From positions 17,923-81,922 of the forward strand of contig CAIZQU010000075.1 of NCBI GenBank assembly GCA_903935205.1: DNA of 64,000 bases, in the 5' to 3' direction. The stretch comes from an uncultured cyanobacterium. Its GTDB lineage: Bacteria; Cyanobacteriota; Cyanobacteriia; PCC-6307; Cyanobiaceae. Both the position numbers and the translations under genes were made by a program. Shown one piece after another: positions 1-64,000 of the stretch (position 1 is its first letter; each line of letters opens with the position of its first letter). The notes under the pieces were generated by a model. That model worked only from the letters and a program-made list of their open reading frames with translations, was not told the origin of the DNA and made no database searches.

Positions 1-306
1 GCCCGCCAGCGTCTGGGTCGCGCCGCCCTGGAGCTGCTGGGGCTGCTGCCTCCCGCCGCCACCACCTCCACCTCCTCCACCTCCACCACCACCACCTCCT
101 CCAACACCTTCACCGTCCCTGCTGCGGCTTCGGCCGCTTCCGCCGGCTCCGCCCATTCCGCCGGCCCTACGCCCGCCGCCCCAGCCGCTTCCGGCCCTGC
201 GGCCGGCCGCTCCCTCGCCACGCCGGTCGCCCCAGCCGCCACTCCCGCGGCGGCTCCTGTTCCCACTCCCGCCGCCACTCCCGCGGTCCCCGCCGCGGTT
301 CCCTGA
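1..306 (+). CDS. C-terminal fragment of an unidentified protein (possibly CinA)
   Basis: An open frame enters from the left edge and stops at 304-306. It encodes about 101 residues: a short helical segment ([15 protein letters not shown]) and then about 80 residues of Ala/Pro/Thr/Ser-rich low-complexity tail. The helix resembles the extreme C-terminus of CinA-type proteins (a run of RxxxxxAALELL form), and cinA lying near leuC is my recollection for picocyanobacteria, but too little is present to identify it. The tail is probably an unstructured extension of the kind common in high-GC picocyanobacteria. Followed by leuC after 112 bases on the same strand. Confidence 0.5.
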
Positions 307-418
307 TCCCCGGCCCACCCCCCGCCCACCCTCCTCGCGGAACCCTCCGTGGACCCGTGCTGGGGGAGCGGGCGATGGGCTCCTAGGCTTGTCTCTTCTT
401 TTAACCTTCCGCCACCGC

Positions 419-1873
<1,455 letters not shown>

Positions 1874-1976
1874 GGGCCCGGGCCTGCGCCGCTCTGCCGT
1901 TCCCGCCGCGCTCCGCCCTCCCGCTCCGCTGCTTTCCCCCCCTGCCCTGCCCGCGCCTTCCTGCCTGCTGCCACTG

Positions 1977-2666
1977 ATGTCTGCCCCCCCCTCGCCAGCC
2001 GCCGCGTCCCACGCCCCCACCCCTGTGCTGGCCCCGGCGCCGTTTCCGAGCGGTCCGGTGCGTCGCCTCCAGGGCCGCGGCGTGGCGGTGGTCGGCAATG
2101 ACATCGACACCGACCGGATCATCCCGGCCCGCTTCCTCAAATGCGTCAGCTTCGATGGCCTCGCCCAGGGTGCCTTCGCCGATGACCGACTGGAGCAGCC
2201 CGGCGCCCATCCCTTCGATCGCCCCGAGCACCAGGGGGCCACGATTCTTGTGGTGAACGGCAACTTCGGCTGTGGTTCCAGCCGTGAACACGCCCCCCAG
2301 GCCCTGATGCGCTGGGGCATCCGCGCCCTGATCGGTGAGAGCTTCGCTGAGATCTTCTTCGGCAACTGCCTGGCCCTCGGCATCCCCTGTCTGCAGGCCC
2401 CGGCCGCCGATCTGGCGGCCTTGCAGGCGGCGCTGACGGCCTCACCCGCCACCATCCTCGACCTCGACATTGAGGCCCTGCGCCTCACCATCTCGCCGGC
2501 CGCCGGCGCAGGAGATCCCCGCTCCCTGGCCCTCTCCCTGGCCGAGGGCCCCCAGCGCATGCTGGTGAGCGGCCAGTGGGATGGCACCGCCCAGCTGCTC
2601 GCCCACGGGGCCGCCCTGGACGCCACCGCCGCCCGCCTGCCTTACCTGAGCGGCTTCGGAGCCTGA
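1977..2666 (+). CDS. leuD: 3-isopropylmalate dehydratase small subunit LeuD
   Basis: Swivelling-domain partner of LeuC. The body begins with RGVAVVGNDIDTDRIIPARFL, the usual LeuD N-terminal block (NIDTDxIIPxxFL), and contains GCGSSREHAPQAL at about residues 98-110, the substrate-recognition loop of the family. The ATG at 1977 gives 229 residues, slightly longer than usual because of a Pro/Ala-rich leader of about 35 residues; the true start could be a little later. The frame stays open upstream into leuC, but that part has no LeuD similarity. Same strand and pathway as leuC. Confidence 0.95.
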   Translation: MSAPPSPAAASHAPTPVLAPAPFPSGPVRRLQGRGVAVVGNDIDTDRIIPARFLKCVSFDGLAQGAFADDRLEQPGAHPFDRPEHQGATILVVNGNFGCGSSREHAPQALMRWGIRALIGESFAEIFFGNCLALGIPCLQAPAADLAALQAALTASPATILDLDIEALRLTISPAAGAGDPRSLALSLAEGPQRMLVSGQWDGTAQLLAHGAALDATAARLPYLSGFGA

Positions 2667-2710
2667 GGGGGCCGGGGGCAGGGCTGCGCGGGCGGCGGGG
2701 CCGGGCTCGC

Positions 2711-5700
2711 TCAGAACAGGCGCCGCAGGGTTTCCTGCTGCGGCGTGCGGGTCGGGTCCTGATAGGGCACAAAGGGCAGCCCGGGACCGTTGAAATTGAA
2801 GTCGTTGAGTTTCAGCCGCACCCCGCCGAGACCGTCGTAGGGGCTGTAGAAGAAGCCGATCTCATAGGCACGCCGCTGCCAGCGGAATTCGAGGTAGGAG
2901 TTGGTCACCTTGCCGAAATCCTCTGAATTGGGATCGACGTTGTAACCCACGCCACCGCTGAACACCAGCGGCCCGGCGATCTGCTGGGTCAGGCCGATAC
3001 CCAGGGTGCCCAGATCCACCGCCCGATCGAAGCTGAATGGGCTGGCCCCCTGGCGCAGGCTGCCGCCGCCGGTGATCGTCAGTTCGGTGTAGTCGAGATA
3101 GGGCTTGATGAAATGCCCCAGGGTCAGGGTGGGGCCGCCGCTCAGGCTGAGGGTGTTCTGGTGATTGCCGTCGCCGTAATAGGCGAAGCTCCCCAGCACG
3201 TTGGCCTGCAGCCGCAGCCCCGGTTGAATCGGAACGGCGCTATTGGCCAGGCCTGCCGTGGCGGTGGCGGGGGCGGGCTGCCCCTGCCAGAGGGGATAGC
3301 TGAAGTTCACCGAACCGATGCCGCTGAATCGCCAGAAGTCGGCCAGGTTGTTGCTGCTGAAGTCGTTGCCCTTGAAATTGCCGACACCGGTGCGCCACAG
3401 ATAGTTGCTGCTCAACTTGCCCCAGTTGGGCAGGTTGCCCTTCCCCTCCAGGGAAGTCCCGTAGGCCGAGTAGATGTCCTGTTCGCCGAGCGTGCCGTTC
3501 CAGGTGCGGTAGCGGTAGGCGCCGAACAGACGCCAGTCGCTTGAGCCGATCAGCGGCAGGCTGAGACTGCGTTTGAAGTCCGCCCAGCTGCGGGTGCCGT
3601 TGGCGATGTTGTCGGGGTTGAAGGTCGAGACATCCAGCGTGGCATCGGAGCGGAAGCCAGCGACTTCGCCGCGCAGGGTGGTGAGCAGACCGAACAGATC
3701 TGAGGTCTTGGCACTCTGGCGCTGCGGCTCGGCATTCGCCGATTGGCCCGGGAGGGGATAGCTGTCGGTGCTGCCATCAATCGCCCGCTGAATCAGGAGC
3801 TGGGGCTGCACGGTCAGCACCCCTTTCTCGCCGATCGGCGCGACGACATTGTAGCCGCCGTAGTAGCCATCCCGGTCTTCCTTGTCGATGCCGAGAACCC
3901 AGCGATTATCGATTTTTTCTTCTTTTTTGATCCGCGTGCTCCGCGTCACCGGCACCGCCAGGCTGTCCTCCACGATCAGATGGTTGCGGCCGGCGCGAAT
4001 CTGGGTGTCGCCGTTCGGCAGCAATGTGGCCACCACATCTTCCGAATCCATCCAGGTCTGGGCCGGCGTGAACGGGTCGTTGCTGAAGGCCATGCGATCG
4101 GCCTTCAAGGTGTCGCGACTGAAGCGCAGCCTGCCGCTCTGGATCCGCCAGCGGCTGATCGTGCCCTGCACCAGCTGGCTGTTGCTGGAGGTGGTCAGGC
4201 TGTTGAGCTGGCTGGGCTTGATGCCGCCATAGTCGTTGATCTCATCCGGTGTGGTCAGCGTTGAGGGAAAGCCGTGGCGGCGCTCGGCCCGCAGGCTTTG
4301 CTGGAACGTCACATCCCGCACCCGCTGGTCGAGCTTCGCGATCGCGGCATTCCGCGCCTGCTCCTGGGCCCGGGCCCTCTTCCAGATGTTGTCGGTCGGG
4401 CGTCGGCCGGGGGCGGCGGGGGCGGCGGCCGGGCGGGCGGGGTCACCCGGAGGGGCGCCGAGGGTCACCAGGTTCAGCTGGCTGGCGAGGGTGTGGGCCT
4501 CCCGGCTCTCCGGCGCTGGCGCCCCGGGGCAGCCCTGGGCGGGCGGCAGGCTCACCGGCAGCCGCGGTGCCGGGGAGCTGCCGAAGCGATAGCGCAGACC
4601 GAGCAGATAACCGTTGCTGCCCTCGCTCACGCCGCTGTAGGTGCCGTAGGCGCCGGAGCGGTGGTGGATGCGGCCGATCGCCGAGAGTTGGGGGCTGACC
4701 AGGGCCTCGACCTCAAAGGCGAGGTAATTGAGGAAGGTGGTGTAGTTCTCGCGGAAGGTCTTTTCGTAGTTGCTGGCTTCCGTCAGCAGGCTGACCCCTT
4801 CCACGGCATAGAGGCTCAGCCAGGGCCGCAGCCACAGACGTACCCCCAGACCCGCCGTGCCTTCGCCGAAGTTCTGGCCTGGTGTGGTCGCGAAGGGGTC
4901 GTCCTGGTTGAAGCCGCCGCCGGGCATCGAACGGGAGCGGTGGTTGAGCAGGTTGCCATCGAATTCGAGGGCGAATGGTCCGCCGTCGATCAGTCGCCGT
5001 TGCAGGCCCACGCCGCCCAGATACTCAGGCCTGAATTTGCCTTTGAAGACGAAGGTATCGCCGAAATTCGCCGTGAACATCTGGCCTCCCCACAGCGTTG
5101 CCGCCCAGGGGGAGGGATGCCAGTCGGGTTGGGGTGGTAGGTCCGGCGGGCAGCTGATCGGTTCGATCGGCGGCAGCGTTGCTGTGGGGGCGGTGCCGAG
5201 GTTCAGGTCGCCGGCGACCCCATCGAGGTCCAGAACCCCGTAGACGTCCTCCATCTCCCCCCAACCCTCCGGCAGGCTGAACCGCAGGCGGCTGGCCTGC
5301 AGATACTGCTGGCCCCGCTGGAAGCGCACCCGCCCCGAGGCCGCCAGCACCCGGGTGCTGGGATCAAACTCCAGCCGGTCGGCCAGGATGCGGCCGCCGG
5401 CGATCAGGGCCGAGACCTGGCCGGTGGCCACAAAGCGGTTGAGCTGGCGGTCGTAGAGCTGGCGGTCGGCCGAGAGCTGCAGCTCCAGCGGCACACCCAC
5501 CGCTGCCGTTGCGCTGCCCGCGGTGGCGGGAGCTGCAGATGGGGGCGCAGCACGCCCAGGGCCGCGGCCTGGGGGGGCTGGCGGTGGGCTGGAGGCTCCG
5601 GGCTGGGGGCCGGAGGGGACCGGGACCGCGGCATCGCCCATGGGCGGCATCCCCGGGGCTGCCAGGCCCGCTGTTCCCAGGGCAAGCGCCAGGGGCAGGG

Positions 5701-5827
5701 CTCCGGCGCCTCGGATCAGAAGGCGTCTGGAGGGGCCGCGGAGGCCCAGGGGCGGCTGATCGGCTGCAGGCCATCGCTGGAACGCCACGATCGGCCTGGG
5801 CTGGCAAGGTGGGCGTGATCCTGCCAT
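2711..5827 (-). CDS. DUF3769 / LptD-OstA-like outer-membrane protein
   Basis: Predicted cyanobacterial LptD-type protein for lipopolysaccharide assembly at the outer membrane. With the ATG at 5827 it has 1038 residues: a hydrophobic export segment at about 38-57 (ALPLALALGTAGLAAPG), a Pro/Ala linker, then an OstA-like region at about 110-215 with repeating short strands (YDRQLNRFVATGQVSALIAGG, then RILADRLEFDP), and a long C-terminal region rich in aromatic strands typical of a beta-barrel. It ends in an amphipathic strand and RRLF. The frame stays open upstream to 6094, but that part is translated from an 11-bp tandem repeat, so I reject it. Convergent with leuD. Confidence 0.8.
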   Translation of the reverse strand: MAGSRPPCQPRPIVAFQRWPAADQPPLGLRGPSRRLLIRGAGALPLALALGTAGLAAPGMPPMGDAAVPVPSGPQPGASSPPPAPPGRGPGRAAPPSAAPATAGSATAAVGVPLELQLSADRQLYDRQLNRFVATGQVSALIAGGRILADRLEFDPSTRVLAASGRVRFQRGQQYLQASRLRFSLPEGWGEMEDVYGVLDLDGVAGDLNLGTAPTATLPPIEPISCPPDLPPQPDWHPSPWAATLWGGQMFTANFGDTFVFKGKFRPEYLGGVGLQRRLIDGGPFALEFDGNLLNHRSRSMPGGGFNQDDPFATTPGQNFGEGTAGLGVRLWLRPWLSLYAVEGVSLLTEASNYEKTFRENYTTFLNYLAFEVEALVSPQLSAIGRIHHRSGAYGTYSGVSEGSNGYLLGLRYRFGSSPAPRLPVSLPPAQGCPGAPAPESREAHTLASQLNLVTLGAPPGDPARPAAAPAAPGRRPTDNIWKRARAQEQARNAAIAKLDQRVRDVTFQQSLRAERRHGFPSTLTTPDEINDYGGIKPSQLNSLTTSSNSQLVQGTISRWRIQSGRLRFSRDTLKADRMAFSNDPFTPAQTWMDSEDVVATLLPNGDTQIRAGRNHLIVEDSLAVPVTRSTRIKKEEKIDNRWVLGIDKEDRDGYYGGYNVVAPIGEKGVLTVQPQLLIQRAIDGSTDSYPLPGQSANAEPQRQSAKTSDLFGLLTTLRGEVAGFRSDATLDVSTFNPDNIANGTRSWADFKRSLSLPLIGSSDWRLFGAYRYRTWNGTLGEQDIYSAYGTSLEGKGNLPNWGKLSSNYLWRTGVGNFKGNDFSSNNLADFWRFSGIGSVNFSYPLWQGQPAPATATAGLANSAVPIQPGLRLQANVLGSFAYYGDGNHQNTLSLSGGPTLTLGHFIKPYLDYTELTITGGGSLRQGASPFSFDRAVDLGTLGIGLTQQIAGPLVFSGGVGYNVDPNSEDFGKVTNSYLEFRWQRRAYEIGFFYSPYDGLGGVRLKLNDFNFNGPGLPFVPYQDPTRTPQQETLRRLF

Positions 5828-6027
5828 GGCAGCGGAGGGGTTCGTCGCCCCCACCGACCGCTTGCTGCCTTGGGGGGGGGCCGGCCGGCCCCGTCCGGCG
5901 CCCGGGTGGATGGCCCAGCCATGGGTCCGCCCGCTGGCGCCGGAAGGATCGCGGGCCAGCCGTTGCGCCGCCGGCTCGGCCGCCGGCCCCTTGCCTGGCC
6001 TCAGGCCCTGCAGGCCTCTGATGACAA

Positions 6028-6104
6028 GCGTGTGACCAGCGTGTGACCAGCGTGTGACCAGCGTCAGACCACCGTCAGACCACCGCGAGCCCACCTTGTG
6101 ACCA
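6028..6104. repeat. 11-bp tandem repeat, seven units
   Basis: Seven consecutive 11-base units run from 6028 to 6104. The first three (6028, 6039, 6050) are identical, GCGTGTGACCA; units 4 and 5 read (G/C)CGTCAGACCA, and units 6 and 7 are more diverged. The array lies upstream of the LptD-like gene on the other strand and would be translated if that gene started further upstream, which argues for the ATG at 5827. Confidence 0.85.
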
Positions 6105-6862
6105 CCGTGCCAGTCCCGGCTTGTCTGCGGGTGAACCGGGAGGGACCAAGGTTGGGACCGGGCTGGGGGCCTGTTGCGCGTTCGCAGACAGGCCAGGCCC
6201 TGAACAGAGACAGGCCCGATCGGGCGCCGATCGCGGGCTCAGCCTGAGACAAAGGGCATCAGGAGCAACGCCCCAGCTTGATGCAGGATCTACCGCGGCG
6301 CCATCGTTCTGCCCTTTGGCACGATGTCGCCATCGCGATGCCGATGGGATTCATGGGAGACCCGCTTCCGTTCCCAGCGAGATCACCCCATGGATCCGGA
6401 GCCACGACGGCCACGCGCAACAGGCTCCTGGTTCCGTCGGCGTGCCCTTGTGATCCCGCCCGGGCCGACGGTCTCAGCAGGCCCGTCAGCGGCCCTGGCG
6501 GCATGCTCCTGGGCTCCTGGGCATCGCCCTGATGGAGGGACGAGGACCTCCATCGGAAACCCCCCGATCCCCGCAGAGCGGCAACCGGGGGGTGAGCCCT
6601 GAGGGGGCGGTGCTGGGGCCAGGTGAGACGGGGCTGGATCCAGCCACCGCCGATGGCACGGCCAGGGCTCAAGGACCGCCAGCCGGAGGCGCAGCGTTGC
6701 TGAAGCCAAACACGGCCTTGCTGAGCGGCTTTGCCTTGCTTTGGCTTGCCTTGGCTTGGCTTGGCTTGGCTTGCCTCTGCCGCAGTCAGAAGGGTCAACC
6801 GGAGCACCGACGCCAGCCCCTTTGGAGCGGCAGCGGCGGGCAGCGGCCCCTGGCCGGCGGAT
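6105..6862. other. 758-base spacer without a recognisable gene
   Basis: Between the LptD-like gene and psbI I see no reading frame with family resemblance. Frames are open on both strands, but their products are Arg/Pro/Ala-rich with no motif. The spacer contains a short slippage-type repeat of TTGGC/TTGCC units at about 6741-6774. It may hold the promoter of the LptD-like gene on the left, but no clear -10 element could be fixed by eye. Confidence 0.5.
6741..6774. repeat. 5-bp TTGGC tandem repeat
   Basis: About seven TTGGC-like units in a row (two are TTGCC), flanked by looser TTGCC copies from 6731. A simple-sequence tract in noncoding DNA, likely from replication slippage. Confidence 0.8.
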
Positions 6863-6982
6863 TCAGTCTTCCAGGTCCTTGCGGCTGGGGGTGCGGCTCG
6901 GGTCGCTGGCCAGGAAGCCGAACACGAAGATCCCGATGAAGAAGAACACAACGGAATAAACCGAGATCTTGAGGGCGAGCAT
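6863..6982 (-). CDS. psbI: Photosystem II reaction centre protein PsbI
   Basis: A 39-residue single-span thylakoid protein bound beside D1 and needed for stable PSII dimers. The sequence begins MLALKISVY, continues with a hydrophobic span ([14 protein letters not shown]) and ends [15 protein letters not shown], which matches the cyanobacterial PsbI pattern almost throughout. The ATG at 6980-6982 gives the normal length; the frame is open further upstream but adds unrelated sequence. It stands alone, divergent from the alpha-mannosidase. Confidence 0.95.
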
Positions 6983-7143
6983 GGGCTGTCCGGCGGTTGA
7001 GCGGGCGGTTGACAGGAGAGAGGGCAGGGCCGTTGTCGGCGACCGACAGGCCAGGGACACAGGCCTGAATGACAGGCCGTGAACGGCTGCGGACTCGTTC
7101 TGCCGCGGCCCCATCATCCTATGGGGCTTGTGAGGCTATCCAA

Positions 7144-10100
7144 ATGCCCGAGGGGCAGTCGCCGTGGCCGGAGGCCCGGATTGAAATGTTTCAGTCACGT
7201 TCCGCGGCTCGGCCTCCCCTGGAGCTTCTGGGGCTCTGGCGCTGCCAGGGGCCCGATGGCGCCCCGATCGCGGCTCTGGCCGATCCCTGGGGCCAGCGCC
7301 ACCGCCCCGACTGGCATGCCCGAGGCCTGCTGATCTGGCCCCGCGGCGGCCTGATCCGCACCCTGCGACTCAGGCTTGGCCTCCCTGAGGACTGGCGGCA
7401 CCTGGGGCCGGATCAGGCCAGGGCCAGGCTGGTGTTGCGCTGGTGGGCCGACGCCGCGGAGCTCCGGGTCGATGGCCGCACCGTGCACCGCGGCGATCTC
7501 TTCGACACCGCCTGCCGTTGGCCGCTGCCGTTGCGCTGGTGGCAGGGGGAGGCGCTGGAGCTGGAGCTGGTGCTGCGCAGTCCGCTCCACGACGATGGCG
7601 CCCTGATCCAGAGCCGCGTCGAGCTGGAGCCCCGCGACCCGTCCGACCCCCTCGGTCTGCTGGCGCCGGTGCTGGCGGAGCTGGAGCAGCTGCGCGCCGA
7701 GCAGGGTGCCGGCGGCCCCCAGGCTGGACCGGGGCCCGGGCTGGTGCAGGTGCTGGGTCACGCCCATCTCGATCTGGCCTGGCTCTGGCCGGTCGCCGAC
7801 ACCTGGCGGGCGGCGGAGCGCACCTTCCGGTCCGTTCTCGCCCTGCAGGAGCGTTTCGCCGACCTCCATTTCGGCCATTCCACCCCTGCCCTCTTCGCCT
7901 GGCTGGAGCGCCACCGCCCCGCCCTGTTCGCCCGCATCGCCGCCGCCGTGGCGGCCGGCCGCTGGGAGCCCCTGTGTGGCCCGTGGGTCGAGACCGATGC
8001 CGTGCTGATCGGCACCGCCTCGTTGCTGCGCCAGTTTCAGGAGGGTCAGCGCTACTGCCGCCGCACCTTCCCCTCCTGGGAGCACAACCTGGCCTGGCTG
8101 CCGGACAGCTTCGGCTTCAGCGCCGGCCTGCCGGCCGTGGCTGCGGCCACCGGGGTGGACTGGTTCTGCACCCACAAACTCGCCTGGAACGCCACCAACC
8201 CCTTCCCCCACAAGCTGTTCCGCTGGCGCAGCCGCTGCGGAGCCGAGCTGCTGGCCCTGATCACCGCCCCGATCGGCAGCGATGGCGATCCCGTGGCGAT
8301 CGAGCGCCATCGCCTCGGCTGGCGCGCATCCAGCGGTTGCGACGACGTGCTCTGGCTGCCGGGGGTGGGCGATCACGGCGGCGGCCCGACCGCGGAGATG
8401 TTGGAGCAGCTCGCCCTCTGGCAGGGCCATCCCGCCGTCGCCCCCCAGCGCCACGGCAGCGTGCGCCGCTTCCTGAACGATCTGGAACCCCTGCGCCGCC
8501 AGCTGCCGATCTGGCGCGATGAGCTCTATCTGGAGCTGCACCGCGGCTGTGCCACCAGCCGGCCCGATCAGAAGCGCCACAACCGCAGCCTGGAGCGGTT
8601 GCTGCGGGAGGCCGAGCTGGCTCTGGCCCTGGCCGGCAGTGCGGCCGGAGACTCGGCCGGAGGCTCGGCCCTCACTGAGGCCAGGCCCACCGATCCGGTG
8701 GTCACTGGATCCGCCGGGATGCCGCTCGGGTCGGCCGAACCCGGCCGCACCGATCACTTCAGCGAGCCACCCGACTGGCGGCCGCTGCTGTTCCAGCAGT
8801 TTCACGACATCCTTCCCGGCACGGCGATCCCGGAGGTGTTCGACCAGGCCGAGACCGAATGGCGCCGCGCCCGCCGCCGCGCCCGCCGCCAGCGGGACCG
8901 GGCCCTGGCCGCCGCTTCCGCCGCCAGCGCTCGCCAGGCCGATGGTCGCGAGCGCTGGCGGGTGGTGCAGCTGCTGCCCCTGGCGGCCCAGGCCCGCACC
9001 CTGCGCCTGCCGCCCGGCCGCTGGACCCTGGTCGACCCCGCTACTGGGGAGCAGCCCCTGCCCCAGCAAGGCGCCAGGGGGGGGGGCACCTGGCTGCAGT
9101 TGCCCCCGATCGCCGGCGTCGCCGCCCTCGAACTCCGCCGCCAGCCCGGAGCCGGTCAGGCGCCACCCCCGGGGGCCTGGCCGGCTCCGGCCGCCGCCCC
9201 TGAGGACTCCGTGGTTCCGAGCGGCGCAGGGCGGACCGATGCTGCGGCGATCCATGCTCCGGTGCGGCTGGACCCGGCACCGGAGCTGGGGGAGGGCCGC
9301 TGGCGGCTGAGCAACGGTCTGCTCACGGCGATCATCGGGCCCGAGGGGATCGAGCAGCTCCTCGATTCCCGCGGCCGGCCCCAGCTGGCCGCGCCCCTGA
9401 CCTGGTGCCGCTTCTCGGACCGCGGCGAGTTCTGGGATGCCTGGGATATCGCCCCCGATTACCGCCAGCACCCCCTGAAGCTCCGCTGGAGCGGGCCGGC
9501 CCGCTGGCTGGAGCGGGGACCCCTCGCCGCCCAGGTCCAGTGGATCGGCCGCTGCGGCCGCAGCGCCCTGCGCCTGGACGGGCGGCTGCTGGCGGGCAGT
9601 CCCTGGCTGGAGCTGGTGTTCAGCGTCGACTGGCGGCAGCGCCATGAGCTGCTGCGGTTCGAGGTGCCCCTGGCCCGGTCGGCGGTTCGCTGGGCCGCGG
9701 ACACCCCCGCCGGGGTCCTGGAGCGACCGGCGGCGCCGCGCACGCCCCGGGAGGCGGCCCGCTGGGAGGTACCCGCCCTGGCCTGGCTGGCTGCGGTGGA
9801 GGAGGGGGCCGCCGGCGGGGGGCTGGCGGTGCTCCTCGATGGCCCCCAGGGGGTCGATGCCGGCCCTGAGCGGCTGGGGGTGTCGCTGCTGCGGGGCCCG
9901 ACCTGGCCCGATCCGGGGGCCGACAACGGCTGGCAGCGCTGCCGCCTGGCGCTGCTGCCCTGTCCGGAGGGCTGGCGCCAGGCGGAGGTGCCGGCCCAGG
10001 CCAGGCGCTTCCGGGAGCCCCTCTGGTGCCATCCCCTGGCCCCAGCGAGCCAGGGGGCACCTCTGGGAGCGTTGGCCCCCCTGGCTCCGGACCTCGCATT

Positions 10101-10377
10101 GATCAGCCTGAGGGAGGCGGGTGATGGCAGCGGCGAGCAGCTGCTGGCGGTGCAGAACGAAGGACCATGCCGCCGCCGGGTCGATCCGGGGGGAGGCTGG
10201 GAGCTGGTGGAGCGTCTCGATGGCCTGGGGCGGCCGCTGCAGCGCCCTGGACCAGGCCATGGGACCCTGCCATTGCCGGCGAGCGAACGGGACGGATCTC
10301 CCTCGGATCGCAGCCTGGCCGTGGATGACCGGCTGGGGCCCTGGCAACTGGGCTTCTGGCGCCTCAGGCGCCGCTGA
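7144..10377 (+). CDS. Glycoside hydrolase family 38 alpha-mannosidase
   Basis: Predicted to remove alpha-linked mannose from oligosaccharides. From the ATG at 7144 it is 1077 residues, in the usual range for bacterial GH38. Seen in order: an N-terminal beta domain (about 15-180), the catalytic domain with GHAHLDLAWLWP (206-216, zinc site), GPWVETDAVL (about 279, nucleophile Asp) and WLPDSFGFSAGLP (about 318), the three-helix linker with FQQFHDILPGTAIPEV (zinc His), then the C-terminal beta domains. The start could be the next ATG at 7186 (MFQSRSAARPPLELLG) or, less likely, 7069. No signal peptide, so probably cytoplasmic. Two low-complexity Ala/Gly/Pro linkers interrupt it at about 515-545 and 680-705. 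Confidence 0.9.
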   Translation: MPEGQSPWPEARIEMFQSRSAARPPLELLGLWRCQGPDGAPIAALADPWGQRHRPDWHARGLLIWPRGGLIRTLRLRLGLPEDWRHLGPDQARARLVLRWWADAAELRVDGRTVHRGDLFDTACRWPLPLRWWQGEALELELVLRSPLHDDGALIQSRVELEPRDPSDPLGLLAPVLAELEQLRAEQGAGGPQAGPGPGLVQVLGHAHLDLAWLWPVADTWRAAERTFRSVLALQERFADLHFGHSTPALFAWLERHRPALFARIAAAVAAGRWEPLCGPWVETDAVLIGTASLLRQFQEGQRYCRRTFPSWEHNLAWLPDSFGFSAGLPAVAAATGVDWFCTHKLAWNATNPFPHKLFRWRSRCGAELLALITAPIGSDGDPVAIERHRLGWRASSGCDDVLWLPGVGDHGGGPTAEMLEQLALWQGHPAVAPQRHGSVRRFLNDLEPLRRQLPIWRDELYLELHRGCATSRPDQKRHNRSLERLLREAELALALAGSAAGDSAGGSALTEARPTDPVVTGSAGMPLGSAEPGRTDHFSEPPDWRPLLFQQFHDILPGTAIPEVFDQAETEWRRARRRARRQRDRALAAASAASARQADGRERWRVVQLLPLAAQARTLRLPPGRWTLVDPATGEQPLPQQGARGGGTWLQLPPIAGVAALELRRQPGAGQAPPPGAWPAPAAAPEDSVVPSGAGRTDAAAIHAPVRLDPAPELGEGRWRLSNGLLTAIIGPEGIEQLLDSRGRPQLAAPLTWCRFSDRGEFWDAWDIAPDYRQHPLKLRWSGPARWLERGPLAAQVQWIGRCGRSALRLDGRLLAGSPWLELVFSVDWRQRHELLRFEVPLARSAVRWAADTPAGVLERPAAPRTPREAARWEVPALAWLAAVEEGAAGGGLAVLLDGPQGVDAGPERLGVSLLRGPTWPDPGADNGWQRCRLALLPCPEGWRQAEVPAQARRFREPLWCHPLAPASQGAPLGALAPLAPDLALISLREAGDGSGEQLLAVQNEGPCRRRVDPGGGWELVERLDGLGRPLQRPGPGHGTLPLPASERDGSPSDRSLAVDDRLGPWQLGFWRLRRR

Positions 10378-10395
10378 GGCCCGGGCTGTTCAGGG

Positions 10396-10542
10396 TCAGT
10401 CGTCGTGGTCGTCGAAGGGGTCGGTCAGCTTGCGGGAGGGCGGACCGAAGGCCGTGTAGATGCCGAAACCGGTGAGGCCCAACAGAACGGTGAGCACCGC
10501 GATGGCCACGGAGAGGGCGGGGGAGGTGGTGCTGGGTTCCAT
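10396..10542 (-). CDS. psbN: PSII assembly protein PsbN
   Basis: A 48-residue single-span membrane protein needed for PSII reaction-centre assembly and repair rather than being a stable subunit. It has a hydrophobic span (LSVAIAVLTVLLGLTGFGIY) followed by TAFGPPSRKLTDPFDDHDD, the family's strongly conserved C-terminus. The ATG at 10540-10542 gives the normal length. It lies opposite and head-to-head with psbH, the arrangement conserved in cyanobacteria and chloroplasts. Confidence 0.96.
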   Translation of the reverse strand: MEPSTTSPALSVAIAVLTVLLGLTGFGIYTAFGPPSRKLTDPFDDHDD

Positions 10543-10687
10543 GGGGGGGCCGGCCTGGCGTAGGGGTGGGTGACCGATCCGACGAACGCGGCGGGCTTCG
10601 TCACATCTTTCGACAGGGCTCCCGGAGCCGCCGCCGACTCCCCTACAGTAGCCAGAGCGATCTGCCGTCTGAGAGGACCGAGCCGCC

Positions 10688-10888
10688 ATGGCCCAACGCA
10701 CCCGTCTGGGAGACATCCTTCGCCCCCTGAATTCCGAGTACGGCAAGGTCGTTCCCGGTTGGGGCACCACACCGGTCATGGGCATTTTCATGCTCCTGTT
10801 TCTCGTCTTCCTGCTGGTGATCCTGCAGCTGTACAACAAGTCGCTGCTGCTCGAGGGCATCAATGTCAACTGGAATGGCGTCGGCTGA
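10688..10888 (+). CDS. psbH: Photosystem II protein PsbH
   Basis: A 66-residue single-span PSII subunit near CP47. It begins [20 protein letters not shown], has the conserved [12 protein letters not shown] before the membrane span, and ends [18 protein letters not shown]. Divergent from psbN with 145 bases between starts that should hold both promoters. It leads a co-directional set psbH-tatA-pth-DUF3146 with short gaps. Confidence 0.97.
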
Positions 10889-10915
10889 TCGCCGCGCCAA
10901 CGCCGGATTCCGTCC

Positions 10916-11242
10916 ATGAATATCTTCGGCATCGGCCTACCGGAGATGGCGGTGATTGCCGCCATCGGTCTGTTGGTCTTCGGTCCTAAGCGTCTGCCCG
11001 AGCTCGGCAAGACCCTGGGGCGCACTCTCCGTGGGTTCCAGTCGGCGTCCCAGGAATTCGAAAAGGAGTTCCGTTCGGCCATCACCCCCGAACCGGCCTC
11101 CGAGACCGAGATGGTGGCGGCTCAGGTTTTGCCGGCTGCCGATTCCGGGGTTTCGGCGGCGGTGACAACCTCTGATCCCCAGGCCATCGGCGCAACCGCC
11201 GAAACCGTCGATGTCATCAGTGCCGATCAGCCCCAGGGCTGA
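10916..11242 (+). CDS. tatA: Sec-independent (Tat) translocase TatA/TatE-like subunit
   Basis: Pore-forming or TatB-like component of the twin-arginine export system in thylakoid and plasma membranes. Residues 1-20 (MNIFGIGLPEMAVIAAIGLL) form the short span, then VFGPKRLPELGKTLGRTLRGFQ is the diagnostic hinge and amphipathic helix. The acidic/Ala-rich tail (about 50-108) is unstructured. Two tat-type subclasses cannot be separated by eye; the length (108) fits TatA/E or a short TatB. It starts 27 bases after psbH and stops 14 bases before pth. Confidence 0.92.
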   Translation: MNIFGIGLPEMAVIAAIGLLVFGPKRLPELGKTLGRTLRGFQSASQEFEKEFRSAITPEPASETEMVAAQVLPAADSGVSAAVTTSDPQAIGATAETVDVISADQPQG

Positions 11243-11256
11243 GGGTATGGACAGCT

Positions 11257-11871
11257 TTGGATCTTCAGCTTCTCGTCGGCCTGGGTAATCCGGGCGACCG
11301 CTACGCCGGCACCCGCCACAACGTCGGCTTCATGGCTCTGGAACGGCTGGCCTCCGGCGCATCCGCTTCCTTCCAGAACCAGAACCGTCTCCATGGCCTG
11401 ATGGCGGAGGTCGGCAGCGGTTCATCCCGGCTGCGGCTGTTGATGCCCCAGACCTTCATGAACGACAGCGGCCGTTCGATCCGCGCTGCCCTCGACTGGT
11501 ACCGGCTCGATCCGTCTCAGCTGTTGGTGATCGTCGATGACATGGATCTGCCCCTGGGGCGCCTGCGACTGCGGGCCGAGGGCAGCGCCGGTGGTCACAA
11601 CGGCCTGAGAAGCACCATCCAGCACCTGGGCCGCCAGGACTTTCCCCGCTTGCGGATCGGCATCGGTGCCCCGGCCGCCGATCCCGTGGCCCGCCGGGAG
11701 CGCACCGTGGGCCATGTGCTGGGCCGCTTCAGCCCCGCCGAGCGGCCCGTGCTTGAGGCGGTGCTCGACGAGGTGGTGGCCGGCATCGACCTGATCCGCC
11801 GCCAGGGGATCGAGAGGGCCGGCAATCGCCTCAACGGTTTTCGGGTCGCCGCTCCGATCGGTTCCCCATGA
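11257..11871 (+). CDS. pth: Peptidyl-tRNA hydrolase
   Basis: Releases tRNA from peptidyl-tRNA dropped by stalled ribosomes. Conserved blocks: LLVGLGNPGDRYAGTRHNVGFM (catalytic His in TRHNVG), MPQTFMNDSG (about 67-76), DDMDLPLGRLRLRAEGSAGGHNGLRS split over about 93-118 (catalytic Asp and the GGHNGL loop). The best start is TTG at 11257, giving 204 residues; no ATG or GTG lies in frame between it and the tatA stop at 11242. Its stop overlaps the start of the next gene (ATGA at 11868), so the two are translationally coupled. Confidence 0.95.
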   Translation: MDLQLLVGLGNPGDRYAGTRHNVGFMALERLASGASASFQNQNRLHGLMAEVGSGSSRLRLLMPQTFMNDSGRSIRAALDWYRLDPSQLLVIVDDMDLPLGRLRLRAEGSAGGHNGLRSTIQHLGRQDFPRLRIGIGAPAADPVARRERTVGHVLGRFSPAERPVLEAVLDEVVAGIDLIRRQGIERAGNRLNGFRVAAPIGSP

Positions 11872-12125
11872 GTCGGTTGCCCACCACCACCGCCCGGCTG
11901 CGGGTGCTCCACCAGAGCTTCAGCCCGTGCCTGCTGGAAGGGGAGGTGAGCGCCGGAGGCTTCCAGTGGACCTTTCGCTGGTTCTTCGATCGGGGTGAGC
12001 TGCTGGTTGAGCCCTCCCTGGGCCGCGCCCTGATTCAGGATGCCCTGCTGCGCTTCCTGCTCAAGGCCGACTACCAGCTCGAACCCGGCGGCGACTATGC
12101 CTTCACGGTGCGTGCCCGCTTCTGA
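11868..12125 (+). CDS. DUF3146 family protein
   Basis: An 85-residue cyanobacteria-specific protein of unknown function. It resembles DUF3146: TTARLRVLHQSFSPCLLEGEV near the N-terminus, FQWTFRWFFDRGELLVEPS in the middle and a final AFTVRARF. Start overlaps the pth stop by four bases. Its 3' end overlaps by 23 bases the 3' end of the RuvX-like gene on the other strand. Confidence 0.8.
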   Translation: MSRLPTTTARLRVLHQSFSPCLLEGEVSAGGFQWTFRWFFDRGELLVEPSLGRALIQDALLRFLLKADYQLEPGGDYAFTVRARF

Positions 12126-12654
12126 GGCTCGCACGCTCCGGCCCCGCCAGCTGCCGCGGCAGGGTCTGGCTCAGCCAGCGCTCCACCAGGATCTGGGCGA
12201 CCACATCGTCCCAGTCGCGCGGGGGCTGGCGCAGGCCTCGGGGCAGCCATCGCCGCCAGCCCCGGGCCGGTTCGATCCGCCAGTAGCGCTCCCGTGCCGC
12301 CAGGGTGGTATCCCGCTCCTCCACCAGCGCCACCGGCAGCCACGGCTCCAGCTGCTGCTGCCAGCTGCGGTGGCCCGTGCCGTTGCCCAACACCACCAGG
12401 GCCAGGCCCTGCCGCTGCCATTGGCGCAAGGCTTCCAGGGCCTGGGCTGGCGCCAGCACCCGCGCCTCCACGATCCGCCGCCGTTGCGGGTCGGTTTGCA
12501 CCAGGCCGCATTTGCTGCGCCCGGGATCCAGTCCGGCCACGGCTCCGGGCCCGGCGCCAGGGCCCCAGGGCGGGCCACCGGCAGGGCCGGCCCCGGTTGT
12601 GCCGCTACCGGCGGCATTCGGGGGTTGATCGGCGGCGGGAGTGGGCGGCGTCAA
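12103..12654 (-). CDS. RuvX/YqgF-like RNase H-fold protein
   Basis: A 183-residue protein with an RNase H/resolvase fold signature: AVAGLDPGRSKCGLV (about 38-52) is the first acidic strand of YqgF-type nucleases, followed by VLGNGTGHRSW (second strand) and a late WDDVVAQILVERWLS helix with an Asp pair. Known relatives process pre-16S rRNA or are annotated as Holliday junction resolvase-like. The N-terminal ~35 residues are Pro/Gly/Ala-rich. It overlaps the upstream DUF3084 gene by four bases, so the two are co-transcribed. Confidence 0.7.
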   Translation of the reverse strand: MTPPTPAADQPPNAAGSGTTGAGPAGGPPWGPGAGPGAVAGLDPGRSKCGLVQTDPQRRRIVEARVLAPAQALEALRQWQRQGLALVVLGNGTGHRSWQQQLEPWLPVALVEERDTTLAARERYWRIEPARGWRRWLPRGLRQPPRDWDDVVAQILVERWLSQTLPRQLAGPERASLRSGHAP

Positions 12655-13937
12655 CGGCGCCCCCTGCGGCCCTCGCCGCCGGTGCTGCTGCGCAGTTCCA
12701 CCATGATCGGATCGGGGGTATCGGCATTGGCCATCGCCACCGCTTCCAGGTTCACCGCCTGGCCGGGCGGCCGTTCCGCCAGGGTGCGGCTGAGGGCGTT
12801 GAAACTGCTGCCATCCACCTGCAGGCCCTCCGCCAGCGTTCCCTGGCGCTGGGCCTGGGCGAAGGCAGCGGCCAGCAACAGATTCAGCCGGCTGCGGATC
12901 TCCTCAAGGCTGCGCTCCTCCGCTTCCAGGGCGGTGCGTGCCAGCACCTCCCCCTGCCGCACCACCGGCCGGTTGGGCCGCAGATCCGGGAAGGCCACCA
13001 CCCGCCCCTCACCCCGCAGCACATTGGCCGCTGAGCGAATCGTCACCACCCAGGTCTTGCCTGGCTGCAGCATCGTCGCCAGCCGCTCGACATCACTGCG
13101 GGGTACCAGCAGGATCTGGCGATTCGCCGGCTGGCCGGGCAGCAGCAGCTGGAAGGCCACCTGGTTGGCCTGCTGGAGCAGGCCATCGATCACCTCCCTG
13201 GCCTGGGTGCTGCGTTGCATCTTGACCCGCACCGTCGCCAGCGGTTGACCGCTGGCGATCACCACATCGCCACGCCGCAGGGCGATCACGTTGGTTTCGA
13301 GCTGCTTGAGCTCCTCAGCGCCGGCGGCGATCCGCTGCCGCACCCGCCCGAGCTCCTGCTCATTGCGGCGGATCTCCTGATCGCGTCTCCTGACCTCCCG
13401 ACTGAGCCGCCCCCGCTCGGCCTCCAGCTGCAATCGTTGTCGCTGCAGCGGTTGCAGCTCCTGGCGCAGGCTGCTCACCCGGGTCTGGGCCAGGGCCAGC
13501 TCCCGCTGCACCGCCTCCCGCTGGCTGATGGCCTCCTGGCGGCTGCGCAGGGCCAGGCTCCGGCCCTTCTCAGCCTCCTGCACGACCAGGCGGCTGCGGG
13601 TCAGCTCCCGCCGGCTCTCCACCAGCGCCGCCTGGCTCTGCTTCAGGGAGGCCTGGCTCTGGGCCAGGGAGCTGCGGCTGTCCCGCAGTCGGGCCTGGAT
13701 CTGATCCAGCTCGAACAGCCCCACCCGCAGCCGCTCGCTGACCAGCAGCATCAGACCCAGGGAGATCGCGCTGATCAGGGCGCCGGTGAGGGCCGTGATC
13801 ACCACCGCCGTGTCGCGGGGGCGCAGATTGAAGAGGCTGAGGCGTGCCTTGCCGACCCGGCTGCCGAGGCGATCGCCGAGGGTGGCGAGGATGCCGCCGA
13901 GCACCAGCAGCGCCAGGATCAGCAGCCAGCCCGACAC
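12651..13937 (-). CDS. DUF3084 coiled-coil membrane protein
   Basis: A 428-residue cyanobacterial protein of unknown function. It has two N-terminal membrane spans (about 3-22 and 46-68) separated by GDRLGSRVGKARLSLFNLRPRDTAV in two parts, then a long Gln/Arg/Glu-rich coiled coil (about 75-215) and a globular C-terminal half, as in DUF3084 proteins. The conserved block KARLSLFNLRPRDTAVV is present. Downstream of ntcA on the same strand and four bases overlapped with the RuvX-like gene. Confidence 0.85.
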   Translation of the reverse strand: MSGWLLILALLVLGGILATLGDRLGSRVGKARLSLFNLRPRDTAVVITALTGALISAISLGLMLLVSERLRVGLFELDQIQARLRDSRSSLAQSQASLKQSQAALVESRRELTRSRLVVQEAEKGRSLALRSRQEAISQREAVQRELALAQTRVSSLRQELQPLQRQRLQLEAERGRLSREVRRRDQEIRRNEQELGRVRQRIAAGAEELKQLETNVIALRRGDVVIASGQPLATVRVKMQRSTQAREVIDGLLQQANQVAFQLLLPGQPANRQILLVPRSDVERLATMLQPGKTWVVTIRSAANVLRGEGRVVAFPDLRPNRPVVRQGEVLARTALEAEERSLEEIRSRLNLLLAAAFAQAQRQGTLAEGLQVDGSSFNALSRTLAERPPGQAVNLEAVAMANADTPDPIMVELRSSTGGEGRRGRR

Positions 13938-13992
13938 ACCACGCTCCAGCTGCCCCCAGTATCCCCGAGCCCCATGGCCCGGGGACTGGCGA

Positions 13993-14736
13993 TCAGCTGA
14001 ACCGCTTGGCCAACGCCACCGGATCGAAGACCGTGATCTTCTTGCGGTCGATCTGCACCAGTCCCTCGTTGCGCAGATCGCCGAGCAGACGGGTGATCGT
14101 CACCCGGGTGGAGCCGATCGCTTCGGCGATGGCCTGATGGGAGAGGCGCAGGTCGATGGTGATGCCCTCGTTGCTGGGCACGCCGAAATCGCGGCAGAGC
14201 ACGAGCAGGAAGCTCACCAGGCGCGAGCTCATGTCGCGGTGGGTGAGGGTTTCGATCATCGTCTCGGTCTGCAGGATGCGGGAGGAGAGGCCCTGCAACA
14301 GCAGCAGTCCAACGCTGGCATCCTGCTCGATCGCCCGTCGCACCGACGTGGCCGGCGCCGTGATCATCTCGACCCGGGTGAAAGCGATGGCGTGATAGAA
14401 GCGATCGGAACGCTGGCCGGTGAGCAGCGAGAGCACGCCGAACAGGCTGTTTTCCCGCAGCAGGGCGACCGTGATCTCCTCGCCCGATTCGTACACCCGC
14501 GACAGCCGCACGGCCCCGCGCCGCAGCAGGTAAACACGCTCGGCCGGATCACCGGGGAAGAAGATCGTCTTGCTGCGCTCGATCGTTTCGACACTGCTGC
14601 CGGCCAGGCTCCTGATCACCTCGAGCAGGGTCGGGGTGGCGCCGGCTGCGCCGCCGAGGCCCGTGCCGGCAGGGGACACCCCGGGGGAGGCGGGGGGGCT
14701 CGCGTAGCGGCTGAACCCGCGCGTGGCTCCAACCAT
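13993..14736 (-). CDS. ntcA: Global nitrogen regulator NtcA
   Basis: CRP-family activator that responds to 2-oxoglutarate and switches on nitrogen-assimilation genes under nitrogen limitation. 247 residues: a low-complexity leader of about 35, the effector domain ([39 protein letters not shown]), the dimer helix ([19 protein letters not shown]) and a C-terminal winged helix with [20 protein letters not shown], which is essentially invariant in NtcA. The leader is longer than in most NtcA proteins and the true start may be internal. It follows rph by 95 bases on the same strand. Confidence 0.97.
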
Positions 14737-14831
14737 GGGGTGGGAAGGGGATTTGGTTCAGGACGCTACGAATCGCGCCCCTCCTCTCCTGTAGCGGATC
14801 ACACCATGCCGCATGGACATGGTGGGATCGG

Positions 14832-15644
14832 TCACGTCCCGAAGCCCCCCGGCCCGCCCTCGGCGCCCTCCGATCCGGCCCCGGCCGCCGCGTCGTGCAC
14901 CATGGCGAGCGCGGCCAGGGCCTGGCGTTGGGCCTGCTGCAGCTCGGCGATTCCCGCCTCGGCCAGATCGAGCAGGCTGTGCAGCTGCTGCCGGGAGAAG
15001 GGAGCTCCTTCGGCCGTGCCCTGGATCTCCAGCAGCTGGGCGTCGCCATCGCCCACCACGTTCAGATCGACCGCGGCCCGGCTGTCTTCGCTGTAGTCCA
15101 GATCGAGCAGGGCCCGATCTCCAACCAGCCCCACCGAGACCGCGGCCACCTGTCGCCGCAGCGGCGAAACGCTGAGCACCCCGCGGCTCTGCAGCCGCTG
15201 CAGGGCCACCGCCAGGGCCAGCCAGGACCCCGTCACCGCCGCCGTGCGGGTGCCGGCGTCGGCCTGGAGCACATCGCAGTCCACCAGCAGGGAGCGCTCG
15301 CCCAGGGCACCCAGGTCGAGGCAGGCCCGCAGGCTGCGGCCGATCAGACGCTGGATCTCCTGGGTCCGTCCGGAGAGTTTGAGCAGTTCCCGCGGCTGCC
15401 GCTCCGGCGTGGAGGCCGGCAGCAGCCGGTAGTCGGCGCTGAGCCAGCCCTGGCCCGATCCGCGGCGCCAGCGGGGCACCTCCTCCTCCAGGCAGACGCT
15501 GCACAGCACCCGGGTGCGGCCCGCCGCGATCGTCACCGAGGCCAGGGCGAAGCCCATCGGATCCCAGTCGAAGCGCACCGGTCGCAGGGCATCGGCGTCG
15601 CGGCCGTCGCGGCGCGACCCTGCGAAGGGGACGGGATTCGCCAT
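14832..15644 (-). CDS. rph: Ribonuclease PH
   Basis: Phosphate-dependent 3'-5' exoribonuclease that trims tRNA 3' ends. Typical blocks: RPVRFDWDPMGFALASV, TRVLCSVCLEEEVPRW, WLSADYRLLPAST, RTQEIQRLIGRSLRA (phosphate site), VDCDVLQADAGTRTAAVTG and DLDYSEDSRAAVDLNVV. The ATG at 15642-15644 (MANPVPFAGSRRDGRDAD) gives 270 residues; the normal length is about 240, and the excess is an Ala/Gly-rich C-terminal tail. Divergent from the CobO-like gene, with 306 bases between. Confidence 0.95.
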   Translation of the reverse strand: MANPVPFAGSRRDGRDADALRPVRFDWDPMGFALASVTIAAGRTRVLCSVCLEEEVPRWRRGSGQGWLSADYRLLPASTPERQPRELLKLSGRTQEIQRLIGRSLRACLDLGALGERSLLVDCDVLQADAGTRTAAVTGSWLALAVALQRLQSRGVLSVSPLRRQVAAVSVGLVGDRALLDLDYSEDSRAAVDLNVVGDGDAQLLEIQGTAEGAPFSRQQLHSLLDLAEAGIAELQQAQRQALAALAMVHDAAAGAGSEGAEGGPGGFGT

Positions 15645-15950
15645 GCGCTGTCGGTCGGAACGGGAGGAGCCGTCCCCCAGCGTGCCCCATGGCCGGCGGA
15701 TCCCTGTCGCCGGCGCCGCTCCCGGCCCAACCACTACCGATGGTGTGTGGTGCTTGCTGGCCCCGCTACATTCAGCAGGCGGGGGTGCGGAGCTGCTCCG
15801 GCCATCCCTCGCCCCATCCCCCGCTTCCCGCTCCGCCGCTGCCACGGCCACCCCGTGGTCGTCGTCCTGGGACCCGCGGTCGAGGGGGATGGCGGACCCG
15901 GTTCCGCGCCGGCCTCCGGCTTCCCCCACAGCGCTGCACCACCGCCGTCC
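15645..15950. promoter_or_regulatory. Divergent intergenic region rph / CobO-like gene
   Basis: 306 bases separate the two divergent starts and should carry both promoters. I see no convincing sigma-70 pair or NtcA site by eye; open frames across it encode only Pro/Ala/Arg-rich sequence. Confidence 0.35.
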
Positions 15951-16556
15951 ATGACCCTCAGCCTTGCCGATCTGGCCAAGCCCTCCCCCAGCGCGATGGC
16001 CGAGCCCCGGGGCGAAGCGGCTTCGCTGCGCTCGTCCCCGTCGCTTCGGCTGGTGCCGCGGCCTGAGGGTTTGCTGCAGATCCACACCGCCCCCTTCCGC
16101 GGCAGCGTGGCGGCGGTATTCAGCCAGGCCCTGCGCAGCGCCGGCCTCGGCAGTCGGGTGCTGATCAGCCAGTTCCTCAAGGGGGGCGTCGAGCAGGGGG
16201 TGGAGGGTTCCCTCTGGCTCTGCGGCCGTCTGCAGTGGCTGCGGCCTGCCACCCCCCATTGCCTCGACCGTCCCGCCGCCTGCCATGCCGCCTCCGGCAG
16301 CGCTGAGGATCCCCTTGAGGCGGTGCGGGCGGTCTGGTCGTACAGCCGGGAGCAGCTGCTCTCCGGTGCCGTCGATCTGATGGTGCTCGATGAGCTGGGG
16401 CTGGCCGTCGAGCTGGGCTACCTCACGGCCAACGATGTCACCGACACCCTGGAGCGGCGGCCGCTGCACTTGGATGTCATCCTGACGGGCCCCTCCATGC
16501 CGCCGGCCCTGATCGCCATGGCTGATCAGATCACCCAATTGCGCCGCGCCCCTTAG
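15951..16556 (+). CDS. CobO/BtuR-like P-loop family protein lacking a canonical Walker A
   Basis: A 201-residue protein resembling ATP:corrinoid adenosyltransferases of the CobO type. After a variable N-terminus (1-40) come LRSAGLGSRVLISQFLKGG (the VxxxQFLKG strand), a helix ending in EAVRAVWSYSREQLLSG, then DLMVLDELGLAVELGYL (Walker B-like, common to CobO) and HLDVILTGPSMPPALIAMAD. Where CobO has GNGKGKTT, this protein reads TAPFRGSVAAVF, with no Lys-Thr pair. It may therefore be a non-catalytic or differently acting paralogue. dcd begins two bases after its stop, so they share a transcript. Confidence 0.75.
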   Translation: MTLSLADLAKPSPSAMAEPRGEAASLRSSPSLRLVPRPEGLLQIHTAPFRGSVAAVFSQALRSAGLGSRVLISQFLKGGVEQGVEGSLWLCGRLQWLRPATPHCLDRPAACHAASGSAEDPLEAVRAVWSYSREQLLSGAVDLMVLDELGLAVELGYLTANDVTDTLERRPLHLDVILTGPSMPPALIAMADQITQLRRAP

Positions 16557-16558
16557 CG

Positions 16559-17152
16559 ATGCTCAAGAACGACCGCTGGATTCGGCAGCAGGCCGAAGCC
16601 GGCATGATCGAGCCGTTCCAGGCCAGCCTGGTGCGCCACCTGGAACCGGACACCGCCAGCCAGCCGGTGCTGAGCTTCGGATGTTCCTCCTATGGCTACG
16701 ACCTGAGGCTGTCGGCCCGCGAATTTCTGATCTTCCGCCATGTGCCCGGCACGGTGATGAATCCGAAGCGGTTCAATCCGGCCAATCTCGAACCGGCTCC
16801 GCTGCATCGCGATGACGACGGCGCTTACTTCATCCTGCCGGCCCATTCCTATGGCCTGGGTGTGGCGCTCGAGAGGTTGAGGGTGCCGGCCAATATCACC
16901 GTGATCTGCCTCGGCAAGAGCACCTATGCCCGCCTGGGGATCATTGTCAACACCACCCCGGCCGAAGCCAGCTGGGAGGGCCACCTCACCCTTGAATTCA
17001 GCAATTCCTCCGGCGCCGACTGCCGTATCTATGCCGAAGAAGGCATCTGTCAGCTGCTCTTCTTTGAGGGTGATCCCTGCGACACCACCTATCAGGATCG
17101 GGCTGGGAAATACCAGCACCAGCCCGAGCGCGTCACCCTCGCCAGGATCTGA
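16559..17152 (+). CDS. dcd: dCTP deaminase
   Basis: Converts dCTP to dUTP, the precursor route to dTMP. 197 residues, the normal size for the trimeric enzyme. It begins MLKNDRWIRQQAEAGMIEPF; later blocks are LSFGCSSYGYDLRLS, CLGKSTYARLGIIVNTTPAE (Ser-Arg and catalytic Glu region) and WEGHLTLEFSNSS. The enzyme makes dUMP precursor for the thymidylate synthase gene lying convergently next to it, so this small cluster serves dTTP supply. Confidence 0.96.
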   Translation: MLKNDRWIRQQAEAGMIEPFQASLVRHLEPDTASQPVLSFGCSSYGYDLRLSAREFLIFRHVPGTVMNPKRFNPANLEPAPLHRDDDGAYFILPAHSYGLGVALERLRVPANITVICLGKSTYARLGIIVNTTPAEASWEGHLTLEFSNSSGADCRIYAEEGICQLLFFEGDPCDTTYQDRAGKYQHQPERVTLARI

Positions 17153-17237
17153 GCCGTTTCTGGCCGGAATGGCTCTGAAACCACGGCCATACCCCTTGCC
17201 GATCGGCCTGGATCCCTGATTCAGCCGATCCCAGGTT

Positions 17238-17963
17238 TCAGGGCGCCAGCCGTGCGCGATGCAGCCGGCTCTTCTCGTACCAGGCGGCGAATTCCGGGGC
17301 CCAGGCCTGGAGGTGGGGCCAGAGCAGGTCGCAGAGTTCGCGGATCTCCTGCTGGGCGTCGAGCTTGGCGCGCAGGTCGAGGAAATGGAGCAGGGCCCGC
17401 AGGCTGAAACTGACGATGAAGTGCTGGCGGTAATCGAAGGGCAGGATGCCGCGGGCGTGTTCCTCCGCAAAGCCGGCCGCCAGCAGGTCGCGATAGCGTT
17501 CCGCAGCCGTCTGGCACAGGGCCAGGTCGGCGGCGCGTTGGCAGGCGGTGTAGCGATAGCGCTTGCCCTGGCGGTCGCTGTAGTCGCCCTCGGGCCTCAG
17601 GTAGAAGACCTCCTCGAGTTCGATCTCGCCGTTCGCCGCCTTGCAGATGCGGTCTCCGGTGTAGCGCATCGATTGCACATCGAAACTCACACCCACCCGA
17701 TGGGTGCGAGCCTGTTGCATCACCGAATGGGGAAACCAACCCACATTGAGCACGATCTGGGCATGTTCCAGCGGCCCATAGTGGCCGCGTTCGCCGGCCA
17801 GCAGCCGTTTGATGCAGATCTCACCGGCCCGCCGTTCATCGGGCCAGCTGTCCCGGTCCGCGGCCACGAAGCCCTCGCTGTAGTCCTGGTGCATGCCCGC
17901 ATACACGCACTGCTGCGGGTTGGGTGTGGCGGCGATCAGGGCGACCCGGAAGCGGGGATCCAT
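17238..17963 (-). CDS. thyX: FAD-dependent thymidylate synthase ThyX
   Basis: Methylates dUMP to dTMP using methylenetetrahydrofolate and reduced FAD. 241 residues. The signature lies at about 86-102: QQARTHRVGVSFDVQSMRYT, a form of the RHRxxS family motif. GHYGPLEHAQIVLNVGWFPHS precedes it in two parts, and SLRALLHFLDLRAKLDAQ (substrate-binding region) follows at about 190-207. No thyA is seen here. Convergent with dcd, which feeds the same pathway. Confidence 0.95.
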   Translation of the reverse strand: MDPRFRVALIAATPNPQQCVYAGMHQDYSEGFVAADRDSWPDERRAGEICIKRLLAGERGHYGPLEHAQIVLNVGWFPHSVMQQARTHRVGVSFDVQSMRYTGDRICKAANGEIELEEVFYLRPEGDYSDRQGKRYRYTACQRAADLALCQTAAERYRDLLAAGFAEEHARGILPFDYRQHFIVSFSLRALLHFLDLRAKLDAQQEIRELCDLLWPHLQAWAPEFAAWYEKSRLHRARLAP

Positions 17964-18005
17964 GGGCGGGGTCGGGGGGGGAGACGGGGGCTATGGGCGG
18001 GGCCC

Positions 18006-18578
18006 TCAGCCATGGCTGCGGGGGGAGATGGGGGCCTCGGCCGGGGCGACAGCAGCCGTCGCCAGATCGCTGCTGGCCCCCACACCGGCGAGCATGGGCA
18101 GGGGTTGATCCTCCAGCAGGGCTGTGGTGAGGGTCTGGAGCTCCTCGGGCCGCCGGGCCCCGATGGAACGGCCGACGGCTTCGCCGCTGGCGTTGAAGAA
18201 CTCCAGCTGGGGGATGCCGTTCACGGCGTAACGCTCCAGCTGCGGTTGCCAGCGGGGGTTGTCCACATTCAGCAACACCACGTCCAGGGCGCCGCGGTGC
18301 TGGCGCTCCAGGGCCTCCATCGCCGGCGCCATCGTCCGGCAGGCTTCACACCAGTCGGCGTAGAACTCCACCAGGGTGGGCCGGCCATCGCTCAGGGCCG
18401 TGTCCAGCTCGGGCGATTGGCGGGCCAGCCGCTCCAGGGGGGCAGCGGGGTGCAGGCCTCCGCGCAGGCCGACCAACAACAGGGCCAGCACTCCAGCCAC
18501 CAGGCCCAGCAGGAGGCGCTCCAGACGGCCCTGGGGCTGGCCGCTGCTCGGGGGGAGGGGATCCGGGGTGGCACCCAT
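18006..18578 (-). CDS. TxlA-like membrane-anchored thioredoxin
   Basis: A 190-residue thioredoxin-fold protein with one N-terminal membrane span (about 20-40, LERLLLGLVAGVLALLLVGL) and the active site FYADWCEACRTMAP at about 72-85, followed by the cis-proline loop NGIPQLEFF. This is the layout of cyanobacterial TxlA/HCF164, which delivers electrons to lumenal or periplasmic cytochrome-maturation and PSII proteins. The ATG at 18576-18578 is preferred; the frame is open upstream to 18779 but overlaps the divergent ferredoxin gene. The C-terminal 30 residues are Ala/Pro-rich. Confidence 0.88.
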   Translation of the reverse strand: MGATPDPLPPSSGQPQGRLERLLLGLVAGVLALLLVGLRGGLHPAAPLERLARQSPELDTALSDGRPTLVEFYADWCEACRTMAPAMEALERQHRGALDVVLLNVDNPRWQPQLERYAVNGIPQLEFFNASGEAVGRSIGARRPEELQTLTTALLEDQPLPMLAGVGASSDLATAAVAPAEAPISPRSHG

Positions 18579-18734
18579 CGCTGTCGCGTCGGCCAGGAAG
18601 CTGCGCTGCACTCTGGCAGCAACGCCGTCGCCGTGGTGGGCGGGCTTCCGGCTGGGTTGGCGACCCGCTTCCAGCCGGGTGGCCAGGACCGCTACGGGCA
18701 GCGTTGCTAAGGTCCGGCCAGCGGGCCGCTCCCG

Positions 18735-19160
18735 GTGAAACGGCGCCTCACCCTCCACTTTCCCCGCGAGGCGGTGCATCAGCCGATCACCTACCGGCTG
18801 GCCGTCGATTTTGATGTGGCCGCCAAGATTCTGCGTGCCCAGGTCGCGCCCAACCAGGTGGGCACCATGGTGGTGGAACTCTCCGGCGACATCGATGAAC
18901 TCGATGCGGCCGAATCCTGGCTTGAGCTCCAGGGCCTCGGCATCAACCGTGCCCTCGGCGAGATCCGCATCGATTCCGACCGCTGTGTCGACTGCGGCAT
19001 CTGCTCCAGCGTCTGCCCCAGCGGTGCCCTCCGCTTTGATCCGGCTGAGCAGCGCCTTCGCTTCGAGTCCCCCCGCTGCCTGGTCTGCGAGCAGTGCATC
19101 CCCAGCTGCCCCCTCGATGCCATCGCCCTGCTGCTCGATCCTGAGCCGGTGCTGCGATGA
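18735..19160 (+). CDS. NIL-domain 4Fe-4S ferredoxin
   Basis: A 141-residue protein made of an N-terminal NIL domain (about 1-75, a ligand-binding module also found in methionine transporter ATPases) and a two-cluster ferredoxin with CVDCGICSSVCPSGAL (about 84-99) and CLVCEQCIPSCPLDAI (about 115-130). Related proteins are found next to sulfur or methionine genes, but no such gene lies here. GTG start at 18735. Its stop overlaps the next start (ATGA at 19157), so it is coupled to the membrane protein that follows. Confidence 0.9.
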   Translation: MKRRLTLHFPREAVHQPITYRLAVDFDVAAKILRAQVAPNQVGTMVVELSGDIDELDAAESWLELQGLGINRALGEIRIDSDRCVDCGICSSVCPSGALRFDPAEQRLRFESPRCLVCEQCIPSCPLDAIALLLDPEPVLR

Positions 19161-19792
19161 GAGCCCTGGCTGGCCTGCTGCTGCCTTTGCGGGCGCCGAT
19201 GCTGCTGATCCTGCTGGCGGTGAGCACCTACCTGGGCCTCCACTGGACCCAGCCGCTCCAACCCGTCGAGGCGACGTCGCCCCTGCGCACCCTGATCTGG
19301 TCAGCGGAATGCGCCCAGGCCCTGGTGGTGGTGATGGTGTGCTGCATGCCCGATCTGCTGCTGCGCCGGTTCACCGCCCTGCTGGCCACCAGCCGGGTGA
19401 TCACGCTGGTGGCCACCCTCCTGCTGGTGACGGTCGGCGGTCTCTACCTGCTGCACCTCGAGGCGCTCTCCAACGTGTTGATCCTCGGCTCGGCGGTGTT
19501 GTTGGCCCGGCTCGATCTGGCCAGGATCCGCATCGCCCCCGCTCCTCCCCTGCTGGCGGCGCTGCTGGCGCTGCTGGTGCTGGGTGGCGCCGGGCTGGGC
19601 CACTGGCTCAGCCTCCGCGGAGCCCCGTCGATCCTGCCCCTGGTGCCCCGCTCCCCCGAGGCTGTTACGCCGCCGCCCCCATCCCGTCAGGATCGGCGCT
19701 CAGCAGTTCCGGCCCGGGCCCGGCCCGGCGGCCAGCCCCCCTGGAGAGCGCCCCTGTTCGGGCGGGTCCGCGAGCCGGCCCGTAGCCCTTGA
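19157..19792 (+). CDS. Hypothetical multi-span membrane protein
   Basis: I do not recognise a family. 211 residues with four clear hydrophobic spans at about 8-26, 48-66, 78-104 and 130-152, and a Pro/Arg-rich cytoplasmic-type tail. The translated start overlaps the NIL ferredoxin by four bases, so the two are probably made together and may work together at a membrane. Loops hold a Cys pair (VVMVCCMPDLLL) and charged residues such as ATSRVI. No signal peptide beyond the first span. Confidence 0.65.
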   Translation: MRALAGLLLPLRAPMLLILLAVSTYLGLHWTQPLQPVEATSPLRTLIWSAECAQALVVVMVCCMPDLLLRRFTALLATSRVITLVATLLLVTVGGLYLLHLEALSNVLILGSAVLLARLDLARIRIAPAPPLLAALLALLVLGGAGLGHWLSLRGAPSILPLVPRSPEAVTPPPPSRQDRRSAVPARARPGGQPPWRAPLFGRVREPARSP

Positions 19793-19820
19793 GCCCCGGG
19801 CGGCCTGCCCATGGCTCCCC

Positions 19821-21857
19821 TCAGCACGGGGGTGGCGCCGCCCTGGGCCGGAGGGTGGCGTAGCTCCAGGCGTTGCCCAGCACCTTCTTCACATAGAGCC
19901 TGGTCTCCGGGTAGGGAATCGCCTCCACCCAGAGCTCAGGCGCCTGGCCCAGCTGCGGTGTGATCCAGCCCTCCACAGCGCCGGGGCCGGCGTTGTAGGC
20001 CGCCGCTGCCGCCAGGGGATTCCCCTGCCATTGCCCGAGCATCTGGCGCAGGTAGAGGCTGCCCAGCTCGGCATTGCGGGCTGGATCCTCCAGATCGGAG
20101 GGAGCCACGGGGCGGCCGGCCAGTTCGGTGGCGGTGGAGGGCAGCAGCTGCATCAGGCCCACCGCGCCGGCGGCGGAATGCACCGTGGGTGTGAAGCGCG
20201 ATTCCTGCTTGCTCAGGCCCTGCAGAAGGGCCTGAGGCACCTGACGCCGCTCCGCCCAGGTCCGGAACACCTCCTGGAAGCGGGCCGGGTGGAGGCTGCG
20301 CTGCAGCACCGGCTGCAGGCTGCACTGGTCGGCCATCAGCCGCAGGTCGGCCTGCTCCAGCTGGGCCAGGCCTGTCCAGTCGTCGCCGACCCCCTGGCGC
20401 AGGCGGCCCTCCACCAGCAGCTCGGCGGGCTGCCGCGGCGGACGGCTGCGACGCTGCTCCCGCCAGCTCTCCCAGGCCTCGCTGCGCTGATCGAGCCGCC
20501 AGAGCCGATCGAGCTGCGGGTCGCCGCTGGCCAGGGGATCCCAGCCCAGGGGCGCTGCGCTGCCCGTTGGGGCCGCCAGGGCCGGAAGACCATCCGGAGC
20601 CTCCCCGAGCCGCACCGCTGCGCGCCAGTCGTAATAGCCACCGCTCTGCTGCCGCCGCAGCTCCCGCCAGGTGGCGTTGGCTTGCTGGCGGTCGCCCGCT
20701 TGGGCCTGGGCATAGCCGAGCCAGAACCGCTGCCGGGCCGCCAGGGCAAGGGGCAGATCGGTGGCCGGAATCGCTTCCAGCAGGGTGATGGCCTGCGGCC
20801 ACTGGCCGGCCAGCAGCGCCCGGCGCGCCAGTTCCCATTGCAGCTCCCAGCTGGCGCTGTCCCGGGGCCAGCGGCGCAGCACCGCCAGGGCCCCCTGGCC
20901 GCTGGGATCGGCGAGCGCCCGCTGGGCGGCGGCAGCCGGGCTGTTGCGCCAGGCCGGCGGCAGGGCCGCCAGGGCCGCCGCCGCGCCGGGACCCTCCTGC
21001 TGGGCCAGGAGCTTCAATGCCTCGTCGCCGAGGTTGTCGCCGAGGTTGGGCTCCTGCCCCTGGCTTTGCAGCAGCTGGGTCAACAGGGTGAGACCGGTCT
21101 GTTTCTGGGCGTCATCACCCTTGAGCAGGACCCGGGCCAGGCTGAGCCTGGCGGCATCGGGAAAGGTGCGCCAGGCCGCGGCGCCATGGAGACAGTCCAG
21201 GGCGGCCTGGGCGGCACCCACCTCGGCGAGCCCCGCTGCCACCGCGGCCCGCTCCTCACCAGCGTTGGCCGAAAGTTCGGACGCACAGGCCTGCTTCAAC
21301 CGTTCCTCGGCTCCGGGCCAGCGGGCTCCCCAGCGGGCCAGGTGGATGGTGCCGGCCAGCCGCTGCCCGGGATCGGGCCCCGCCTCCAGGGCGGCGGCCA
21401 GGGCGGCGGGGTGGGCGGGGAAGCGGCTCAGCAGTTGCCGGCGCAGGGGCGGCTGGTTCCGTCCCAGGGCATAGAGGGCGTCGGCGCTGGCGGGGCTGGC
21501 GGGAAAACGCCGCAGCACCTGGCGCCACAGGCTCTGGGCCGCCCCCTGATCCGCCGCTGCCTCCGCGTCGAGGGCGGCGTTCTTGAGCACGACCGCCGCC
21601 AGGGGATCACTCCCCCATCCCTGGCCTCGCAGCAGCTGGCGACGCAGCTGGGCATCGTCGCCGAACCGGCTGTGCAGCAGCAGGGCCGCCTCCCGGCGCC
21701 GCTCTGGATCTGGAGACCAGCGGCGCAGCCGCTCCAGGCTGGCGCTGCCCATGGTCGGGGTGAGGGCGGGCTGCCGGGCCAGCAGGGCCCGGCCCCCGAG
21801 CAGGGCTGCTGCGGTGCCGAGACAGGAGGCCGCCAGCAGCAGCGAGAGGCGGGTCAA
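19821..21857 (-). CDS. Slt70-type lytic transglycosylase
   Basis: Cleaves peptidoglycan between MurNAc and GlcNAc with formation of anhydro ends. 678 residues: a hydrophobic N-terminal segment (LSLLLAASCLGTAAALLG) for export, a long helical superhelix (about 45-530) rich in Ala/Leu/Arg, and a C-terminal SLT domain with SKQESRFTPTVHSAAGAVGL (catalytic Glu about 552), LMQLLPSTA, and AYNAGPGAVEGW (about 615). Shape and order match soluble Slt rather than MltE or MltC. Followed by the divergent small membrane protein. Confidence 0.93.
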   Translation of the reverse strand: MTRLSLLLAASCLGTAAALLGGRALLARQPALTPTMGSASLERLRRWSPDPERRREAALLLHSRFGDDAQLRRQLLRGQGWGSDPLAAVVLKNAALDAEAAADQGAAQSLWRQVLRRFPASPASADALYALGRNQPPLRRQLLSRFPAHPAALAAALEAGPDPGQRLAGTIHLARWGARWPGAEERLKQACASELSANAGEERAAVAAGLAEVGAAQAALDCLHGAAAWRTFPDAARLSLARVLLKGDDAQKQTGLTLLTQLLQSQGQEPNLGDNLGDEALKLLAQQEGPGAAAALAALPPAWRNSPAAAAQRALADPSGQGALAVLRRWPRDSASWELQWELARRALLAGQWPQAITLLEAIPATDLPLALAARQRFWLGYAQAQAGDRQQANATWRELRRQQSGGYYDWRAAVRLGEAPDGLPALAAPTGSAAPLGWDPLASGDPQLDRLWRLDQRSEAWESWREQRRSRPPRQPAELLVEGRLRQGVGDDWTGLAQLEQADLRLMADQCSLQPVLQRSLHPARFQEVFRTWAERRQVPQALLQGLSKQESRFTPTVHSAAGAVGLMQLLPSTATELAGRPVAPSDLEDPARNAELGSLYLRQMLGQWQGNPLAAAAAYNAGPGAVEGWITPQLGQAPELWVEAIPYPETRLYVKKVLGNAWSYATLRPRAAPPPC

Positions 21858-21912
21858 CGGGGCAGCGGCGGCATGGCTGCATTCTGGTGAGGGCCTGCTG
21901 CGCGGACCGCCG

Positions 21913-22152
21913 ATGTCCCGTTTCCTTCCGATCGCCAGCCTGCGGGCTGCCCTGCGCTCCTGGGGAGTGGATCGGCCGGGTGTGGGGCAGCGGCGCCGGG
22001 CGGCGGCGGTGGCTGTGGTGGCGCTGGCGGTGTTGCTGTTGCGACCCTGGCCACCGTTTCAGGGACTGCCGGGATGGTGTGTGGGGGGCCTGCTGCTCTG
22101 GGCCCTGGTCGAGCTGTTGCTCTGGCAGTGGCGCCCCCGCCGCTGGCGTTGA
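21913..22152 (+). CDS. Small hypothetical membrane protein
   Basis: A 79-residue protein from the ATG at 21913, with two hydrophobic spans (about 33-45, AVAVVALAVLLLR; and 56-72, WCVGGLLLWALVELLLW) and a basic end RPRRWR. No family recognised. Placed divergently from the transglycosylase by 55 bases, with glmM after it. Coding is likely from the clean spans, but there is no homology support. Confidence 0.5.
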   Translation: MSRFLPIASLRAALRSWGVDRPGVGQRRRAAAVAVVALAVLLLRPWPPFQGLPGWCVGGLLLWALVELLLWQWRPRRWR

Positions 22153-22427
22153 GGGGGCCCGGCTCCAGGGGCGATGGGGGCGACTTGGCCCCTGAGAGCT
22201 GGTCCCTGCACGGTGGGGCGCCATGGCAGGGGAAGGCCCCAGCCCGACGGCAGCCGATCCTGTTCCCCTGCAGGTGGCAATGGTCGCCGCCTCCGGGCGG
22301 GCCTGAGAACCGGGTATCCGGGCGGCCTGAGACCGGGACAGGGCCTCTGCTGGAGCCTGCCAGGGGCCGCTGCCGAGCCCCCTGCGACCGCCGCGTAGCC
22401 TTCCCCCCACCCTGTTCCACCCCGCCC

Positions 22428-23825
22428 ATGGCCGACGCCACGGCCACTGATCCCGCCCCGATCGGCGCACCCCTCCAGGGCGGCCAGGCCCGATTCGGCA
22501 CCGATGGCATCCGCGGCCGGGTCGGCGGCGCGATCACCCCGGCTTTGGCGCTGCAGGTGGGCTACTGGATCGGACGGGTGCTGCCCCAGGAGGGTCCGGT
22601 GCTGATCGGCAGCGATTCGCGCAGCAGCGGGCCGATGCTGGTGGCGGCCCTGACCGCCGGCCTGACCGCCGCGGGTCGGGAGGTCTGGTCGATCGGGCTC
22701 TGCCCCACCCCGGCGGTGCCGGCCCTGATCCGCCATTGCGCCGCCGCCGGCGGGCTGATGGTGTCCGCCAGCCATAACCCTCCGCACGACAACGGCATCA
22801 AGGTGTTCGGGGCCTCCGGCGCCAAGCTGGGCCGCGCCGACCAGGAGGCGATCGAGGCCGGCCTGGGCGGTGCTGCTGGGCCCGCCACCCTGGCGGCTGA
22901 TGGGCTGGCGCAGCAACGGCCCGATCTGCTGGAGGTCTACGCCGATGGCCTGGTGGCGAGCGTGGCCGGGGCCCGGCTCGATGGCTGCCGGGTGGTGCTC
23001 GATCTGTGCTGGGGTTCGGCCACCGCCTGCGGCGAGCGGGTGTTCCGGGCCCTCGGCGCGGAGTTGCTAGTGCTGCACGGCAAGCCCGATGGCCGCCGCA
23101 TCAACCAGGACTGCGGCAGCACCCACCTCGAGCCGTTGCGGCGGGCCGTGATCGAGAGCGGCGCCACGATGGGCTTCGGCTTCGATGGCGATGCGGACCG
23201 AGTGCTGGCCGTCGATGGCCAGGGGCGGCTGGTCGATGGCGACCAGATCCTGTATCTCTGGGGATCAGCCCTGCGCGATGCCGGCGCCCTGCCCGACAAC
23301 CGCATCGTCGCCACGGTGATGTCCAACCTCGGATTTGAGCGTGCCTGGACCGATGCCGGCGGCCTGCTGGAGCGCACGCCCGTCGGCGATCAGCATGTGC
23401 ATGCGGCGATGGAGGCGCTGGGCGCCGGCCTTGGGGGTGAGCAGTCGGGCCATATCCTGTCGGCACGCCATGGCCTGAGCGGCGATGGCCTGCTGACGGC
23501 CCTGCAGGTGGCCACCCTGATCCATGGCCGCGGCCAGAGCCTGGCGGATTGGATGGATGGCAGCTTCCGCCCCTATCCCCAGAAGCTGGTCAATGTGATC
23601 GTTCCCGACCGCGAGCGCCGCACCCGGTGGCAGCAGTGCGAACCCCTGCGCCAGGCGGTCGAGAATGCCGACGAGGCGATGGCCGGCAGCGGCCGGGTGC
23701 TGGTGCGGGCCAGCGGCACCGAGCCGCTGCTGCGGGTGATGGTCGAGGCGGCCGAGGCGGAGATGGTGGAGCACTGGGCCAGCCTGCTGGCGGCCGAGGC
23801 GGAGCGGCAGCTCAACCAGGCCTGA
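22428..23825 (+). CDS. glmM: Phosphoglucosamine mutase
   Basis: Converts glucosamine-6-phosphate to glucosamine-1-phosphate for UDP-GlcNAc, hence peptidoglycan and LPS. 465 residues from the ATG at 22428. Family marks: RFGTDGIRGRVGG at the N-terminus, VSASHNPPHDNGIKVFG with the phosphoserine (about 113), GFGFDGDADRVLAVD (metal loop, about 250-263), GEQSGHIL, and ASGTEPLLRVMVE (phosphate-binding loop) near the C-terminus. The frame is open upstream for another 350 bases, without resemblance to the family. It is the last core gene before the accessory island. Confidence 0.96.
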   Translation: MADATATDPAPIGAPLQGGQARFGTDGIRGRVGGAITPALALQVGYWIGRVLPQEGPVLIGSDSRSSGPMLVAALTAGLTAAGREVWSIGLCPTPAVPALIRHCAAAGGLMVSASHNPPHDNGIKVFGASGAKLGRADQEAIEAGLGGAAGPATLAADGLAQQRPDLLEVYADGLVASVAGARLDGCRVVLDLCWGSATACGERVFRALGAELLVLHGKPDGRRINQDCGSTHLEPLRRAVIESGATMGFGFDGDADRVLAVDGQGRLVDGDQILYLWGSALRDAGALPDNRIVATVMSNLGFERAWTDAGGLLERTPVGDQHVHAAMEALGAGLGGEQSGHILSARHGLSGDGLLTALQVATLIHGRGQSLADWMDGSFRPYPQKLVNVIVPDRERRTRWQQCEPLRQAVENADEAMAGSGRVLVRASGTEPLLRVMVEAAEAEMVEHWASLLAAEAERQLNQA

Positions 23826-24340
23826 TCCGGCCCGGATTGCAGGCGGATGGCGAAAGCAGGATGCTCAGAGGGTGTTGGCGGGTTGCCGAATCATGGGTGG
23901 AATTGGCAACATTCATTGTCTTGCGTCAGTGGCAGTCCGGCAGATCATCGAGGTTGAACGGGGCCGTGGCAATTGAGGAGCTCAGCCTCACCATCACCCT
24001 CAGCGGCTGTTGTTGACGACGTTGTCGGGCTGACCAAGGAGGTGTGGCTGGTTATCAAGAGCTGGTGGCATTTGTCAACAACGCTCCTGATCACCAGCTC
24101 ACCTCAGCTACCGATGATTGACGGCAACCATTGGCCAGCTCAGCGGCATGATGTGTTGGGCAATTCCTGCTTCGCAGGCAGCGATTCAGGGGTGTTCGCT
24201 AAGGAGTTGCATCATGGCCAGTGGCTTTTGGTTTGCGCAACCATTGAGGCCGTAATGGCCAGCGGGAGAGGCCGCGCAGCGGCAGCACCAAGGAGGGAGC
24301 CTGGGGGGAGAACACAGCAGGGGCGCACACCGAGGCCGGG
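23826..24340. other. 515-base noncoding stretch at the left edge of the island
   Basis: No supported gene. Visibly lower GC than the flanks. It holds a small inverted pair GTTGTTGAC / GTCAACAAC around 24007 and 24078, and a compact hairpin (CCTGC-TTC-GCAGG) near 24167. The frame read across 23973-24395 has no recognised family. Confidence 0.4.
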
Positions 24341-25190
24341 GAACTGGAGCTGGCCGATGTCAGCCTCCCGCCTGGCAGCGATCCCGATGCCTTGATCTGC
24401 GAGCAGGGGATGGAGGCCCTCCAGCGGCTTGTGGCCAATGCCAGCCATTGGCTGACACGGGGAGCTGGAGCTGCTGTTGGCGCCCCTGCAGGCCGATCCC
24501 GACAATCTTTCGGTCGTCCAGCGCTGTGAGCAGCAAGCCAGACAGCTCCTGGCCCTGTTGCCCCCCGGTGCGCTGCGTCAGCGGGCGGAGCAGCGGATCA
24601 GGGAGGCCCTGGGGGTGGTGCCCAAGGTGGCTCCAGCACCCAAGGGGCGAGCGGAGGAAGCCGCTGGGCGGCTCAGAGGGGGGAAGGCTTGGGCGCCTTG
24701 CGGGGGCAGTGCCGGTGGGGGGAGATCAGGGGGCAGGCAACCAGGCACGCCCGACCGCCCTGCAGCGGGTTTCCCTGCAGGGCGGTCCCCCCAGGAGCAG
24801 GGCACCACGCCGACCACGGAGCCCGCCGCCGCCCTCTCACCCGAGCAGACCGCCGCCATTGAGCGGGCGGAATTGCGCGCATTGCGCCTCTTCCTCTGCA
24901 GCCCTGTCTGCCGGGATCCCTTGGCCGTCCTTGTCGTCAGAAACCCGCTCTACCGGCAAGCTCAGGCTTGTCTGGTGGAGGCCCATCGGCGGCTGCCGCG
25001 CTCCATTCGCACTGCTCAGGAGGATCCGTTGCCCAAGGTCGTGCTTGCTCTCTGTCCCCAGCTGGAGCCGCACCTTGCTTCCCTCCTGGAGGGGTTGTGC
25101 ACCATGGAGGCGGCGGCAAGAGAAGCGTTATTCCTTGCACCCGAGGGGGAAATGATGGCGATCTTGGATGTGTTGGAGCCGGTAGAATGA
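24341..25190 (+). pseudogene. Frameshifted fragment resembling the DnaG primase C-terminus
   Basis: Two frames together give one continuous primase-like sequence. In frame from 24341: LPPGSDPDALICEQGMEALQ then LVANASHWLTR, resembling the end of the DnaG TOPRIM region (LPxGxDPDxFLxxxGxxA). After one extra G in the run at 24459-24462 the next frame continues ELELLLAPLQADPDNLSVVQ and AEQRIREALGV, then a Gly/Pro linker and a C-terminal helical part (ERAELRALRLFLCSP; LYRQAQACL; MAILDVLEPVE) like picocyanobacterial DnaG helicase-binding domains. The zinc and catalytic TOPRIM parts are missing. Identification rests on pattern memory, so moderate confidence; it could be a mobile-element primase remnant. 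Confidence 0.55.
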
Positions 25191-25380
25191 AAGAGTGAAA
25201 GCCCACCGAGTCACCCAGGTTCTTTGGCCATGGGGCAGTGGGCCGGTGCTGTGCGGATCGTGCGGCCGTTGGTTCGGGGCAGGCCTTGCCAACGGGGGTC
25301 GCCGATCACCGGAGCGGGTCTGGACCCTTCTTGCACTCCCGCTGGAATCCCTTCCAACGGCTCTGACGGTGAAGGGTGCT

Positions 25381-25503
25381 GGGGGAGAGAAACAGCCGGG
25401 ACGGACGCCCACAGTGGTATTGAGGTTGTCCGGGTGATTGCTGTTCCGCATGGCCGCGCGGGCGTTGACAGGATCGTTGATCCAGGACCCGCCGCGCAGC
25501 AGC
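25381..25503 (-). repeat. DGR template repeat (TR)
   Basis: A 123-base non-genic copy of the 3' end of the neighbouring STAND gene, aligned without gaps at an offset of 308 to 25689-25811. It differs from that copy at 12 positions: 25420, 25421, 25426, 25427, 25435, 25439, 25442, 25445, 25465, 25466, 25477, 25478. All are T on the plus strand here, i.e. A on the coding (minus) strand. The coding strand has 20 adenines in this stretch, 12 changed; the 103 other positions are all identical. Read as protein it gives GGSWINDPVNARAAMRNSNH then PDNLNTTVGVRPGCF, rich in AAC/AAT codons, as in known template repeats. Known DGRs copy such a repeat through error-prone reverse transcription at adenines. 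Confidence 0.93.
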
Positions 25504-25562
25504 TGAACGACCCGCCCTCACCGACTAATCAAGCGCATCGAGCCTTGGAGGAGGTGCTTTGA

Positions 25563-25592
25563 AACAAAAAATTTCAGGCGCCTGCGGCGCCG
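25563..25592 (-). terminator. Rho-independent terminator after the variable gene
   Basis: On the minus strand GGCGCC-GCA-GGCGCC (25577-25591) is followed by TGAAATTTTTTG. The stem is short but perfect and GC-only. It lies between the variable gene and the template repeat, so TR transcription may need its own promoter or read-through. Confidence 0.65.
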
Positions 25593-25598
25593 TAGGGG

Positions 25599-25645
25599 CA
25601 ACAGCCAAAAGCCGTAAGCCAACAGCCAAGGGTAAAACAACAGCC
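25599..25645. repeat. Three spaced CAACAGCC repeats
   Basis: CAACAGCC occurs at 25599, 25620 and 25638, about 18-21 bases apart, in the noncoding gap between the stop of the variable gene and its terminator. Function unknown. Confidence 0.6.
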
Positions 25646-25666
25646 CAGTGCCAAGAGATAAAGGGC

Positions 25667-28600
25667 TTAAGGGTAAAGAATTAGTCCTGGGGGAGAGAAA
25701 CAGCCGGGACGGACGCCCACAGTGGTAACGAGGCCGTCCGGGCGATCGCCGTACCGCATGGCCGCGCGGGCGACGACAGGATCGAAGATCCAGGACCCGC
25801 CGCGCAGCAGCCTGTAGATCTGCTCATTATTTCCCTCCAGTTCTGGATCAGGGCCATCCAGCGCTCTCCCATCCCCCCCAGCGCCCTCCAAAGGATCACG
25901 GTGCCATTGGTCCTCACACCATTCCAAGAGCTGCCCGTGCATCTCGGCCAACCCCCAGCGGTTCACCAGGCCAAAGGAGCCCATTGGCACCGGCCGTTGG
26001 CGATAAGCACCCTTGCGCCCACCGCCGTAGCTGTAGCCGCCGTCGTAATTCGCCCAGCTGGCATCCAGGGTGTCGCCGAAATGGAAGGGAGTCCCCGACC
26101 CAGCCCGGCAGGCCGCCTCCCATTGGCTCTCGCTCGGCAGGGCCAGCTGGGGCGCCTCGCCCTGGCCGCCCAGCTCCGGCCACTGCTCCTTGAGCCAGCG
26201 GTTCAGCCTTCGCAGCCATTCGTGACAGTCGAACCAACTCACGCTGTCCACCGCCAGGCCGCCGGGCTGGGCGTGACTTTCCCAGAGCCCATCGGGTTTG
26301 TAGGTGCCGGGGGTCGAGCTGATGTCGCGCTCCAGCCTGGGCAACGCCGCCACCGCACGCCACTGCGCCTGGCTGATCGGATGGCGCACCAGGGCATACG
26401 CCTTCAGGCTCACCCGGCGCTGGGCCTCCACATTCACCCCCTCGCATTTCTGCCGGAATTGGGTGTAGACATCCCGGCCGGTTTCCCCCTCATGAGAACC
26501 GATCGTGTAGTCATCTCCAGGCACCAGCACCAGCTCCAGTTGTTGCGGCTCCAGCCCTTGACATTCCGGCAGGGGTAGCTTCCACACAGGTGGAGTCACC
26601 ACCTCCGTGCGGATCCGCAAGCCCCTCCCTTCCTTGATCGCGCTGAGAGTGAGCATCGGCACCCTTCGGCCGGGACCGCTACCCAACAGGGGCAACTCCG
26701 CCGACGCCGCCAACTGCAATCCCCTGGAGGCTCCCTGCAACACCGGTAGCCGGCGGTCATGCTCCGCCCAGCCTTCTTCTTCATCCACCAGCAGATCCAA
26801 GGCATCGGCGCGGAGGTGCTCCTCCAGCAAGCCCTCGATCCGCTCCCTCAGAAGGGAGTGCTTGCCGCCCAGGCGCTTGGCCGCCAGACCCAGGGCCTCC
26901 ACTGCCGCCCTCCGCAACTCAGCGGGTTGCTCTCCTTTCCGCGCCAGCTTCTCCAGCGCCTCCACACCGGTCTCCGAGCCGATCAGGCCCAATGCCACTG
27001 CCGCATCTTCGCGCTCTTCCGCAGGCAGGGCGTCATTGGCCAGCACCTGGCTCAAGCGATCGGTGGCCACCACCGAGGCCGCCCGTCGATCCTCTGGCTC
27101 AGCCGCCGCCGCCATCGCCGCCAATTTGCTGATGGCATCGCGCCGTTCGCTGGCCACCGGCACCACCAGCTCCCACATCCATTTGCGGGCCCGCTGCTCC
27201 GCCAACCGTTCCCTTTCCTTCTCCGGATTCAGCCCGCCCAGTTGCGCCAGCCGATCGGGCGCCGCCAACGGCACGCCACGGCCGTTGCGTTCCAGAGCCG
27301 CATCGCGCAGGGCCAGAAAAAAGCCCCTCGCCCGTGACAAGTCCTCCCCCTTGGCCTGACGCCGCTCCAGGGCCCCCAGAAATCCCTCCCAGGCCACCGT
27401 TTGCCCGGCACTGCGGCTAAAACTTTCCAACACTTCCAAACGCGCCAGCGCCGCCAGGTAATCCGCCAACGGATCGAGCGGAAAGCGCAGTTCGCTGGTG
27501 TCTTCGCCGGGGTGGATGAGCAGCCGCAGTTCGCAGAGATAGGCGAGCAACGCCTCCGCCTTCAACGCCGTCATCGCCAGCCCGTCCGGTTCGGCCAACA
27601 TCAGCGTGGCCATGGCCAGGCCCCGGCTGAACTCCCGCGGCTGATAGGCCGGCTCCCCATCCACCCCCTCCTGCTGGTGGCTGGCCAAAGCCAGGCGCTT
27701 GAGGGCCCGCTGCACAAGATCGCGGTCGATCGTCAGCCCCGCCCGTTGCCGCTGGACTGGATCGGCTGGCGTATCAATCCGTCGCACGTAGCTCAACATC
27801 AGTTGCGGCACCGACCCCGCCAGCAACCCTTTGGCCCGATTGGCGATCACATCGTCGATGAACATCTGGGCCAGCAGCGCCGTGATCGGCTTGTCGCCCA
27901 CGATGCGGCGCAGCTGGTTCTGGGCGGGCACAAGCTCGTCATCCCGCAGCAGCTCACCCCGCCCGCCCGCCTTGAGGTACTCCACAAAAAACGTCTGCAA
28001 CCGATCCAATGCGATCGGGCGCGGCTTGATCTGGCTCAGGGCTCGGCCCGTCCAGCTGTCCTCCTCGCTGCGACTGGTGGCCAGCACCAGCCCCGGCGGC
28101 AACCCCGCCAACAGCCGCTGGCGGGCCGCTGGAGCGAGTTCCGACACATGGTCGAGGATCGGCACCAGCCGCCGCCCGCGCAGCAAAGCCTCCACCAGCT
28201 CCAACCCGGGCGGCTCGCCCAGGTGATCGCCCAGCCAGCCGCGCACCTTCTGGGCCACCGTTTCCCCCTCCCCCAGGCCCGTTTCGATCAGCACCGGCAG
28301 ACGCACCACCTCGCCGGGCTCACCCTTCAGCCACCAGCGGGCGATCGCAAACGCCAGGCTTGTCTTCCCCGCGCCGCCATCACCACTGATCAGGAGGATC
28401 CGAGCCGGACCATCGGCCAACAAGGGCGCCACATCCGCCGGCCGCAACAGCGCGGCTGGGGCCTGGCCGGACCCGTTGGGCAGAAATTCCACCTCCAGGG
28501 GCACGTGCACCTCCCGCTGGCTAACCGTGGGCGTTGTGAGGAAGGCCTTCTCCAGATCGCTGTGGTGACATTCCACCCAGGTCTGGAGCTCCTGGGGGGT

Positions 28601-29158
28601 GTAGACCCGCTGGGTGGTTGTGCCATTCCATGCTCGCTCTCCCTGTTTAGGCGGTGGGTTGGCTGCCAGGGTCGTGATCGCCTCGCGGAACACCCGCCAG
28701 CCGCTGCGACCGTCCTCGTGATCGCTGCAATCCACCGGCACGCACTTGTCGCTTACACGGCGACGAAAGGCCTCCAGCGCTGCCTGTGCTTCTGCGTCGC
28801 GTTCGATGCCATTGCGTGAATCAGAGACAAAACCAAGGAAAAAGGCATGGAGGGACAGGCCGGCATCCAGGGCAGCCTCAAACTCCAGCTCCGTCACCGA
28901 TTTTCCCCCGTGCTCGGCCCGCCGTGTGCCATAGCGCTCGCCAAGGATCAACACGTAGTGATCGCTGGCCCGCACATCCCGCTGACAGGTCTCCACCAAG
29001 GGATCCGGAGAGCCGCCGTAGCTATCGCCATACGCATGGTTTCGGCGGGTGATCAGCTCCTTGGCTTCCTCCCGCTCTTTCTTTAAGCCCAGAAAGGGGC
29101 TGGAAATGTAAAACCTGTGGGCTGAGTCTCCTCCCTTGGCTCTGCCCTTGGCTTCCAT
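25667..29158 (-). CDS. DGR variable protein: DUF4062 - STAND ATPase - HEAT-like - FGE/C-type-lectin-like
   Basis: 1163 residues, probably a ligand-triggered conflict or defence signalling protein. Domains in order: DUF4062/TIR-like at about 14-110 (HRFYISSPFLGLKKEREEAK; DHYVLILGERYGTRR); a STAND/NACHT-type ATPase with Walker A LISGDGGAGKTSLA (about 252-266) and Walker B-like RLVPILDHVSEL (about 330-341); a helical region to about 640; HEAT-like repeats at about 660-790 (EEREDAAVALGLIGSE); and a C-terminal FGE-sulfatase domain at about 870-1157 with VPGDDYTIGSHEGE, LPSESQWEAACRAGS, WGLAEMHGQLLEWCEDQW and LLRGGSWIFDP. Residues about 1116-1157 lie in the variable repeat. GC is lower than in neighbours. 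The ATG at 29158 leads directly into the DUF4062 domain. Function in defence is inference from architecture. Confidence 0.9.
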   Translation of the reverse strand: MEAKGRAKGGDSAHRFYISSPFLGLKKEREEAKELITRRNHAYGDSYGGSPDPLVETCQRDVRASDHYVLILGERYGTRRAEHGGKSVTELEFEAALDAGLSLHAFFLGFVSDSRNGIERDAEAQAALEAFRRRVSDKCVPVDCSDHEDGRSGWRVFREAITTLAANPPPKQGERAWNGTTTQRVYTPQELQTWVECHHSDLEKAFLTTPTVSQREVHVPLEVEFLPNGSGQAPAALLRPADVAPLLADGPARILLISGDGGAGKTSLAFAIARWWLKGEPGEVVRLPVLIETGLGEGETVAQKVRGWLGDHLGEPPGLELVEALLRGRRLVPILDHVSELAPAARQRLLAGLPPGLVLATSRSEEDSWTGRALSQIKPRPIALDRLQTFFVEYLKAGGRGELLRDDELVPAQNQLRRIVGDKPITALLAQMFIDDVIANRAKGLLAGSVPQLMLSYVRRIDTPADPVQRQRAGLTIDRDLVQRALKRLALASHQQEGVDGEPAYQPREFSRGLAMATLMLAEPDGLAMTALKAEALLAYLCELRLLIHPGEDTSELRFPLDPLADYLAALARLEVLESFSRSAGQTVAWEGFLGALERRQAKGEDLSRARGFFLALRDAALERNGRGVPLAAPDRLAQLGGLNPEKERERLAEQRARKWMWELVVPVASERRDAISKLAAMAAAAEPEDRRAASVVATDRLSQVLANDALPAEEREDAAVALGLIGSETGVEALEKLARKGEQPAELRRAAVEALGLAAKRLGGKHSLLRERIEGLLEEHLRADALDLLVDEEEGWAEHDRRLPVLQGASRGLQLAASAELPLLGSGPGRRVPMLTLSAIKEGRGLRIRTEVVTPPVWKLPLPECQGLEPQQLELVLVPGDDYTIGSHEGETGRDVYTQFRQKCEGVNVEAQRRVSLKAYALVRHPISQAQWRAVAALPRLERDISSTPGTYKPDGLWESHAQPGGLAVDSVSWFDCHEWLRRLNRWLKEQWPELGGQGEAPQLALPSESQWEAACRAGSGTPFHFGDTLDASWANYDGGYSYGGGRKGAYRQRPVPMGSFGLVNRWGLAEMHGQLLEWCEDQWHRDPLEGAGGDGRALDGPDPELEGNNEQIYRLLRGGSWIFDPVVARAAMRYGDRPDGLVTTVGVRPGCFSPPGLILYP
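25689..25811 (-). repeat. DGR variable repeat (VR)
   Basis: The last coding bases of the STAND gene, paired with the template repeat 308 bases away. Adenine-site changes from the template alter eight residues of the lectin-like domain: Asn to Phe, Asn to Val, Asn to Tyr, Ser to Gly, Asn to Asp, His to Arg, Asn to Gly, Asn to Val. Coding-strand changes are seven A-to-G and five A-to-T. All other codons, including GGSW, ARAAMR and VGVRPGCFSPP, are unchanged at the nucleotide level. The last 39 bases toward the stop codon are identical and GC-rich, which fits the initiation-of-mutagenic-homing site at this end. Confidence 0.93.
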
Positions 29159-29224
29159 CTCCTGATCAGATCCAACACGTTCCCATCATCCACTCACCAG
29201 GCGCTAGGGGCAAGCTGAGCCGGC

Positions 29225-29582
29225 TCAACCCTCCTCATGCGATCTGGGCATCTCCTCTGGAGCACCCCCCTCCCCCGCCAACCAAAGCACCGCCCCCCGC
29301 ACCACCTACGCATGGCAGGGCAACGGATGGCACCAGCAGAGCAGCTCCAGCTCCCCCACCCGCGTGCGCTCCAACAGCCGCCGCAGCTCTTGCTCCTGAG
29401 CTGAGCCCGGCTCCTGCAGCCGTGCCCAGAGCCAGCGCCGGTACTTGGCCGATCACCTCCTCGCGGCTGCCATCCCGCCCCATCACAAATGGATTCCCCA
29501 GCGCACTGGGCCACCCCACATCGGCCTGTCCGGGTAACAGGCTGCCAAGGCCCCCTTTGGCTTTGCCGATGGTGATCCTCAT
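29225..29582 (-). pseudogene. Broken DUF4326 gene
   Basis: A minus-strand frame from the ATG at 29582 starts MRITIGKAKGGLG and reaches WPSALGNPFVMGRDGSREEV, the hallmark of DUF4326 proteins (GNPF motif). The frame is then lost at GGCCAAGTACC (about 29448), where removing one base restores QYRRWLWARLQEPGSAQEQ and ELELLCWCHPLPCHA, also typical of the family (CWCxPxxCHA). A TAG follows CHA directly, and the remaining open part runs to TGA at 29225-29227. With one frameshift and one stop it is probably dead. DUF4326 genes are common on phages and islands. It lies just upstream of the DGR gene. Confidence 0.7.
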
Positions 29583-29716
29583 CGGAGCAGCTGGTGGCGG
29601 CTTGCGAGAGGGATAGGGAGCCCCACCAACCAAAGGGTTCCGCCCGTTCGCCCCAGATCCCGTAGGAAGTCTGGATAGCCTATGGAGCTGCTCTTACCCC
29701 GGCAGCCCCCGCTGCC

Positions 29717-29920
29717 ATGGCTGAACCTCCCTCCCCTGAACACGCCGATTACGTGCTTCTGCACGGGACCACCGGCATGGCCCTCTACAGCACCTGCGCC
29801 ACGGCGGCCGAGATCCATAGGGCCAACGGCAACCTCCAGCGGGCCGGCCATCCAGCCCGCTACGTGGCGGCAAGGCATCTGCGACATCGGCCGCCGCACC
29901 ACATCCATCCCGGGGGCTGA
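29717..29920 (+). CDS. Small hypothetical protein
   Basis: 67 residues from the ATG at 29717. Readable middle: ADYVLLHGTTGMALYSTCAT, then AAEIHRANGNLQRAGHPARY. The regular alternation and the HPARYVAARHL block look like a real short protein, but I cannot assign a family. The end is His/Pro-rich. It sits between the DUF4326 remnant and the integrase remnant, facing the latter. Confidence 0.45.
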   Translation: MAEPPSPEHADYVLLHGTTGMALYSTCATAAEIHRANGNLQRAGHPARYVAARHLRHRPPHHIHPGG

Positions 29921-29937
29921 TCGCAGAAGAAAGGGAC

Positions 29938-30657
29938 TCAGGCCTCCAGGGCCTCTATTCCTTGTGAGCTCCTGGCATGGCGCCGCTTGCTGGCCATGGC
30001 GAAGGCAGCGGCCGTGTTGCTCGCCGATGCCCATGGGTAGCTCCTGAGATGCACCTCCAGCGAATGCCCCATGCTGTGGGCCATAGCCCCCGCGTCGATG
30101 CCACGGCGGTGGCCCCTCAGGCTGTAGGTGTGGCGGAAGCTGTAGGGAACGAGCCGGCGCTGCTCCACAGCCATCTGATCCCTTACCTCCAGCCAGGCCT
30201 TTTGCCGGCCCAGGTACGTCCCAAAGGAATCCCTTGCCCCGTTGCCGCTGCGCAGAGGTGGCAGCTGGATCTCCCCCGCCTGCCAGCGCTCCAGCAACGA
30301 CCACTCCCGCAGTTGCCCCGAACGGTCCTCCAGGGGCAAGGGGAACACCCGCCTGGCGTCTGTGTCCCCACCCCCGCTGCGCTTCTGGTATGCGCACCAC
30401 CCATGCGGCTCACTGATCCGAGAGCACCGGATACGGCCTTGATGCAGTGGGCTTTGGCTCACAGCCACGCCGTTTTCACCCACGCTCTTGACTTCGAGCC
30501 ACTCCACGCCGGGCCATCGGTGAGGGCCAGAGCCCCTATGGGAGTCCCCTGACAGGTGGTCGCGGCGGACGACCCCGCGCTCGACAAGCTCGACGGCGCG
30601 GGAGCGCGATTGGCCTGCAGACCGGCTCAGCCTGGATCCCCTGACGCAGTCCGCCAA
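29938..30657 (-). pseudogene. Truncated tyrosine recombinase / phage-type integrase
   Basis: The C-terminal catalytic part of an integrase is clear: CAYQKRSGGGDTDARRVFPL, then VPYSFRHTYSLRGHR (the Arg-x-x-His box) and AHSMGHSLEVHLRSYPWA (second His and the likely Tyr nucleophile). About 200 residues match this kind of cyanobacterial integrase. The N-terminal core-binding half and the first catalytic Arg region are missing: upstream sequence is unrelated and runs into the BadF-type kinase gene's 3' end. It is best read as a decayed remnant at the right end of the island. Confidence 0.65.
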
Positions 30658-31742
30658 GCGAGAGGCTGATCCTCCAGGGTGTCAATCGCCAGCTGCAGGG
30701 CCCCCTGGCAGGCATCTCCCATCGGGGCAACCAGCCGGGCGGTGGGCAGCAGCTCCTCAACGGCCTGGCGGAACCGTTCCCCCAACCCCCGCAGGTGCTC
30801 CAGGCCGCCGCCCATGGCGCAGACGGCCGGGGCCGGCAAGGCCAGCTGCCGGGCCACAGCGGCCGCCATCAGGGCCAGGGCCCTGGCGTTGGCGTCCAGG
30901 ATCGCCGCGGCCTGGGGGTCGCCCTCGGCCGCCAGCTCCGCCACCACCGGCGCCAGCCTGGCGAAGCCCGCCGCCCCGAAGGCCGGTTCCACCACCAGCG
31001 CCTTGATCCGCTGCGGCGCCTCGGCCTCCGTCGTCTCCAGGCCCAGGGCCCGCCAGATCGCCCCCTGCAGCGCCGTGGCGGCCACCCGGCCATCGGCCAT
31101 CCGCAGGCTGAGGGCCAGGCCGTCGCGGCCGATGTCCATCGCGGAGCCGGCGCCATCGAGCAGCCAGCCATAGCCGGCCACCCGCCGCTGCTGGCCCCGT
31201 CCGTCGCTGCCTACGCAGATCGTGCCGGTGCCGCAGATCACCACGATGCCCGCACCGCCCGCGAAGGCCCCAGCCAGGGCGGTGCGTTCATCACCGGTCA
31301 CGGCCAGCCTGGCCGGCGGCAGCCCCAGGGCCTCGGCCGCCAATTCCAGTCCGCGCTGCTGCACCGCCGTGCCGGCCTCGATGCCGCTGGCGCCCACCGC
31401 CGCCGCCTGCAGGGGCCCGGCCGCCGCCGGCCCCGCCGCCGCCAGGGCCGCCGCCAGGCTGTGGCGCAGGGCCGCCTGGAAGCGCTCCGGCCCCTCCGCT
31501 GCGGCCAGATGGCACACCCCCGGCCCCTCGCCCTCCGCCACGGTGGCGCCGCTGCTCCGCTCCGCCAGGCGGCAGGTGGTGTGGGTCTGGCCGGCGTCGA
31601 ACCCGGCCAGCAGCGCCGGTGGGGGCTCCTCGTCCGGCGGCTCCAGCCCGGCCCGCCGCTCCTGGGGCCCGCTGTTCTGGGGCAGGCGGCCCTGAGGCCG
31701 GGGGGCCTCCAGCCGTGGCGGGGGATCGGCAGGTGCTGCCAT
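30627..31742 (-). CDS. BadF/BadG-type ATPase (N-acetylglucosamine kinase-like)
   Basis: 371 residues with the sugar-kinase/HSP70/actin fold of the BadF/BadG/BcrA/BcrD family; closest known function is N-acetylglucosamine or muramyl kinase for cell-wall recycling. Motifs: LLAGFDAGQTHTTCRL (phosphate 1 loop, about 45-60), GAGIVVICGTGTICVGSDG (phosphate 2), GYGWLLDGAGSAMDIGRDGL (substrate loop) and AVCAMGGGLEHL (adenosine loop). A Pro-rich N-terminal leader of about 40 residues precedes. It lies 9 bases after ictB on the same strand and the reading order suggests co-transcription. The C-terminal few residues border the island. Confidence 0.88.
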   Translation of the reverse strand: MAAPADPPPRLEAPRPQGRLPQNSGPQERRAGLEPPDEEPPPALLAGFDAGQTHTTCRLAERSSGATVAEGEGPGVCHLAAAEGPERFQAALRHSLAAALAAAGPAAAGPLQAAAVGASGIEAGTAVQQRGLELAAEALGLPPARLAVTGDERTALAGAFAGGAGIVVICGTGTICVGSDGRGQQRRVAGYGWLLDGAGSAMDIGRDGLALSLRMADGRVAATALQGAIWRALGLETTEAEAPQRIKALVVEPAFGAAGFARLAPVVAELAAEGDPQAAAILDANARALALMAAAVARQLALPAPAVCAMGGGLEHLRGLGERFRQAVEELLPTARLVAPMGDACQGALQLAIDTLEDQPLAWRTASGDPG

Positions 31743-31751
31743 GGCGATCCC

Positions 31752-33110
31752 TCAGCCCCTCAGGCCGGAACCCTCGGCTCCATCGAGCTCCGCGATGGGC
31801 CGCGGCGGCTCCAGGCGATGGGCCGCCGCCGCCAGGGTGGCCAGGCTGAACAGGGCCACCAGCTGCACCTCCGGCCGGAAGAAGATCGTGTCGGTCAGAC
31901 CCTGCACCGCCAGGCCCGCGAACACCGCCACCGCCGCCAGGGCGGGCAGGGCCAGGGAGCCTTCGCCACGCCCCAGCCGCAGGCCCGTGCGCACCGCCGT
32001 GATCAGCACCGCCAGTCCCGCCAGCAGGCCCGGCACCCCGGCCTCCACCAGCAGTTCAAGTGGAATCGAATAGGCGCTGAGGGCGTTGAACTTGGGCTGT
32101 TGGTATAGCGGATAGATCAGGTTGAAGGCGGTGTTGCCCGGTCCGATCCCGAACAAAGGCCGGTCCTGGATCATCGCCAGCACCGACGTCCAGACGTTGA
32201 TCCGGAAGTTGTTGGAGCTGTCCTCACGGCCCGCCACCAGGCTCATCACCCGCACCCGCAGAGGCTCCACCTGGGTGACCAGCACCACCAGGGCCAGCGC
32301 CCCGCCCAGCAGCAGCAGCAGGGGCAGGGTGCGGCGCCAGAAGGCCGGCCAGTGGCGGCTGGCGCGGCCGGCCAGCAGCAGCGCCAGCACCCCGAGCGAT
32401 GCCACCATGCCCATCCAGGCGCCGCGGCTGTAGGTCAGCACCAGGGCCACGATGCCCAGCACCAGCGAGCAGAGGGCGAACAGGCGACGGGGACGCTCCC
32501 GCCAGCGCAGCAGTGCCACCACCGCCAGCGGCAGGATCGGCAGCAGGTAGCCCCCCAGCAGGTTGGGGTTGTCGAGGCTGCTGTAGATCCGCACCGTGCC
32601 CGCCGCCACCGAATTGTTGTCCGACCACCGGGCCAGCTGGCTGGCGTCCGCATAGAGCTGGCGGATGCCGATCACGCTGGTCAGCAGCTCCCCAGCCAGC
32701 AGCGCCGCCGTCAGCCGATCCCACCACCGCGGCGACTCGGCCAGCAGCTGACGCATCAGGGCGTAGACGCCCAGATAGCTGGTGAGTTTGAACAACCCCT
32801 TGGCTGCCGCCACCGGCACCGGCGAAAACCCGGTCGCCACCACGGACACGGCCAGCACCGCCAGCAGGGCCAGGTTGATCGGCCCGATCCGGCCGGGCGG
32901 CGTGCGCAGCGCCCAGAGCACCCAGAGCAGGGCGCAGGCGGCGATCAGCAGGCTGAGGCCGCCGCGGCTCACCTGGGGCAGCCAGGCCAGCAGGGCCATC
33001 AGCACGGCGCCGGAGATCAGGGGCAGCTGCCGCCCGATCGCCCCCGCCGGACCGGCGGCGAGCAGACCCTGCCAGCGCAGCAGCCAGGGTGTGGGGGCGG
33101 AGGTCAGCAC
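31752..33110 (-). CDS. ictB: IctB-family membrane protein (O-antigen-ligase-like)
   Basis: 452 residues with about ten membrane spans and the Wzy_C/O-antigen-ligase-like core. Signature stretches: TSYLGVYALMRQLL, DNPNLLGGYLLPILPLAVVA, LTYSRGAWMGMVASL, and FGIGPGNTAFNLIYPLYQQP. IctB was first described as involved in inorganic carbon accumulation in Synechococcus; its direct transport role is not settled, and polymer ligase activity is an alternative. Same-strand neighbour of trmB upstream (5 bases) and the BadF-like kinase downstream. Confidence 0.88.
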   Translation of the reverse strand: MLTSAPTPWLLRWQGLLAAGPAGAIGRQLPLISGAVLMALLAWLPQVSRGGLSLLIAACALLWVLWALRTPPGRIGPINLALLAVLAVSVVATGFSPVPVAAAKGLFKLTSYLGVYALMRQLLAESPRWWDRLTAALLAGELLTSVIGIRQLYADASQLARWSDNNSVAAGTVRIYSSLDNPNLLGGYLLPILPLAVVALLRWRERPRRLFALCSLVLGIVALVLTYSRGAWMGMVASLGVLALLLAGRASRHWPAFWRRTLPLLLLLGGALALVVLVTQVEPLRVRVMSLVAGREDSSNNFRINVWTSVLAMIQDRPLFGIGPGNTAFNLIYPLYQQPKFNALSAYSIPLELLVEAGVPGLLAGLAVLITAVRTGLRLGRGEGSLALPALAAVAVFAGLAVQGLTDTIFFRPEVQLVALFSLATLAAAAHRLEPPRPIAELDGAEGSGLRG

Positions 33111-33115
33111 AACGA

Positions 33116-33820
33116 TCAGCCGCGGGCGGTGTCGGCTGGATTATCGGTGGCCCGCAGCGCCGCTTCCAGGGCTTCGGGCGAGGGCACGGCCGTGCCGTTG
33201 CGTTGATACAACACCCGCAGCACCGGCAGGCCGTGGGTCAGGGCGTAGCGCTCCCGCTCGGTGGGCACCGGCAGCGGATTGTCCGCCCGCCAGGGGAGGG
33301 CATCGCCAGGGGGCCTGCGGAAGCAGCCGCTGGCCTCGCAGAGGGCCACCATCGGTTCGATCACGGCGGCCACATCGCTCTGCAGGAACAGCCAGCCCCC
33401 CTCCTCCAGGGCCAGGGCGATCGCCCGCAGCAGGGAGGGCTGCAGCACCCGCCGCTTGTGGTGCTTGGTCTTGAACCAGGGGTCGGGGAACTGGATCGAC
33501 ACCCGCCGCAGCAGCCCCCGGGGCAGCTGCCCCATCCAGCCCTCGAGGCTGACATTGGCATTGCAGAACAGGAAGCGCAGATTGGTCAGGCCCAGCTCCT
33601 GCCGTTCGGCCTCCGCCGCCTCCACCAGGGGCCGGCGGATCTCCACGCCGAGGTGGTTGATCTCCGGCTCCAGGGCCGCCAGCTCCAGCAAGAAGCGTCC
33701 CCGGGCGCTGCCGATGTCGAGGTGGAGCGGCAGATCGGGCTGGGCGAAGCAGTCGGCCGGGGGTGGCAGCGGCCGGGGCAGCTGGTGAAAGCGGCTGAGT
33801 GGATTGACGTGCTGGCGCAC
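33116..33820 (-). CDS. trmB: tRNA (guanine-N7-)-methyltransferase
   Basis: Methylates G46 of tRNA using SAM. From a GTG at 33818-33820 it has 234 residues, the normal length: [13 protein letters not shown], then [17 protein letters not shown] (SAM-binding GxxxGxF), [27 protein letters not shown] (signature FPDPWxKxxHxKRR) and LFLQSDV. The frame is open upstream within the FIST gene but is unrelated. The GTG lies 1 base after the stop of the FIST gene, so the genes are coupled. Confidence 0.95.
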
Positions 33821-33821
33821 C

Positions 33822-35078
33822 TCAGTCCTCCGGCACCAGGAAGCCCCAGCTGGCGGTGTAGCCGTGCAGGTGGGTGGCGCTCCCCACCGGACCGATCTCG
33901 CCATTGCAGAAGAAGCCGGCCATCGGCAGCTGGCTGAACCGTTCACGGCAGAGGCTCACATCGCCATCGGGTTGGCCGTAGAAGCCGCGGCCCCGCCCCA
34001 GGCAGGCGAAGAGCAGGGCCGCCAGCGGTTCACCACCCGGCTGCCGCTGCTGCTGCAGCAACAGCTGGCGCGACTCCTCCCGCGCCGTGGCCGCATCTCG
34101 CAGCTGGAACTGGACCTTCTGGCCCACCCGCATCCGTTCCCCCACCGCCACGGCACCGTTGCGGGGATCGACGCCGATCAGATTGCGCACCAGAAACGCC
34201 GGTGCCGGGGCTTCCGAACCGCTGGATTCGAGGCTGAAATCGCTGCGGGCCACCCCCAGCAGCAGTGAATCCTTCACCTGCTCCCGTTCGGCCGGGCTGA
34301 GGCCGCCCAGCACCGACTGGAGCGCCTGCACCGGGCTGCGCCGCTCCTGGCCGCGGCTCACCTGCAGCACCACATTGCGCTGGGCCTGCTCCACCTCAAA
34401 CACCGGTCCGATCGGCCGGCAGCCCTGGGCCAGCACGGGATCCAGCCGCCAGCGGCCGCCGATCACGCAGCCCACGGCCCCGCCGCAGACCTTGTCGCCC
34501 AACAGCAGGGAGCCGTGGGGGGCGCTGTGCTGGCCGGCGATGCCGCCCACCTTCGGGCGTCCGGGGTAGGCGTAATCCAGACCCCCGACCAGATCGTTGA
34601 TGGCGCGGCAGCCCGGATCCACCAGCAGCAGCATCCCGCGCATCGACTCCAGATCGACCCCAACCGCCTCCCGCCATGGTTCTGCAGGTCCGTCCAGGTC
34701 CGGCAGCTCCTGGGCCTCGAAATGGAACGGATGCAGCTGGGCCCCTGGAAGGTGCAGCAGGGTCAGGCTCAGGGCCGGTTCATGTTCCAGTTCGTGGGGG
34801 GCGCCATCGGCTCCGGTGCCCACCACGCCGGCACCGACGCACCCAAGCCAGTGCTGGGCCTTCAGGCGCTGTTGCAGCAGCGGCAGCAGGCGGGGCAGAT
34901 CGCTGGCATAGCTGGCGGAGGCAAACACCAGGGCCAGGTCGGCTGGACCCACTCCCCCCAGCTGGCGAAACAGAGCCTCCACGGCTCCCTGCAGGGAGGG
35001 GTCGCGGGCGAGGGCTGTGCGGCACCAGGCGGGTCGCTTGCGGCGTGCCAGCCAGGGAAAGGAGGGGATGGCAACCAT
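33822..35078 (-). CDS. FIST-domain signal transduction protein
   Basis: 418 residues with FIST N (about 40-225) and FIST C (about 230-390) domains. Known FIST proteins are sensory modules proposed to bind small ligands such as amino acids. Seen: [70 protein letters not shown] and [14 protein letters not shown] near the end, all usual in the family. Immediately upstream of trmB, one base apart. No fused output domain, so the partner is unknown. Confidence 0.9.
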
Positions 35079-35136
35079 GGCGGGACCCTAGACCCTGACG
35101 GGGTGCGGATAATGGCGCCTTACCGAACCCGAGGCC

Positions 35137-35751
35137 GTGCCGGATCCGCTGTTTCGCTCCCTCGTCTGGCTGGACGTGCGGCTGGGCCTGCTGTTCGCCG
35201 TTGGTCTCCCCCTGGTGCTGCTGGTCTGGGCGGTGATCCGTCGGGAGGCAGCGGTGAAGCGCCTGCTCGGCCTCTACTGGAAGGTGGCCAGCCTGCAGCT
35301 GATCGCCCTGCTGCTGCTCACCGATCGACGCGCCCTGGGTCTGGTGCTGCTGGTGCTCGCGCCGCTGCTGATGCTGGCGGTGCTCTGGCTCTGGCAGGAC
35401 CTCAACGAGGAGCTGGCCGACATGCCCACCTGGCGGGGCCTGCCCCTGACCGTGCGGATCTGGCGGTGGAGTCTCAGCTTTTATGCCCTCGGCGCCAGCG
35501 CCCTGGCGGCCTCCGCCCTCGCCTGCCTGGGTGGCTCCCTGCAGAGGCCCCTGTGCGCCGTCTGGCTGGAGGCCCCCGGAGGATTGCACGGCATCGTCGC
35601 CCAGCTGTTCGGCTTTGTGTTCGGCGGCCGTTGGACCCAGGGGCTGGCGGGCTTCGTGGGCTTCATCGGCCTGGCGGCCTACGGCGTGGGGCTGTTGCAG
35701 TGGCTGCTGGTGCGCCTGCCCCGCCAGGGTCGGGTGGCCGGGGAGTTCTGA
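35137..35751 (+). CDS. DUF3177 family membrane protein
   Basis: 204 residues with four to five membrane spans (about 12-30, 48-62, 65-88, 112-132 and 158-188). Features typical of the cyanobacterial DUF3177 family: LVWLDVRLGLLFAVGLPLVL, WAVIRREAAVKRLLGLYWKV and a conserved C-terminal FGFVFGGRWTQGLAGFVG. Function unknown. GTG start at 35137. Divergent from the FIST gene with only 58 bases between. Confidence 0.8.
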   Translation: MPDPLFRSLVWLDVRLGLLFAVGLPLVLLVWAVIRREAAVKRLLGLYWKVASLQLIALLLLTDRRALGLVLLVLAPLLMLAVLWLWQDLNEELADMPTWRGLPLTVRIWRWSLSFYALGASALAASALACLGGSLQRPLCAVWLEAPGGLHGIVAQLFGFVFGGRWTQGLAGFVGFIGLAAYGVGLLQWLLVRLPRQGRVAGEF

Positions 35752-35849
35752 AGGAGCAGCGTCCCCAGCGGCTCGCGCCGCCATGGGCAAGCCCATGGCG
35801 GTCCCGATAGGGTCCCCTTTCTCAATGCCCGCCAGCGTTCCGTACCGCC

Positions 35850-36233
35850 ATGGCCGAAGCACCCACCGACCCTGGGGAGTCGATCGCTGCCCTGCTCCGC
35901 CAGCTGGAGGCCCTGAGCCTCCACCATCCCGATCGGGTGCTGCGCCTGCGGGGCACCCTGCCGCCCCCGGTGTCGGCCGAGCCTGGCTGTGACCAGAAGG
36001 GTGAGCCGTTTGAGCTGCTGCTGTTCCGCGGCTTCTCCAGCCTCACCACCCACCCCACCGCCTTCGATCCCGACCGTGCCGCCCTGCCCGAGGGCAGCGA
36101 GCTGATCAGCGCGGAGCTGCTCCAGGGCCCCCTCGACCCGGCGGCGGAGATCGTGCTGGCCGGCCCGGGGCCGGTCCGCGCCTATCGCTCTGCGGCCTCC
36201 TGGAGGGGGCCCGCTGGCCGCGAGCAGGGCTGA
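35850..36233 (+). CDS. Conserved hypothetical protein
   Basis: 127 residues. The middle reads FELLLFRGFSSLTTHPTAFD, then LPEGSELISAELLQGPLDPA, and the end is AEIVLAGPGPVRAYRS plus a Gly/Arg tail. Short regular beta-strand pattern, no membrane segment, no catalytic motif. Similar small proteins occur widely in picocyanobacteria and plants, but I cannot name the family with confidence. Follows DUF3177 on the same strand by 98 bases. Confidence 0.65.
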   Translation: MAEAPTDPGESIAALLRQLEALSLHHPDRVLRLRGTLPPPVSAEPGCDQKGEPFELLLFRGFSSLTTHPTAFDPDRAALPEGSELISAELLQGPLDPAAEIVLAGPGPVRAYRSAASWRGPAGREQG

Positions 36234-36565
36234 AGGCCGGGCCAGGGTGGATCCGTTACGAAATCCCAGCCATTTCGGGCCGCAATTCGACAACTCTGGT
36301 TATCATGGCAAGGGATGTCTTTGGTAGAGATTGCTCCAGTGTCAGCCCCCTGGTTCGCTCCACTGTTCATCGGGAACCTTGACGCCCGAGTCTGATCGCT
36401 ACCACTGGGATCTGACTGGCCCGTGGTCTGGTTTTCGCCGCTCCTGCCACCCCTGGGCCGATCCCAGCCAGCCGGCCTGCCCGGCGTCCGGTCTCCAGCG
36501 GCTTTGACGATCCCAGCCGGCCTTCCATTGACGCCCCATCACCCTGCCCCGGTCGCTCCCCAGCC
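36234..36565. other. 332-base spacer before the P450 gene
   Basis: Contains a locally AT-rich stretch around 36280-36320 (GACAACTCTGGTTATCATGG) that could host a promoter; TTATCAT resembles a -10 box, but no clear -35 could be fixed. No supported gene. Confidence 0.35.
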
Positions 36566-38311
36566 ATGGACCAGCTTCGATGCCTGGCTGTCCTGCCGCA
36601 CCGGGGAGGCGATCGCTTGCTGGGGAGCGAGCCGCTGCTGCTGCTGCTGCCGCTGGTCGTTGTGGCCCTGCTGCTGTTGCCGCGCCTGCCCGGTCTGATC
36701 CCTGCCCTGGCGCTGCAGCTGGCCCGGGTTCGGGAGCTGGCCAGCCGTCTCTGGCGCCTGCTGCTGGCTCTGCTGGCGGCCCTGGCCCCGGCCCAGCCAC
36801 CCCCAGGCGCGACCGCTGCGGATCCGTTGGACCCTTCCGCATCCTGGCCGGGCACCGACCGCCGGGCCCGCTTGCGGCGCGCCCTGGCCCGGAATCTCAC
36901 CCCCTACCTGCTGCTGTCGCTGCTGCGCCTGCTGCTGCCGCGCTTCTGGCTGCCTGCGGCCCTCTGGCGCCGCCTGGTGCATCCGGAAAGCTTCGGCCCT
37001 GACTTCCCGATCGGCGGCATGGTCTGGTTGAGCCACAACGCCGATGTGCGTGAGGTGTTGGAGCGGCCCGACTCGTTTCTGGTGGTCTATGGCCCGCGCA
37101 TGCGTTCCGTGACCCTGCCGCTCGATCCTCCCCCCGCCGATGACGCCGCCGTGCCCGAGGCGGAGCGGGGCAATTTCCTGCTGGGCATGCAGGACACACC
37201 CCGCTATCTGCGCGACATCTCCAACATGCGCCTCGCCTTCCGCCGCGAGGATGCCCAGCGCTGCGCTCAGCTCGCGGGTCAGGTCGCCACCGCCGCCTTG
37301 GAACGGGCCTGCGCCGAGCGGCGGCTGCAGGATCCGGAGGCGGCGTGGCTGCCGTTCGATCTGCCCGTCGATCTGGTGCTGCCGGTGGTGGAGAGCCTGA
37401 TCAACGACTACTTCGGCATTCCCGTGCCGCTGCGCTGTCCAACCGCCGGCCTGGATCAGAACGCTGAGGCCGCTGCCGCTGCCGTCGGCCCCGCAGGTTC
37501 TGCCGATGCCGTGGTCGACGATCAGCAGAGCTGGCTGGCGGTGCTCTTCAACCACCTCTTCTACGACCTCAAGGGCGACAGCAGCCTCGACGCCTGCCGC
37601 CGCGATGCGCCGCTGGTGCGTGGTGCCCTGCGTCAGATCATCCGCCGCCGTCGCCAGGCCTTCGAGGCCGGCGAGGCCCCCGAGGCAGACGACGTGCTCA
37701 GCCGCTGCCTGCGCCTGCAGCGCTCCGGCACCCCTGGCATGGACGACGAGACCCTGCGGGTGAACTTCACCGGCTTCCTCGTCGGTGCGATGGCGCCGCT
37801 GATCAATGCCTCCTGCCAGGTGCTCGATCTGCTGCTGGAGCGCCCCGAGGCCCTGGCCCTGGCCCAGGATGCCGCCCGGCGACAGGACCAGCGGCGGCTC
37901 AGCGGCTGCGTGATGGAAGCCCTGCGCTTCTCGCCCGGCGATCCGGTGATCTACCGCTGGACCGCCGCGGACACCTGGCTGGGTGAAGGATCGGGCCGTT
38001 GCACGCTGCCGCGGGGAACGCTGGTGATGGCCTGGAACTCCTCGGCCATGTTTGATCCGGCCCTGGTTGAGTCCCCCTGGCGGTTCCGCCCCGATCGCGA
38101 ACCGGGCTCCTATCTCCATTGGGGCCTGGGTCAGCACAGCTGTGCCGGCGCCTACATCAACCAAGCCGCCATCCCGGCCATGCTGGCGCCTCTGCTGCGG
38201 ATCGAGGGGCTGCGCCGCGCCCCAGGCGATGCGGGCGAGCCCCTCAAAAACGGGCCCGATGGCATCACCATTCGCCATCTGCAGCTGCTGATTCCGTCCT
38301 CCGCCCGCTGA
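36566..38311 (+). CDS. Cytochrome P450 with atypical I-helix
   Basis: A 581-residue P450. N-terminal ~120 residues hold hydrophobic stretches (LLLLLPLVVVALLLLPRL; YLLLSLLRLLLPRF) suggesting membrane attachment. Heme-domain marks: the K-helix Glu-x-x-Arg in MEALRFSPGD (about 450) and the heme-binding loop HWGLGQHSCAGAYINQ (Cys about 525). The I-helix position reads NFTGFLVGAMAPLINASCQ, lacking the usual (A/G)Gx(D/E)T oxygen-activation motif. Stretches such as YLRDISNMRLAF and FNHLFYDLKGDSS recall P450s fused to or related with fatty-acid dioxygenase/diol synthases. Substrate unknown. Confidence 0.88.
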   Translation: MDQLRCLAVLPHRGGDRLLGSEPLLLLLPLVVVALLLLPRLPGLIPALALQLARVRELASRLWRLLLALLAALAPAQPPPGATAADPLDPSASWPGTDRRARLRRALARNLTPYLLLSLLRLLLPRFWLPAALWRRLVHPESFGPDFPIGGMVWLSHNADVREVLERPDSFLVVYGPRMRSVTLPLDPPPADDAAVPEAERGNFLLGMQDTPRYLRDISNMRLAFRREDAQRCAQLAGQVATAALERACAERRLQDPEAAWLPFDLPVDLVLPVVESLINDYFGIPVPLRCPTAGLDQNAEAAAAAVGPAGSADAVVDDQQSWLAVLFNHLFYDLKGDSSLDACRRDAPLVRGALRQIIRRRRQAFEAGEAPEADDVLSRCLRLQRSGTPGMDDETLRVNFTGFLVGAMAPLINASCQVLDLLLERPEALALAQDAARRQDQRRLSGCVMEALRFSPGDPVIYRWTAADTWLGEGSGRCTLPRGTLVMAWNSSAMFDPALVESPWRFRPDREPGSYLHWGLGQHSCAGAYINQAAIPAMLAPLLRIEGLRRAPGDAGEPLKNGPDGITIRHLQLLIPSSAR

Positions 38312-38441
38312 CGCCGATGGTTCGGAACGCTCGTCACCGATCCGATCCTGGAATCCTGACCGGTGGATACCCAGCCGCAGGCGCCGGCCGCAAGCTGGCC
38401 CCGGTTCTGCACCATCCGGCAGCGCCTTTCCTGTAGCCGCC

Positions 38442-40361
38442 ATGGCCGACGACTACGGCACAAGCCCAGCCAATCCGCTGCCGATCGAACCTGCGGATCG
38501 TCTGCCCCTCAGGGCTGATGTGGTCGATCTGCTGCGCCGGGCCGGGGTGGAGTTCTTCCGCATCCCGATCGCGCCGGAGGGCGATGCGATGCGGGCCTAC
38601 TTCCTGTCGCCGGCCTACATCCACTGCCATTTCACCCCGGATTGGATCGCCCAGCAGGGCTCGGCCCTGACCCTGCTGCAGACCTTCCTGGCCAAGGTCC
38701 ATCCGGAGGACCGGGACCACATGGCCGGGGTGGCTCGGCTGCTGTTGTTGAGCGAAGGCGACTCCACCGACATCACCAGCAATCGCTTCCGCGGCGTCTC
38801 CGAGACCGGCCAGTGGTGCTGGTACGAAGTGCGGATGAGTGTGCGGCGTGAGGGGGAGCTGCGGATCTGCGAAGGGCTGATGATCAATGTGGAGGAGCAG
38901 CAGGAATCACGCCGCAAGCTCGAGCGGCTCGCCTTCGAAGACCGTCTCACCGGACTGGGCAACCTGACGGCGACCCTGCGCAGCCTGGAGCGGCTGCTGC
39001 CACCTCCCCAGCCGCCCGGCGCCGCTGGGGAGGCCAGCAGCGCCGCTGCCGATTTCGATGCTCGGCCATCGGCCCAGGAGCAGGGGCCTGGGGCCGATCC
39101 CTTCGCGATCATCTGGTTGGATCTGGCCGGCTTCGGGCGGATCAATTCGATGCTGGGCCGGGCCAAGGGGGATGAAATCCTGATCCAGACCGCCGCGATC
39201 CTGCGCGACTGGATCCAGCCGGGCGATCTCGTCACCCGGCCCAGTTCCGATGAGTTCGTGATCGTGCTGCCCGGCCGCGACAGCGACGCCGCGATGGCGG
39301 CGGCCCGCCACCTGCAGCAATCCCTGCCCGGCCGCATGCAGGGCCTCTGCGATCTGCAGCGGGGTCTGACATTCCAGGCCGGGATCTGCGCCTATCCCGA
39401 GCACGGCGATGACGCCGAGACCCTGCTCAGCTACGCCGCCGCCGCCCTCGACCAGGCGTCCCGCCGCGGCGGCGACACCTTGATCCTTTACAGCGGTGCC
39501 CTCACCCATGCCGGCCGCGAGATGCTGGCGATCGAGCAGGGGCTGCAGCAGGCCATCGCCGAGGGGCAGCTGCGGCTGATGTTTCAGCCCCAGGTGGGGG
39601 GGCAGGGGGAGCTGCTCGGCTGTGAGGCGCTGTTGCGCTGGCATAGCCCCGAGCTGGGGCTGGTGTTGCCGGGGCGGTTCATTCCCCTGGCGGAGCAGAC
39701 CGGTCAGATCCATGCCATCGGCGCCTGGGTGATCGAGGAGGCCTGCCGTTCCCAGGCCCACTGGCAGCAGCAGGGCCTGCAGCCTCCGCCGCTGGCGATC
39801 AACGTCTCCGCCGTGCAGCTCACCGACGACCGGCTCGGCCTGGCGGCGCACCTGCTGCGCTGCCTGACCCGCTACCGCCTCGATCCCGCCTGCCTGCATG
39901 TGGAGATCACCGAGTCCGGTGCCCTCGAGGAGGGCGGCATCCGCCAGCTGATCGCCATCCACGAGGCCGGCGTGGCCCTGGAGATCGATGATTTCGGCAC
40001 CGGCTTCGCCAGCCTCAGCTCCCTGCTGCGCCTGCCGATCCACACCCTCAAGCTCGATCAGAGCTTCGTGCGCGAGATGGACAGCTCCGAGGCCTCGGTG
40101 GCGATCCTGCGGGCCAGCCTGGCCCTGGCCGGTTCGATCGGTGCCAAAGCCCTGGTGGAGGGGGTGGAGGAGTCGTGGCAGGCTGAACGGCTGCTCGGCC
40201 TGGGCTTCCGCCACTTTCAGGGCTACCTCTTCTGCCAGCCCCTGGAGGCCGGGGCCTACGCCGAGCTGCTGCGCGATCCCGGTCTCTTCCCTCTGGGGGG
40301 CGGGGCCAGCCGTGCGGGGGTTGCCCCTGGCTCCGCCGCCGACCCCGCTTCCGACCAGTGA
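38442..40361 (+). CDS. PAS - degenerate GGDEF - EAL protein (c-di-GMP phosphodiesterase)
   Basis: 639 residues, predicted cytosolic. An N-terminal PAS-like domain (about 25-150, with KVHPEDRDHMAG and GQWCWYEVRMSVRREGELRI) precedes a GGDEF domain whose signature is RPSSDEFVIV (about 265-274), so both Gly are Ser and cyclase activity is unlikely. The EAL domain (about 355-620) looks intact: GCEALLRW, INVSAVQL, VEITESGALEEG, EIDDFGTGFASLS, LKLDQSFV and GYLFCQPL. Probably hydrolyses c-di-GMP with the GGDEF part as a GTP sensor. The stop codon is the first TGA of a heptamer repeat. Confidence 0.92.
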   Translation: MADDYGTSPANPLPIEPADRLPLRADVVDLLRRAGVEFFRIPIAPEGDAMRAYFLSPAYIHCHFTPDWIAQQGSALTLLQTFLAKVHPEDRDHMAGVARLLLLSEGDSTDITSNRFRGVSETGQWCWYEVRMSVRREGELRICEGLMINVEEQQESRRKLERLAFEDRLTGLGNLTATLRSLERLLPPPQPPGAAGEASSAAADFDARPSAQEQGPGADPFAIIWLDLAGFGRINSMLGRAKGDEILIQTAAILRDWIQPGDLVTRPSSDEFVIVLPGRDSDAAMAAARHLQQSLPGRMQGLCDLQRGLTFQAGICAYPEHGDDAETLLSYAAAALDQASRRGGDTLILYSGALTHAGREMLAIEQGLQQAIAEGQLRLMFQPQVGGQGELLGCEALLRWHSPELGLVLPGRFIPLAEQTGQIHAIGAWVIEEACRSQAHWQQQGLQPPPLAINVSAVQLTDDRLGLAAHLLRCLTRYRLDPACLHVEITESGALEEGGIRQLIAIHEAGVALEIDDFGTGFASLSSLLRLPIHTLKLDQSFVREMDSSEASVAILRASLALAGSIGAKALVEGVEESWQAERLLGLGFRHFQGYLFCQPLEAGAYAELLRDPGLFPLGGGASRAGVAPGSAADPASDQ

Positions 40362-40407
40362 CCCCTGACCCCTGACCCCTGACCGCTGACCCCTGACCGC
40401 TGACCCA
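40359..40407. repeat. 7-bp tandem repeat, seven units
   Basis: Seven direct copies of TGACCCC or TGACCGC (the last is TGACCCA), at 40359, 40366, 40373, 40380, 40387, 40394 and 40401. The first TGA is the stop codon of the PAS-GGDEF-EAL gene. As the unit length is not a multiple of three, the array places stops in all three frames. Resembles short tandemly repeated repetitive (heptamer STRR) sequences known in cyanobacteria. Confidence 0.88.
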
Positions 40408-40447
40408 ACGCTGAGCCGAACAGCGATCAGCCCAGGCCCCCCTGGCT

Positions 40448-43400
40448 TCACCCCTCCAGAACCGCCACGCAACGGCCGCAGAGGGTCGGGTAGGCGGAAT
40501 GCTGGCCGATGTCGGTTTCGTAGTGCCAGCAGCGCTCGCATTTGCTGCCTTCGGCCCGGGCGATGCGGACGCTGAGGCCGGCTTCGCTCGCTTCGGCCAG
40601 CACCTCCGCCGGCACCTCCCCCCCGTGCCGCAGCTGCGAGACCAGCAGCCAGTCGGCCAGGTTGTCGACCTCCGGCCGGGGGCTCCGGGCCAGCAGGGCC
40701 AGCGCTTCCGCCAGCGGCCGGACCTCCTCGCCCTGGGCCAGCTCCAGCTGCACCTGGGTCTCCAGGGAGGAACCGATCGCTGCGGCGGAGCCCTGGGGGT
40801 GTGCCCCGCCAGCCTGCTGGCGCCTGCAGGCCTCCAGCAGTCGGTTGACCCGCGGCCGCAGCGTCAGCAGCAGCTCGCGGACGGCCGCATCGCTGGCGCT
40901 GCTGTAGGCCCCTTCGCGGCTCGGCCGCCACTCCGGCGGCACCGTGGGCCAGCCCCGCTCAAACACCGAAGCCTCGGCCACCGGGTAGGGCAGGTTCTGC
41001 CAGATGTCCTCGGCCATGTGGCAGAGCACCGGCGCGATCAGGCCTGCCAGACGTTCCACCACCAGGTGGAGCACGGTCTGGCAGCTGCGGCGGCGGAAGG
41101 AGTCGGCCGCGCTCACATAGAGGCGGTCCTTTGCGATGTCGAGGTAGATGTTGGAGAGGTCGACCACGCAGAAGTTCTGCAGGGCCTGGAAGAAGCGGTA
41201 AAACTCAAATCGCTCGAAGTCGGTGCTCACCCCATCGATCAGGTCGGCGGTGCGGGCGAGCATCCAGCGATCGAGCAGCGGCAGCTCGGCGATCGGCACG
41301 GCATCACTGGCCGGATGGAAGTCGTGGAGGTTGCCGAGCAGGTAGCGGGCCGTGTTGCGCACCTTGCGGTAGACATCGGCCAGCTGCTTGACGATCCCGG
41401 GGCCGAGCGGCACATCGGCGGAGTAATCCACCGAGCTCACCCACAGCCGCAGCACATCGGCCCCATAGGCCGGCTCCTGTTTCTCATTCTTGCCCCCCTC
41501 CACCAGCACCGCTGGATCGACGACGTTGCCCAGGGACTTGCTCATCTTGCGGCCCTTCTCATCGAGGACGAAGCCATGGGTGAGCACCCGCCGATAGGGG
41601 GCGGTGCCGTTGACGGCCACCGAGGTGAGCAGGCTGCTCTGGAACCAGCCGCGGTGCTGGTCGGAACCCTCCAGGTAGAGATCGGCCGGGTAGGCCAGGC
41701 GAGTGCCGCCGCCCGCCTCACCGGGGGTGCCGGCAGCGGCGGAGCCCAGCGCGGCCTCGGGCGCGGCCAACGCCCCGTCGCCAGCCCCCGGGCCGGCGGG
41801 GCTGATCCCCCCTCCCTCGCCCGGATGTCCGCTGCGCTCGGGGTCGCCGAGGCCCCCCAACACCCCCGCCCAGGAGGAGCCGGAGTCGAACCAGACATCC
41901 ATCGTGTCGGTGCCCTTGCGCCACTGATCGGCCTGGTCGGCATAGGCGGGCGGCAGCAGGCCGGCCTCATCGCGCTCCCACCAGACATCAGAGCCGTGGG
42001 CGCCGATCAGGGCTTCGATGTGGGCCAGGGTGTCCGCGTTGAGCAGCACCTCACCGCTGTGGCGGTGATAGAAGACCGGGATCGGCACCCCCCAGTTGCG
42101 TTGGCGGGAGATGCACCAATCGCCCCGCTCCCGCACCATCGCCTCGATCCGGTTGCGACCGCTGGCCGGCAGCCATTCCACCTCGGCGATCGCCGCCAGG
42201 GCCTGCTCCCGGAAGCCCTCGACCGAGGCGAACCACTGTTCGGTGGCGCGGAAGATCGTGGGTTTCCTGGTGCGCCAGTCGTAGGGATAGCGGTGTTCGT
42301 AGCTCCGCTCCGCCAGCAGGGCGCCGGTGTCGCGCAGGGCGGCCAGGATCGCGCCGTTAGCGTCCTTGAGCACGTTCAGACCGGCGAAGGGGCCCGCCTC
42401 GGCGGTCAGGGTGCCGCCTTCATCCACCGGGCAGAGCACCGGCAGCCCGTGCTTGCGGCCGGTGTTGAAGTCGTCGACGCCATGGCCGGGGGCGGTGTGC
42501 ACCAGGCCGGTGCCCGATTCGGTGGTCACGTAGTCGCCACCCACCAGCACCGGACCGGTGCGATCGAGCAGGGGGTGGCGGTAGATCACGCCCGCCAGCG
42601 CTTCGCCCTTCACCTGCAGCAGCGGCGTCAGGGGCCTCTCCAGCACGGCGGCCAGGCTGTCGATCAGGGCGGCGGCCACCACCAGGTAGCGGGGCGCCCT
42701 GTCGGGGCTGCCACCATCGCGGCAGATCGCGTAGTCGAGGGAGCCATTCACGGCCACCGCCAGGTTGGCCGGCAGGGTCCAGGGGGTGGTGGTCCAGATC
42801 GCCACGAACAGCTGCTCGCGGTGGTCGGTGTCGGTCGGTCCTTCGATGCCGTGGGGGCGCAGGGCGCCGGCCAGGGCGGAGGGCAGCTCCAGCACCGGGA
42901 AGGCCACGTAGGCGCTGGGGGAGGTATGGCCGTCGGGGTACTCCAGCTCCGCCTCCGCCAGGGCGGTGCGGGAGCTGGGACTCCAGTGGACGGGCTTGAG
43001 GCCGCGATAGATGTGCCCGGCCAGGGCCATCCGCCCGAACACCCCGATCTGGGCGGCCTCGTAGCTGGGTTTGAGGGTGAGGTAAGGGCTGTCCCAGTCG
43101 GCCCAGATGCCCCAGCGACGGAAGCCCCGTCGCTGACCCTCCACCTGCTCCAGTGCATAGCTATGGGCCCGGCGCCGCAGGGCCAGGGGCGTCAGCCCAC
43201 GCCGTTCGTCGCTGCTGAGCCCCTGCAGCACCTTCAGTTCGATCGGCAGGCCATGGCAGTCCCAGCCGGGCACGAACCGGGCCCGCCGCCCCTGAAGCAG
43301 GGCGTGCTTGTTGATGATGTCCTTGAGGATCTTGTTGAGGGCGTGGCCCACGTGCAGGGCCCCGTTGGCATAGGGGGGGCCGTCATGCAGGGTGAAGACC

Positions 43401-43558
43401 TCTCCGGGGTTGGCGCCGCTGAGGCGCTCGTAGACGCCGGTGCTGGCCCAGAAGGCCTGGATCTCAGGTTCCCGCACCCGGGCGTTGGCCCGCATCTGGA
43501 AGGGGGTCTCCAGCAGGTTCAGGGTGTCCTTGTAGGAGGCCGGGCCGGCGGCGGTCAC
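40448..43558 (-). CDS. ileS: Isoleucyl-tRNA synthetase
   Basis: Charges tRNA-Ile. 1036 residues: YKDTLNLLETPFQMRANARV at the start, PPYANGALHVGHALNK (HIGH-type, about 60-75), WDCHGLPIE, the editing domain with TTPWTLPANLAVAV, KMSKSLGNVVDP (about 669) and a C-terminal zinc finger CERCWHYETDIGQ with a later CGRC. The order and the C-terminal zinc module are those of bacterial IleRS. A low-complexity Gly/Pro/Ala/Glu insert of about 55 residues separates SGSSWAGVLGG from LAYPADLYLEGSDQHR, where other IleRS have only a few residues. Convergent with the EAL gene; followed by an Ala-rich membrane protein on the same strand upstream. Confidence 0.97.
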   Translation of the reverse strand: MTAAGPASYKDTLNLLETPFQMRANARVREPEIQAFWASTGVYERLSGANPGEVFTLHDGPPYANGALHVGHALNKILKDIINKHALLQGRRARFVPGWDCHGLPIELKVLQGLSSDERRGLTPLALRRRAHSYALEQVEGQRRGFRRWGIWADWDSPYLTLKPSYEAAQIGVFGRMALAGHIYRGLKPVHWSPSSRTALAEAELEYPDGHTSPSAYVAFPVLELPSALAGALRPHGIEGPTDTDHREQLFVAIWTTTPWTLPANLAVAVNGSLDYAICRDGGSPDRAPRYLVVAAALIDSLAAVLERPLTPLLQVKGEALAGVIYRHPLLDRTGPVLVGGDYVTTESGTGLVHTAPGHGVDDFNTGRKHGLPVLCPVDEGGTLTAEAGPFAGLNVLKDANGAILAALRDTGALLAERSYEHRYPYDWRTRKPTIFRATEQWFASVEGFREQALAAIAEVEWLPASGRNRIEAMVRERGDWCISRQRNWGVPIPVFYHRHSGEVLLNADTLAHIEALIGAHGSDVWWERDEAGLLPPAYADQADQWRKGTDTMDVWFDSGSSWAGVLGGLGDPERSGHPGEGGGISPAGPGAGDGALAAPEAALGSAAAGTPGEAGGGTRLAYPADLYLEGSDQHRGWFQSSLLTSVAVNGTAPYRRVLTHGFVLDEKGRKMSKSLGNVVDPAVLVEGGKNEKQEPAYGADVLRLWVSSVDYSADVPLGPGIVKQLADVYRKVRNTARYLLGNLHDFHPASDAVPIAELPLLDRWMLARTADLIDGVSTDFERFEFYRFFQALQNFCVVDLSNIYLDIAKDRLYVSAADSFRRRSCQTVLHLVVERLAGLIAPVLCHMAEDIWQNLPYPVAEASVFERGWPTVPPEWRPSREGAYSSASDAAVRELLLTLRPRVNRLLEACRRQQAGGAHPQGSAAAIGSSLETQVQLELAQGEEVRPLAEALALLARSPRPEVDNLADWLLVSQLRHGGEVPAEVLAEASEAGLSVRIARAEGSKCERCWHYETDIGQHSAYPTLCGRCVAVLEG

Positions 43559-43620
43559 AGCGGCGGTGGCGGGAAGGGGGATTATCCCGTCCGGCCGGCC
43601 GCGGGCGAAGCGGCCTGCCT

Positions 43621-44517
43621 TCAGGGCAGGGTCGGCGGCGGCTCGAGGCCGTTCTCCGGCATGGCCGCTGGGGGTTCCTCGCCGTCGGCCGGCGCTGGCG
43701 CCTCGTCGGCGCGGTCGTGGGGGGGCCGGTGATCGGCCACGTCCGCGACCTGCTCGGAAAAGCGCTCGATGCTCCCCGCGGCGCCCTCGGGGGCGCCATC
43801 GCCGTCGTCGTCGTCGTCGCCGTTGCTGTCCGCGGCGGCTACGGCGGTCACCGCGGCGCTGTCAGCGCCGGCGGCGGTGGCCGGTTCGCTGGCGGCGCCA
43901 ACCCCGGCGGCGGCGCTGCCGCCGATCGCCCCGGTGCCTGGCACCGTCGCAGGGTCTGGGGCCTGGGCTGGCCCTGCCGTGGCGGTAGAAGGGGCCTGGG
44001 GCGTGGAGCTGGCTGGCTCGGCGCTGGGGGCCGGCTCAGGCCGCACCCAGCGCTTGCTCCGGCCCCGGCTGCCGCCGGCCGTGGCCCTGGGGGCGGCGGC
44101 AGCGCCGCCGGCAGGGGCTGTGCCGCTGCGGGCCCGACCGAGGCGATCGCCGAGGTTGGCGGCCAGCGATCCCAGCTGCTGTCCGGCCTGCGCCAGGGTG
44201 GCGCCGAGCTGGCTAAAGCTGGTGGACCAGCGCTCCGTCGAGCCGAGCCGTTGGCGTTCCTCATCGCTGAGCTGGCGCCAGCGGCCCAGCCCCACCTCCA
44301 CCCCCAGGCGGCCGATCAGCAGGGCGGCGCAGACCACCCCGAGCATCGGGGCGCCGCTGAGCCGGTCGGCGCTGGTCACCAGCACCAGGCCCAGGAGCAG
44401 CACCAGGGCCCCCCAGGCGGAATCCCGCGGACGGCTGAGCTCGGTGGCCAGCAGCGGCAGGAGCAGCACCGCCAGTCCCAGCGGCAGGGCAAGCAGTCCT
44501 CCCAGGGTTGCGACCAT
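43621..44517 (-). CDS. Hypothetical membrane protein with low-complexity tail (Ycf66-like?)
   Basis: 298 residues from the ATG at 44515-44517. The N-terminal ~80 residues carry three hydrophobic spans (about 4-25, 36-50, 58-72), then IGRLGVEVGLGRWRQLSDEE and QRLGSTERWSTSFSQLGATL; the last 160 residues are Ala/Pro/Asp-rich. The layout resembles Ycf66-family proteins, but I do not see a decisive motif. It is upstream of ileS on the same strand, 62 bases apart. Confidence 0.6.
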   Translation of the reverse strand: MVATLGGLLALPLGLAVLLLPLLATELSRPRDSAWGALVLLLGLVLVTSADRLSGAPMLGVVCAALLIGRLGVEVGLGRWRQLSDEERQRLGSTERWSTSFSQLGATLAQAGQQLGSLAANLGDRLGRARSGTAPAGGAAAAPRATAGGSRGRSKRWVRPEPAPSAEPASSTPQAPSTATAGPAQAPDPATVPGTGAIGGSAAAGVGAASEPATAAGADSAAVTAVAAADSNGDDDDDGDGAPEGAAGSIERFSEQVADVADHRPPHDRADEAPAPADGEEPPAAMPENGLEPPPTLP

Positions 44518-44587
44518 GCCGGATCGGCGCCGGATCGGCGCGGATGAATGGCCTTCATTCTGCGCTTTCTGCCTAAAATCGAGGCAC

Positions 44588-44669
44588 GCCCACCTGGCGG
44601 AATTGGTAGACGCGCTGGGTTTAGGTTCCAGTGGCTCAGGTCGTGGGGGTTCAAGTCCCCCGGTGGGCA
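44588..44669 (+). tRNA. tRNA-Leu (anticodon UAG)
   Basis: An 82-base cloverleaf. Acceptor GCCCACC pairs with GGTGGGC. The anticodon stem CTGGG/TCCAG (44615-44619 with 44627-44631) encloses the loop TTTAGGT with anticodon TAG at 44622-44624. A long variable arm follows, as required for tRNA-Leu, then the T arm GGGGGTTCAAGTCCCCC. Discriminator base A. The CCA end is not encoded. Confidence 0.95.
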
Positions 44670-44952
44670 TGGTTTGCAAGTGTTTGCTTGGCCTGGTTAT
44701 CCAGCCCGCCGCTGGGCCTGGGTCGCAGGCCCGCCGGTGGACACGGCCAGGGCGTGAGGCGATGCCGCTTCGGCCAGGTCCCCCGCGGGCCCCGTGCCTG
44801 TCTGCGGTCCCCACGGCCAGCCATCCCCCCGGGCCCGCCAGGGGGACGCCACCAGCCCGGGGCCATGGCCGGGGCCGAACCCTCCCCGTCGCGGGCCTGC
44901 CCACCACTCCTTAGGGTGGTGTCCCTTCGGCGACACGGCCCCGTTTCAGGAG

Positions 44953-46005
44953 ATGTCCCAGGCCCTGACACGCATGCGGGTCCCGCCCACCGCCGCCATC
45001 GGCGCTGCCTCCAGGGAGCGCCAGATCGCTCCCCTGCGCTCGGTTCCCAAGGAGTTTCTCGATCCCCCACCCCCCTGGAACCCGACGGTGGTTCTTTTCC
45101 TGGGGGGCTATGGCCTGGCCGGCCTGACGATCTGGGGCTGGTTTGGCGCCGGCTGGCCCCTGCCCCTGCTGCTGCTGCTCGGCTTCCTGGCCCTGCACCT
45201 GGAGGGCACGGTCATCCACGATGCCTGCCACAACGCCGCCCATCCCAACCGGCTGATCAATGCCGCCATGGGTCATGGGGCAGCCCTGTTGCTGGGGTTC
45301 AGTTTCCCGGTCTTCACGCGGGTGCATCTGCAGCACCATGCCCATGTCAACGACCCCAAGCACGATCCAGACCACATCGTCAGCACCTTCGGGCCGCTGT
45401 GGTTGATCGCGCCGCGCTTCTTCTACCACGAAGTTTTTTTCTTTCGCCGTCGCCTCTGGCGGGGTCATGAGTTGATCGAATGGGCCCTGGCCAGGGCTGT
45501 GTTCATTGGCATTGTTGTCATTGCTGCCCGCCATGATTTCCTGCCCTTTATTTTCAACTGTTGGTTCGCCCCGGCCCTGATGGTTGGCGTGACCCTGGGA
45601 TTGTTCTTTGATTACTTACCCCATCGCCCCTTCCATTCCCGCAACCGTTGGCATAACGCTCGCGTTTATCCTGGCCGGCTGATGAATTGGCTGATCATGG
45701 GGCAGAATTATCATTTGATTCATCATCTCTGGCCGTCGATTCCCTGGTTTGAATACCGGCCCGCTTACCACGCCACCCGCCACATCCTCACCGCAAAAGG
45801 CTCACCCCAGCGGCTTGGTCTTTTCGAGAGTCGCCGCGATGGTCTGAACTTTCTCTACGACATCTTTCTTGGTGTCCGCAGCCACAAGCTGCAGCGCAGT
45901 CGCCTTCGTCCGATCGCAGCCCTGATGCCCACCCGCCACGCTCGCCGTCGCGTGCTCGAACTTCTGCACCGCACGGCCGTCTCGCCCCGCCGAGCCGGCA
46001 CCTGA
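44953..46005 (+). CDS. crtR: Beta-carotene hydroxylase CrtR
   Basis: Adds hydroxyls to beta-ionone rings to make zeaxanthin, a photoprotective pigment. 350 residues from the ATG at 44953. A membrane-bound di-iron fatty-acid-desaturase fold: histidine boxes HDACHNAAH (about 89-97), HLQHHAHVND (about 126), HNARVYPG (about 234) and NYHLIHHLWP (about 252-261), separated by pairs of membrane spans. The frame is open upstream to 44794 but that part is Pro/Gly-rich and reads past the tRNA-Leu. Convergent with gatC. Confidence 0.95.
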   Translation: MSQALTRMRVPPTAAIGAASRERQIAPLRSVPKEFLDPPPPWNPTVVLFLGGYGLAGLTIWGWFGAGWPLPLLLLLGFLALHLEGTVIHDACHNAAHPNRLINAAMGHGAALLLGFSFPVFTRVHLQHHAHVNDPKHDPDHIVSTFGPLWLIAPRFFYHEVFFFRRRLWRGHELIEWALARAVFIGIVVIAARHDFLPFIFNCWFAPALMVGVTLGLFFDYLPHRPFHSRNRWHNARVYPGRLMNWLIMGQNYHLIHHLWPSIPWFEYRPAYHATRHILTAKGSPQRLGLFESRRDGLNFLYDIFLGVRSHKLQRSRLRPIAALMPTRHARRRVLELLHRTAVSPRRAGT

Positions 46006-46165
46006 GCCCCGGTCCCGGTGCCAGCGGACACAGGAGTTGGATGCATGGGTCAGGGTCGGTTGCTCTGCCCTCCGGGATCCCTGGATCAGCCTCACTCCGG
46101 CTCCAGGAGCTGGCCTGGCGCGGTTGTCGTGCGCTCTGGGATCCCTGGACGGCCTCCGGCCCCGA

Positions 46166-46459
46166 TCAATCTCCGAGGATGCGGGGCACCCGGAAGAAAT
46201 CGCCCTCCCGCTCCGGGGCCAGGTCCAGCAGCTCCTCTCGCACCGGTGTCGGCTCCACCAGATCCTGCCGGGTCACATTCACCACCTCCACGGCCCGGGT
46301 CGTGGGGGGAACGCCCTCCGTGTCCACCCGCTCCAGTTGGGCCACGTGGTCGAGGATGCGCTCGAGTTGGCCGGTGTAGGTGGCGATGGTGGCTTCGGCG
46401 AGCTCAAGCCTGGCCAACTGGGCCACCTTGCGCACGTCGTCGGCGCTGATCCTGCTCAT
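46166..46459 (-). CDS. gatC: Asp-tRNA(Asn)/Glu-tRNA(Gln) amidotransferase subunit C
   Basis: Small subunit that holds together the GatAB amidotransferase making Gln-tRNA(Gln). 97 residues: [20 protein letters not shown], the helix [19 protein letters not shown], and [20 protein letters not shown] with the final [11 protein letters not shown], which is the family hallmark (FxVPxxL/I). Fifty bases after the creatininase-like gene on the same strand. Confidence 0.95.
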
Positions 46460-46509
46460 CGCTTCTGCCAGGGGCTGTCGGCCCCGACCCTAGACGCCGG
46501 CCAACGCCT

Positions 46510-47310
46510 TCAGCTCCGCAGGAACTCCTGAAGATCAGCGCTGAGGGCTTCGGCGGCGCAGGCCAGGAAGCGGCTGCCGTGCTCCGGCTGCGCCAGGTAG
46601 GGATCAGACCCCATGCGGCCATCGGGATGGCGACGACGGAAATCGTCCGGCCCATGGATCGGGCCGGCCGGTGCCGGCTCCGGCAGCGGCCGCTGGCCGG
46701 CGATCAGGCTCGGTTCCAGATGGAGGGTCAGGGCGATCTCGCTGGGGGTGGCGTGGTGGCCCTCCCGCTCGCCGTAGAGCTCCCGCGCCAGCTGCATCAC
46801 CGGTGCGGCGGTGAACCAGTTGGCCAGCCGGCAGCGCAGCCGCTCCGCGCCAGGCAGCTGGCGGGCCGCGGCGGTGGCATAGGCCTGGGAGAAGGCCGCC
46901 CGACAGGTGGCGATGTTGCCGCCATGGCCGTTGATCACGTAGATCCGCTCAAAGCCGTGGCGGGCCAGGGAGAGCACCACGTCGTGGAGCAGGGCCATCA
47001 AGGTGGCGGGCTGCAGGCTCACGGTGCCGGCGAAGCCCAGATGGTGTTCCGCCATCCCGAAATTCTGGGCGGGGGTGACCAGAACGCCGCAGCGCTGGCC
47101 CACCTCCAGGGCCACCGCTTCGGCGGTGAGAGCATCGGTGCCGATCGCTCCGGTGGGGCCGTGCTGCTCGGTGGAGCCCAGGGGCACGATCACGCCGCGG
47201 CAGGCCTCCAGGTAGCGCTCCACCTCGGGCCAGCTGCGCAGTTGCAGGCGGATCGCCTCCAGGGGCAGGGGGCTGGAAGGAAAGGGCGGGAGGGTGGAGT
47301 CGCTCATCAC
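46510..47310 (-). CDS. Creatininase-family amidohydrolase
   Basis: 266 residues with the creatininase fold. Metal-site motifs: VIVPLGSTEQHGPTGAIGTD (Glu, His, Asp; about 40-59), GMAEHHLGFAGTVSL, VINGHGGNIATCRAAF (about 126-141) and GHHATPSEIALTLH (about 184-197). The family includes creatininase, mycofactocin and riboflavin-related enzymes, and in cyanobacteria its substrate is unknown. The start could also be the ATG three bases on at 47307. Upstream of gatC. Confidence 0.85.
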   Translation of the reverse strand: MMSDSTLPPFPSSPLPLEAIRLQLRSWPEVERYLEACRGVIVPLGSTEQHGPTGAIGTDALTAEAVALEVGQRCGVLVTPAQNFGMAEHHLGFAGTVSLQPATLMALLHDVVLSLARHGFERIYVINGHGGNIATCRAAFSQAYATAAARQLPGAERLRCRLANWFTAAPVMQLARELYGEREGHHATPSEIALTLHLEPSLIAGQRPLPEPAPAGPIHGPDDFRRRHPDGRMGSDPYLAQPEHGSRFLACAAEALSADLQEFLRS

Positions 47311-47362
47311 GGACAGGGGTGGGGCGGGATCTGCCTAGGATTGTCGAGTCGGGTCCGATCTG

Positions 47363-47659
47363 ATGCTGAGCCGCAAGCTTGACCGGTGCGCAGCCGAGCA
47401 GCGCCCTGTGTGGATCTATCTACGGGACCAGCGCCGGTGGATCGAGGAGGCCCTGGTGGTGGAGCAGAGCCACGGCGCCGTCACCCTGCGGTACCACGAG
47501 ACCGATGGGGAGGAGCATCACAGCTGGGAGGAAACGGTGCTGCTCGAATCGATCGGTGCGGTCAGCCTCCGTCTGGCCAGCGTCAGTGCCAGTCCTGAGG
47601 CCGAGGAGCTGGCGACCACCAGCGATTGCCCCGAGGCCGAACGGCTCGGCCAGCCCTGA
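47363..47659 (+). CDS. Small conserved cyanobacterial protein (DUF6679-like)
   Basis: 98 residues. Core: MLSRKLDRCAAEQRPVWIYL, then RDQRRWIEEALVVEQSHGAV, TLRYHET, SWEETVLLESIGAVSLRLAS and a final DCPEAERLG. This resembles a widespread cyanobacterial family I believe to be DUF6679; the name is from memory. No motif points to a reaction. Divergent from the creatininase gene with 52 bases between. Confidence 0.65.
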   Translation: MLSRKLDRCAAEQRPVWIYLRDQRRWIEEALVVEQSHGAVTLRYHETDGEEHHSWEETVLLESIGAVSLRLASVSASPEAEELATTSDCPEAERLGQP

Positions 47660-47754
47660 TCCTTCAGGGCTGGGTCAGCTGCCCTGAGCCTGCCCCCCAC
47701 GGCGGCCTTGAGCCCTGATTCCCTGGGCAGGAGCGCGCAAGTCGTGGGGACGGC

Positions 47755-47892
47755 TCAATGGGCCGTGCCGTTGCCGTCATAGTCGTCGCTGTCGTAGTAG
47801 CCACCGCGGGTGCCGAAAAAGAGCGTCGCCAGGCAGAACAGGCCGCTGGTGGCGACCAGCACGCCGGCGAGGGTCAATCCGGATGGTTCCAT
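47755..47892 (-). CDS. Small single-span membrane protein
   Basis: 45 residues from the ATG at 47890-47892: MEPSGLTLAGVLVATSGLFC, then LATLFFGTRGGYYDSDDYDG. One clear membrane helix and an acidic Tyr/Asp-rich tail. The size and layout fit the many small thylakoid proteins in picocyanobacteria but no named family is recognised. Confidence 0.6.
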   Translation of the reverse strand: MEPSGLTLAGVLVATSGLFCLATLFFGTRGGYYDSDDYDGNGTAH

Positions 47893-48383
47893 GGGGCGGC
47901 TTTCAGGGCGTGCTGGGTGGTGGGGGCAGGGCTTCGTGCCGAAATGGACCCACGGGGACAGTCTGGTCGCCAATCCAGAGCGCAGCGGCCCGGGCGTGCG
48001 GATTTCGCAACCTGTCGTGCGCGCTGAGCATGTCCCGCCGATGGCCCCAAGACGGCTGGGGCCGTGGCGATCGCGAGCCTCGGTCGCCCCGCGGCTCGTA
48101 ACAGGTCGCAATAAAAGGGGAAGGCAATAAAGAGTCGGCGGTAAAAATGGCCTCCCAATGTGTGTTAGGACGGCCTAGTTCTTCTGGTGCAGCACTAAAC
48201 ATGTCGCCTGTATGGCGGCTACATGTGGTGATGATGCCGGTTCTGAATCGTGGCGTTCATGTCCGATTCCTGGAGCGGCATCGTGGCCCTGGCTCGCGCC
48301 TGTCTGCGCCCTAAGTGCAGGTTTTCGCCTTAAATCCGCACCCCTTTCTTCCCCCTATTCGCCTTCCAATTGCCTCAACGTTG
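47893..48383. other. 491-base spacer before the haloperoxidase gene
   Basis: The right half (about 48100-48380) is clearly AT-richer than the surroundings and contains AATAAAAGGGGAAGGCAATA. It could carry the promoter region of the haloperoxidase gene. A GTG-initiated extension of that gene (from 48315) falls inside it. No other supported gene. Confidence 0.4.
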
Positions 48384-50906
48384 ATGGTCAACAATGCCGC
48401 TAACCCCAGCCACCGCCGCCTGCGGCGCTCCTGGCAGCCGCAGCTGCTCGAGCCCCTGGCCGAGGCCGGGCTGCTTCTTGACGCCCAGCCCTCGGACCCC
48501 GCCGACTCCGCCCAGCTTCTGGCGGCGGCGAGTGTCAGTGATTCCCTCCGGGCTGCGCCAACCCTGCCCCGGCCCGTTGCCGGCGGGCTGGCCGGTGCCG
48601 GCAACGGGCCGGGGCAGCCTCCTGGGGCGGCCGGCTCAGGGTTTGCTCTTGTCGTCGCGGTCGGTGTTGAGGCGCCCCCACCCACGCGGCTGCGCATTCA
48701 GGGCACCGGACGCAGCGAAGTGCTCGTCGGTCAGGCCGGTAACGACAGCCTCAACGGCGGATTCGGCTTTGATGTGCTGAACGGCGGCGCCGGCCGCGAC
48801 ACCCTGGTGGGTGGCGGTGGCCGCGATCAGCTCAGCGGTGGAGCCGGACCGGATCGGTTCCTGTTTGACAGCCCCCTCAGCGCCGCCACCAACATCGACA
48901 CGATCCTCGATTTCAGCCCTGGCGAGGACCTGATCGTTCTTGATCGCGCCATCTTCACCACTCTCAATCCCGGCCGTCGGCTCGCTGGCACCGCCCTGCG
49001 GGCCGGGGCCGGGGTGGTGCGTGCCACCACCGCCGACGAACGCCTCCTCTACGACACCAGCACCGGCACCCTCGCCTACGACGCCGACGGCAGCGGCTTG
49101 ATCGATTCCCCGGTGCCCTTCGCCATCCTGGCCAACCGCCCTGCCCTGAGCAGCGGCGATGTTGTGCTCCAGGGCCCGCCGCCGACGGCGCCCCGCACCG
49201 ATCCCCGCCCCACCCTTCAGGTGGGTGCCAAAAATGTGGTCACGGTCATTCCCGCCCTCGGGGGCCCAACCCCCAGCGTCGCCTGGGGCTGGGTGAGCGC
49301 CGCCACCGAGGCGGTGAGCAGCGGCAGCGTCAAGCTCGATGACCGGATCGGCCCCACGATCGGCGCCCGGTTCTACGCCATGCTCGGCACGGCGATCTAC
49401 GAGGCCTGGCAGCTGTTCGATCGCCAGGCCAGCAGCAGCCTCTCCCCCCAGAACGGACCCGAACGCTGGGACCTGGACCTGGAGCGGCAGATCCACAGCT
49501 TCCTGCGCTCCCGGGCCGACGGGCCCCATGCCGCCGTTCCCAGCGATGGCGACGATGTCGCGGCCAGCAGCCCCCTGGCCAGCCGGCTGATCGACACCGT
49601 GATCGCCCGCGTCACCCATGCGGTGCTGAGCAGCCCCCTCTCCGGGCTGCAGGCGGGTTCGGCGGGAATGGCCCGCATCGACCAGCAGCTCCAGGCCACC
49701 CTCAGCGCCCTCACCCCTGCTCAGCTGGCCCAGTTCCAGGGCCTTGATGCGCAGATCAGCGCGGCCGTGGCCCAGCGGGTGCTGGATGGCTTCCGCAACG
49801 ACGGCTCCAGTCTGACCCTGCCCAGCCTGACGAATCCGATCACCCTCAATGCCCCGGCCTATGGGCCGCTCAACAACTCTCCAACAGCGGTGCAGCGGAT
49901 CGAATGCTGGACGCCGGAGTATGGGGTGAATGCCAATACCTCGACACCGCTGCAGTCCTATCTCACGCCTTTTTGGGGCGATGTGCAGTATTACCTGCTC
50001 CCCGCCGCCGACCTGGAGGAGTTCACCGCCAACGCCCAGGCGCCGGAACCATTCCTGCTCGATCCCAACGACACCTACAACCTCCAGCTCGGCCTGCTCT
50101 ACGACAACGGCCAGGGTGCGGGCGTGCCGATCACACCGGCGTTGATCGGCACGATGATCAACCCTGCCTTCATCGCGCAGGCCAACGATGTGGTGGCCTA
50201 CAGCCGCCAGCTCGCCGGTCCGGACGGCAACCTCTACAAAGGCATCGCCCAGTTCTGGGAAAACGGCGCCAGCACGCCCTACCCGCCGGGAACCTGGATG
50301 GCCTTCGCTCAGTACGCCTCCCTGCTTCACGACAACAGCCTTGCCGATGACGCCAAGCTCTTCCTGGGCCTCGGCGCGTCGGTCTACAGCGCATCGATCG
50401 CCGCCTGGGATCTGAAACGGCAGTACGACTACGCCAGGCCGATCCGGGTGGTGCGGGAGCTGAGCCGCCTCGGCTTGATGGAGGACAGCGACAACAACCC
50501 CAGCAATGGCTCCCAGTTCGAGGCCTACGTGCGCGGCCAGGGTCTGCGGTTGATCAATGGGGTCGACTGGGAGACCTACCAGAGCGTCGGTCCTTATTCG
50601 CCGCCGTTTCCAGAATTTGTCTCCGGCCACAGCACCTTCTCCGCCGCCGCCGCCGATTTTCTGACCAACTTCTACGGCTCCCCGGAATTCGGCGGCCAGG
50701 TGCAGTTCCAGCTCGGCTTCTCCTACGACCAGCCCGGCCAGACCGTCTCGCTTGCCTGGGATACCTGGATGGGGGCGGCCCAGGAGGCTGGATTCTCCCG
50801 GCTGTGGGGAGGCATCCACTTCCTCGATGGCAATCTTGAGGGCCAGGCCCTCGGCAGCGCCATCGGCTCCCGTGTCCATGACCAGCTGCAACACCTCTGG
50901 AGCTGA
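48384..50906 (+). CDS. Vanadium-dependent haloperoxidase with N-terminal RTX-like repeats
   Basis: 840 residues from the ATG at 48384. The C-terminal half is a PAP2/vanadium haloperoxidase: [16 protein letters not shown] (Lys and Arg contacting vanadate, about 677-690), [17 protein letters not shown] (Ser-Gly-His, about 742-758) and [19 protein letters not shown] (vanadate-ligand His about 811). Such enzymes oxidise halides with peroxide. The N-terminal part (about 115-160) has RTX-like Ca-binding nonapeptides: [39 protein letters not shown]. These occur on type I-secreted proteins, so the enzyme is probably exported, though the signal is at the wrong end for a classical RTX. An in-frame GTG at 48315 is an alternative start. 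Confidence 0.9.
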
Positions 50907-51672
50907 CGATTCCCAGGGGCCGTTGGGGCCGGTTCCCGCCCCAGCGGCCCCTGGCGAGCGCCGGAGCTCGGGGGAGCAGCCGGATCCGCACCCACCGGAG
51001 CCCGGGGCGGCGGCCTGGGGGTCCCCCCCATCGCTCCCCTGCCTGCCGACCAGCTTCTACCGCCGCCCCGCCCAGCTGGTTGCCCCCGAGCTGATCGGCT
51101 GCCGGTTGATCCACCACCAGGCCGATGGTTCCCTGCTCGCTGGCGTGATTGTGGAAACCGAGGCCTACTGCCAGAGCGAGCCCGCCTGCCACGGCCATCG
51201 CCGCCGCTCGCCCCGGAACGAAACCCTCTTCGGCGAACCCGGCTGCTTCTACGTCTATGTCAGCTACGGCATCCACCACTGCGTCAATGTCGTCACCGAT
51301 CGCCCGGATTGGGCCAGCGGCGTGTTGTTGCGCGCCGCCGTGCTCCTGGCGGAGCCCGAGCGGGTGGCGGCGGGGCCGGGATTGCTGGCCCGCCGCTTTG
51401 GCATCGACCGTCGCCACGACGGCCGGCCGGCCACCGAGGCCTCGGGTCTGTGGCTGGCGGCCCGTCCAGCCTGGTTGGCCAGGCGGCTGGCTGCGCAAGG
51501 GGAGGCCGCTCTGGTGCGCACCGTTCGGATCGGCATTCGCGAGGCCGTCGCTCTGCCCTGGCGTTGGTATCTGCGACCCTGCCGCAGCATCAGCCGCCGA
51601 GCCCCAGGCGACCACCCGCCTCCGCCGGCCCTGGCCTGGTGGCCCCCGTCGGCCTTGCCTCCTAGGTTGTAA
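50878..51672 (+). CDS. DNA-3-methyladenine glycosylase (MPG/AAG type)
   Basis: Removes alkylated or deaminated purines. 264 residues from the ATG at 50878, overlapping the haloperoxidase end by 29 bases. The catalytic body starts at about residue 56: [39 protein letters not shown] (catalytic Glu about 93), [20 protein letters not shown] (His/Tyr DNA-intercalating region), LLRAAVLL, and RPCRSISRR. The first 55 residues are Pro/Gly-rich and the true start may lie later at a TTG, giving a family-normal 200-210 residues. Leads into pyrB. Confidence 0.9.
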
Positions 51673-51693
51673 GCGGACGCACGCGCGGATGCC

Positions 51694-52725
51694 TTGAGCG
51701 GCTGGACCCACCGCCATGTGATCGACCTGGCTGCCTTTTCCAGCGCCGATTTCGCCACGGTTCTGGAACTGGCCCAGCGCTTCCGGGTGATGCCTGCGGC
51801 CGGAACCCGCCGGCTGCCGGCCCTGCAGGGGCGGCTGATGACCTCCCTCTTCTTCGAGCCGAGCACCCGCACCCGCAGCAGCTTTGAGCTCGCTGCCCGT
51901 CGTCTGTCGGCTGATGTGCAGAGCTTCTCACCCTCCTCCAGCTCCTTGAGCAAGGGCGAGAGCCTGCTCGACACCGCCCGCACCTATGTGGCCATGGGCT
52001 CCGATCTGCTGGTGGTGCGCCATCGCTGCGCCGGTGTGCCCTTGAGCCTGGCCCGCGACCTTGAGCGCAGCGGAGAATCGGTGGCCGTGCTCAACGCCGG
52101 CGATGGCCTCCACAGCCATCCAAGCCAGGGGCTGCTGGATCTGTTCACCCTCGCCCGCCACTTCGCCCCGGATGCCCCGACGCCCGAGGCCCTGCGGGGC
52201 CGCCGCATCGTGATCGTCGGCGATGTGCTCCATTCCCGCGTGGCCCGCTCCAACCTCTGGGCCCTCACCGCCTGTGGCGCCACGGTGGTTCTCTGCGGGC
52301 CGGCCACCTTGCTGCCGGATGACTTCCGCGCCTTCACGGCGGCGCCCCCCCCAGGCCAGCGACAGGATCCCGTGCATCAGCGGGGTTCGGTCGAGCTGGT
52401 GCGCAGCCTGGAGGAAGCCCTGCCCGGGGCCGATGCGGTGATGACCCTGCGGCTGCAGAAGGAGCGGATGCAACAGCAGCTGATCACCAGCGCCGAGAGC
52501 TACCACCGCCGCTATGGCATCAGTCACCGCCGCCTGGAGCTCTGCGGTCGCTCCGTGCCTGTGCTGCACCCAGGTCCGGTGAACCGTGGGGTGGAACTGG
52601 CCGGTGCGCTGCTCGACGATCCATCGATCTGTCTGGTGGAGGAGCAGGTGCGCAATGGCATTCCGATCCGGATGGCCCTGCTCTACCTGCTTTCGGCTGG
52701 CGATCGAGGCGCCCAGGGTGCGTAG
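51694..52725 (+). CDS. pyrB: Aspartate carbamoyltransferase catalytic subunit
   Basis: Makes N-carbamoyl-aspartate, the first committed step of pyrimidine synthesis. 343 residues. Motifs: [20 protein letters not shown] (carbamoyl-phosphate site, about 52-71), [65 protein letters not shown] and [13 protein letters not shown] (about 289). The start is TTG at 51694 or GTG at 51718; no ATG is in frame nearby. No pyrI regulatory subunit is seen. Same strand as the glycosylase with 21 bases between. Confidence 0.95.
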
Positions 52726-52755
52726 GGCCCAGAACCCAGGGCTCAGCGGCTGCCC

Positions 52756-53157
52756 CTACAGCAGCTTGAAACCATCGAGCATCAGCCCGTAAAACAGTCC
52801 CATCCTGGCCATATCGAGCAGCTGCAGCACCAGCCGGTCGCGCCGGCTGGTGCGCAGATTGGGCCTGAGGCGAACCGCCAGTTCGATCAACAGCACGGCC
52901 ACCAGGGCTGAGACGGGGTCGAAATAGGCCAGGGCGCCGGAGATGCTCGCCAGGGCACCGCCCACCACCAGGGCCGCGAGCATCACGATCAGCAGGAGCG
53001 ACAGGCGTCGCCAGGGGTTGGTCGCCCAGGATTCCAGGGTTGTGGTCGCCTCGGCGATGCGCCTCTGGAAGCGGGTCTGTTGATACGAACTCGGGCCAGG
53101 CCCAGGCCTTCGGGTTTGCGATGGACCGCTGCTGACCCAGGGGAGCCGAGAGGCCAT
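52756..53157 (-). CDS. Ycf20/DUF565 family membrane protein
   Basis: 133 residues from the ATG at 53155-53157. A charged N-terminal half is followed by LESWATNPWRRLSLLLIVML, then GGALASISGALAYFDPVSAL and LLIELAVRLRPNLRTSRRDR, with two or three membrane spans. That order recalls Ycf20-type proteins; algal and plant relatives affect non-photochemical quenching, but the cyanobacterial role is unknown. Convergent with pyrB. Confidence 0.75.
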   Translation of the reverse strand: MASRLPWVSSGPSQTRRPGPGPSSYQQTRFQRRIAEATTTLESWATNPWRRLSLLLIVMLAALVVGGALASISGALAYFDPVSALVAVLLIELAVRLRPNLRTSRRDRLVLQLLDMARMGLFYGLMLDGFKLL

Positions 53158-53331
53158 GACAGAATGAAGAAGATGCAGGGCTGATTCCGTATCACGACCG
53201 GCGAGCCAACCCTGGGGCCAGCTGCCGATCCCGGCGGTGATCCCCATCACCCGGCCCGGAACCCTGCCCGCCCATCATGCCACCACCTCTGGGGTCCTGG
53301 CACCGTCTTCACTCCACCGATAGGGGATACC

Positions 53332-53365
53332 AATAAAAAAGCCCGCGGCGCATGCCGGGGGCGGG
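53332..53365 (-). terminator. Rho-independent terminator of the 65-residue protein gene
   Basis: On the minus strand, CCCGC at 53361-53365 and GGC at 53354-53356 pair with GCC and GCGGG at 53342-53349, with a small bulge, directly followed by TTTTTTATT (53332-53340). It sits about 105 bases after the stop of the small gene at 53470. Confidence 0.75.
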
Positions 53366-53469
53366 TGATGGGGAACAAACTCAGCAAACCAAGCGCATGG
53401 CAGGCGGGCAAGGGCAGTGGGCCGCAATCCAGAGCGTCCCGCGCCCCCTGGACCGCGGCCCCGGGAGCC

Positions 53470-53667
53470 CTAGATCTCCCCATCCTTCTTGCGGGTTGAC
53501 TTGCCCTCCAGCAGCTCCAGCAGCGCCTCCATCTGGGCCATCACCCCTCGCACCTCTCCCGCCTCGGGCAGCAAGCCGTCTTCCATCACACCCTGGTGCA
53601 TCTCCCGCAGCTCCTGGCGGATGTAGCGGAGGTGGCTGACCACCTGCTCTCGCTTGGACTGAGACAT
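53470..53667 (-). CDS. Small conserved picocyanobacterial protein
   Basis: 65 residues from the ATG at 53665-53667: MSQSKREQVVSHLRYIRQEL, REMHQGVMEDGLLPEAGEVR, then GVMAQMEALLELLEGKS and a Lys-rich end. Two or three amphipathic helices, no membrane span. I recall near-identical small proteins in related Synechococcus genomes, but no function. Followed by a clear terminator. Confidence 0.75.
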   Translation of the reverse strand: MSQSKREQVVSHLRYIRQELREMHQGVMEDGLLPEAGEVRGVMAQMEALLELLEGKSTRKKDGEI

Positions 53668-53905
53668 GGGCGGGGATTTTAAGTCCTCCCCTTTTACCCC
53701 ATCACGCTCCACGCGATCCGCCACGGTGCCGCTGCGGGGCCGACGGGCTGCTCCCCCGAGCCGATGGCGCTGCGCCGATGCCTCTGGGCCGATGCGCCTT
53801 GGCGATGACCTGCCTGTGCCGCTGATCCAGGCCATGATCGAGTCCCTCCTTGCGCCTTGGGCAGGAGGCCTGACCAGCTTGCGGCAGGCTGCTGGAAGCC
53901 GGGAA

Positions 53906-53978
53906 TGGAGAATAGGGGACTCGAACCCCTGACCTCTGCGGTGCGATCGCAGCGCTCTACCAGCTGAGCTAATTCCCC
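53906..53978 (-). tRNA. tRNA-Ala (anticodon CGC)
   Basis: A 73-base cloverleaf on the minus strand: acceptor GGGGAAT pairing ATTCTCC (one G-T pair), D arm GCTCAGCTGGTAGAGC, anticodon stem CTGCG/CGCAG around the loop ATCGCAC with anticodon CGC, T arm CAGGGGTTCGAGTCCCCT. Discriminator A. CCA not encoded. Reads GCG codons, frequent in this GC-rich genome. Confidence 0.93.
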
Positions 53979-54034
53979 TTCGCACGCCATTATCACCAGC
54001 GAACCCCCCTCCGCGGCTCTCCCGCAGCGATTCC

Positions 54035-54277
54035 ATGGCTGATTCCGGCACCCTCCCCCCGCCAGACGGTGGCGAGCCGATCACCCCTGAGCGCCTGGCC
54101 GCCTTCGATGAGGGGGCCATCGCCGAGCTGGCGCGCCGTCTGGAGGATGACGACTACCCCTCTCCCTTCGCCGGCCTGGCCGACTGGCACCTGCTGCGGG
54201 CCCTGGCGATTCACCGGCCGGAGCTGGCGCGCCCCTACGTGCATCTGGTCGACCAGGAACCCTTTGATGAGGACTGA
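54035..54277 (+). CDS. DUF2555 family protein
   Basis: 80 residues. The core ERLAAFDEGAIAELARRLED then DDYPSPFAGLADWHLLRALA and IHRPELARPYVHLVDQEPFD matches the cyanobacterial DUF2555 pattern (LEDDDYxxPF...DWHLLRA...RPEL..PYxHLxD). Function unknown. Its last 11 bases overlap the coaBC start at 54267. Confidence 0.9.
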   Translation: MADSGTLPPPDGGEPITPERLAAFDEGAIAELARRLEDDDYPSPFAGLADWHLLRALAIHRPELARPYVHLVDQEPFDED

Positions 54278-55607
54278 CCCCGGCGCCGCCGCCCCCTCGG
54301 ATCCCCTCGCCGGTCGGCGGATCCTGGTCTTGATCAGCGGCAGCATCGCCGCGGTCAAGCTGCCGCTGGTGGTCAGCGCCCTGATCCGCCGGGGCGCCGA
54401 GGTGCGCTGCGTGGTCAGCCCCGCCGCCGCCCGTCTGGTCAGTCCGGTGGCCCTGGCCAGCCTCAGCCGCCGACCCTGCCACAGCGACGAGGACGCCTGG
54501 AATCCCGCCAGTCCGAGGCCCCTGCATGTGGAGCTCGCCGAATGGGCGGAGCTGGTGCTGCTCGCACCCCTCAGTGCCTCCACGCTGGGGCGCTGGGTGC
54601 ATGGAATCGGCGACACCCTGGTGGCTGCGGTGCTGCTGGCCTGCGAAGCGCCGGTGCTGGTGGCACCCGCCATGAACACCGCCATGTGGGCATCGCCGGG
54701 GGTGGCGGCCAACTGGCAGATCCTCCAGCACTGGCCGCGGCTGCTGCCGTTGCCCCCGGGCAGCGGTCTGCTGGCCTGCGATCGCATCGGCGATGGCCGC
54801 ATGGCCGAGCCGGAGCGGCTGCTGCTCGGGCTGGAATCTTTGGCCTGCTGGGGATGGCATCGCGACTGGCTCGGCCGGCGTCTGCTGGTCAGCGCCGGCC
54901 CCACCCGCGAGCCCCTCGATCCGGCCCGCTGCCTCACCAACCCCAGCACTGGTCTGATGGGTCTGAGCCTCGCCCAGGCTGCCCTGCTGCGGGGGGCGGA
55001 GGTGGATCTGGTGCACGGCCCCCTGGCGGCGCCGGTTGCCCTGCTGGAGGGTCTGCGGGTCCATCCGATCCAGACCGCTTCCGAGATGGAGCAGTCCCTG
55101 CTTGCTCTCCAACCGGGTGCCTCGGCCATCGCCATGGCCGCCGCCGTGGCGGACCACCGGCGGGCGACCCCGGCGGCGACCAAGCTCTCCAAGCAGGCCC
55201 TGGAGGCGAGCCTCGGCCAGGGCTGGGAGACGGTGCCTGATCTGCTTGCTGGATTGGTCGCCCGCCGTCCACCCGGTCAGGCGATCCTGGGTTTCGCGGC
55301 CTACAGCGGCGATCACGCCATGGCTGAAGTCCGCGCCAAATTCGCCCGCAAGGGCTGCGATTTGCTGTTTGCCAATCCGATCGACCAGCCCCAGGCCGGT
55401 TTTGCCAGCGCCACCAATGCCGGCTGGCTGCTGGGCAGCGGCGATGGCGCCACCTGGTTCGATCCGGCCCCCAAGCTGTCAATCGCCCACCGATTGCTCT
55501 CGGCCCTCGGCGACCGGCTCGAGCCGGTGCCGGCCCTCAGGCCGCCAGAGGAGGTTGCTCGGAACCCTGGCCCTCAGGATCGTCCCCCCGCTGCAGCAGC
55601 TCCATGA
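54267..55607 (+). CDS. coaBC: Bifunctional phosphopantothenoylcysteine decarboxylase / synthetase
   Basis: Two consecutive steps in coenzyme A synthesis. 446 residues from the ATG at 54267. The CoaC (flavoprotein) half shows ILVLISGSIAAVKLPLVVSA, HVELAEWAELVLLAPLSAST (active His), APAMNTAMW and LACDRIGDGRMAEPE (conserved Cys). The CoaB half has LLVSAGPTREPLDPARCLTN, TGLMGLSLAQAA and MAAAVADHRRATPAATKLSK, and LLFANPI. The Ala/Pro-rich C-terminus overlaps by 71 bases the end of the convergent gene. Coupled to DUF2555. Confidence 0.94.
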   Translation: MRTDPGAAAPSDPLAGRRILVLISGSIAAVKLPLVVSALIRRGAEVRCVVSPAAARLVSPVALASLSRRPCHSDEDAWNPASPRPLHVELAEWAELVLLAPLSASTLGRWVHGIGDTLVAAVLLACEAPVLVAPAMNTAMWASPGVAANWQILQHWPRLLPLPPGSGLLACDRIGDGRMAEPERLLLGLESLACWGWHRDWLGRRLLVSAGPTREPLDPARCLTNPSTGLMGLSLAQAALLRGAEVDLVHGPLAAPVALLEGLRVHPIQTASEMEQSLLALQPGASAIAMAAAVADHRRATPAATKLSKQALEASLGQGWETVPDLLAGLVARRPPGQAILGFAAYSGDHAMAEVRAKFARKGCDLLFANPIDQPQAGFASATNAGWLLGSGDGATWFDPAPKLSIAHRLLSALGDRLEPVPALRPPEEVARNPGPQDRPPAAAAP

Positions 55608-55935
55608 AGGTGCGCAGTTGCAGGCGGGGGATGTAGGGCCAGCCGCCGCTGTCCTCCATCGATTCCAGCAAGCGGTAGAGGCGGTTGCGATCGCTGGGCA
55701 GGCTGTCGCGGAAGGGGCCGTCCTGGATGCTGCGATGCAACTGTTCGAGGCGGCGGAGCAGGTCGAGCAGGGAGGCGGAATCACCGTTGAGCCGCTCAGC
55801 CAGCTCGGCCAGGGCCTGCAGTTCAGATGCACCGGGTCGCTCGCTGACGGGGGGCTCCGGCTCAAGGTCGGGGTTTCGAGCGGGCCGATTCACACCGCCA
55901 TAGGGGTTTTGGGCTGGTATCACAGGGTCGTTCAT
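55537..55935 (-). CDS. Conserved hypothetical protein
   Basis: 132 residues. From about residue 38: LQALAELAERLNGDSASLLD, LLRRLEQLHRSIQDGPFRDS, LPSDRNRLYRLLESMEDSGG, WPYIPRLQLRTFMELLQ. A helical protein with a conserved aromatic WPYIPR block; I believe it recurs in cyanobacteria, but no family name can be given. Overlaps the coaBC 3' end by 71 bases, convergently; divergent from psbO by 111 bases. Confidence 0.7.
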   Translation of the reverse strand: MNDPVIPAQNPYGGVNRPARNPDLEPEPPVSERPGASELQALAELAERLNGDSASLLDLLRRLEQLHRSIQDGPFRDSLPSDRNRLYRLLESMEDSGGWPYIPRLQLRTFMELLQRGDDPEGQGSEQPPLAA

Positions 55936-56046
55936 CCGTCTCCCATACAGGTTGTTGAGAGCCGCAGCAACCTATCAGGGGTTGGCGATTGGCACCGGTA
56001 GGATCGCCGACAGCCCAGTTTTGTCCGTTTCTGCGGCGTCTCCCCC

Positions 56047-56865
56047 ATGCGTTTTCGTCCCCTGCTGGCCCTCGTGCTGGCGCTGTGCCTGACTCTGGTC
56101 ACCGCATGCAGCGGCGGCGCCAAGGCTCTGGACCGCTCGTCGATCACCTACGACGACATCGTCAACACCGGCAGGGCCAATGACTGCCCCACCCTCCCCG
56201 ACAGCGCCCGCGGCCTGATCAGCCTCGAGCCCGGTGCCCGTTATCAGCTGCGTGAGATCTGCCTCCACCCCTCCGAGGTGTTCGTCAAGGGCGAACCCGC
56301 CAACAAGCGCCAGGAGGCCCAGTTCGTGCCCGGCAAGATCCTGACCCGCTTCACCTCCAGCCTCGATCAGGTCTACGGCGATCTCAAGGTTGACGCTGAT
56401 GGCCTGACCTTCACCGAGCTGGGTGGCATCGATTTCCAGCCGGTCACCGTGCTGCTTCCCGGTGGTGAGGAGGTCCCCTTCACCTTCTCCAGCAAGGAGC
56501 TCGTCGCCACCGCCAGCGGCACCTCCCTCACCACCAGCACCGATTTCAACGGCGACTACCGCGCCCCCAGCTACCGCACCAGCAACTTCCTCGATCCCAA
56601 GGGTCGGGGCCTGACCACCGGCTACAGCAGCGCCGTGGGCCTGGTGCCCGCCGGCGACGACGAGAAGCTCCTCAAGGAAACGGTCAAGCGCTACGTCGAC
56701 GGCACCGGCAACCTCAGCCTCTCGATCACCAAGATCGACGCTGAGACCGGTGAATTTGCCGGCGTGTTCACCGCCGTCCAGCCCTCAGACACCGACATGG
56801 GCACCAAGGCCGCCGTCGATGTCAAGATCACCGGCGAGCTTTACGGCCGCCTCGAAAAGGCCTGA
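56047..56865 (+). CDS. psbO: Photosystem II manganese-stabilising protein PsbO
   Basis: Lumenal 33-kDa protein that stabilises the oxygen-evolving Mn cluster. 272 residues with a Sec signal peptide (LLALVLALCLTLVTACSGG, Cys about 20 in a lipobox-like context) and mature sequence starting near LDRSSITYDDIVNTGRANDC. Family marks: CPTLPDSARG, a disulfide pair of Cys (NDCPTL with EICLHP), FVPGKILTR, GIDFQPVTVLLPGGEEVPF and DPKGRGLTTGYSSAVGL. Codon use shows strong C bias, as in other highly expressed genes. Strong terminator follows. Confidence 0.97.
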   Translation: MRFRPLLALVLALCLTLVTACSGGAKALDRSSITYDDIVNTGRANDCPTLPDSARGLISLEPGARYQLREICLHPSEVFVKGEPANKRQEAQFVPGKILTRFTSSLDQVYGDLKVDADGLTFTELGGIDFQPVTVLLPGGEEVPFTFSSKELVATASGTSLTTSTDFNGDYRAPSYRTSNFLDPKGRGLTTGYSSAVGLVPAGDDEKLLKETVKRYVDGTGNLSLSITKIDAETGEFAGVFTAVQPSDTDMGTKAAVDVKITGELYGRLEKA

Positions 56866-56890
56866 AGCCGGCCGCCAGTTTCGGATCAAC

Positions 56891-56933
56891 CAGCGGTCAA
56901 CCGCTGGCGGGGCCCCCCAGGGGGCCCTTTTTC
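56891..56933 (+). terminator. Terminator after psbO
   Basis: Two hairpins in series: CAGCGG-TCAA-CCGCTG (56891-56906) and a GC-only stem GGGCCCCC/GGGGGCCC ending in CTTTTT at about 56910-56933. The second stem plus T-run is a good rho-independent terminator. Confidence 0.85.
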
Positions 56934-57191
56934 ATGGCTTGGTTTCTTGCGCCGGGCGCCGTTGCCAAGACGGCGCCGTCGGGGTTGGGGGCCATCGGCA
57001 GCTGGCGGCGGCATCGCCAGGTGTCGCCGCCAGCTCCGCGGCAGCCCCGCACGCCGGCGAAGCCCCAGACCGCCAGGGTGGGTCGCAGCCTTGGGCCGGC
57101 CAGGCAGCTCCCAGGGCATGCCGCAGGCTCTGTTCTGGACCCTGACGGGTGGTCTGGGAGAATCACCCATCCTCAGCCCCATGCCCCGGTC

Positions 57192-58349
57192 ATGAGCATC
57201 GCCCCAGCCGGTCTGATCCAACCCCACGGCGGCACCCTGGTCGACCTGATGGTGGCTCCCGACCAGCACGATGCGGTGCGGGCCGGCGTCGATCGGGTGG
57301 TCGAATGCAGCGACCGCAACGCCTGCGACGTTGAGCTGCTGGTGGTGGGCGGCTTCTCGCCCCTGCGCGGCTTCATGCATCAGACCGATTACGAGGCGGT
57401 GGTGGCGCAGCACCGCACCAGCAGCGGCCTGCTGTTCGGCCTGCCGATCGTGTTCGACAGCTCCGATCCCAGCATCGCCCTGGGCCAGCGGCTGCTGCTC
57501 ACCTACCGCGGCCAGGAGCTGGCGGTGCTCACGGTGGAGAGCCTCTGGGAGCCCGACAAGGTGCAGGAGGCCCGTGGCTGCTATGGAACCACCTCCCTGG
57601 AGCACCCGGCGGTGCGGATGATCGCCAGTGAGCGCGGTCGCTTCTACATCGGCGGCCGGGTTCAGGGACTGGAGCTCCCTCGCCGCGTCTTTCCCTGCCG
57701 CACCCCGGCGGAAGTGCGTGCCACCCTGCCGGAGGGAGAGGACGTGGTGGCGTTCCAGTGCCGCAATCCGATCCACCGCGCCCACTACGAGCTGTTCACC
57801 CGCGCCCTCACGGCCCCCAATGTCAGCCGCGGGGCGGTGGTGCTGGTCCATCCCACCTGTGGTCCCACCCAGGACGACGACATCGCCGGCGAGGTGCGCT
57901 TCCAGACCTACGAGCGGCTGGCGGCGGAGGTGAGCAACCCGCGGATCCGCTGGGCTTACCTCCCCTATGCGATGCACATGGCCGGCCCGCGGGAGGCGCT
58001 GCAGCACATGATCATCCGCAAGAACTACGGCTGCACCCACTTCATCATTGGCCGCGACATGGCGGGCTGCAAGTCGAGCCTCAGCGGCGACGACTTCTAC
58101 GGCCCCTACGAAGCCCAGGATTTCGCCCGCGACCAGGCCCCGGAGCTGGGCATGGAGACGGTGCCGTCCCTGAACCTGGTCTATACCGAGGAGGAGGGCT
58201 ATGTGACCGCGGAACACGCCGAGGCCCGAGGCCTGCACGTGCGCAAGCTCAGCGGCACCCAGTTCCGGGCGATGCTGCGGGGCGGTGAGGAGATCCCCGA
58301 ATGGTTTGCCTTCCGCAGCGTGGTGGAGGTGCTGCGGGCAGCGGGCTGA
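57192..58349 (+). CDS. sat: Sulfate adenylyltransferase (ATP sulfurylase)
   Basis: Activates sulfate to APS. 385 residues, the normal size for the homomeric Sat type. Motifs: QCRNPIHRAHYELFTRALTA (QxRNPxHxxH, ATP site, about 193), VLVHPTCGPTQDDDI, AMHMAGPREALQHMIIRKNYG in two parts, FIIGRDMAGCK and LSGTQFRAMLRGGEEIPEWF. The ATG at 57192 gives MSIAPAGLIQPHGGTLVDLM, the usual N-terminus (PHGGxLV); upstream in-frame sequence is not conserved. Upstream of ftsH on the same strand with 125 bases between. Confidence 0.96.
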   Translation: MSIAPAGLIQPHGGTLVDLMVAPDQHDAVRAGVDRVVECSDRNACDVELLVVGGFSPLRGFMHQTDYEAVVAQHRTSSGLLFGLPIVFDSSDPSIALGQRLLLTYRGQELAVLTVESLWEPDKVQEARGCYGTTSLEHPAVRMIASERGRFYIGGRVQGLELPRRVFPCRTPAEVRATLPEGEDVVAFQCRNPIHRAHYELFTRALTAPNVSRGAVVLVHPTCGPTQDDDIAGEVRFQTYERLAAEVSNPRIRWAYLPYAMHMAGPREALQHMIIRKNYGCTHFIIGRDMAGCKSSLSGDDFYGPYEAQDFARDQAPELGMETVPSLNLVYTEEEGYVTAEHAEARGLHVRKLSGTQFRAMLRGGEEIPEWFAFRSVVEVLRAAG

Positions 58350-58474
58350 TCCCCAGGCTCCACCGGCCCGATCCTCTCGCCCGGGAGGCGCTGCGGTGGG
58401 TCAGACTGGCCCACGATGACCGGTGCGCCGGTTAACATTCCGTAACTTCGTTCTCACCACCGGGAGACTCGGCC

Positions 58475-60319
58475 TTGAAGAAACGTTGGCGCAACGCGGG
58501 GCTTTACCTGCTTCTGGTGATCCTGGTTCTGGCGCTGGGTGCCGCCTTCCTGGACCGCCCCGATCCGGCTTCGGCCACGCGCACTCTCCGCTATAGCGAC
58601 TTCGTCGAGGCCGTTCAGTCGAACGAGATCTCCCGCGTCCTGATCTCACCGGACCGCGGCACCGCCCAGGTGGTCGAGAACGACGGCCAACGGGCCGTGG
58701 TCAACCTGGCTCCAGACAAGGATCTGCTCAAGATCCTCACCGACCACAACGTCGACATCGCCGTTCAGCCGAGCCGAGAACCCGCCGCCTGGCAGCAGGC
58801 CGTGGGCAGCCTGTTGTTCCCCTTGCTGCTGCTCGGTGGCCTCTTCTTCCTGCTGCGCCGTGCCCAGGGCGGCGGCGGCAACCCCGCCATGAATTTCGGC
58901 AAGAGCAAGGCCCGGGTCCAGATGGAGCCCCAGACCCAGGTCACTTTCGGTGATGTGGCCGGGATTGAGGGCGCCAAGCTGGAGCTCACCGAGGTGGTCG
59001 ATTTTCTCAAGAATCCCGATCGCTTCACTGCCGTCGGCGCCAAGATCCCTAAGGGTGTGCTGCTCGTCGGCCCTCCCGGCACCGGCAAAACCCTGCTCGC
59101 CAAGGCCGTCGCTGGCGAGGCCGGCGTCCCCTTCTTCTCGATCTCCGGCTCGGAGTTTGTCGAGATGTTCGTCGGTGTCGGCGCCAGCCGGGTGCGCGAC
59201 CTGTTCGAGCAGGCCAAGAAGAATGCGCCTTGCATTGTTTTCATCGATGAGATCGATGCCGTTGGACGTCAGCGCGGTGCCGGCCTCGGCGGTGGCAATG
59301 ACGAGCGTGAGCAGACCCTCAACCAGCTGCTCACCGAGATGGATGGCTTCGAGGGCAACACCGGCATCATCATCGTGGCCGCCACCAACCGGCCCGATGT
59401 GCTCGACCAGGCCCTGATGCGCCCCGGCCGTTTTGACCGTCAGGTGGTGGTTGATCGGCCCGACTACAGCGGCCGTCTCCAGATCCTCGGTGTCCATGCC
59501 CGCGGCAAGACCCTGGCCAAGGACGTGGATCTCGACAAGGTGGCCCGCCGCACCCCTGGGTTCACCGGCGCCGACCTGGCCAACCTGCTCAACGAAGCTG
59601 CGATCCTCGCGGCCCGTCGCCAGTTGCAGGAGATCTCGATGGATGAGGTCAACGATGCCATCGAGCGGGTGATGGCCGGTCCAGAGAAGAAGGACCGGGT
59701 GATGAGCGAGCGCCGCAAGCGGTTGGTGGCCTATCACGAGGCTGGTCATGCCCTGGTCGGCGCCCTGATGCCCGACTACGACCCTGTTCAGAAGATCAGC
59801 ATCATTCCCCGCGGCCAGGCTGGCGGACTCACCTTCTTCACCCCCAGTGAGGAAAGGATGGAATCGGGCCTTTATTCCCGTTCCTATCTTCAGAATCAGA
59901 TGGCCGTGGCTCTCGGCGGCCGGGTGGCTGAGGAGATCGTCTACGGCGAAGATGAGGTCACCACCGGAGCCTCCAATGATCTTCAGCAGGTGGCCCGTGT
60001 GGCTCGGCAGATGATCACCCGCTTTGGGATGAGCGATCGCCTTGGTCCCGTGGCCCTGGGTCGTGCCCAGGGCGGCATGTTCCTTGGGCGCGACATCGCC
60101 GCTGAGCGCGACTTCTCCGAGGACACCGCCGCCGCCATCGATGAGGAGGTCAGCGAATTGGTGGCGGTCGCCTATCGCCGTGCCACCGAGGTGCTCACCG
60201 CCAATCGGCCCGTTCTCGATGAGTTGGCTGAGCTTCTCGTTGAGAAAGAGACGGTGGATGCTGAGGAGTTGCAGGAGCTTCTGATCAACCGCGATGTGCA
60301 GGTGGCTGCCTACGTCTGA
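58475..60319 (+). CDS. ftsH: ATP-dependent zinc metalloprotease FtsH
   Basis: Membrane-bound AAA protease; thylakoid FtsH complexes degrade damaged D1 in the PSII repair cycle. 614 residues. Two spans (about 8-25 and 110-127) flank a periplasmic/lumenal domain. Walker [20 protein letters not shown] (about 198-216), Walker [13 protein letters not shown], second region of homology [20 protein letters not shown], and the zinc site [11 protein letters not shown] (about 419-429) with a later Glu region. Start is TTG at 58475 ([15 protein letters not shown]), fitting the family. eda overlaps its 3' end by 26 bases. Confidence 0.96.
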
Positions 60320-60923
60320 TCCAGCTGCCGATCTGATCGCTTCTCTGGACCACCAGCCCTTGCTGGTGGTCCTTCGTTCTGAAACGCCCCTGGCGTCGGT
60401 GAACACCATCAGCCAGCTGGCCTCCCTCGGTCTGCGCCACATTGAGATTGCCTGGCAGAGCATTCCCTCCTGGATCCAGGAATGCCGTGACCTGATCAGT
60501 AGCTTCCCTGAGCTGCGATTGGGTGCCGCTTCAGTGCATAGCCTTGAAGGTCTGATCGCGGCGCGTGAAGCTGGTTTTCGATATGTCGTATCGCCGGTTC
60601 TCGATCCAGAGCTCTGTCGCCTTGCCGGTCCTGATTTAGTGCTGGTGCCCGGTGTGATGACCCCCACAGAGGTATGGAGGGCCCGCGGATTGGGTTGTCG
60701 ACTGGTGAAACTATTTCCAGCGACAGTCTTGGGCCCTCACTACTGGCGCAGCCTGAAGGCACCCTTGGGTGATCCATTACCGTTCTGCATCGCCGCCGGC
60801 GGCCTGGGTCCTGAGGATGTAGCACCATGGCGCGCTGCCGGTGTTGATGCGGTGACCCTTGGATCCAGACTTGGAGATGGGCAGGGTTTGCGGCAGGTGC
60901 TCGCCCAGTTCAGTTCACCATAA
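60294..60923 (+). CDS. eda: KDPG/KHG aldolase
   Basis: Cleaves 2-keto-3-deoxy-6-phosphogluconate to pyruvate and glyceraldehyde-3-phosphate (Entner-Doudoroff) or 4-hydroxy-2-oxoglutarate. 209 residues. Catalytic landmarks: LLVVLRSETPL, GLRHIEIAWQS (Glu), ASVHSLEGLIAAREAGFRYV, LVPGVMTPTEV, CRLVKLFPATVLG (Schiff-base Lys) and IAAGGLGPEDV. The ATG at 60294 overlaps ftsH by 26 bases; a later in-frame start such as GTG or ATG is possible. Codon use is less GC-rich than neighbours in the first half. Confidence 0.88.
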   Translation: MCRWLPTSDPAADLIASLDHQPLLVVLRSETPLASVNTISQLASLGLRHIEIAWQSIPSWIQECRDLISSFPELRLGAASVHSLEGLIAAREAGFRYVVSPVLDPELCRLAGPDLVLVPGVMTPTEVWRARGLGCRLVKLFPATVLGPHYWRSLKAPLGDPLPFCIAAGGLGPEDVAPWRAAGVDAVTLGSRLGDGQGLRQVLAQFSSP

Positions 60924-60982
60924 ATTCTTTGCAGCACAGCAGCACAACCGCTGGTACAAAAAAGTTTCGCGGCTGATTCCGC

Positions 60983-61013
60983 AAAAAAAACTCTGCCCGG
61001 AGAGGGGCAGAGT
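60983..61013 (-). terminator. Terminator after the PEP-CTERM-like gene
   Basis: On the minus strand ACTCTGCCCC-TCTC-CGGGCAGAGT (61013-60990) is followed by TTTTTTTT. The plus strand also has GATTTTC after the stem, so it may end eda transcripts as well. Confidence 0.88.
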
Positions 61014-61036
61014 GATTTTCATTCAGAATGAAGTAA

Positions 61037-61564
61037 TCAGAACGTAAAGGTTTGGCCGCTGACCCGACGACGCATCCGCCGACTGGCGGTGAAGGCTGCA
61101 GCAGCGCCTAGGAGGGGAAGAGGCCCAGGAGTAGCAGTTGGTGGCGGCGCAACTTCAAGAATGGCGTACGTGTATTCTGTCGCAGAATCGACAGCTCCAG
61201 TCAGCTCTGTTGTATTATCAGTATCCCAGGCTCCAACGTCAACGCTGGGAGTTGAAAAACTGGTGGCAAACAGAGGGCCTACAGTAATGCTACCCGACCC
61301 GAAGTTGACGTACTGATCACCCAGCTGGACGCCTACGGCTTGCACGAATTGCAGGGTAAGGGGTCCATTCCCATACCAAGGCATCACGCTTGTAGGAGGA
61401 TTGCCGTGGTTTGCAATTATATCATCGTATTTGTCTGAGACTGTAGTAACATTATAGTTGGTTCCGCCAATGTTGACAGTCACCGTCAAGGCTTCGGCGG
61501 GGTTGCCATGGGCAAGAACCGCAGCTCCCGCGGTCAGCATCAACGAATGAAAAACTTTTTTCAT
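61037..61564 (-). CDS. Secreted protein with PEP-CTERM-like sorting end
   Basis: 175 residues from the ATG at 61562-61564. A signal peptide (MKKVFHSLMLTAGAAVLAHG, cleavage near AEA-L) is followed by about 115 residues rich in Thr/Val/Gly/Asp with GGTNYNVTTVSDKYDDII and SITVGPLFATSFSTPSVDVG, and a C-terminal APPPTATPGPLPLLGAAAAF, then TASRRMRRR. The Pro-x-Pro-Leu-Pro motif, hydrophobic stretch and Arg cluster are the exosortase-type sorting pattern. AT-richer than the neighbours. Function unknown, probably surface-related. Confidence 0.8.
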   Translation of the reverse strand: MKKVFHSLMLTAGAAVLAHGNPAEALTVTVNIGGTNYNVTTVSDKYDDIIANHGNPPTSVMPWYGNGPLTLQFVQAVGVQLGDQYVNFGSGSITVGPLFATSFSTPSVDVGAWDTDNTTELTGAVDSATEYTYAILEVAPPPTATPGPLPLLGAAAAFTASRRMRRRVSGQTFTF

Positions 61565-61777
61565 GAACAGAGAAACGGTGTTGCTGAAGTGTAGGGGCTT
61601 GCTTCCCATCTGCAGCGCGGCATCTCTTCCTTGGTGCCGCTTTTGAAAGCGTCCCTGGCCTTGATCTGCCTGGTTCCTGGCTCGGAGCTGGCTGCTGGCC
61701 TGGGATCGCGCTTTGGGTCGGCGCAGTCAGCACGATCGTGGCCAGGGACGCTTGATCAGCATCTTGTCAGCTTATGC

Positions 61778-62866
61778 TTACCAGAGGCTGCACTGCCCCT
61801 GCTGCCGCAGCATGTGGTCGGCCAGCACCAGGGCCACCATCGCCTCCACCATCGGCACGGCCCGCGGCAGCACGCAGGGATCGTGGCGGCCCTTGGCCGC
61901 CAGGGTTGTGGCCTCGCCGCGGTCGTTGATCGTCTGCTGCTCCTTGCGGATCGTGGCCGTGGGCTTGAAGGCCACCCGCAGGGTGATCGGCTCACCGTTG
62001 GAGATGCCCCCCTGGATGCCGCCGGAATTGTTGGTCGCCGTGCGCAGCGATCCATCGGCGCTGGGCAGGAAGGCGTCGTTGTGTTCGCTGCCCATCAGCA
62101 GGGTTCCGCCAAAACCTGAACCGATCTCAAAGCCCTTGGTGGCCGGCAGCGACATCAGCGCCTTGGCCAGATCCGCCTCCAGCTTGTCGAACACCGGCAT
62201 CCCCAGCCCCAACGGCGGCTGGCGCACCACGCACTCAATCACGCCGCCGCAGGAATCGCCCTCGCGGCCGATCGCCTCAATCCGCTCGATCATCCGCTCG
62301 GCCACCGCGCCATCGGGGCAGCGCACGATGGTGGCCTCCACCGCCTTCTGGTTCACCGTCAGCGGATCGACGCTGGCCTCGATCGTGTGGATGCGCTGCA
62401 CCCAGGCAATCACCTCGGTGCCGTGGGTCTTGGCCAGCAGCTGCTTGGCAATGGCGCCGGCCGCCACCCGCCCGATCGTTTCCCGCGCTGATGCGCGACC
62501 GCCGCCGCTGCGGGCCTGGATGCCGTATTTGGCCTGATAGGTGGCGTCGGCGTGGGAGGGGCGAAACGCCACCGCCATCTCCTGATAGTCCTGCGGGCGC
62601 TGGTCCTTGTTGCGCACCACCATCGCGATCGGCGTGCCCAGGGTGACACCATCCAGCAGGCCGCTGAGGATTTCCACCTGGTCGTCCTCTTTGCGGGGAG
62701 TGGTGATGCGGCTCTGGCCAGGCCTGCGGCGGTCGAGTTCGGCCTGGATCGCCGCCAGATCGAGCGGTAACCGTGGCGGGCAGCCATCGACAATCACCCC
62801 GACGCCACCGCCATGGGATTCGCCGAAGGTGCTGATGCGGAAGAGGGTGCCGAAGCTGCTGCCCAT
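61778..62866 (-). CDS. aroC: Chorismate synthase
   Basis: Last shikimate-pathway step (EPSP to chorismate) with reduced FMN. 362 residues from the ATG at 62864-62866: [88 protein letters not shown], and [17 protein letters not shown], followed by a short C-terminus. All three signature blocks of chorismate synthase are present. Divergent from nth with 33-108 bases between starts. Confidence 0.96.
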
Positions 62867-62899
62867 GGGCTGATTGCGTTGGGCTGAGCCTACAAACCG

Positions 62900-63628
62900 A
62901 TGTTGGTCCGGCTGTGGGCCCACCTTGTCGCGGCGCCACTGCTTAGGGTCAGAGCCGGCGGCAGCATTCCAGCCTTGCGCAAACAGCAGCGGGCGGCCCT
63001 CATCCTGCAGCGGCTTGAGGAGCTCTATCCCACCACGCCGATTCCCCTGGATCACTGCGATGCTTTCACCCTGCTGGTGGCGGTGCTGCTGAGTGCCCAG
63101 TGCACCGATAAGAAGGTCAACGAGGTGACCCCGGCCCTGTTCAACGCCGGAGGCAACCCGGCCGCGATGGCGGCCCTCGCCGAGGAGACGATTCTGGGCC
63201 TGATCCGCCAGCTGGGATTGGCCCGAACCAAGGCCAAGAATGTCAAGCGGTTGGCGGAGCTGCTGCTGGAGCGCCACGGCGGTGAGGTGCCGGCCAGCTT
63301 TGAAGCTCTGGAGGCGTTGCCGGGGGTGGGCCACAAGACCGCCTCGGTGGTGATGGCCCAGGCCTTTGGCGTGCCCGCCTTTCCGGTCGATACCCATATC
63401 CACCGTTTGGCCCAGCGTTGGGGCCTGAGCAGCGGTGAGAGCGTGACCCGCACCGAAACGGATCTGAAGCGTCTGTTCCCTCGTCAGGCGTGGAACAAGC
63501 TCCATCTGCAGATGATTTTTTATGGACGCGAGCATTGCAGCGCCCGCGGCTGTGATGGCTCCGTCTGCGGTCTCTGCCGGGAGCTGTTTCCCCAGCGCCG
63601 CCGGCCCGTACCAACCCGCAAGGCCTGA
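62900..63628 (+). CDS. nth: Endonuclease III
   Basis: Removes oxidised pyrimidines and nicks abasic sites. 242 residues from the ATG at 62900; a TTG at 62975 ([19 protein letters not shown]) gives 217, the usual length, and is the likelier start. Motifs: [38 protein letters not shown] (helix-hairpin-helix and catalytic Lys), and [16 protein letters not shown] (catalytic Asp). The C-terminal cluster cysteines are in [20 protein letters not shown], spaced 4-4-2 rather than the 6-2-5 of E. coli enzyme. Confidence 0.93.
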
Positions 63629-63700
63629 GGTGGCAGCGGTCGTGAGGGGGTTGTCCAGGCCGGTGGCTCCGAAGAGCGGTGATGCAGGCGTCGGTGGCCA

Positions 63701-63728
63701 AACAAAAAGCCCCCGCCGAGGCGGAGGC
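63701..63728 (-). terminator. Terminator after psbA
   Basis: On the minus strand GCCTCCGCC-TC-GGCGGGGGC (63728-63709) is followed by TTTTTGTT. A strong rho-independent terminator about 40 bases after the psbA stop. Confidence 0.9.
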
Positions 63729-63769
63729 TTGATCGATCACCCATCGGTGATGGTCTGGAGAAGCTGAGA

Positions 63770-64000
<231 letters not shown>

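What the first reader, a model, noticed from the sequence alone, without database searches (positions are those of the whole stretch)
25381..25811. Diversity-generating retroelement: template repeat and variable repeat with adenine-only differences
25381-25503 and 25689-25811 align over 123 bases without gaps. All 12 differences sit at coding-strand adenines of the 25381 copy (12 of 20 adenines changed, 0 of 103 other positions), with seven A-to-G and five A-to-T. The second copy is the 3' end of a gene with an FGE/C-type-lectin-like domain, the usual DGR target; the first is noncoding. Eight residues change and all others are identical, so this is directed, not ordinary, divergence. The GC-rich identical end (39 bases) fits the homing initiation site.
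Basis: seen in the sequence. Interest (0 to 1): 0.95.

Follow-up and report, generated by a model that had tools for sequence, protein, structure and literature searches.

The report
Retroelement template without its enzyme
A cyanobacterium, likely of the Cyanobium group, carries a template and a target gene end that differ only at template adenines, with no reverse transcriptase in the window, so the rewriting enzyme is likely supplied by enzyme-bearing retroelements elsewhere in the same genome.

Summary
In detail: 25503-25381(-) and 25811-25689(-) align without gaps and all 12 differences fall on template adenines (0 of 103 other sites). They are the template (TR) and variable repeat (VR) of a diversity-generating retroelement (DGR). 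The VR lies near the end of a 1163-aa DUF4062/NACHT-like/FGE protein. The window has no RT or Avd gene; the genome's two RTs lie in DGRs on contigs C91 and C157 with their own TRs. The VR follows the window TR at 20 of 20 sites against TR-C91 and 23 of 23 against TR-C157, so the local TR was the template; it keeps the covarying RNA scaffold of RT-bearing DGRs. In relatives, the VR beside G024's only RT fits a TR 4 kb from that RT (0 non-A, 13 A), and a G030 TR beside a gutted avd-RT fits three VRs at 0 non-A. Against this, three RT-less TRs have stale VRs (7, 9, 11 non-A). I read it as an RT-less DGR unit, probably served in trans (0.6); recent loss of a local RT is the main rival (0.32). New variant of a known kind.

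The parts
25381..25503 (-). Template repeat (TR), 123 nt, 20 adenines; in the VR frame it reads GGSWINDPVNARAAMRNSNHPDNLNTTVGVRPGCFSPP
   Evidence: alignment; VR follows this TR at 20/20 and 23/23 sites that distinguish it from the two RT-linked TRs of the genome
25689..25811 (-). Variable repeat (VR), 41 codons near the C-terminus of the target gene; 12 substitutions, all at TR adenines
25667..29158 (-). Target gene, 1163 aa: DUF4062 (17-96), NACHT-like (253-396, below Pfam cut-off), FGE-sulfatase / C-type-lectin-like domain (876-1150)
25504..25688 (-). 185-nt spacer between VR and TR, where RT-bearing relatives carry avd and RT
25577..25591 (-). Perfect inverted repeat GGCGCC-GCA-GGCGCC about 98 nt after the VR; at about 84 nt (C91) and 117 nt (C157) in the RT-bearing DGRs of the genome
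25508..25519 (-). Conserved leader GAGGGCGGGTCG just before TR, shared (with small changes) with RT-bearing TRs
   Evidence: alignment A1
25198..25380 (-). Conserved TR 3' flank (predicted RT-Avd-binding RNA scaffold); cassette homology to six of the seven relative loci compared stops at 25185-25198
   Evidence: R1 core 25294-25385, 116.9 bits
25339..25360 (-). 9-bp scaffold hairpin with compensatory changes in 5 of 9 pairs across 16 loci
25316..25327 (-). GGGU-CCAG-ACCC scaffold hairpin (its 15-nt unit is repeated in some relatives)
24285..24340 (-). Relic of another VR end (ORF 24212-24505 reads ...GLGVRPCCVLPPGSLL)

Best explanation
The pair at 25381-25503 and 25689-25811 is the TR and VR of a DGR unit without RT or Avd genes in the window, and its VR is likely rewritten in trans by the RT-Avd of one of the two RT-bearing DGRs elsewhere in this genome. 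Shown: adenine-only differences, VR near the end of an FGE-domain gene, the local TR as template, a TR 3' scaffold sequence shared with the RT-bearing DGRs, and no RT or Avd in the 64-kb window. Inferred: the TR is transcribed on its own; RT-Avd, more likely the C91 type because its TR flank is closest (90.6% over 85 nt against 84.1% over 82 nt), binds the scaffold; error-prone cDNA copying changes adenines; and the cDNA replaces the VR. The protein is predicted to be a STAND-like sensor with a diversified ligand-binding tip.
For: Adenine-only differences. No RT in the window; the genome's only RVT_1 hits are C91 and C157, both with bAvd; the best PDB sequence match of the C91 RT is 8ub7, E 1.9e-41. 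The genome has three R1 TR scaffolds: window, C91, C157. VR follows the window TR at 20/20 sites against TR-C91 and 23/23 against TR-C157. The window scaffold scores 116.9 bits, second of 22 hits in 9 of 42 genus genomes; four scaffolds without an intact TR or RT beside them score 91.8, 64.3, 63.3 and 42.4. Natural precedents: in G024 the VR beside the genome's only RT matches the TR about 4 kb from that RT at 0 non-A / 13 A, and the RT-adjacent TR lacks its 5' part and its scaffold. In G030 the C1 TR has three VRs at 0 non-A with 14, 16 and 16 A changes (one of them on contig C95), its avd-RT is a remnant without YVDD, and the only RT there over the Pfam cut-off, with YVDD, is C26. A target on a separate plasmid is diversified in the BPP-1 reconstitution of PMC12875486 (passage).
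Against: No activity is measured. Three RT-less TRs have stale VRs: G018 7 non-A, G009 9, G030:C95 11; G009 and G030 have an intact C91-type RT, so an RT in the genome is not sufficient. In G024 and G007, and probably G009 (contigs not joined), the unit lies next to an RT-bearing unit, so the shared spacer does not date the separation from RT in the window. At what looks like the same locus G030:C26 carries an intact DGR, so the window lineage may have lost its RT recently. The VR-to-hairpin distance (about 98 nt) is longer than the 4-34 bp of the phage DGRs in PMC3240598 (passages).
Confidence: 0.6

Rival explanations
1. A stranded relic: the VR was diversified in cis by an RT at this locus that was lost recently, and the pair is now frozen.
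For: G030:C26 has an intact DGR between stretches similar to the window's flanks (window 24344-24626 and 24858-25183 at 70-72%; 29671-29719 and 29750-29882 at 76-82%). G009:C242 links the upstream part of this target to an avd-RT-TR unit. DGR relics are common in the clade: 4 of 22 genus scaffold hits have no intact TR beside them, and outside the genus G099 and G070 keep scaffold remnants. Stale VRs in G018, G009 and G030:C95 show that RT-less pairs can stop being updated. Dore et al. 2024 (PMC10907252, passages and section 7) consider the same explanation for two loci.
Against: The window pair has 0 of 103 non-A differences while the stale G018 and G009 pairs have 7 and 9 (two-sided Fisher p 0.0065 and 0.0016, descriptive only). 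Scaffold and hairpins are intact; R1 score second of 22. A recent loss must be assumed again for G030:C1.
Confidence: 0.32
2. The VR is templated in trans by the TR of C91 or C157 and the local TR is a dead duplicate.
For: TR-C157 has further VRs on other contigs (C94 0 non-A / 14 A, C153 1/18, C80 3/13), so several targets are used in this genome. In G030:C95 the VR fits the C26 TR (4 non-A) better than its adjacent TR (11).
Against: The window VR follows the local TR at 20/20 and 23/23 informative sites; of the 16 TRs compared, none other than its own has fewer than 5 non-A mismatches.
Confidence: 0.02
3. Ordinary duplication with divergence, or an assembly or sequencing artefact.
For: None beyond the fragmented assembly (169 contigs).
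Against: 12 of 12 differences on 20 of 123 bases; of 32 VRs of this and related genomes compared with 16 TRs, 15 (this one included) have 0 non-A mismatches to some TR; variability of homologous VRs concentrated at TR A-codons.
Confidence: 0.01

Closest known systems
BPP-1-type DGR (Bordetella phage; avd-TR-brt; PMC3240598 and PMC12875486, passages seen)
   Same: Adenine-only TR-to-VR changes; Avd and RT relatives in the genome; a conserved, covarying RNA region 3' of TR, where BPP-1 has the spacer that recruits bRT-Avd; inverted repeat downstream of VR.
   Different: RT and Avd are not in the window; TR stands directly behind its target's VR; the inverted repeat lies about 98 nt after VR, not 4-34.
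Cyanobacterial DGRs with multidomain C-type-lectin targets and remote variable proteins (Vallota-Eastman 2020, PMC7517822, passages seen)
   Same: FGE/CLec target with a conflict-type N-terminus; several targets per genome.
   Different: There remote targets were assigned to the TR of a DGR of the genome, and DGRs were described as absent from Synechococcus and Prochlorococcus genomes; here the target brings its own private TR and the clade is Cyanobium-like.
Incomplete DGRs of Thiohalocapsa PB-PSB1 (Dore 2024, PMC10907252, passages and section 7 seen)
   Same: Loci that lost RT; trans action inferred from VRs matching a TR elsewhere.
   Different: There the trans cases (DGR 4, 5) match the TR of DGR 2; here TR and VR are both local and only RT-Avd would be foreign.
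RT-less DGR of a nanoarchaeon, OTU1 contig 26 (Paul 2015, PMC4372165, passages seen)
   Same: A DGR in which the RT gene is missing.
   Different: Mentioned in a figure legend; the passages seen hold no test of which TR templates the VR or of trans supply.

Membership tests
DGR (complete, autonomous) | Near-repeat pair with differences confined to TR adenines | tested here: met
   12/12 at A, 0/103 elsewhere
DGR (complete, autonomous) | VR at the 3' end of a target gene, usually C-type-lectin/FGE | tested here: met
   FGE-sulfatase 876-1150, E 1.4e-26; VR is 41 codons near the C-terminus
DGR (complete, autonomous) | DGR-type RT in the same locus | tested here: not met
   none in the window; RTs only on C91 and C157, each with IGNLTSQ and YVDD (that [IVL]GxxxSQ marks DGR RTs is recalled)
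DGR (complete, autonomous) | Avd (or other accessory) gene in the same locus | tested here: not met
   best Avd hit in the window E 0.44, nine residues at 25590-25564, i.e. the shared inverted-repeat leader; bAvd (PF22296) at C91 and C157
RT-less DGR unit served in trans | Local TR, not an RT-linked TR, is the template of the VR | tested here: met
   20/20 and 23/23 informative sites
RT-less DGR unit served in trans | TR RNA scaffold like that of RT-bearing DGRs | tested here: met
   (the window row is one of the 16 that made the model)
RT-less DGR unit served in trans | Inverted repeat at the target site near VR | tested here: inconclusive
   present about 98 nt downstream, same kind and similar place as in the RT-bearing DGRs, but farther than in phage DGRs
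RT-less DGR unit served in trans | New adenine changes in VR that depend on a distant RT | not testable with these tools
   needs reads from the population or a mutant
Satellite or parasitic element that moves on its own | Defined mobile ends or empty site | tested here: inconclusive
   homology to six of seven relative loci stops at 25185-25198, and to G018 at 29148, but transposition ends were not sought; no plasmid match

The most novel reading that the evidence does not exclude
Cyanobium-clade cyanobacteria run a shared-enzyme DGR economy: one or two RT-Avd enzymes serve several units that each bring a private template, so RT-less 'satellite' DGRs diversify different sensor proteins with different, independently evolving templates, and the RT-binding TR RNA scaffold is the ticket that lets a template join.
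Probability: 0.5. Interest if true: 0.68.

Novelty: new variant of a known kind. Interest (0 to 1): 0.52.

Why it matters
In experimentally characterised DGRs all components lay at one locus (stated in PMC10907252, passage). A template that works with an enzyme encoded elsewhere would mean that the TR RNA scaffold decides what is mutagenised, that DGR surveys keyed on a nearby RT miss functional templates, and that one enzyme could diversify several sensors from separate templates. The relatives found here give directly testable natural cases: G024 and G030:C1 in favour, G018, G009 and G030:C95 as apparently stalled controls.

Tried and rejected
Rejected: ordinary divergence; templating by the C91 or C157 TR. 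Dated by shared spacer, then withdrawn: the window/G018/G009 spacer is homologous (46 of 60 inner columns, 0 of 500 shuffles), which first looked like proof of old RT loss. But searches show that the same unit probably lies beside an RT in G009 (and it does in G024 and G007), so the spacer shows only that no RT lay between VR and TR. The spacer match to the window is 0/500 for G024, 2/500 for G007 and 124/500 for G030, so G030:C95 is not shown to share it. G030:C48 was listed as a pair at first, but its 'TR' differs from the VR at 52 positions and was dropped as a relic.

Led nowhere: the AlphaFold2 model of the FGE region has mean pLDDT 44.6 and was not used. PADLOC found nothing for the target at E 0.01. 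Rfam gathering search of the window gave only two tRNAs. Single-sequence RNA folding was not clearly better than shuffles (window 316 nt z -0.48; four scaffolds z -0.35 to -1.40), so the structure claim rests on covariation. No match of the cassette in the plasmid collection; 98 phage records hold RT relatives, all under 60% identity. Literature searches for an RT-less or non-autonomous DGR with its own TR gave the partial cases cited; Roux 2021 (PMC8144416) and PMC10053308 returned no passage for my terms; the NAR survey 10.1093/nar/gkx1150 is not held, so I cannot say that the idea is unpublished.

Full report
Observation. The two intervals align over 123 bases without a gap on the minus strand. 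All 12 differences are at adenines of the 25381 copy: 12 of 20 A, 0 of 103 others, 7 A>G and 5 A>T. Eight residues of the target protein change. The identical 39-base end has 67% G+C against 69% for the window, so its G+C content is not evidence for an initiation site; its place at the 3' end and its perfect identity are what fit.

What the locus holds. The VR lies near the end of an ORF at 29158-25667(-), 1163 aa, with DUF4062, a sub-threshold NACHT match and an FGE-sulfatase domain. Reading along the minus strand: target and VR, a 185-nt spacer with a perfect inverted repeat about 98 nt after VR, a short conserved leader, TR, then a conserved 183-nt flank ending near 25198. There is no RT or Avd in the window: RVT_1 finds only C91 and C157 in the genome, and tblastn of four RT/Avd queries gives E 0.34 at best. 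TR is 43 kb from one end of contig C75 and the target start about 35 kb from the other (coordinates).

The genome's RT-bearing DGRs. C91 holds a TIR-nSTAND1-FGE target with VR, bAvd, RT and TR; C157 holds a VR in a target cut by the contig end, bAvd, RT and TR. Their own VRs differ from their TRs at 13 A / 0 non-A and 16 A / 0 non-A. TR-C157 also fits VRs on C94 (14 A / 0 non-A), C153 (18 / 1) and C80 (13 / 3). The C91 RT's best PDB sequence match is 8ub7, E 1.9e-41; both RTs carry IGNLTSQ and YVDD.

Which template. Where the window TR and TR-C91 differ at non-A sites, the VR follows the window TR at 20 of 20; against TR-C157, 23 of 23. The local TR was the template.

The RNA scaffold. A 16-locus alignment of the TR 3' flank has a 9-bp hairpin with double changes in 5 of 9 pairs and a 4-bp hairpin; 99.0% of cells pair, and 0 of 500 shuffles reach the covariation score. 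All seven double-change cells come from two rows (C157 and G015; letters). A covariance model from these loci gives 22 hits in 9 of 42 genus genomes, three of them in this genome, and hits in 12 of 400 family genomes, the same 9 plus three more. Sorting the 22 genus hits by hand: 11 lie next to an RT or RT remnant (C1 and C18 of G030 have truncated RTs, and the C18 TR is mostly gone); 1 lies next to an RT but with a broken TR (G007:C111:5942); 6 have a VR 185-241 bp before TR and no RT between (window, G018:C13, G009:C85, G024:C83, G007:C111:982, G030:C95:10884); 4 have no intact TR that I could find (G030:C95:9239, G009:C139, G030:C48, G026:C5). The sequences in the model's alignment match it by construction, so the window's rank (second, 116.9 bits) is only a sign of intactness.

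Relatives, for and against. For trans use: in G024 the target beside the genome's single RT has a VR that matches the distant RT-less TR with 0 non-A and 13 A differences; that RT's own TR has lost its 5' part and its scaffold; the second VR there has 1 non-A / 5 A. In G030 the C1 TR fits three VRs at 0 non-A (14, 16, 16 A; the third on contig C95), while its avd-RT is a remnant without the catalytic YVDD, the C18 RT match stops just before DD, and the only RT over the Pfam cut-off, with YVDD, is C26. G024 is 83% complete and both are draft assemblies of metagenomes, so an unassembled RT cannot be excluded. In G007 both VRs differ from the TR at two non-A sites (with 19 and 13 A), so the TR probably changed afterwards. 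Against: the VRs of G018, G009 and G030:C95 differ from the adjacent TR at 7, 9 and 11 non-A sites; the TRs of G018 and G009 differ at 7 sites while their spacers differ by 2.7%, which suggests recombination among templates. G018 has only a C157-type RT and a distant RT; G009 and G030 have an intact C91-type RT. Of all 32 VRs compared with 16 TRs, 15 have 0 non-A mismatches to some TR and 17 do not.

Spectrum. In 13 pairs picked for 0 non-A mismatches (the window pair included), template adenines became G 106, T 69 and C 12 times and stayed A 133 times; the window's 7, 5, 0 fits.

How the separation arose. In G024 and G007 the unit follows an RT-bearing unit (avd-RT-TR1-target2-VR2-TR2). G009:C242 carries the start and 5' side of this same target next to its RT unit (window 28651-29422), so G009 is probably alike, but its contigs are not joined. 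At what looks like the window's own site, G030:C26 has an intact DGR between stretches similar to the window's flanks (left 24344-24626 and 24858-25183 at 70-72%; right only 29671-29719 and 29750-29882 at 76-82%). So the window unit is plausibly the second half of a tandem DGR that sits without its RT-bearing half, and when that happened is unknown. This is the main weakness of the trans reading.

Target diversity. Of 729 homologous proteins 120 were listed; 114 hold LLRGGSW, 97 have the 41-residue GCF...SPP form, and 76 are distinct. Entropy averages 2.46 bits at the 14 positions whose window-TR codon has A in position 1 or 2, and 0.18 bits at the 27 others (p 9e-8). Two of the 27 vary strongly (V12 1.94, L27 1.47 bits), which I read as differences between templates. 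The selection rule fixes a few of the invariant positions, homologs are not independent, and their own TRs are unknown, so the p value is indicative.

Literature. Dore 2024 (PMC10907252; passages and section 7 seen) infers trans action of DGR 2 on remote VRs and leaves other broken loci as possibly stale. Vallota-Eastman 2020 (PMC7517822, passages) reports remote targets and no DGRs in Synechococcus and Prochlorococcus genomes. Paul 2015 (PMC4372165, passages) notes a DGR missing its RT. Yan 2019 (PMC6642488, passages) counts 1,353 partial DGRs, which may include cut contigs. PMC12875486 and PMC3240598 (passages) give the BPP-1 scaffold and hairpin roles. My searches did not show an RT-less unit with its own tested TR, but the library is incomplete.

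Verdict. A genuine TR/VR pair, not a complete DGR: an RT-less DGR unit, probably served in trans (0.6), with recent loss of a local RT as the main rival (0.32).

Noticed in passing
window 24285-24340 (-): Relic of a second VR 3' end, about 1 kb downstream of TR, inside ORF 24212-24505(-) reading ...GLGVRPCCVLPPGSLL.
   Followed up: partly
L002 (G000:C157, 3046 bp): The two contig ends share 88 identical bases; closing them gives a 2,958-bp DGR unit whose TR is followed by the start of its own FGE target (joined open frame 371 aa): a tandem array or a small circle.
   Followed up: partly
L057 5767-6293 (G030:C1): avd-RT shrunk to an about 0.5-kb remnant without the catalytic domain beside an intact TR with three VRs at 0 non-A mismatches.
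   Followed up: yes
Proteins P0016, P0031, P0043, P0046: Targets whose VR runs straight into PPAPFT, the translated TR 3' flank; P0031 carries the N-rich unmutated template sequence. This suggests VR x TR recombination that deletes avd-RT.
   Followed up: no
TR 3' flanks in L046, L050, L057 (two copies) and L049 (three copies): The 15-nt scaffold hairpin unit around GGGTC..GACCC is repeated in 4 of the 16 aligned loci and single in the other 12.
   Followed up: no
L058 6309-6187 (G030:C48): A VR in G030 matches the TR of G000:C91 at 0 non-A / 15 A, although no such TR turned up among the G030 TRs compared.
   Followed up: no
window about 25525-25535 (-) and the same place in relatives: By eye, a TANNNT-like hexamer lies 6-7 nt before the conserved GAGGGCGGG leader in several RT-bearing TRs and looks weaker in the window; not tested as a promoter.
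   Followed up: no
L129 5221-5415 (G000:C153): Truncated avd remnant on the contig of a further VR of TR-C157.
   Followed up: no
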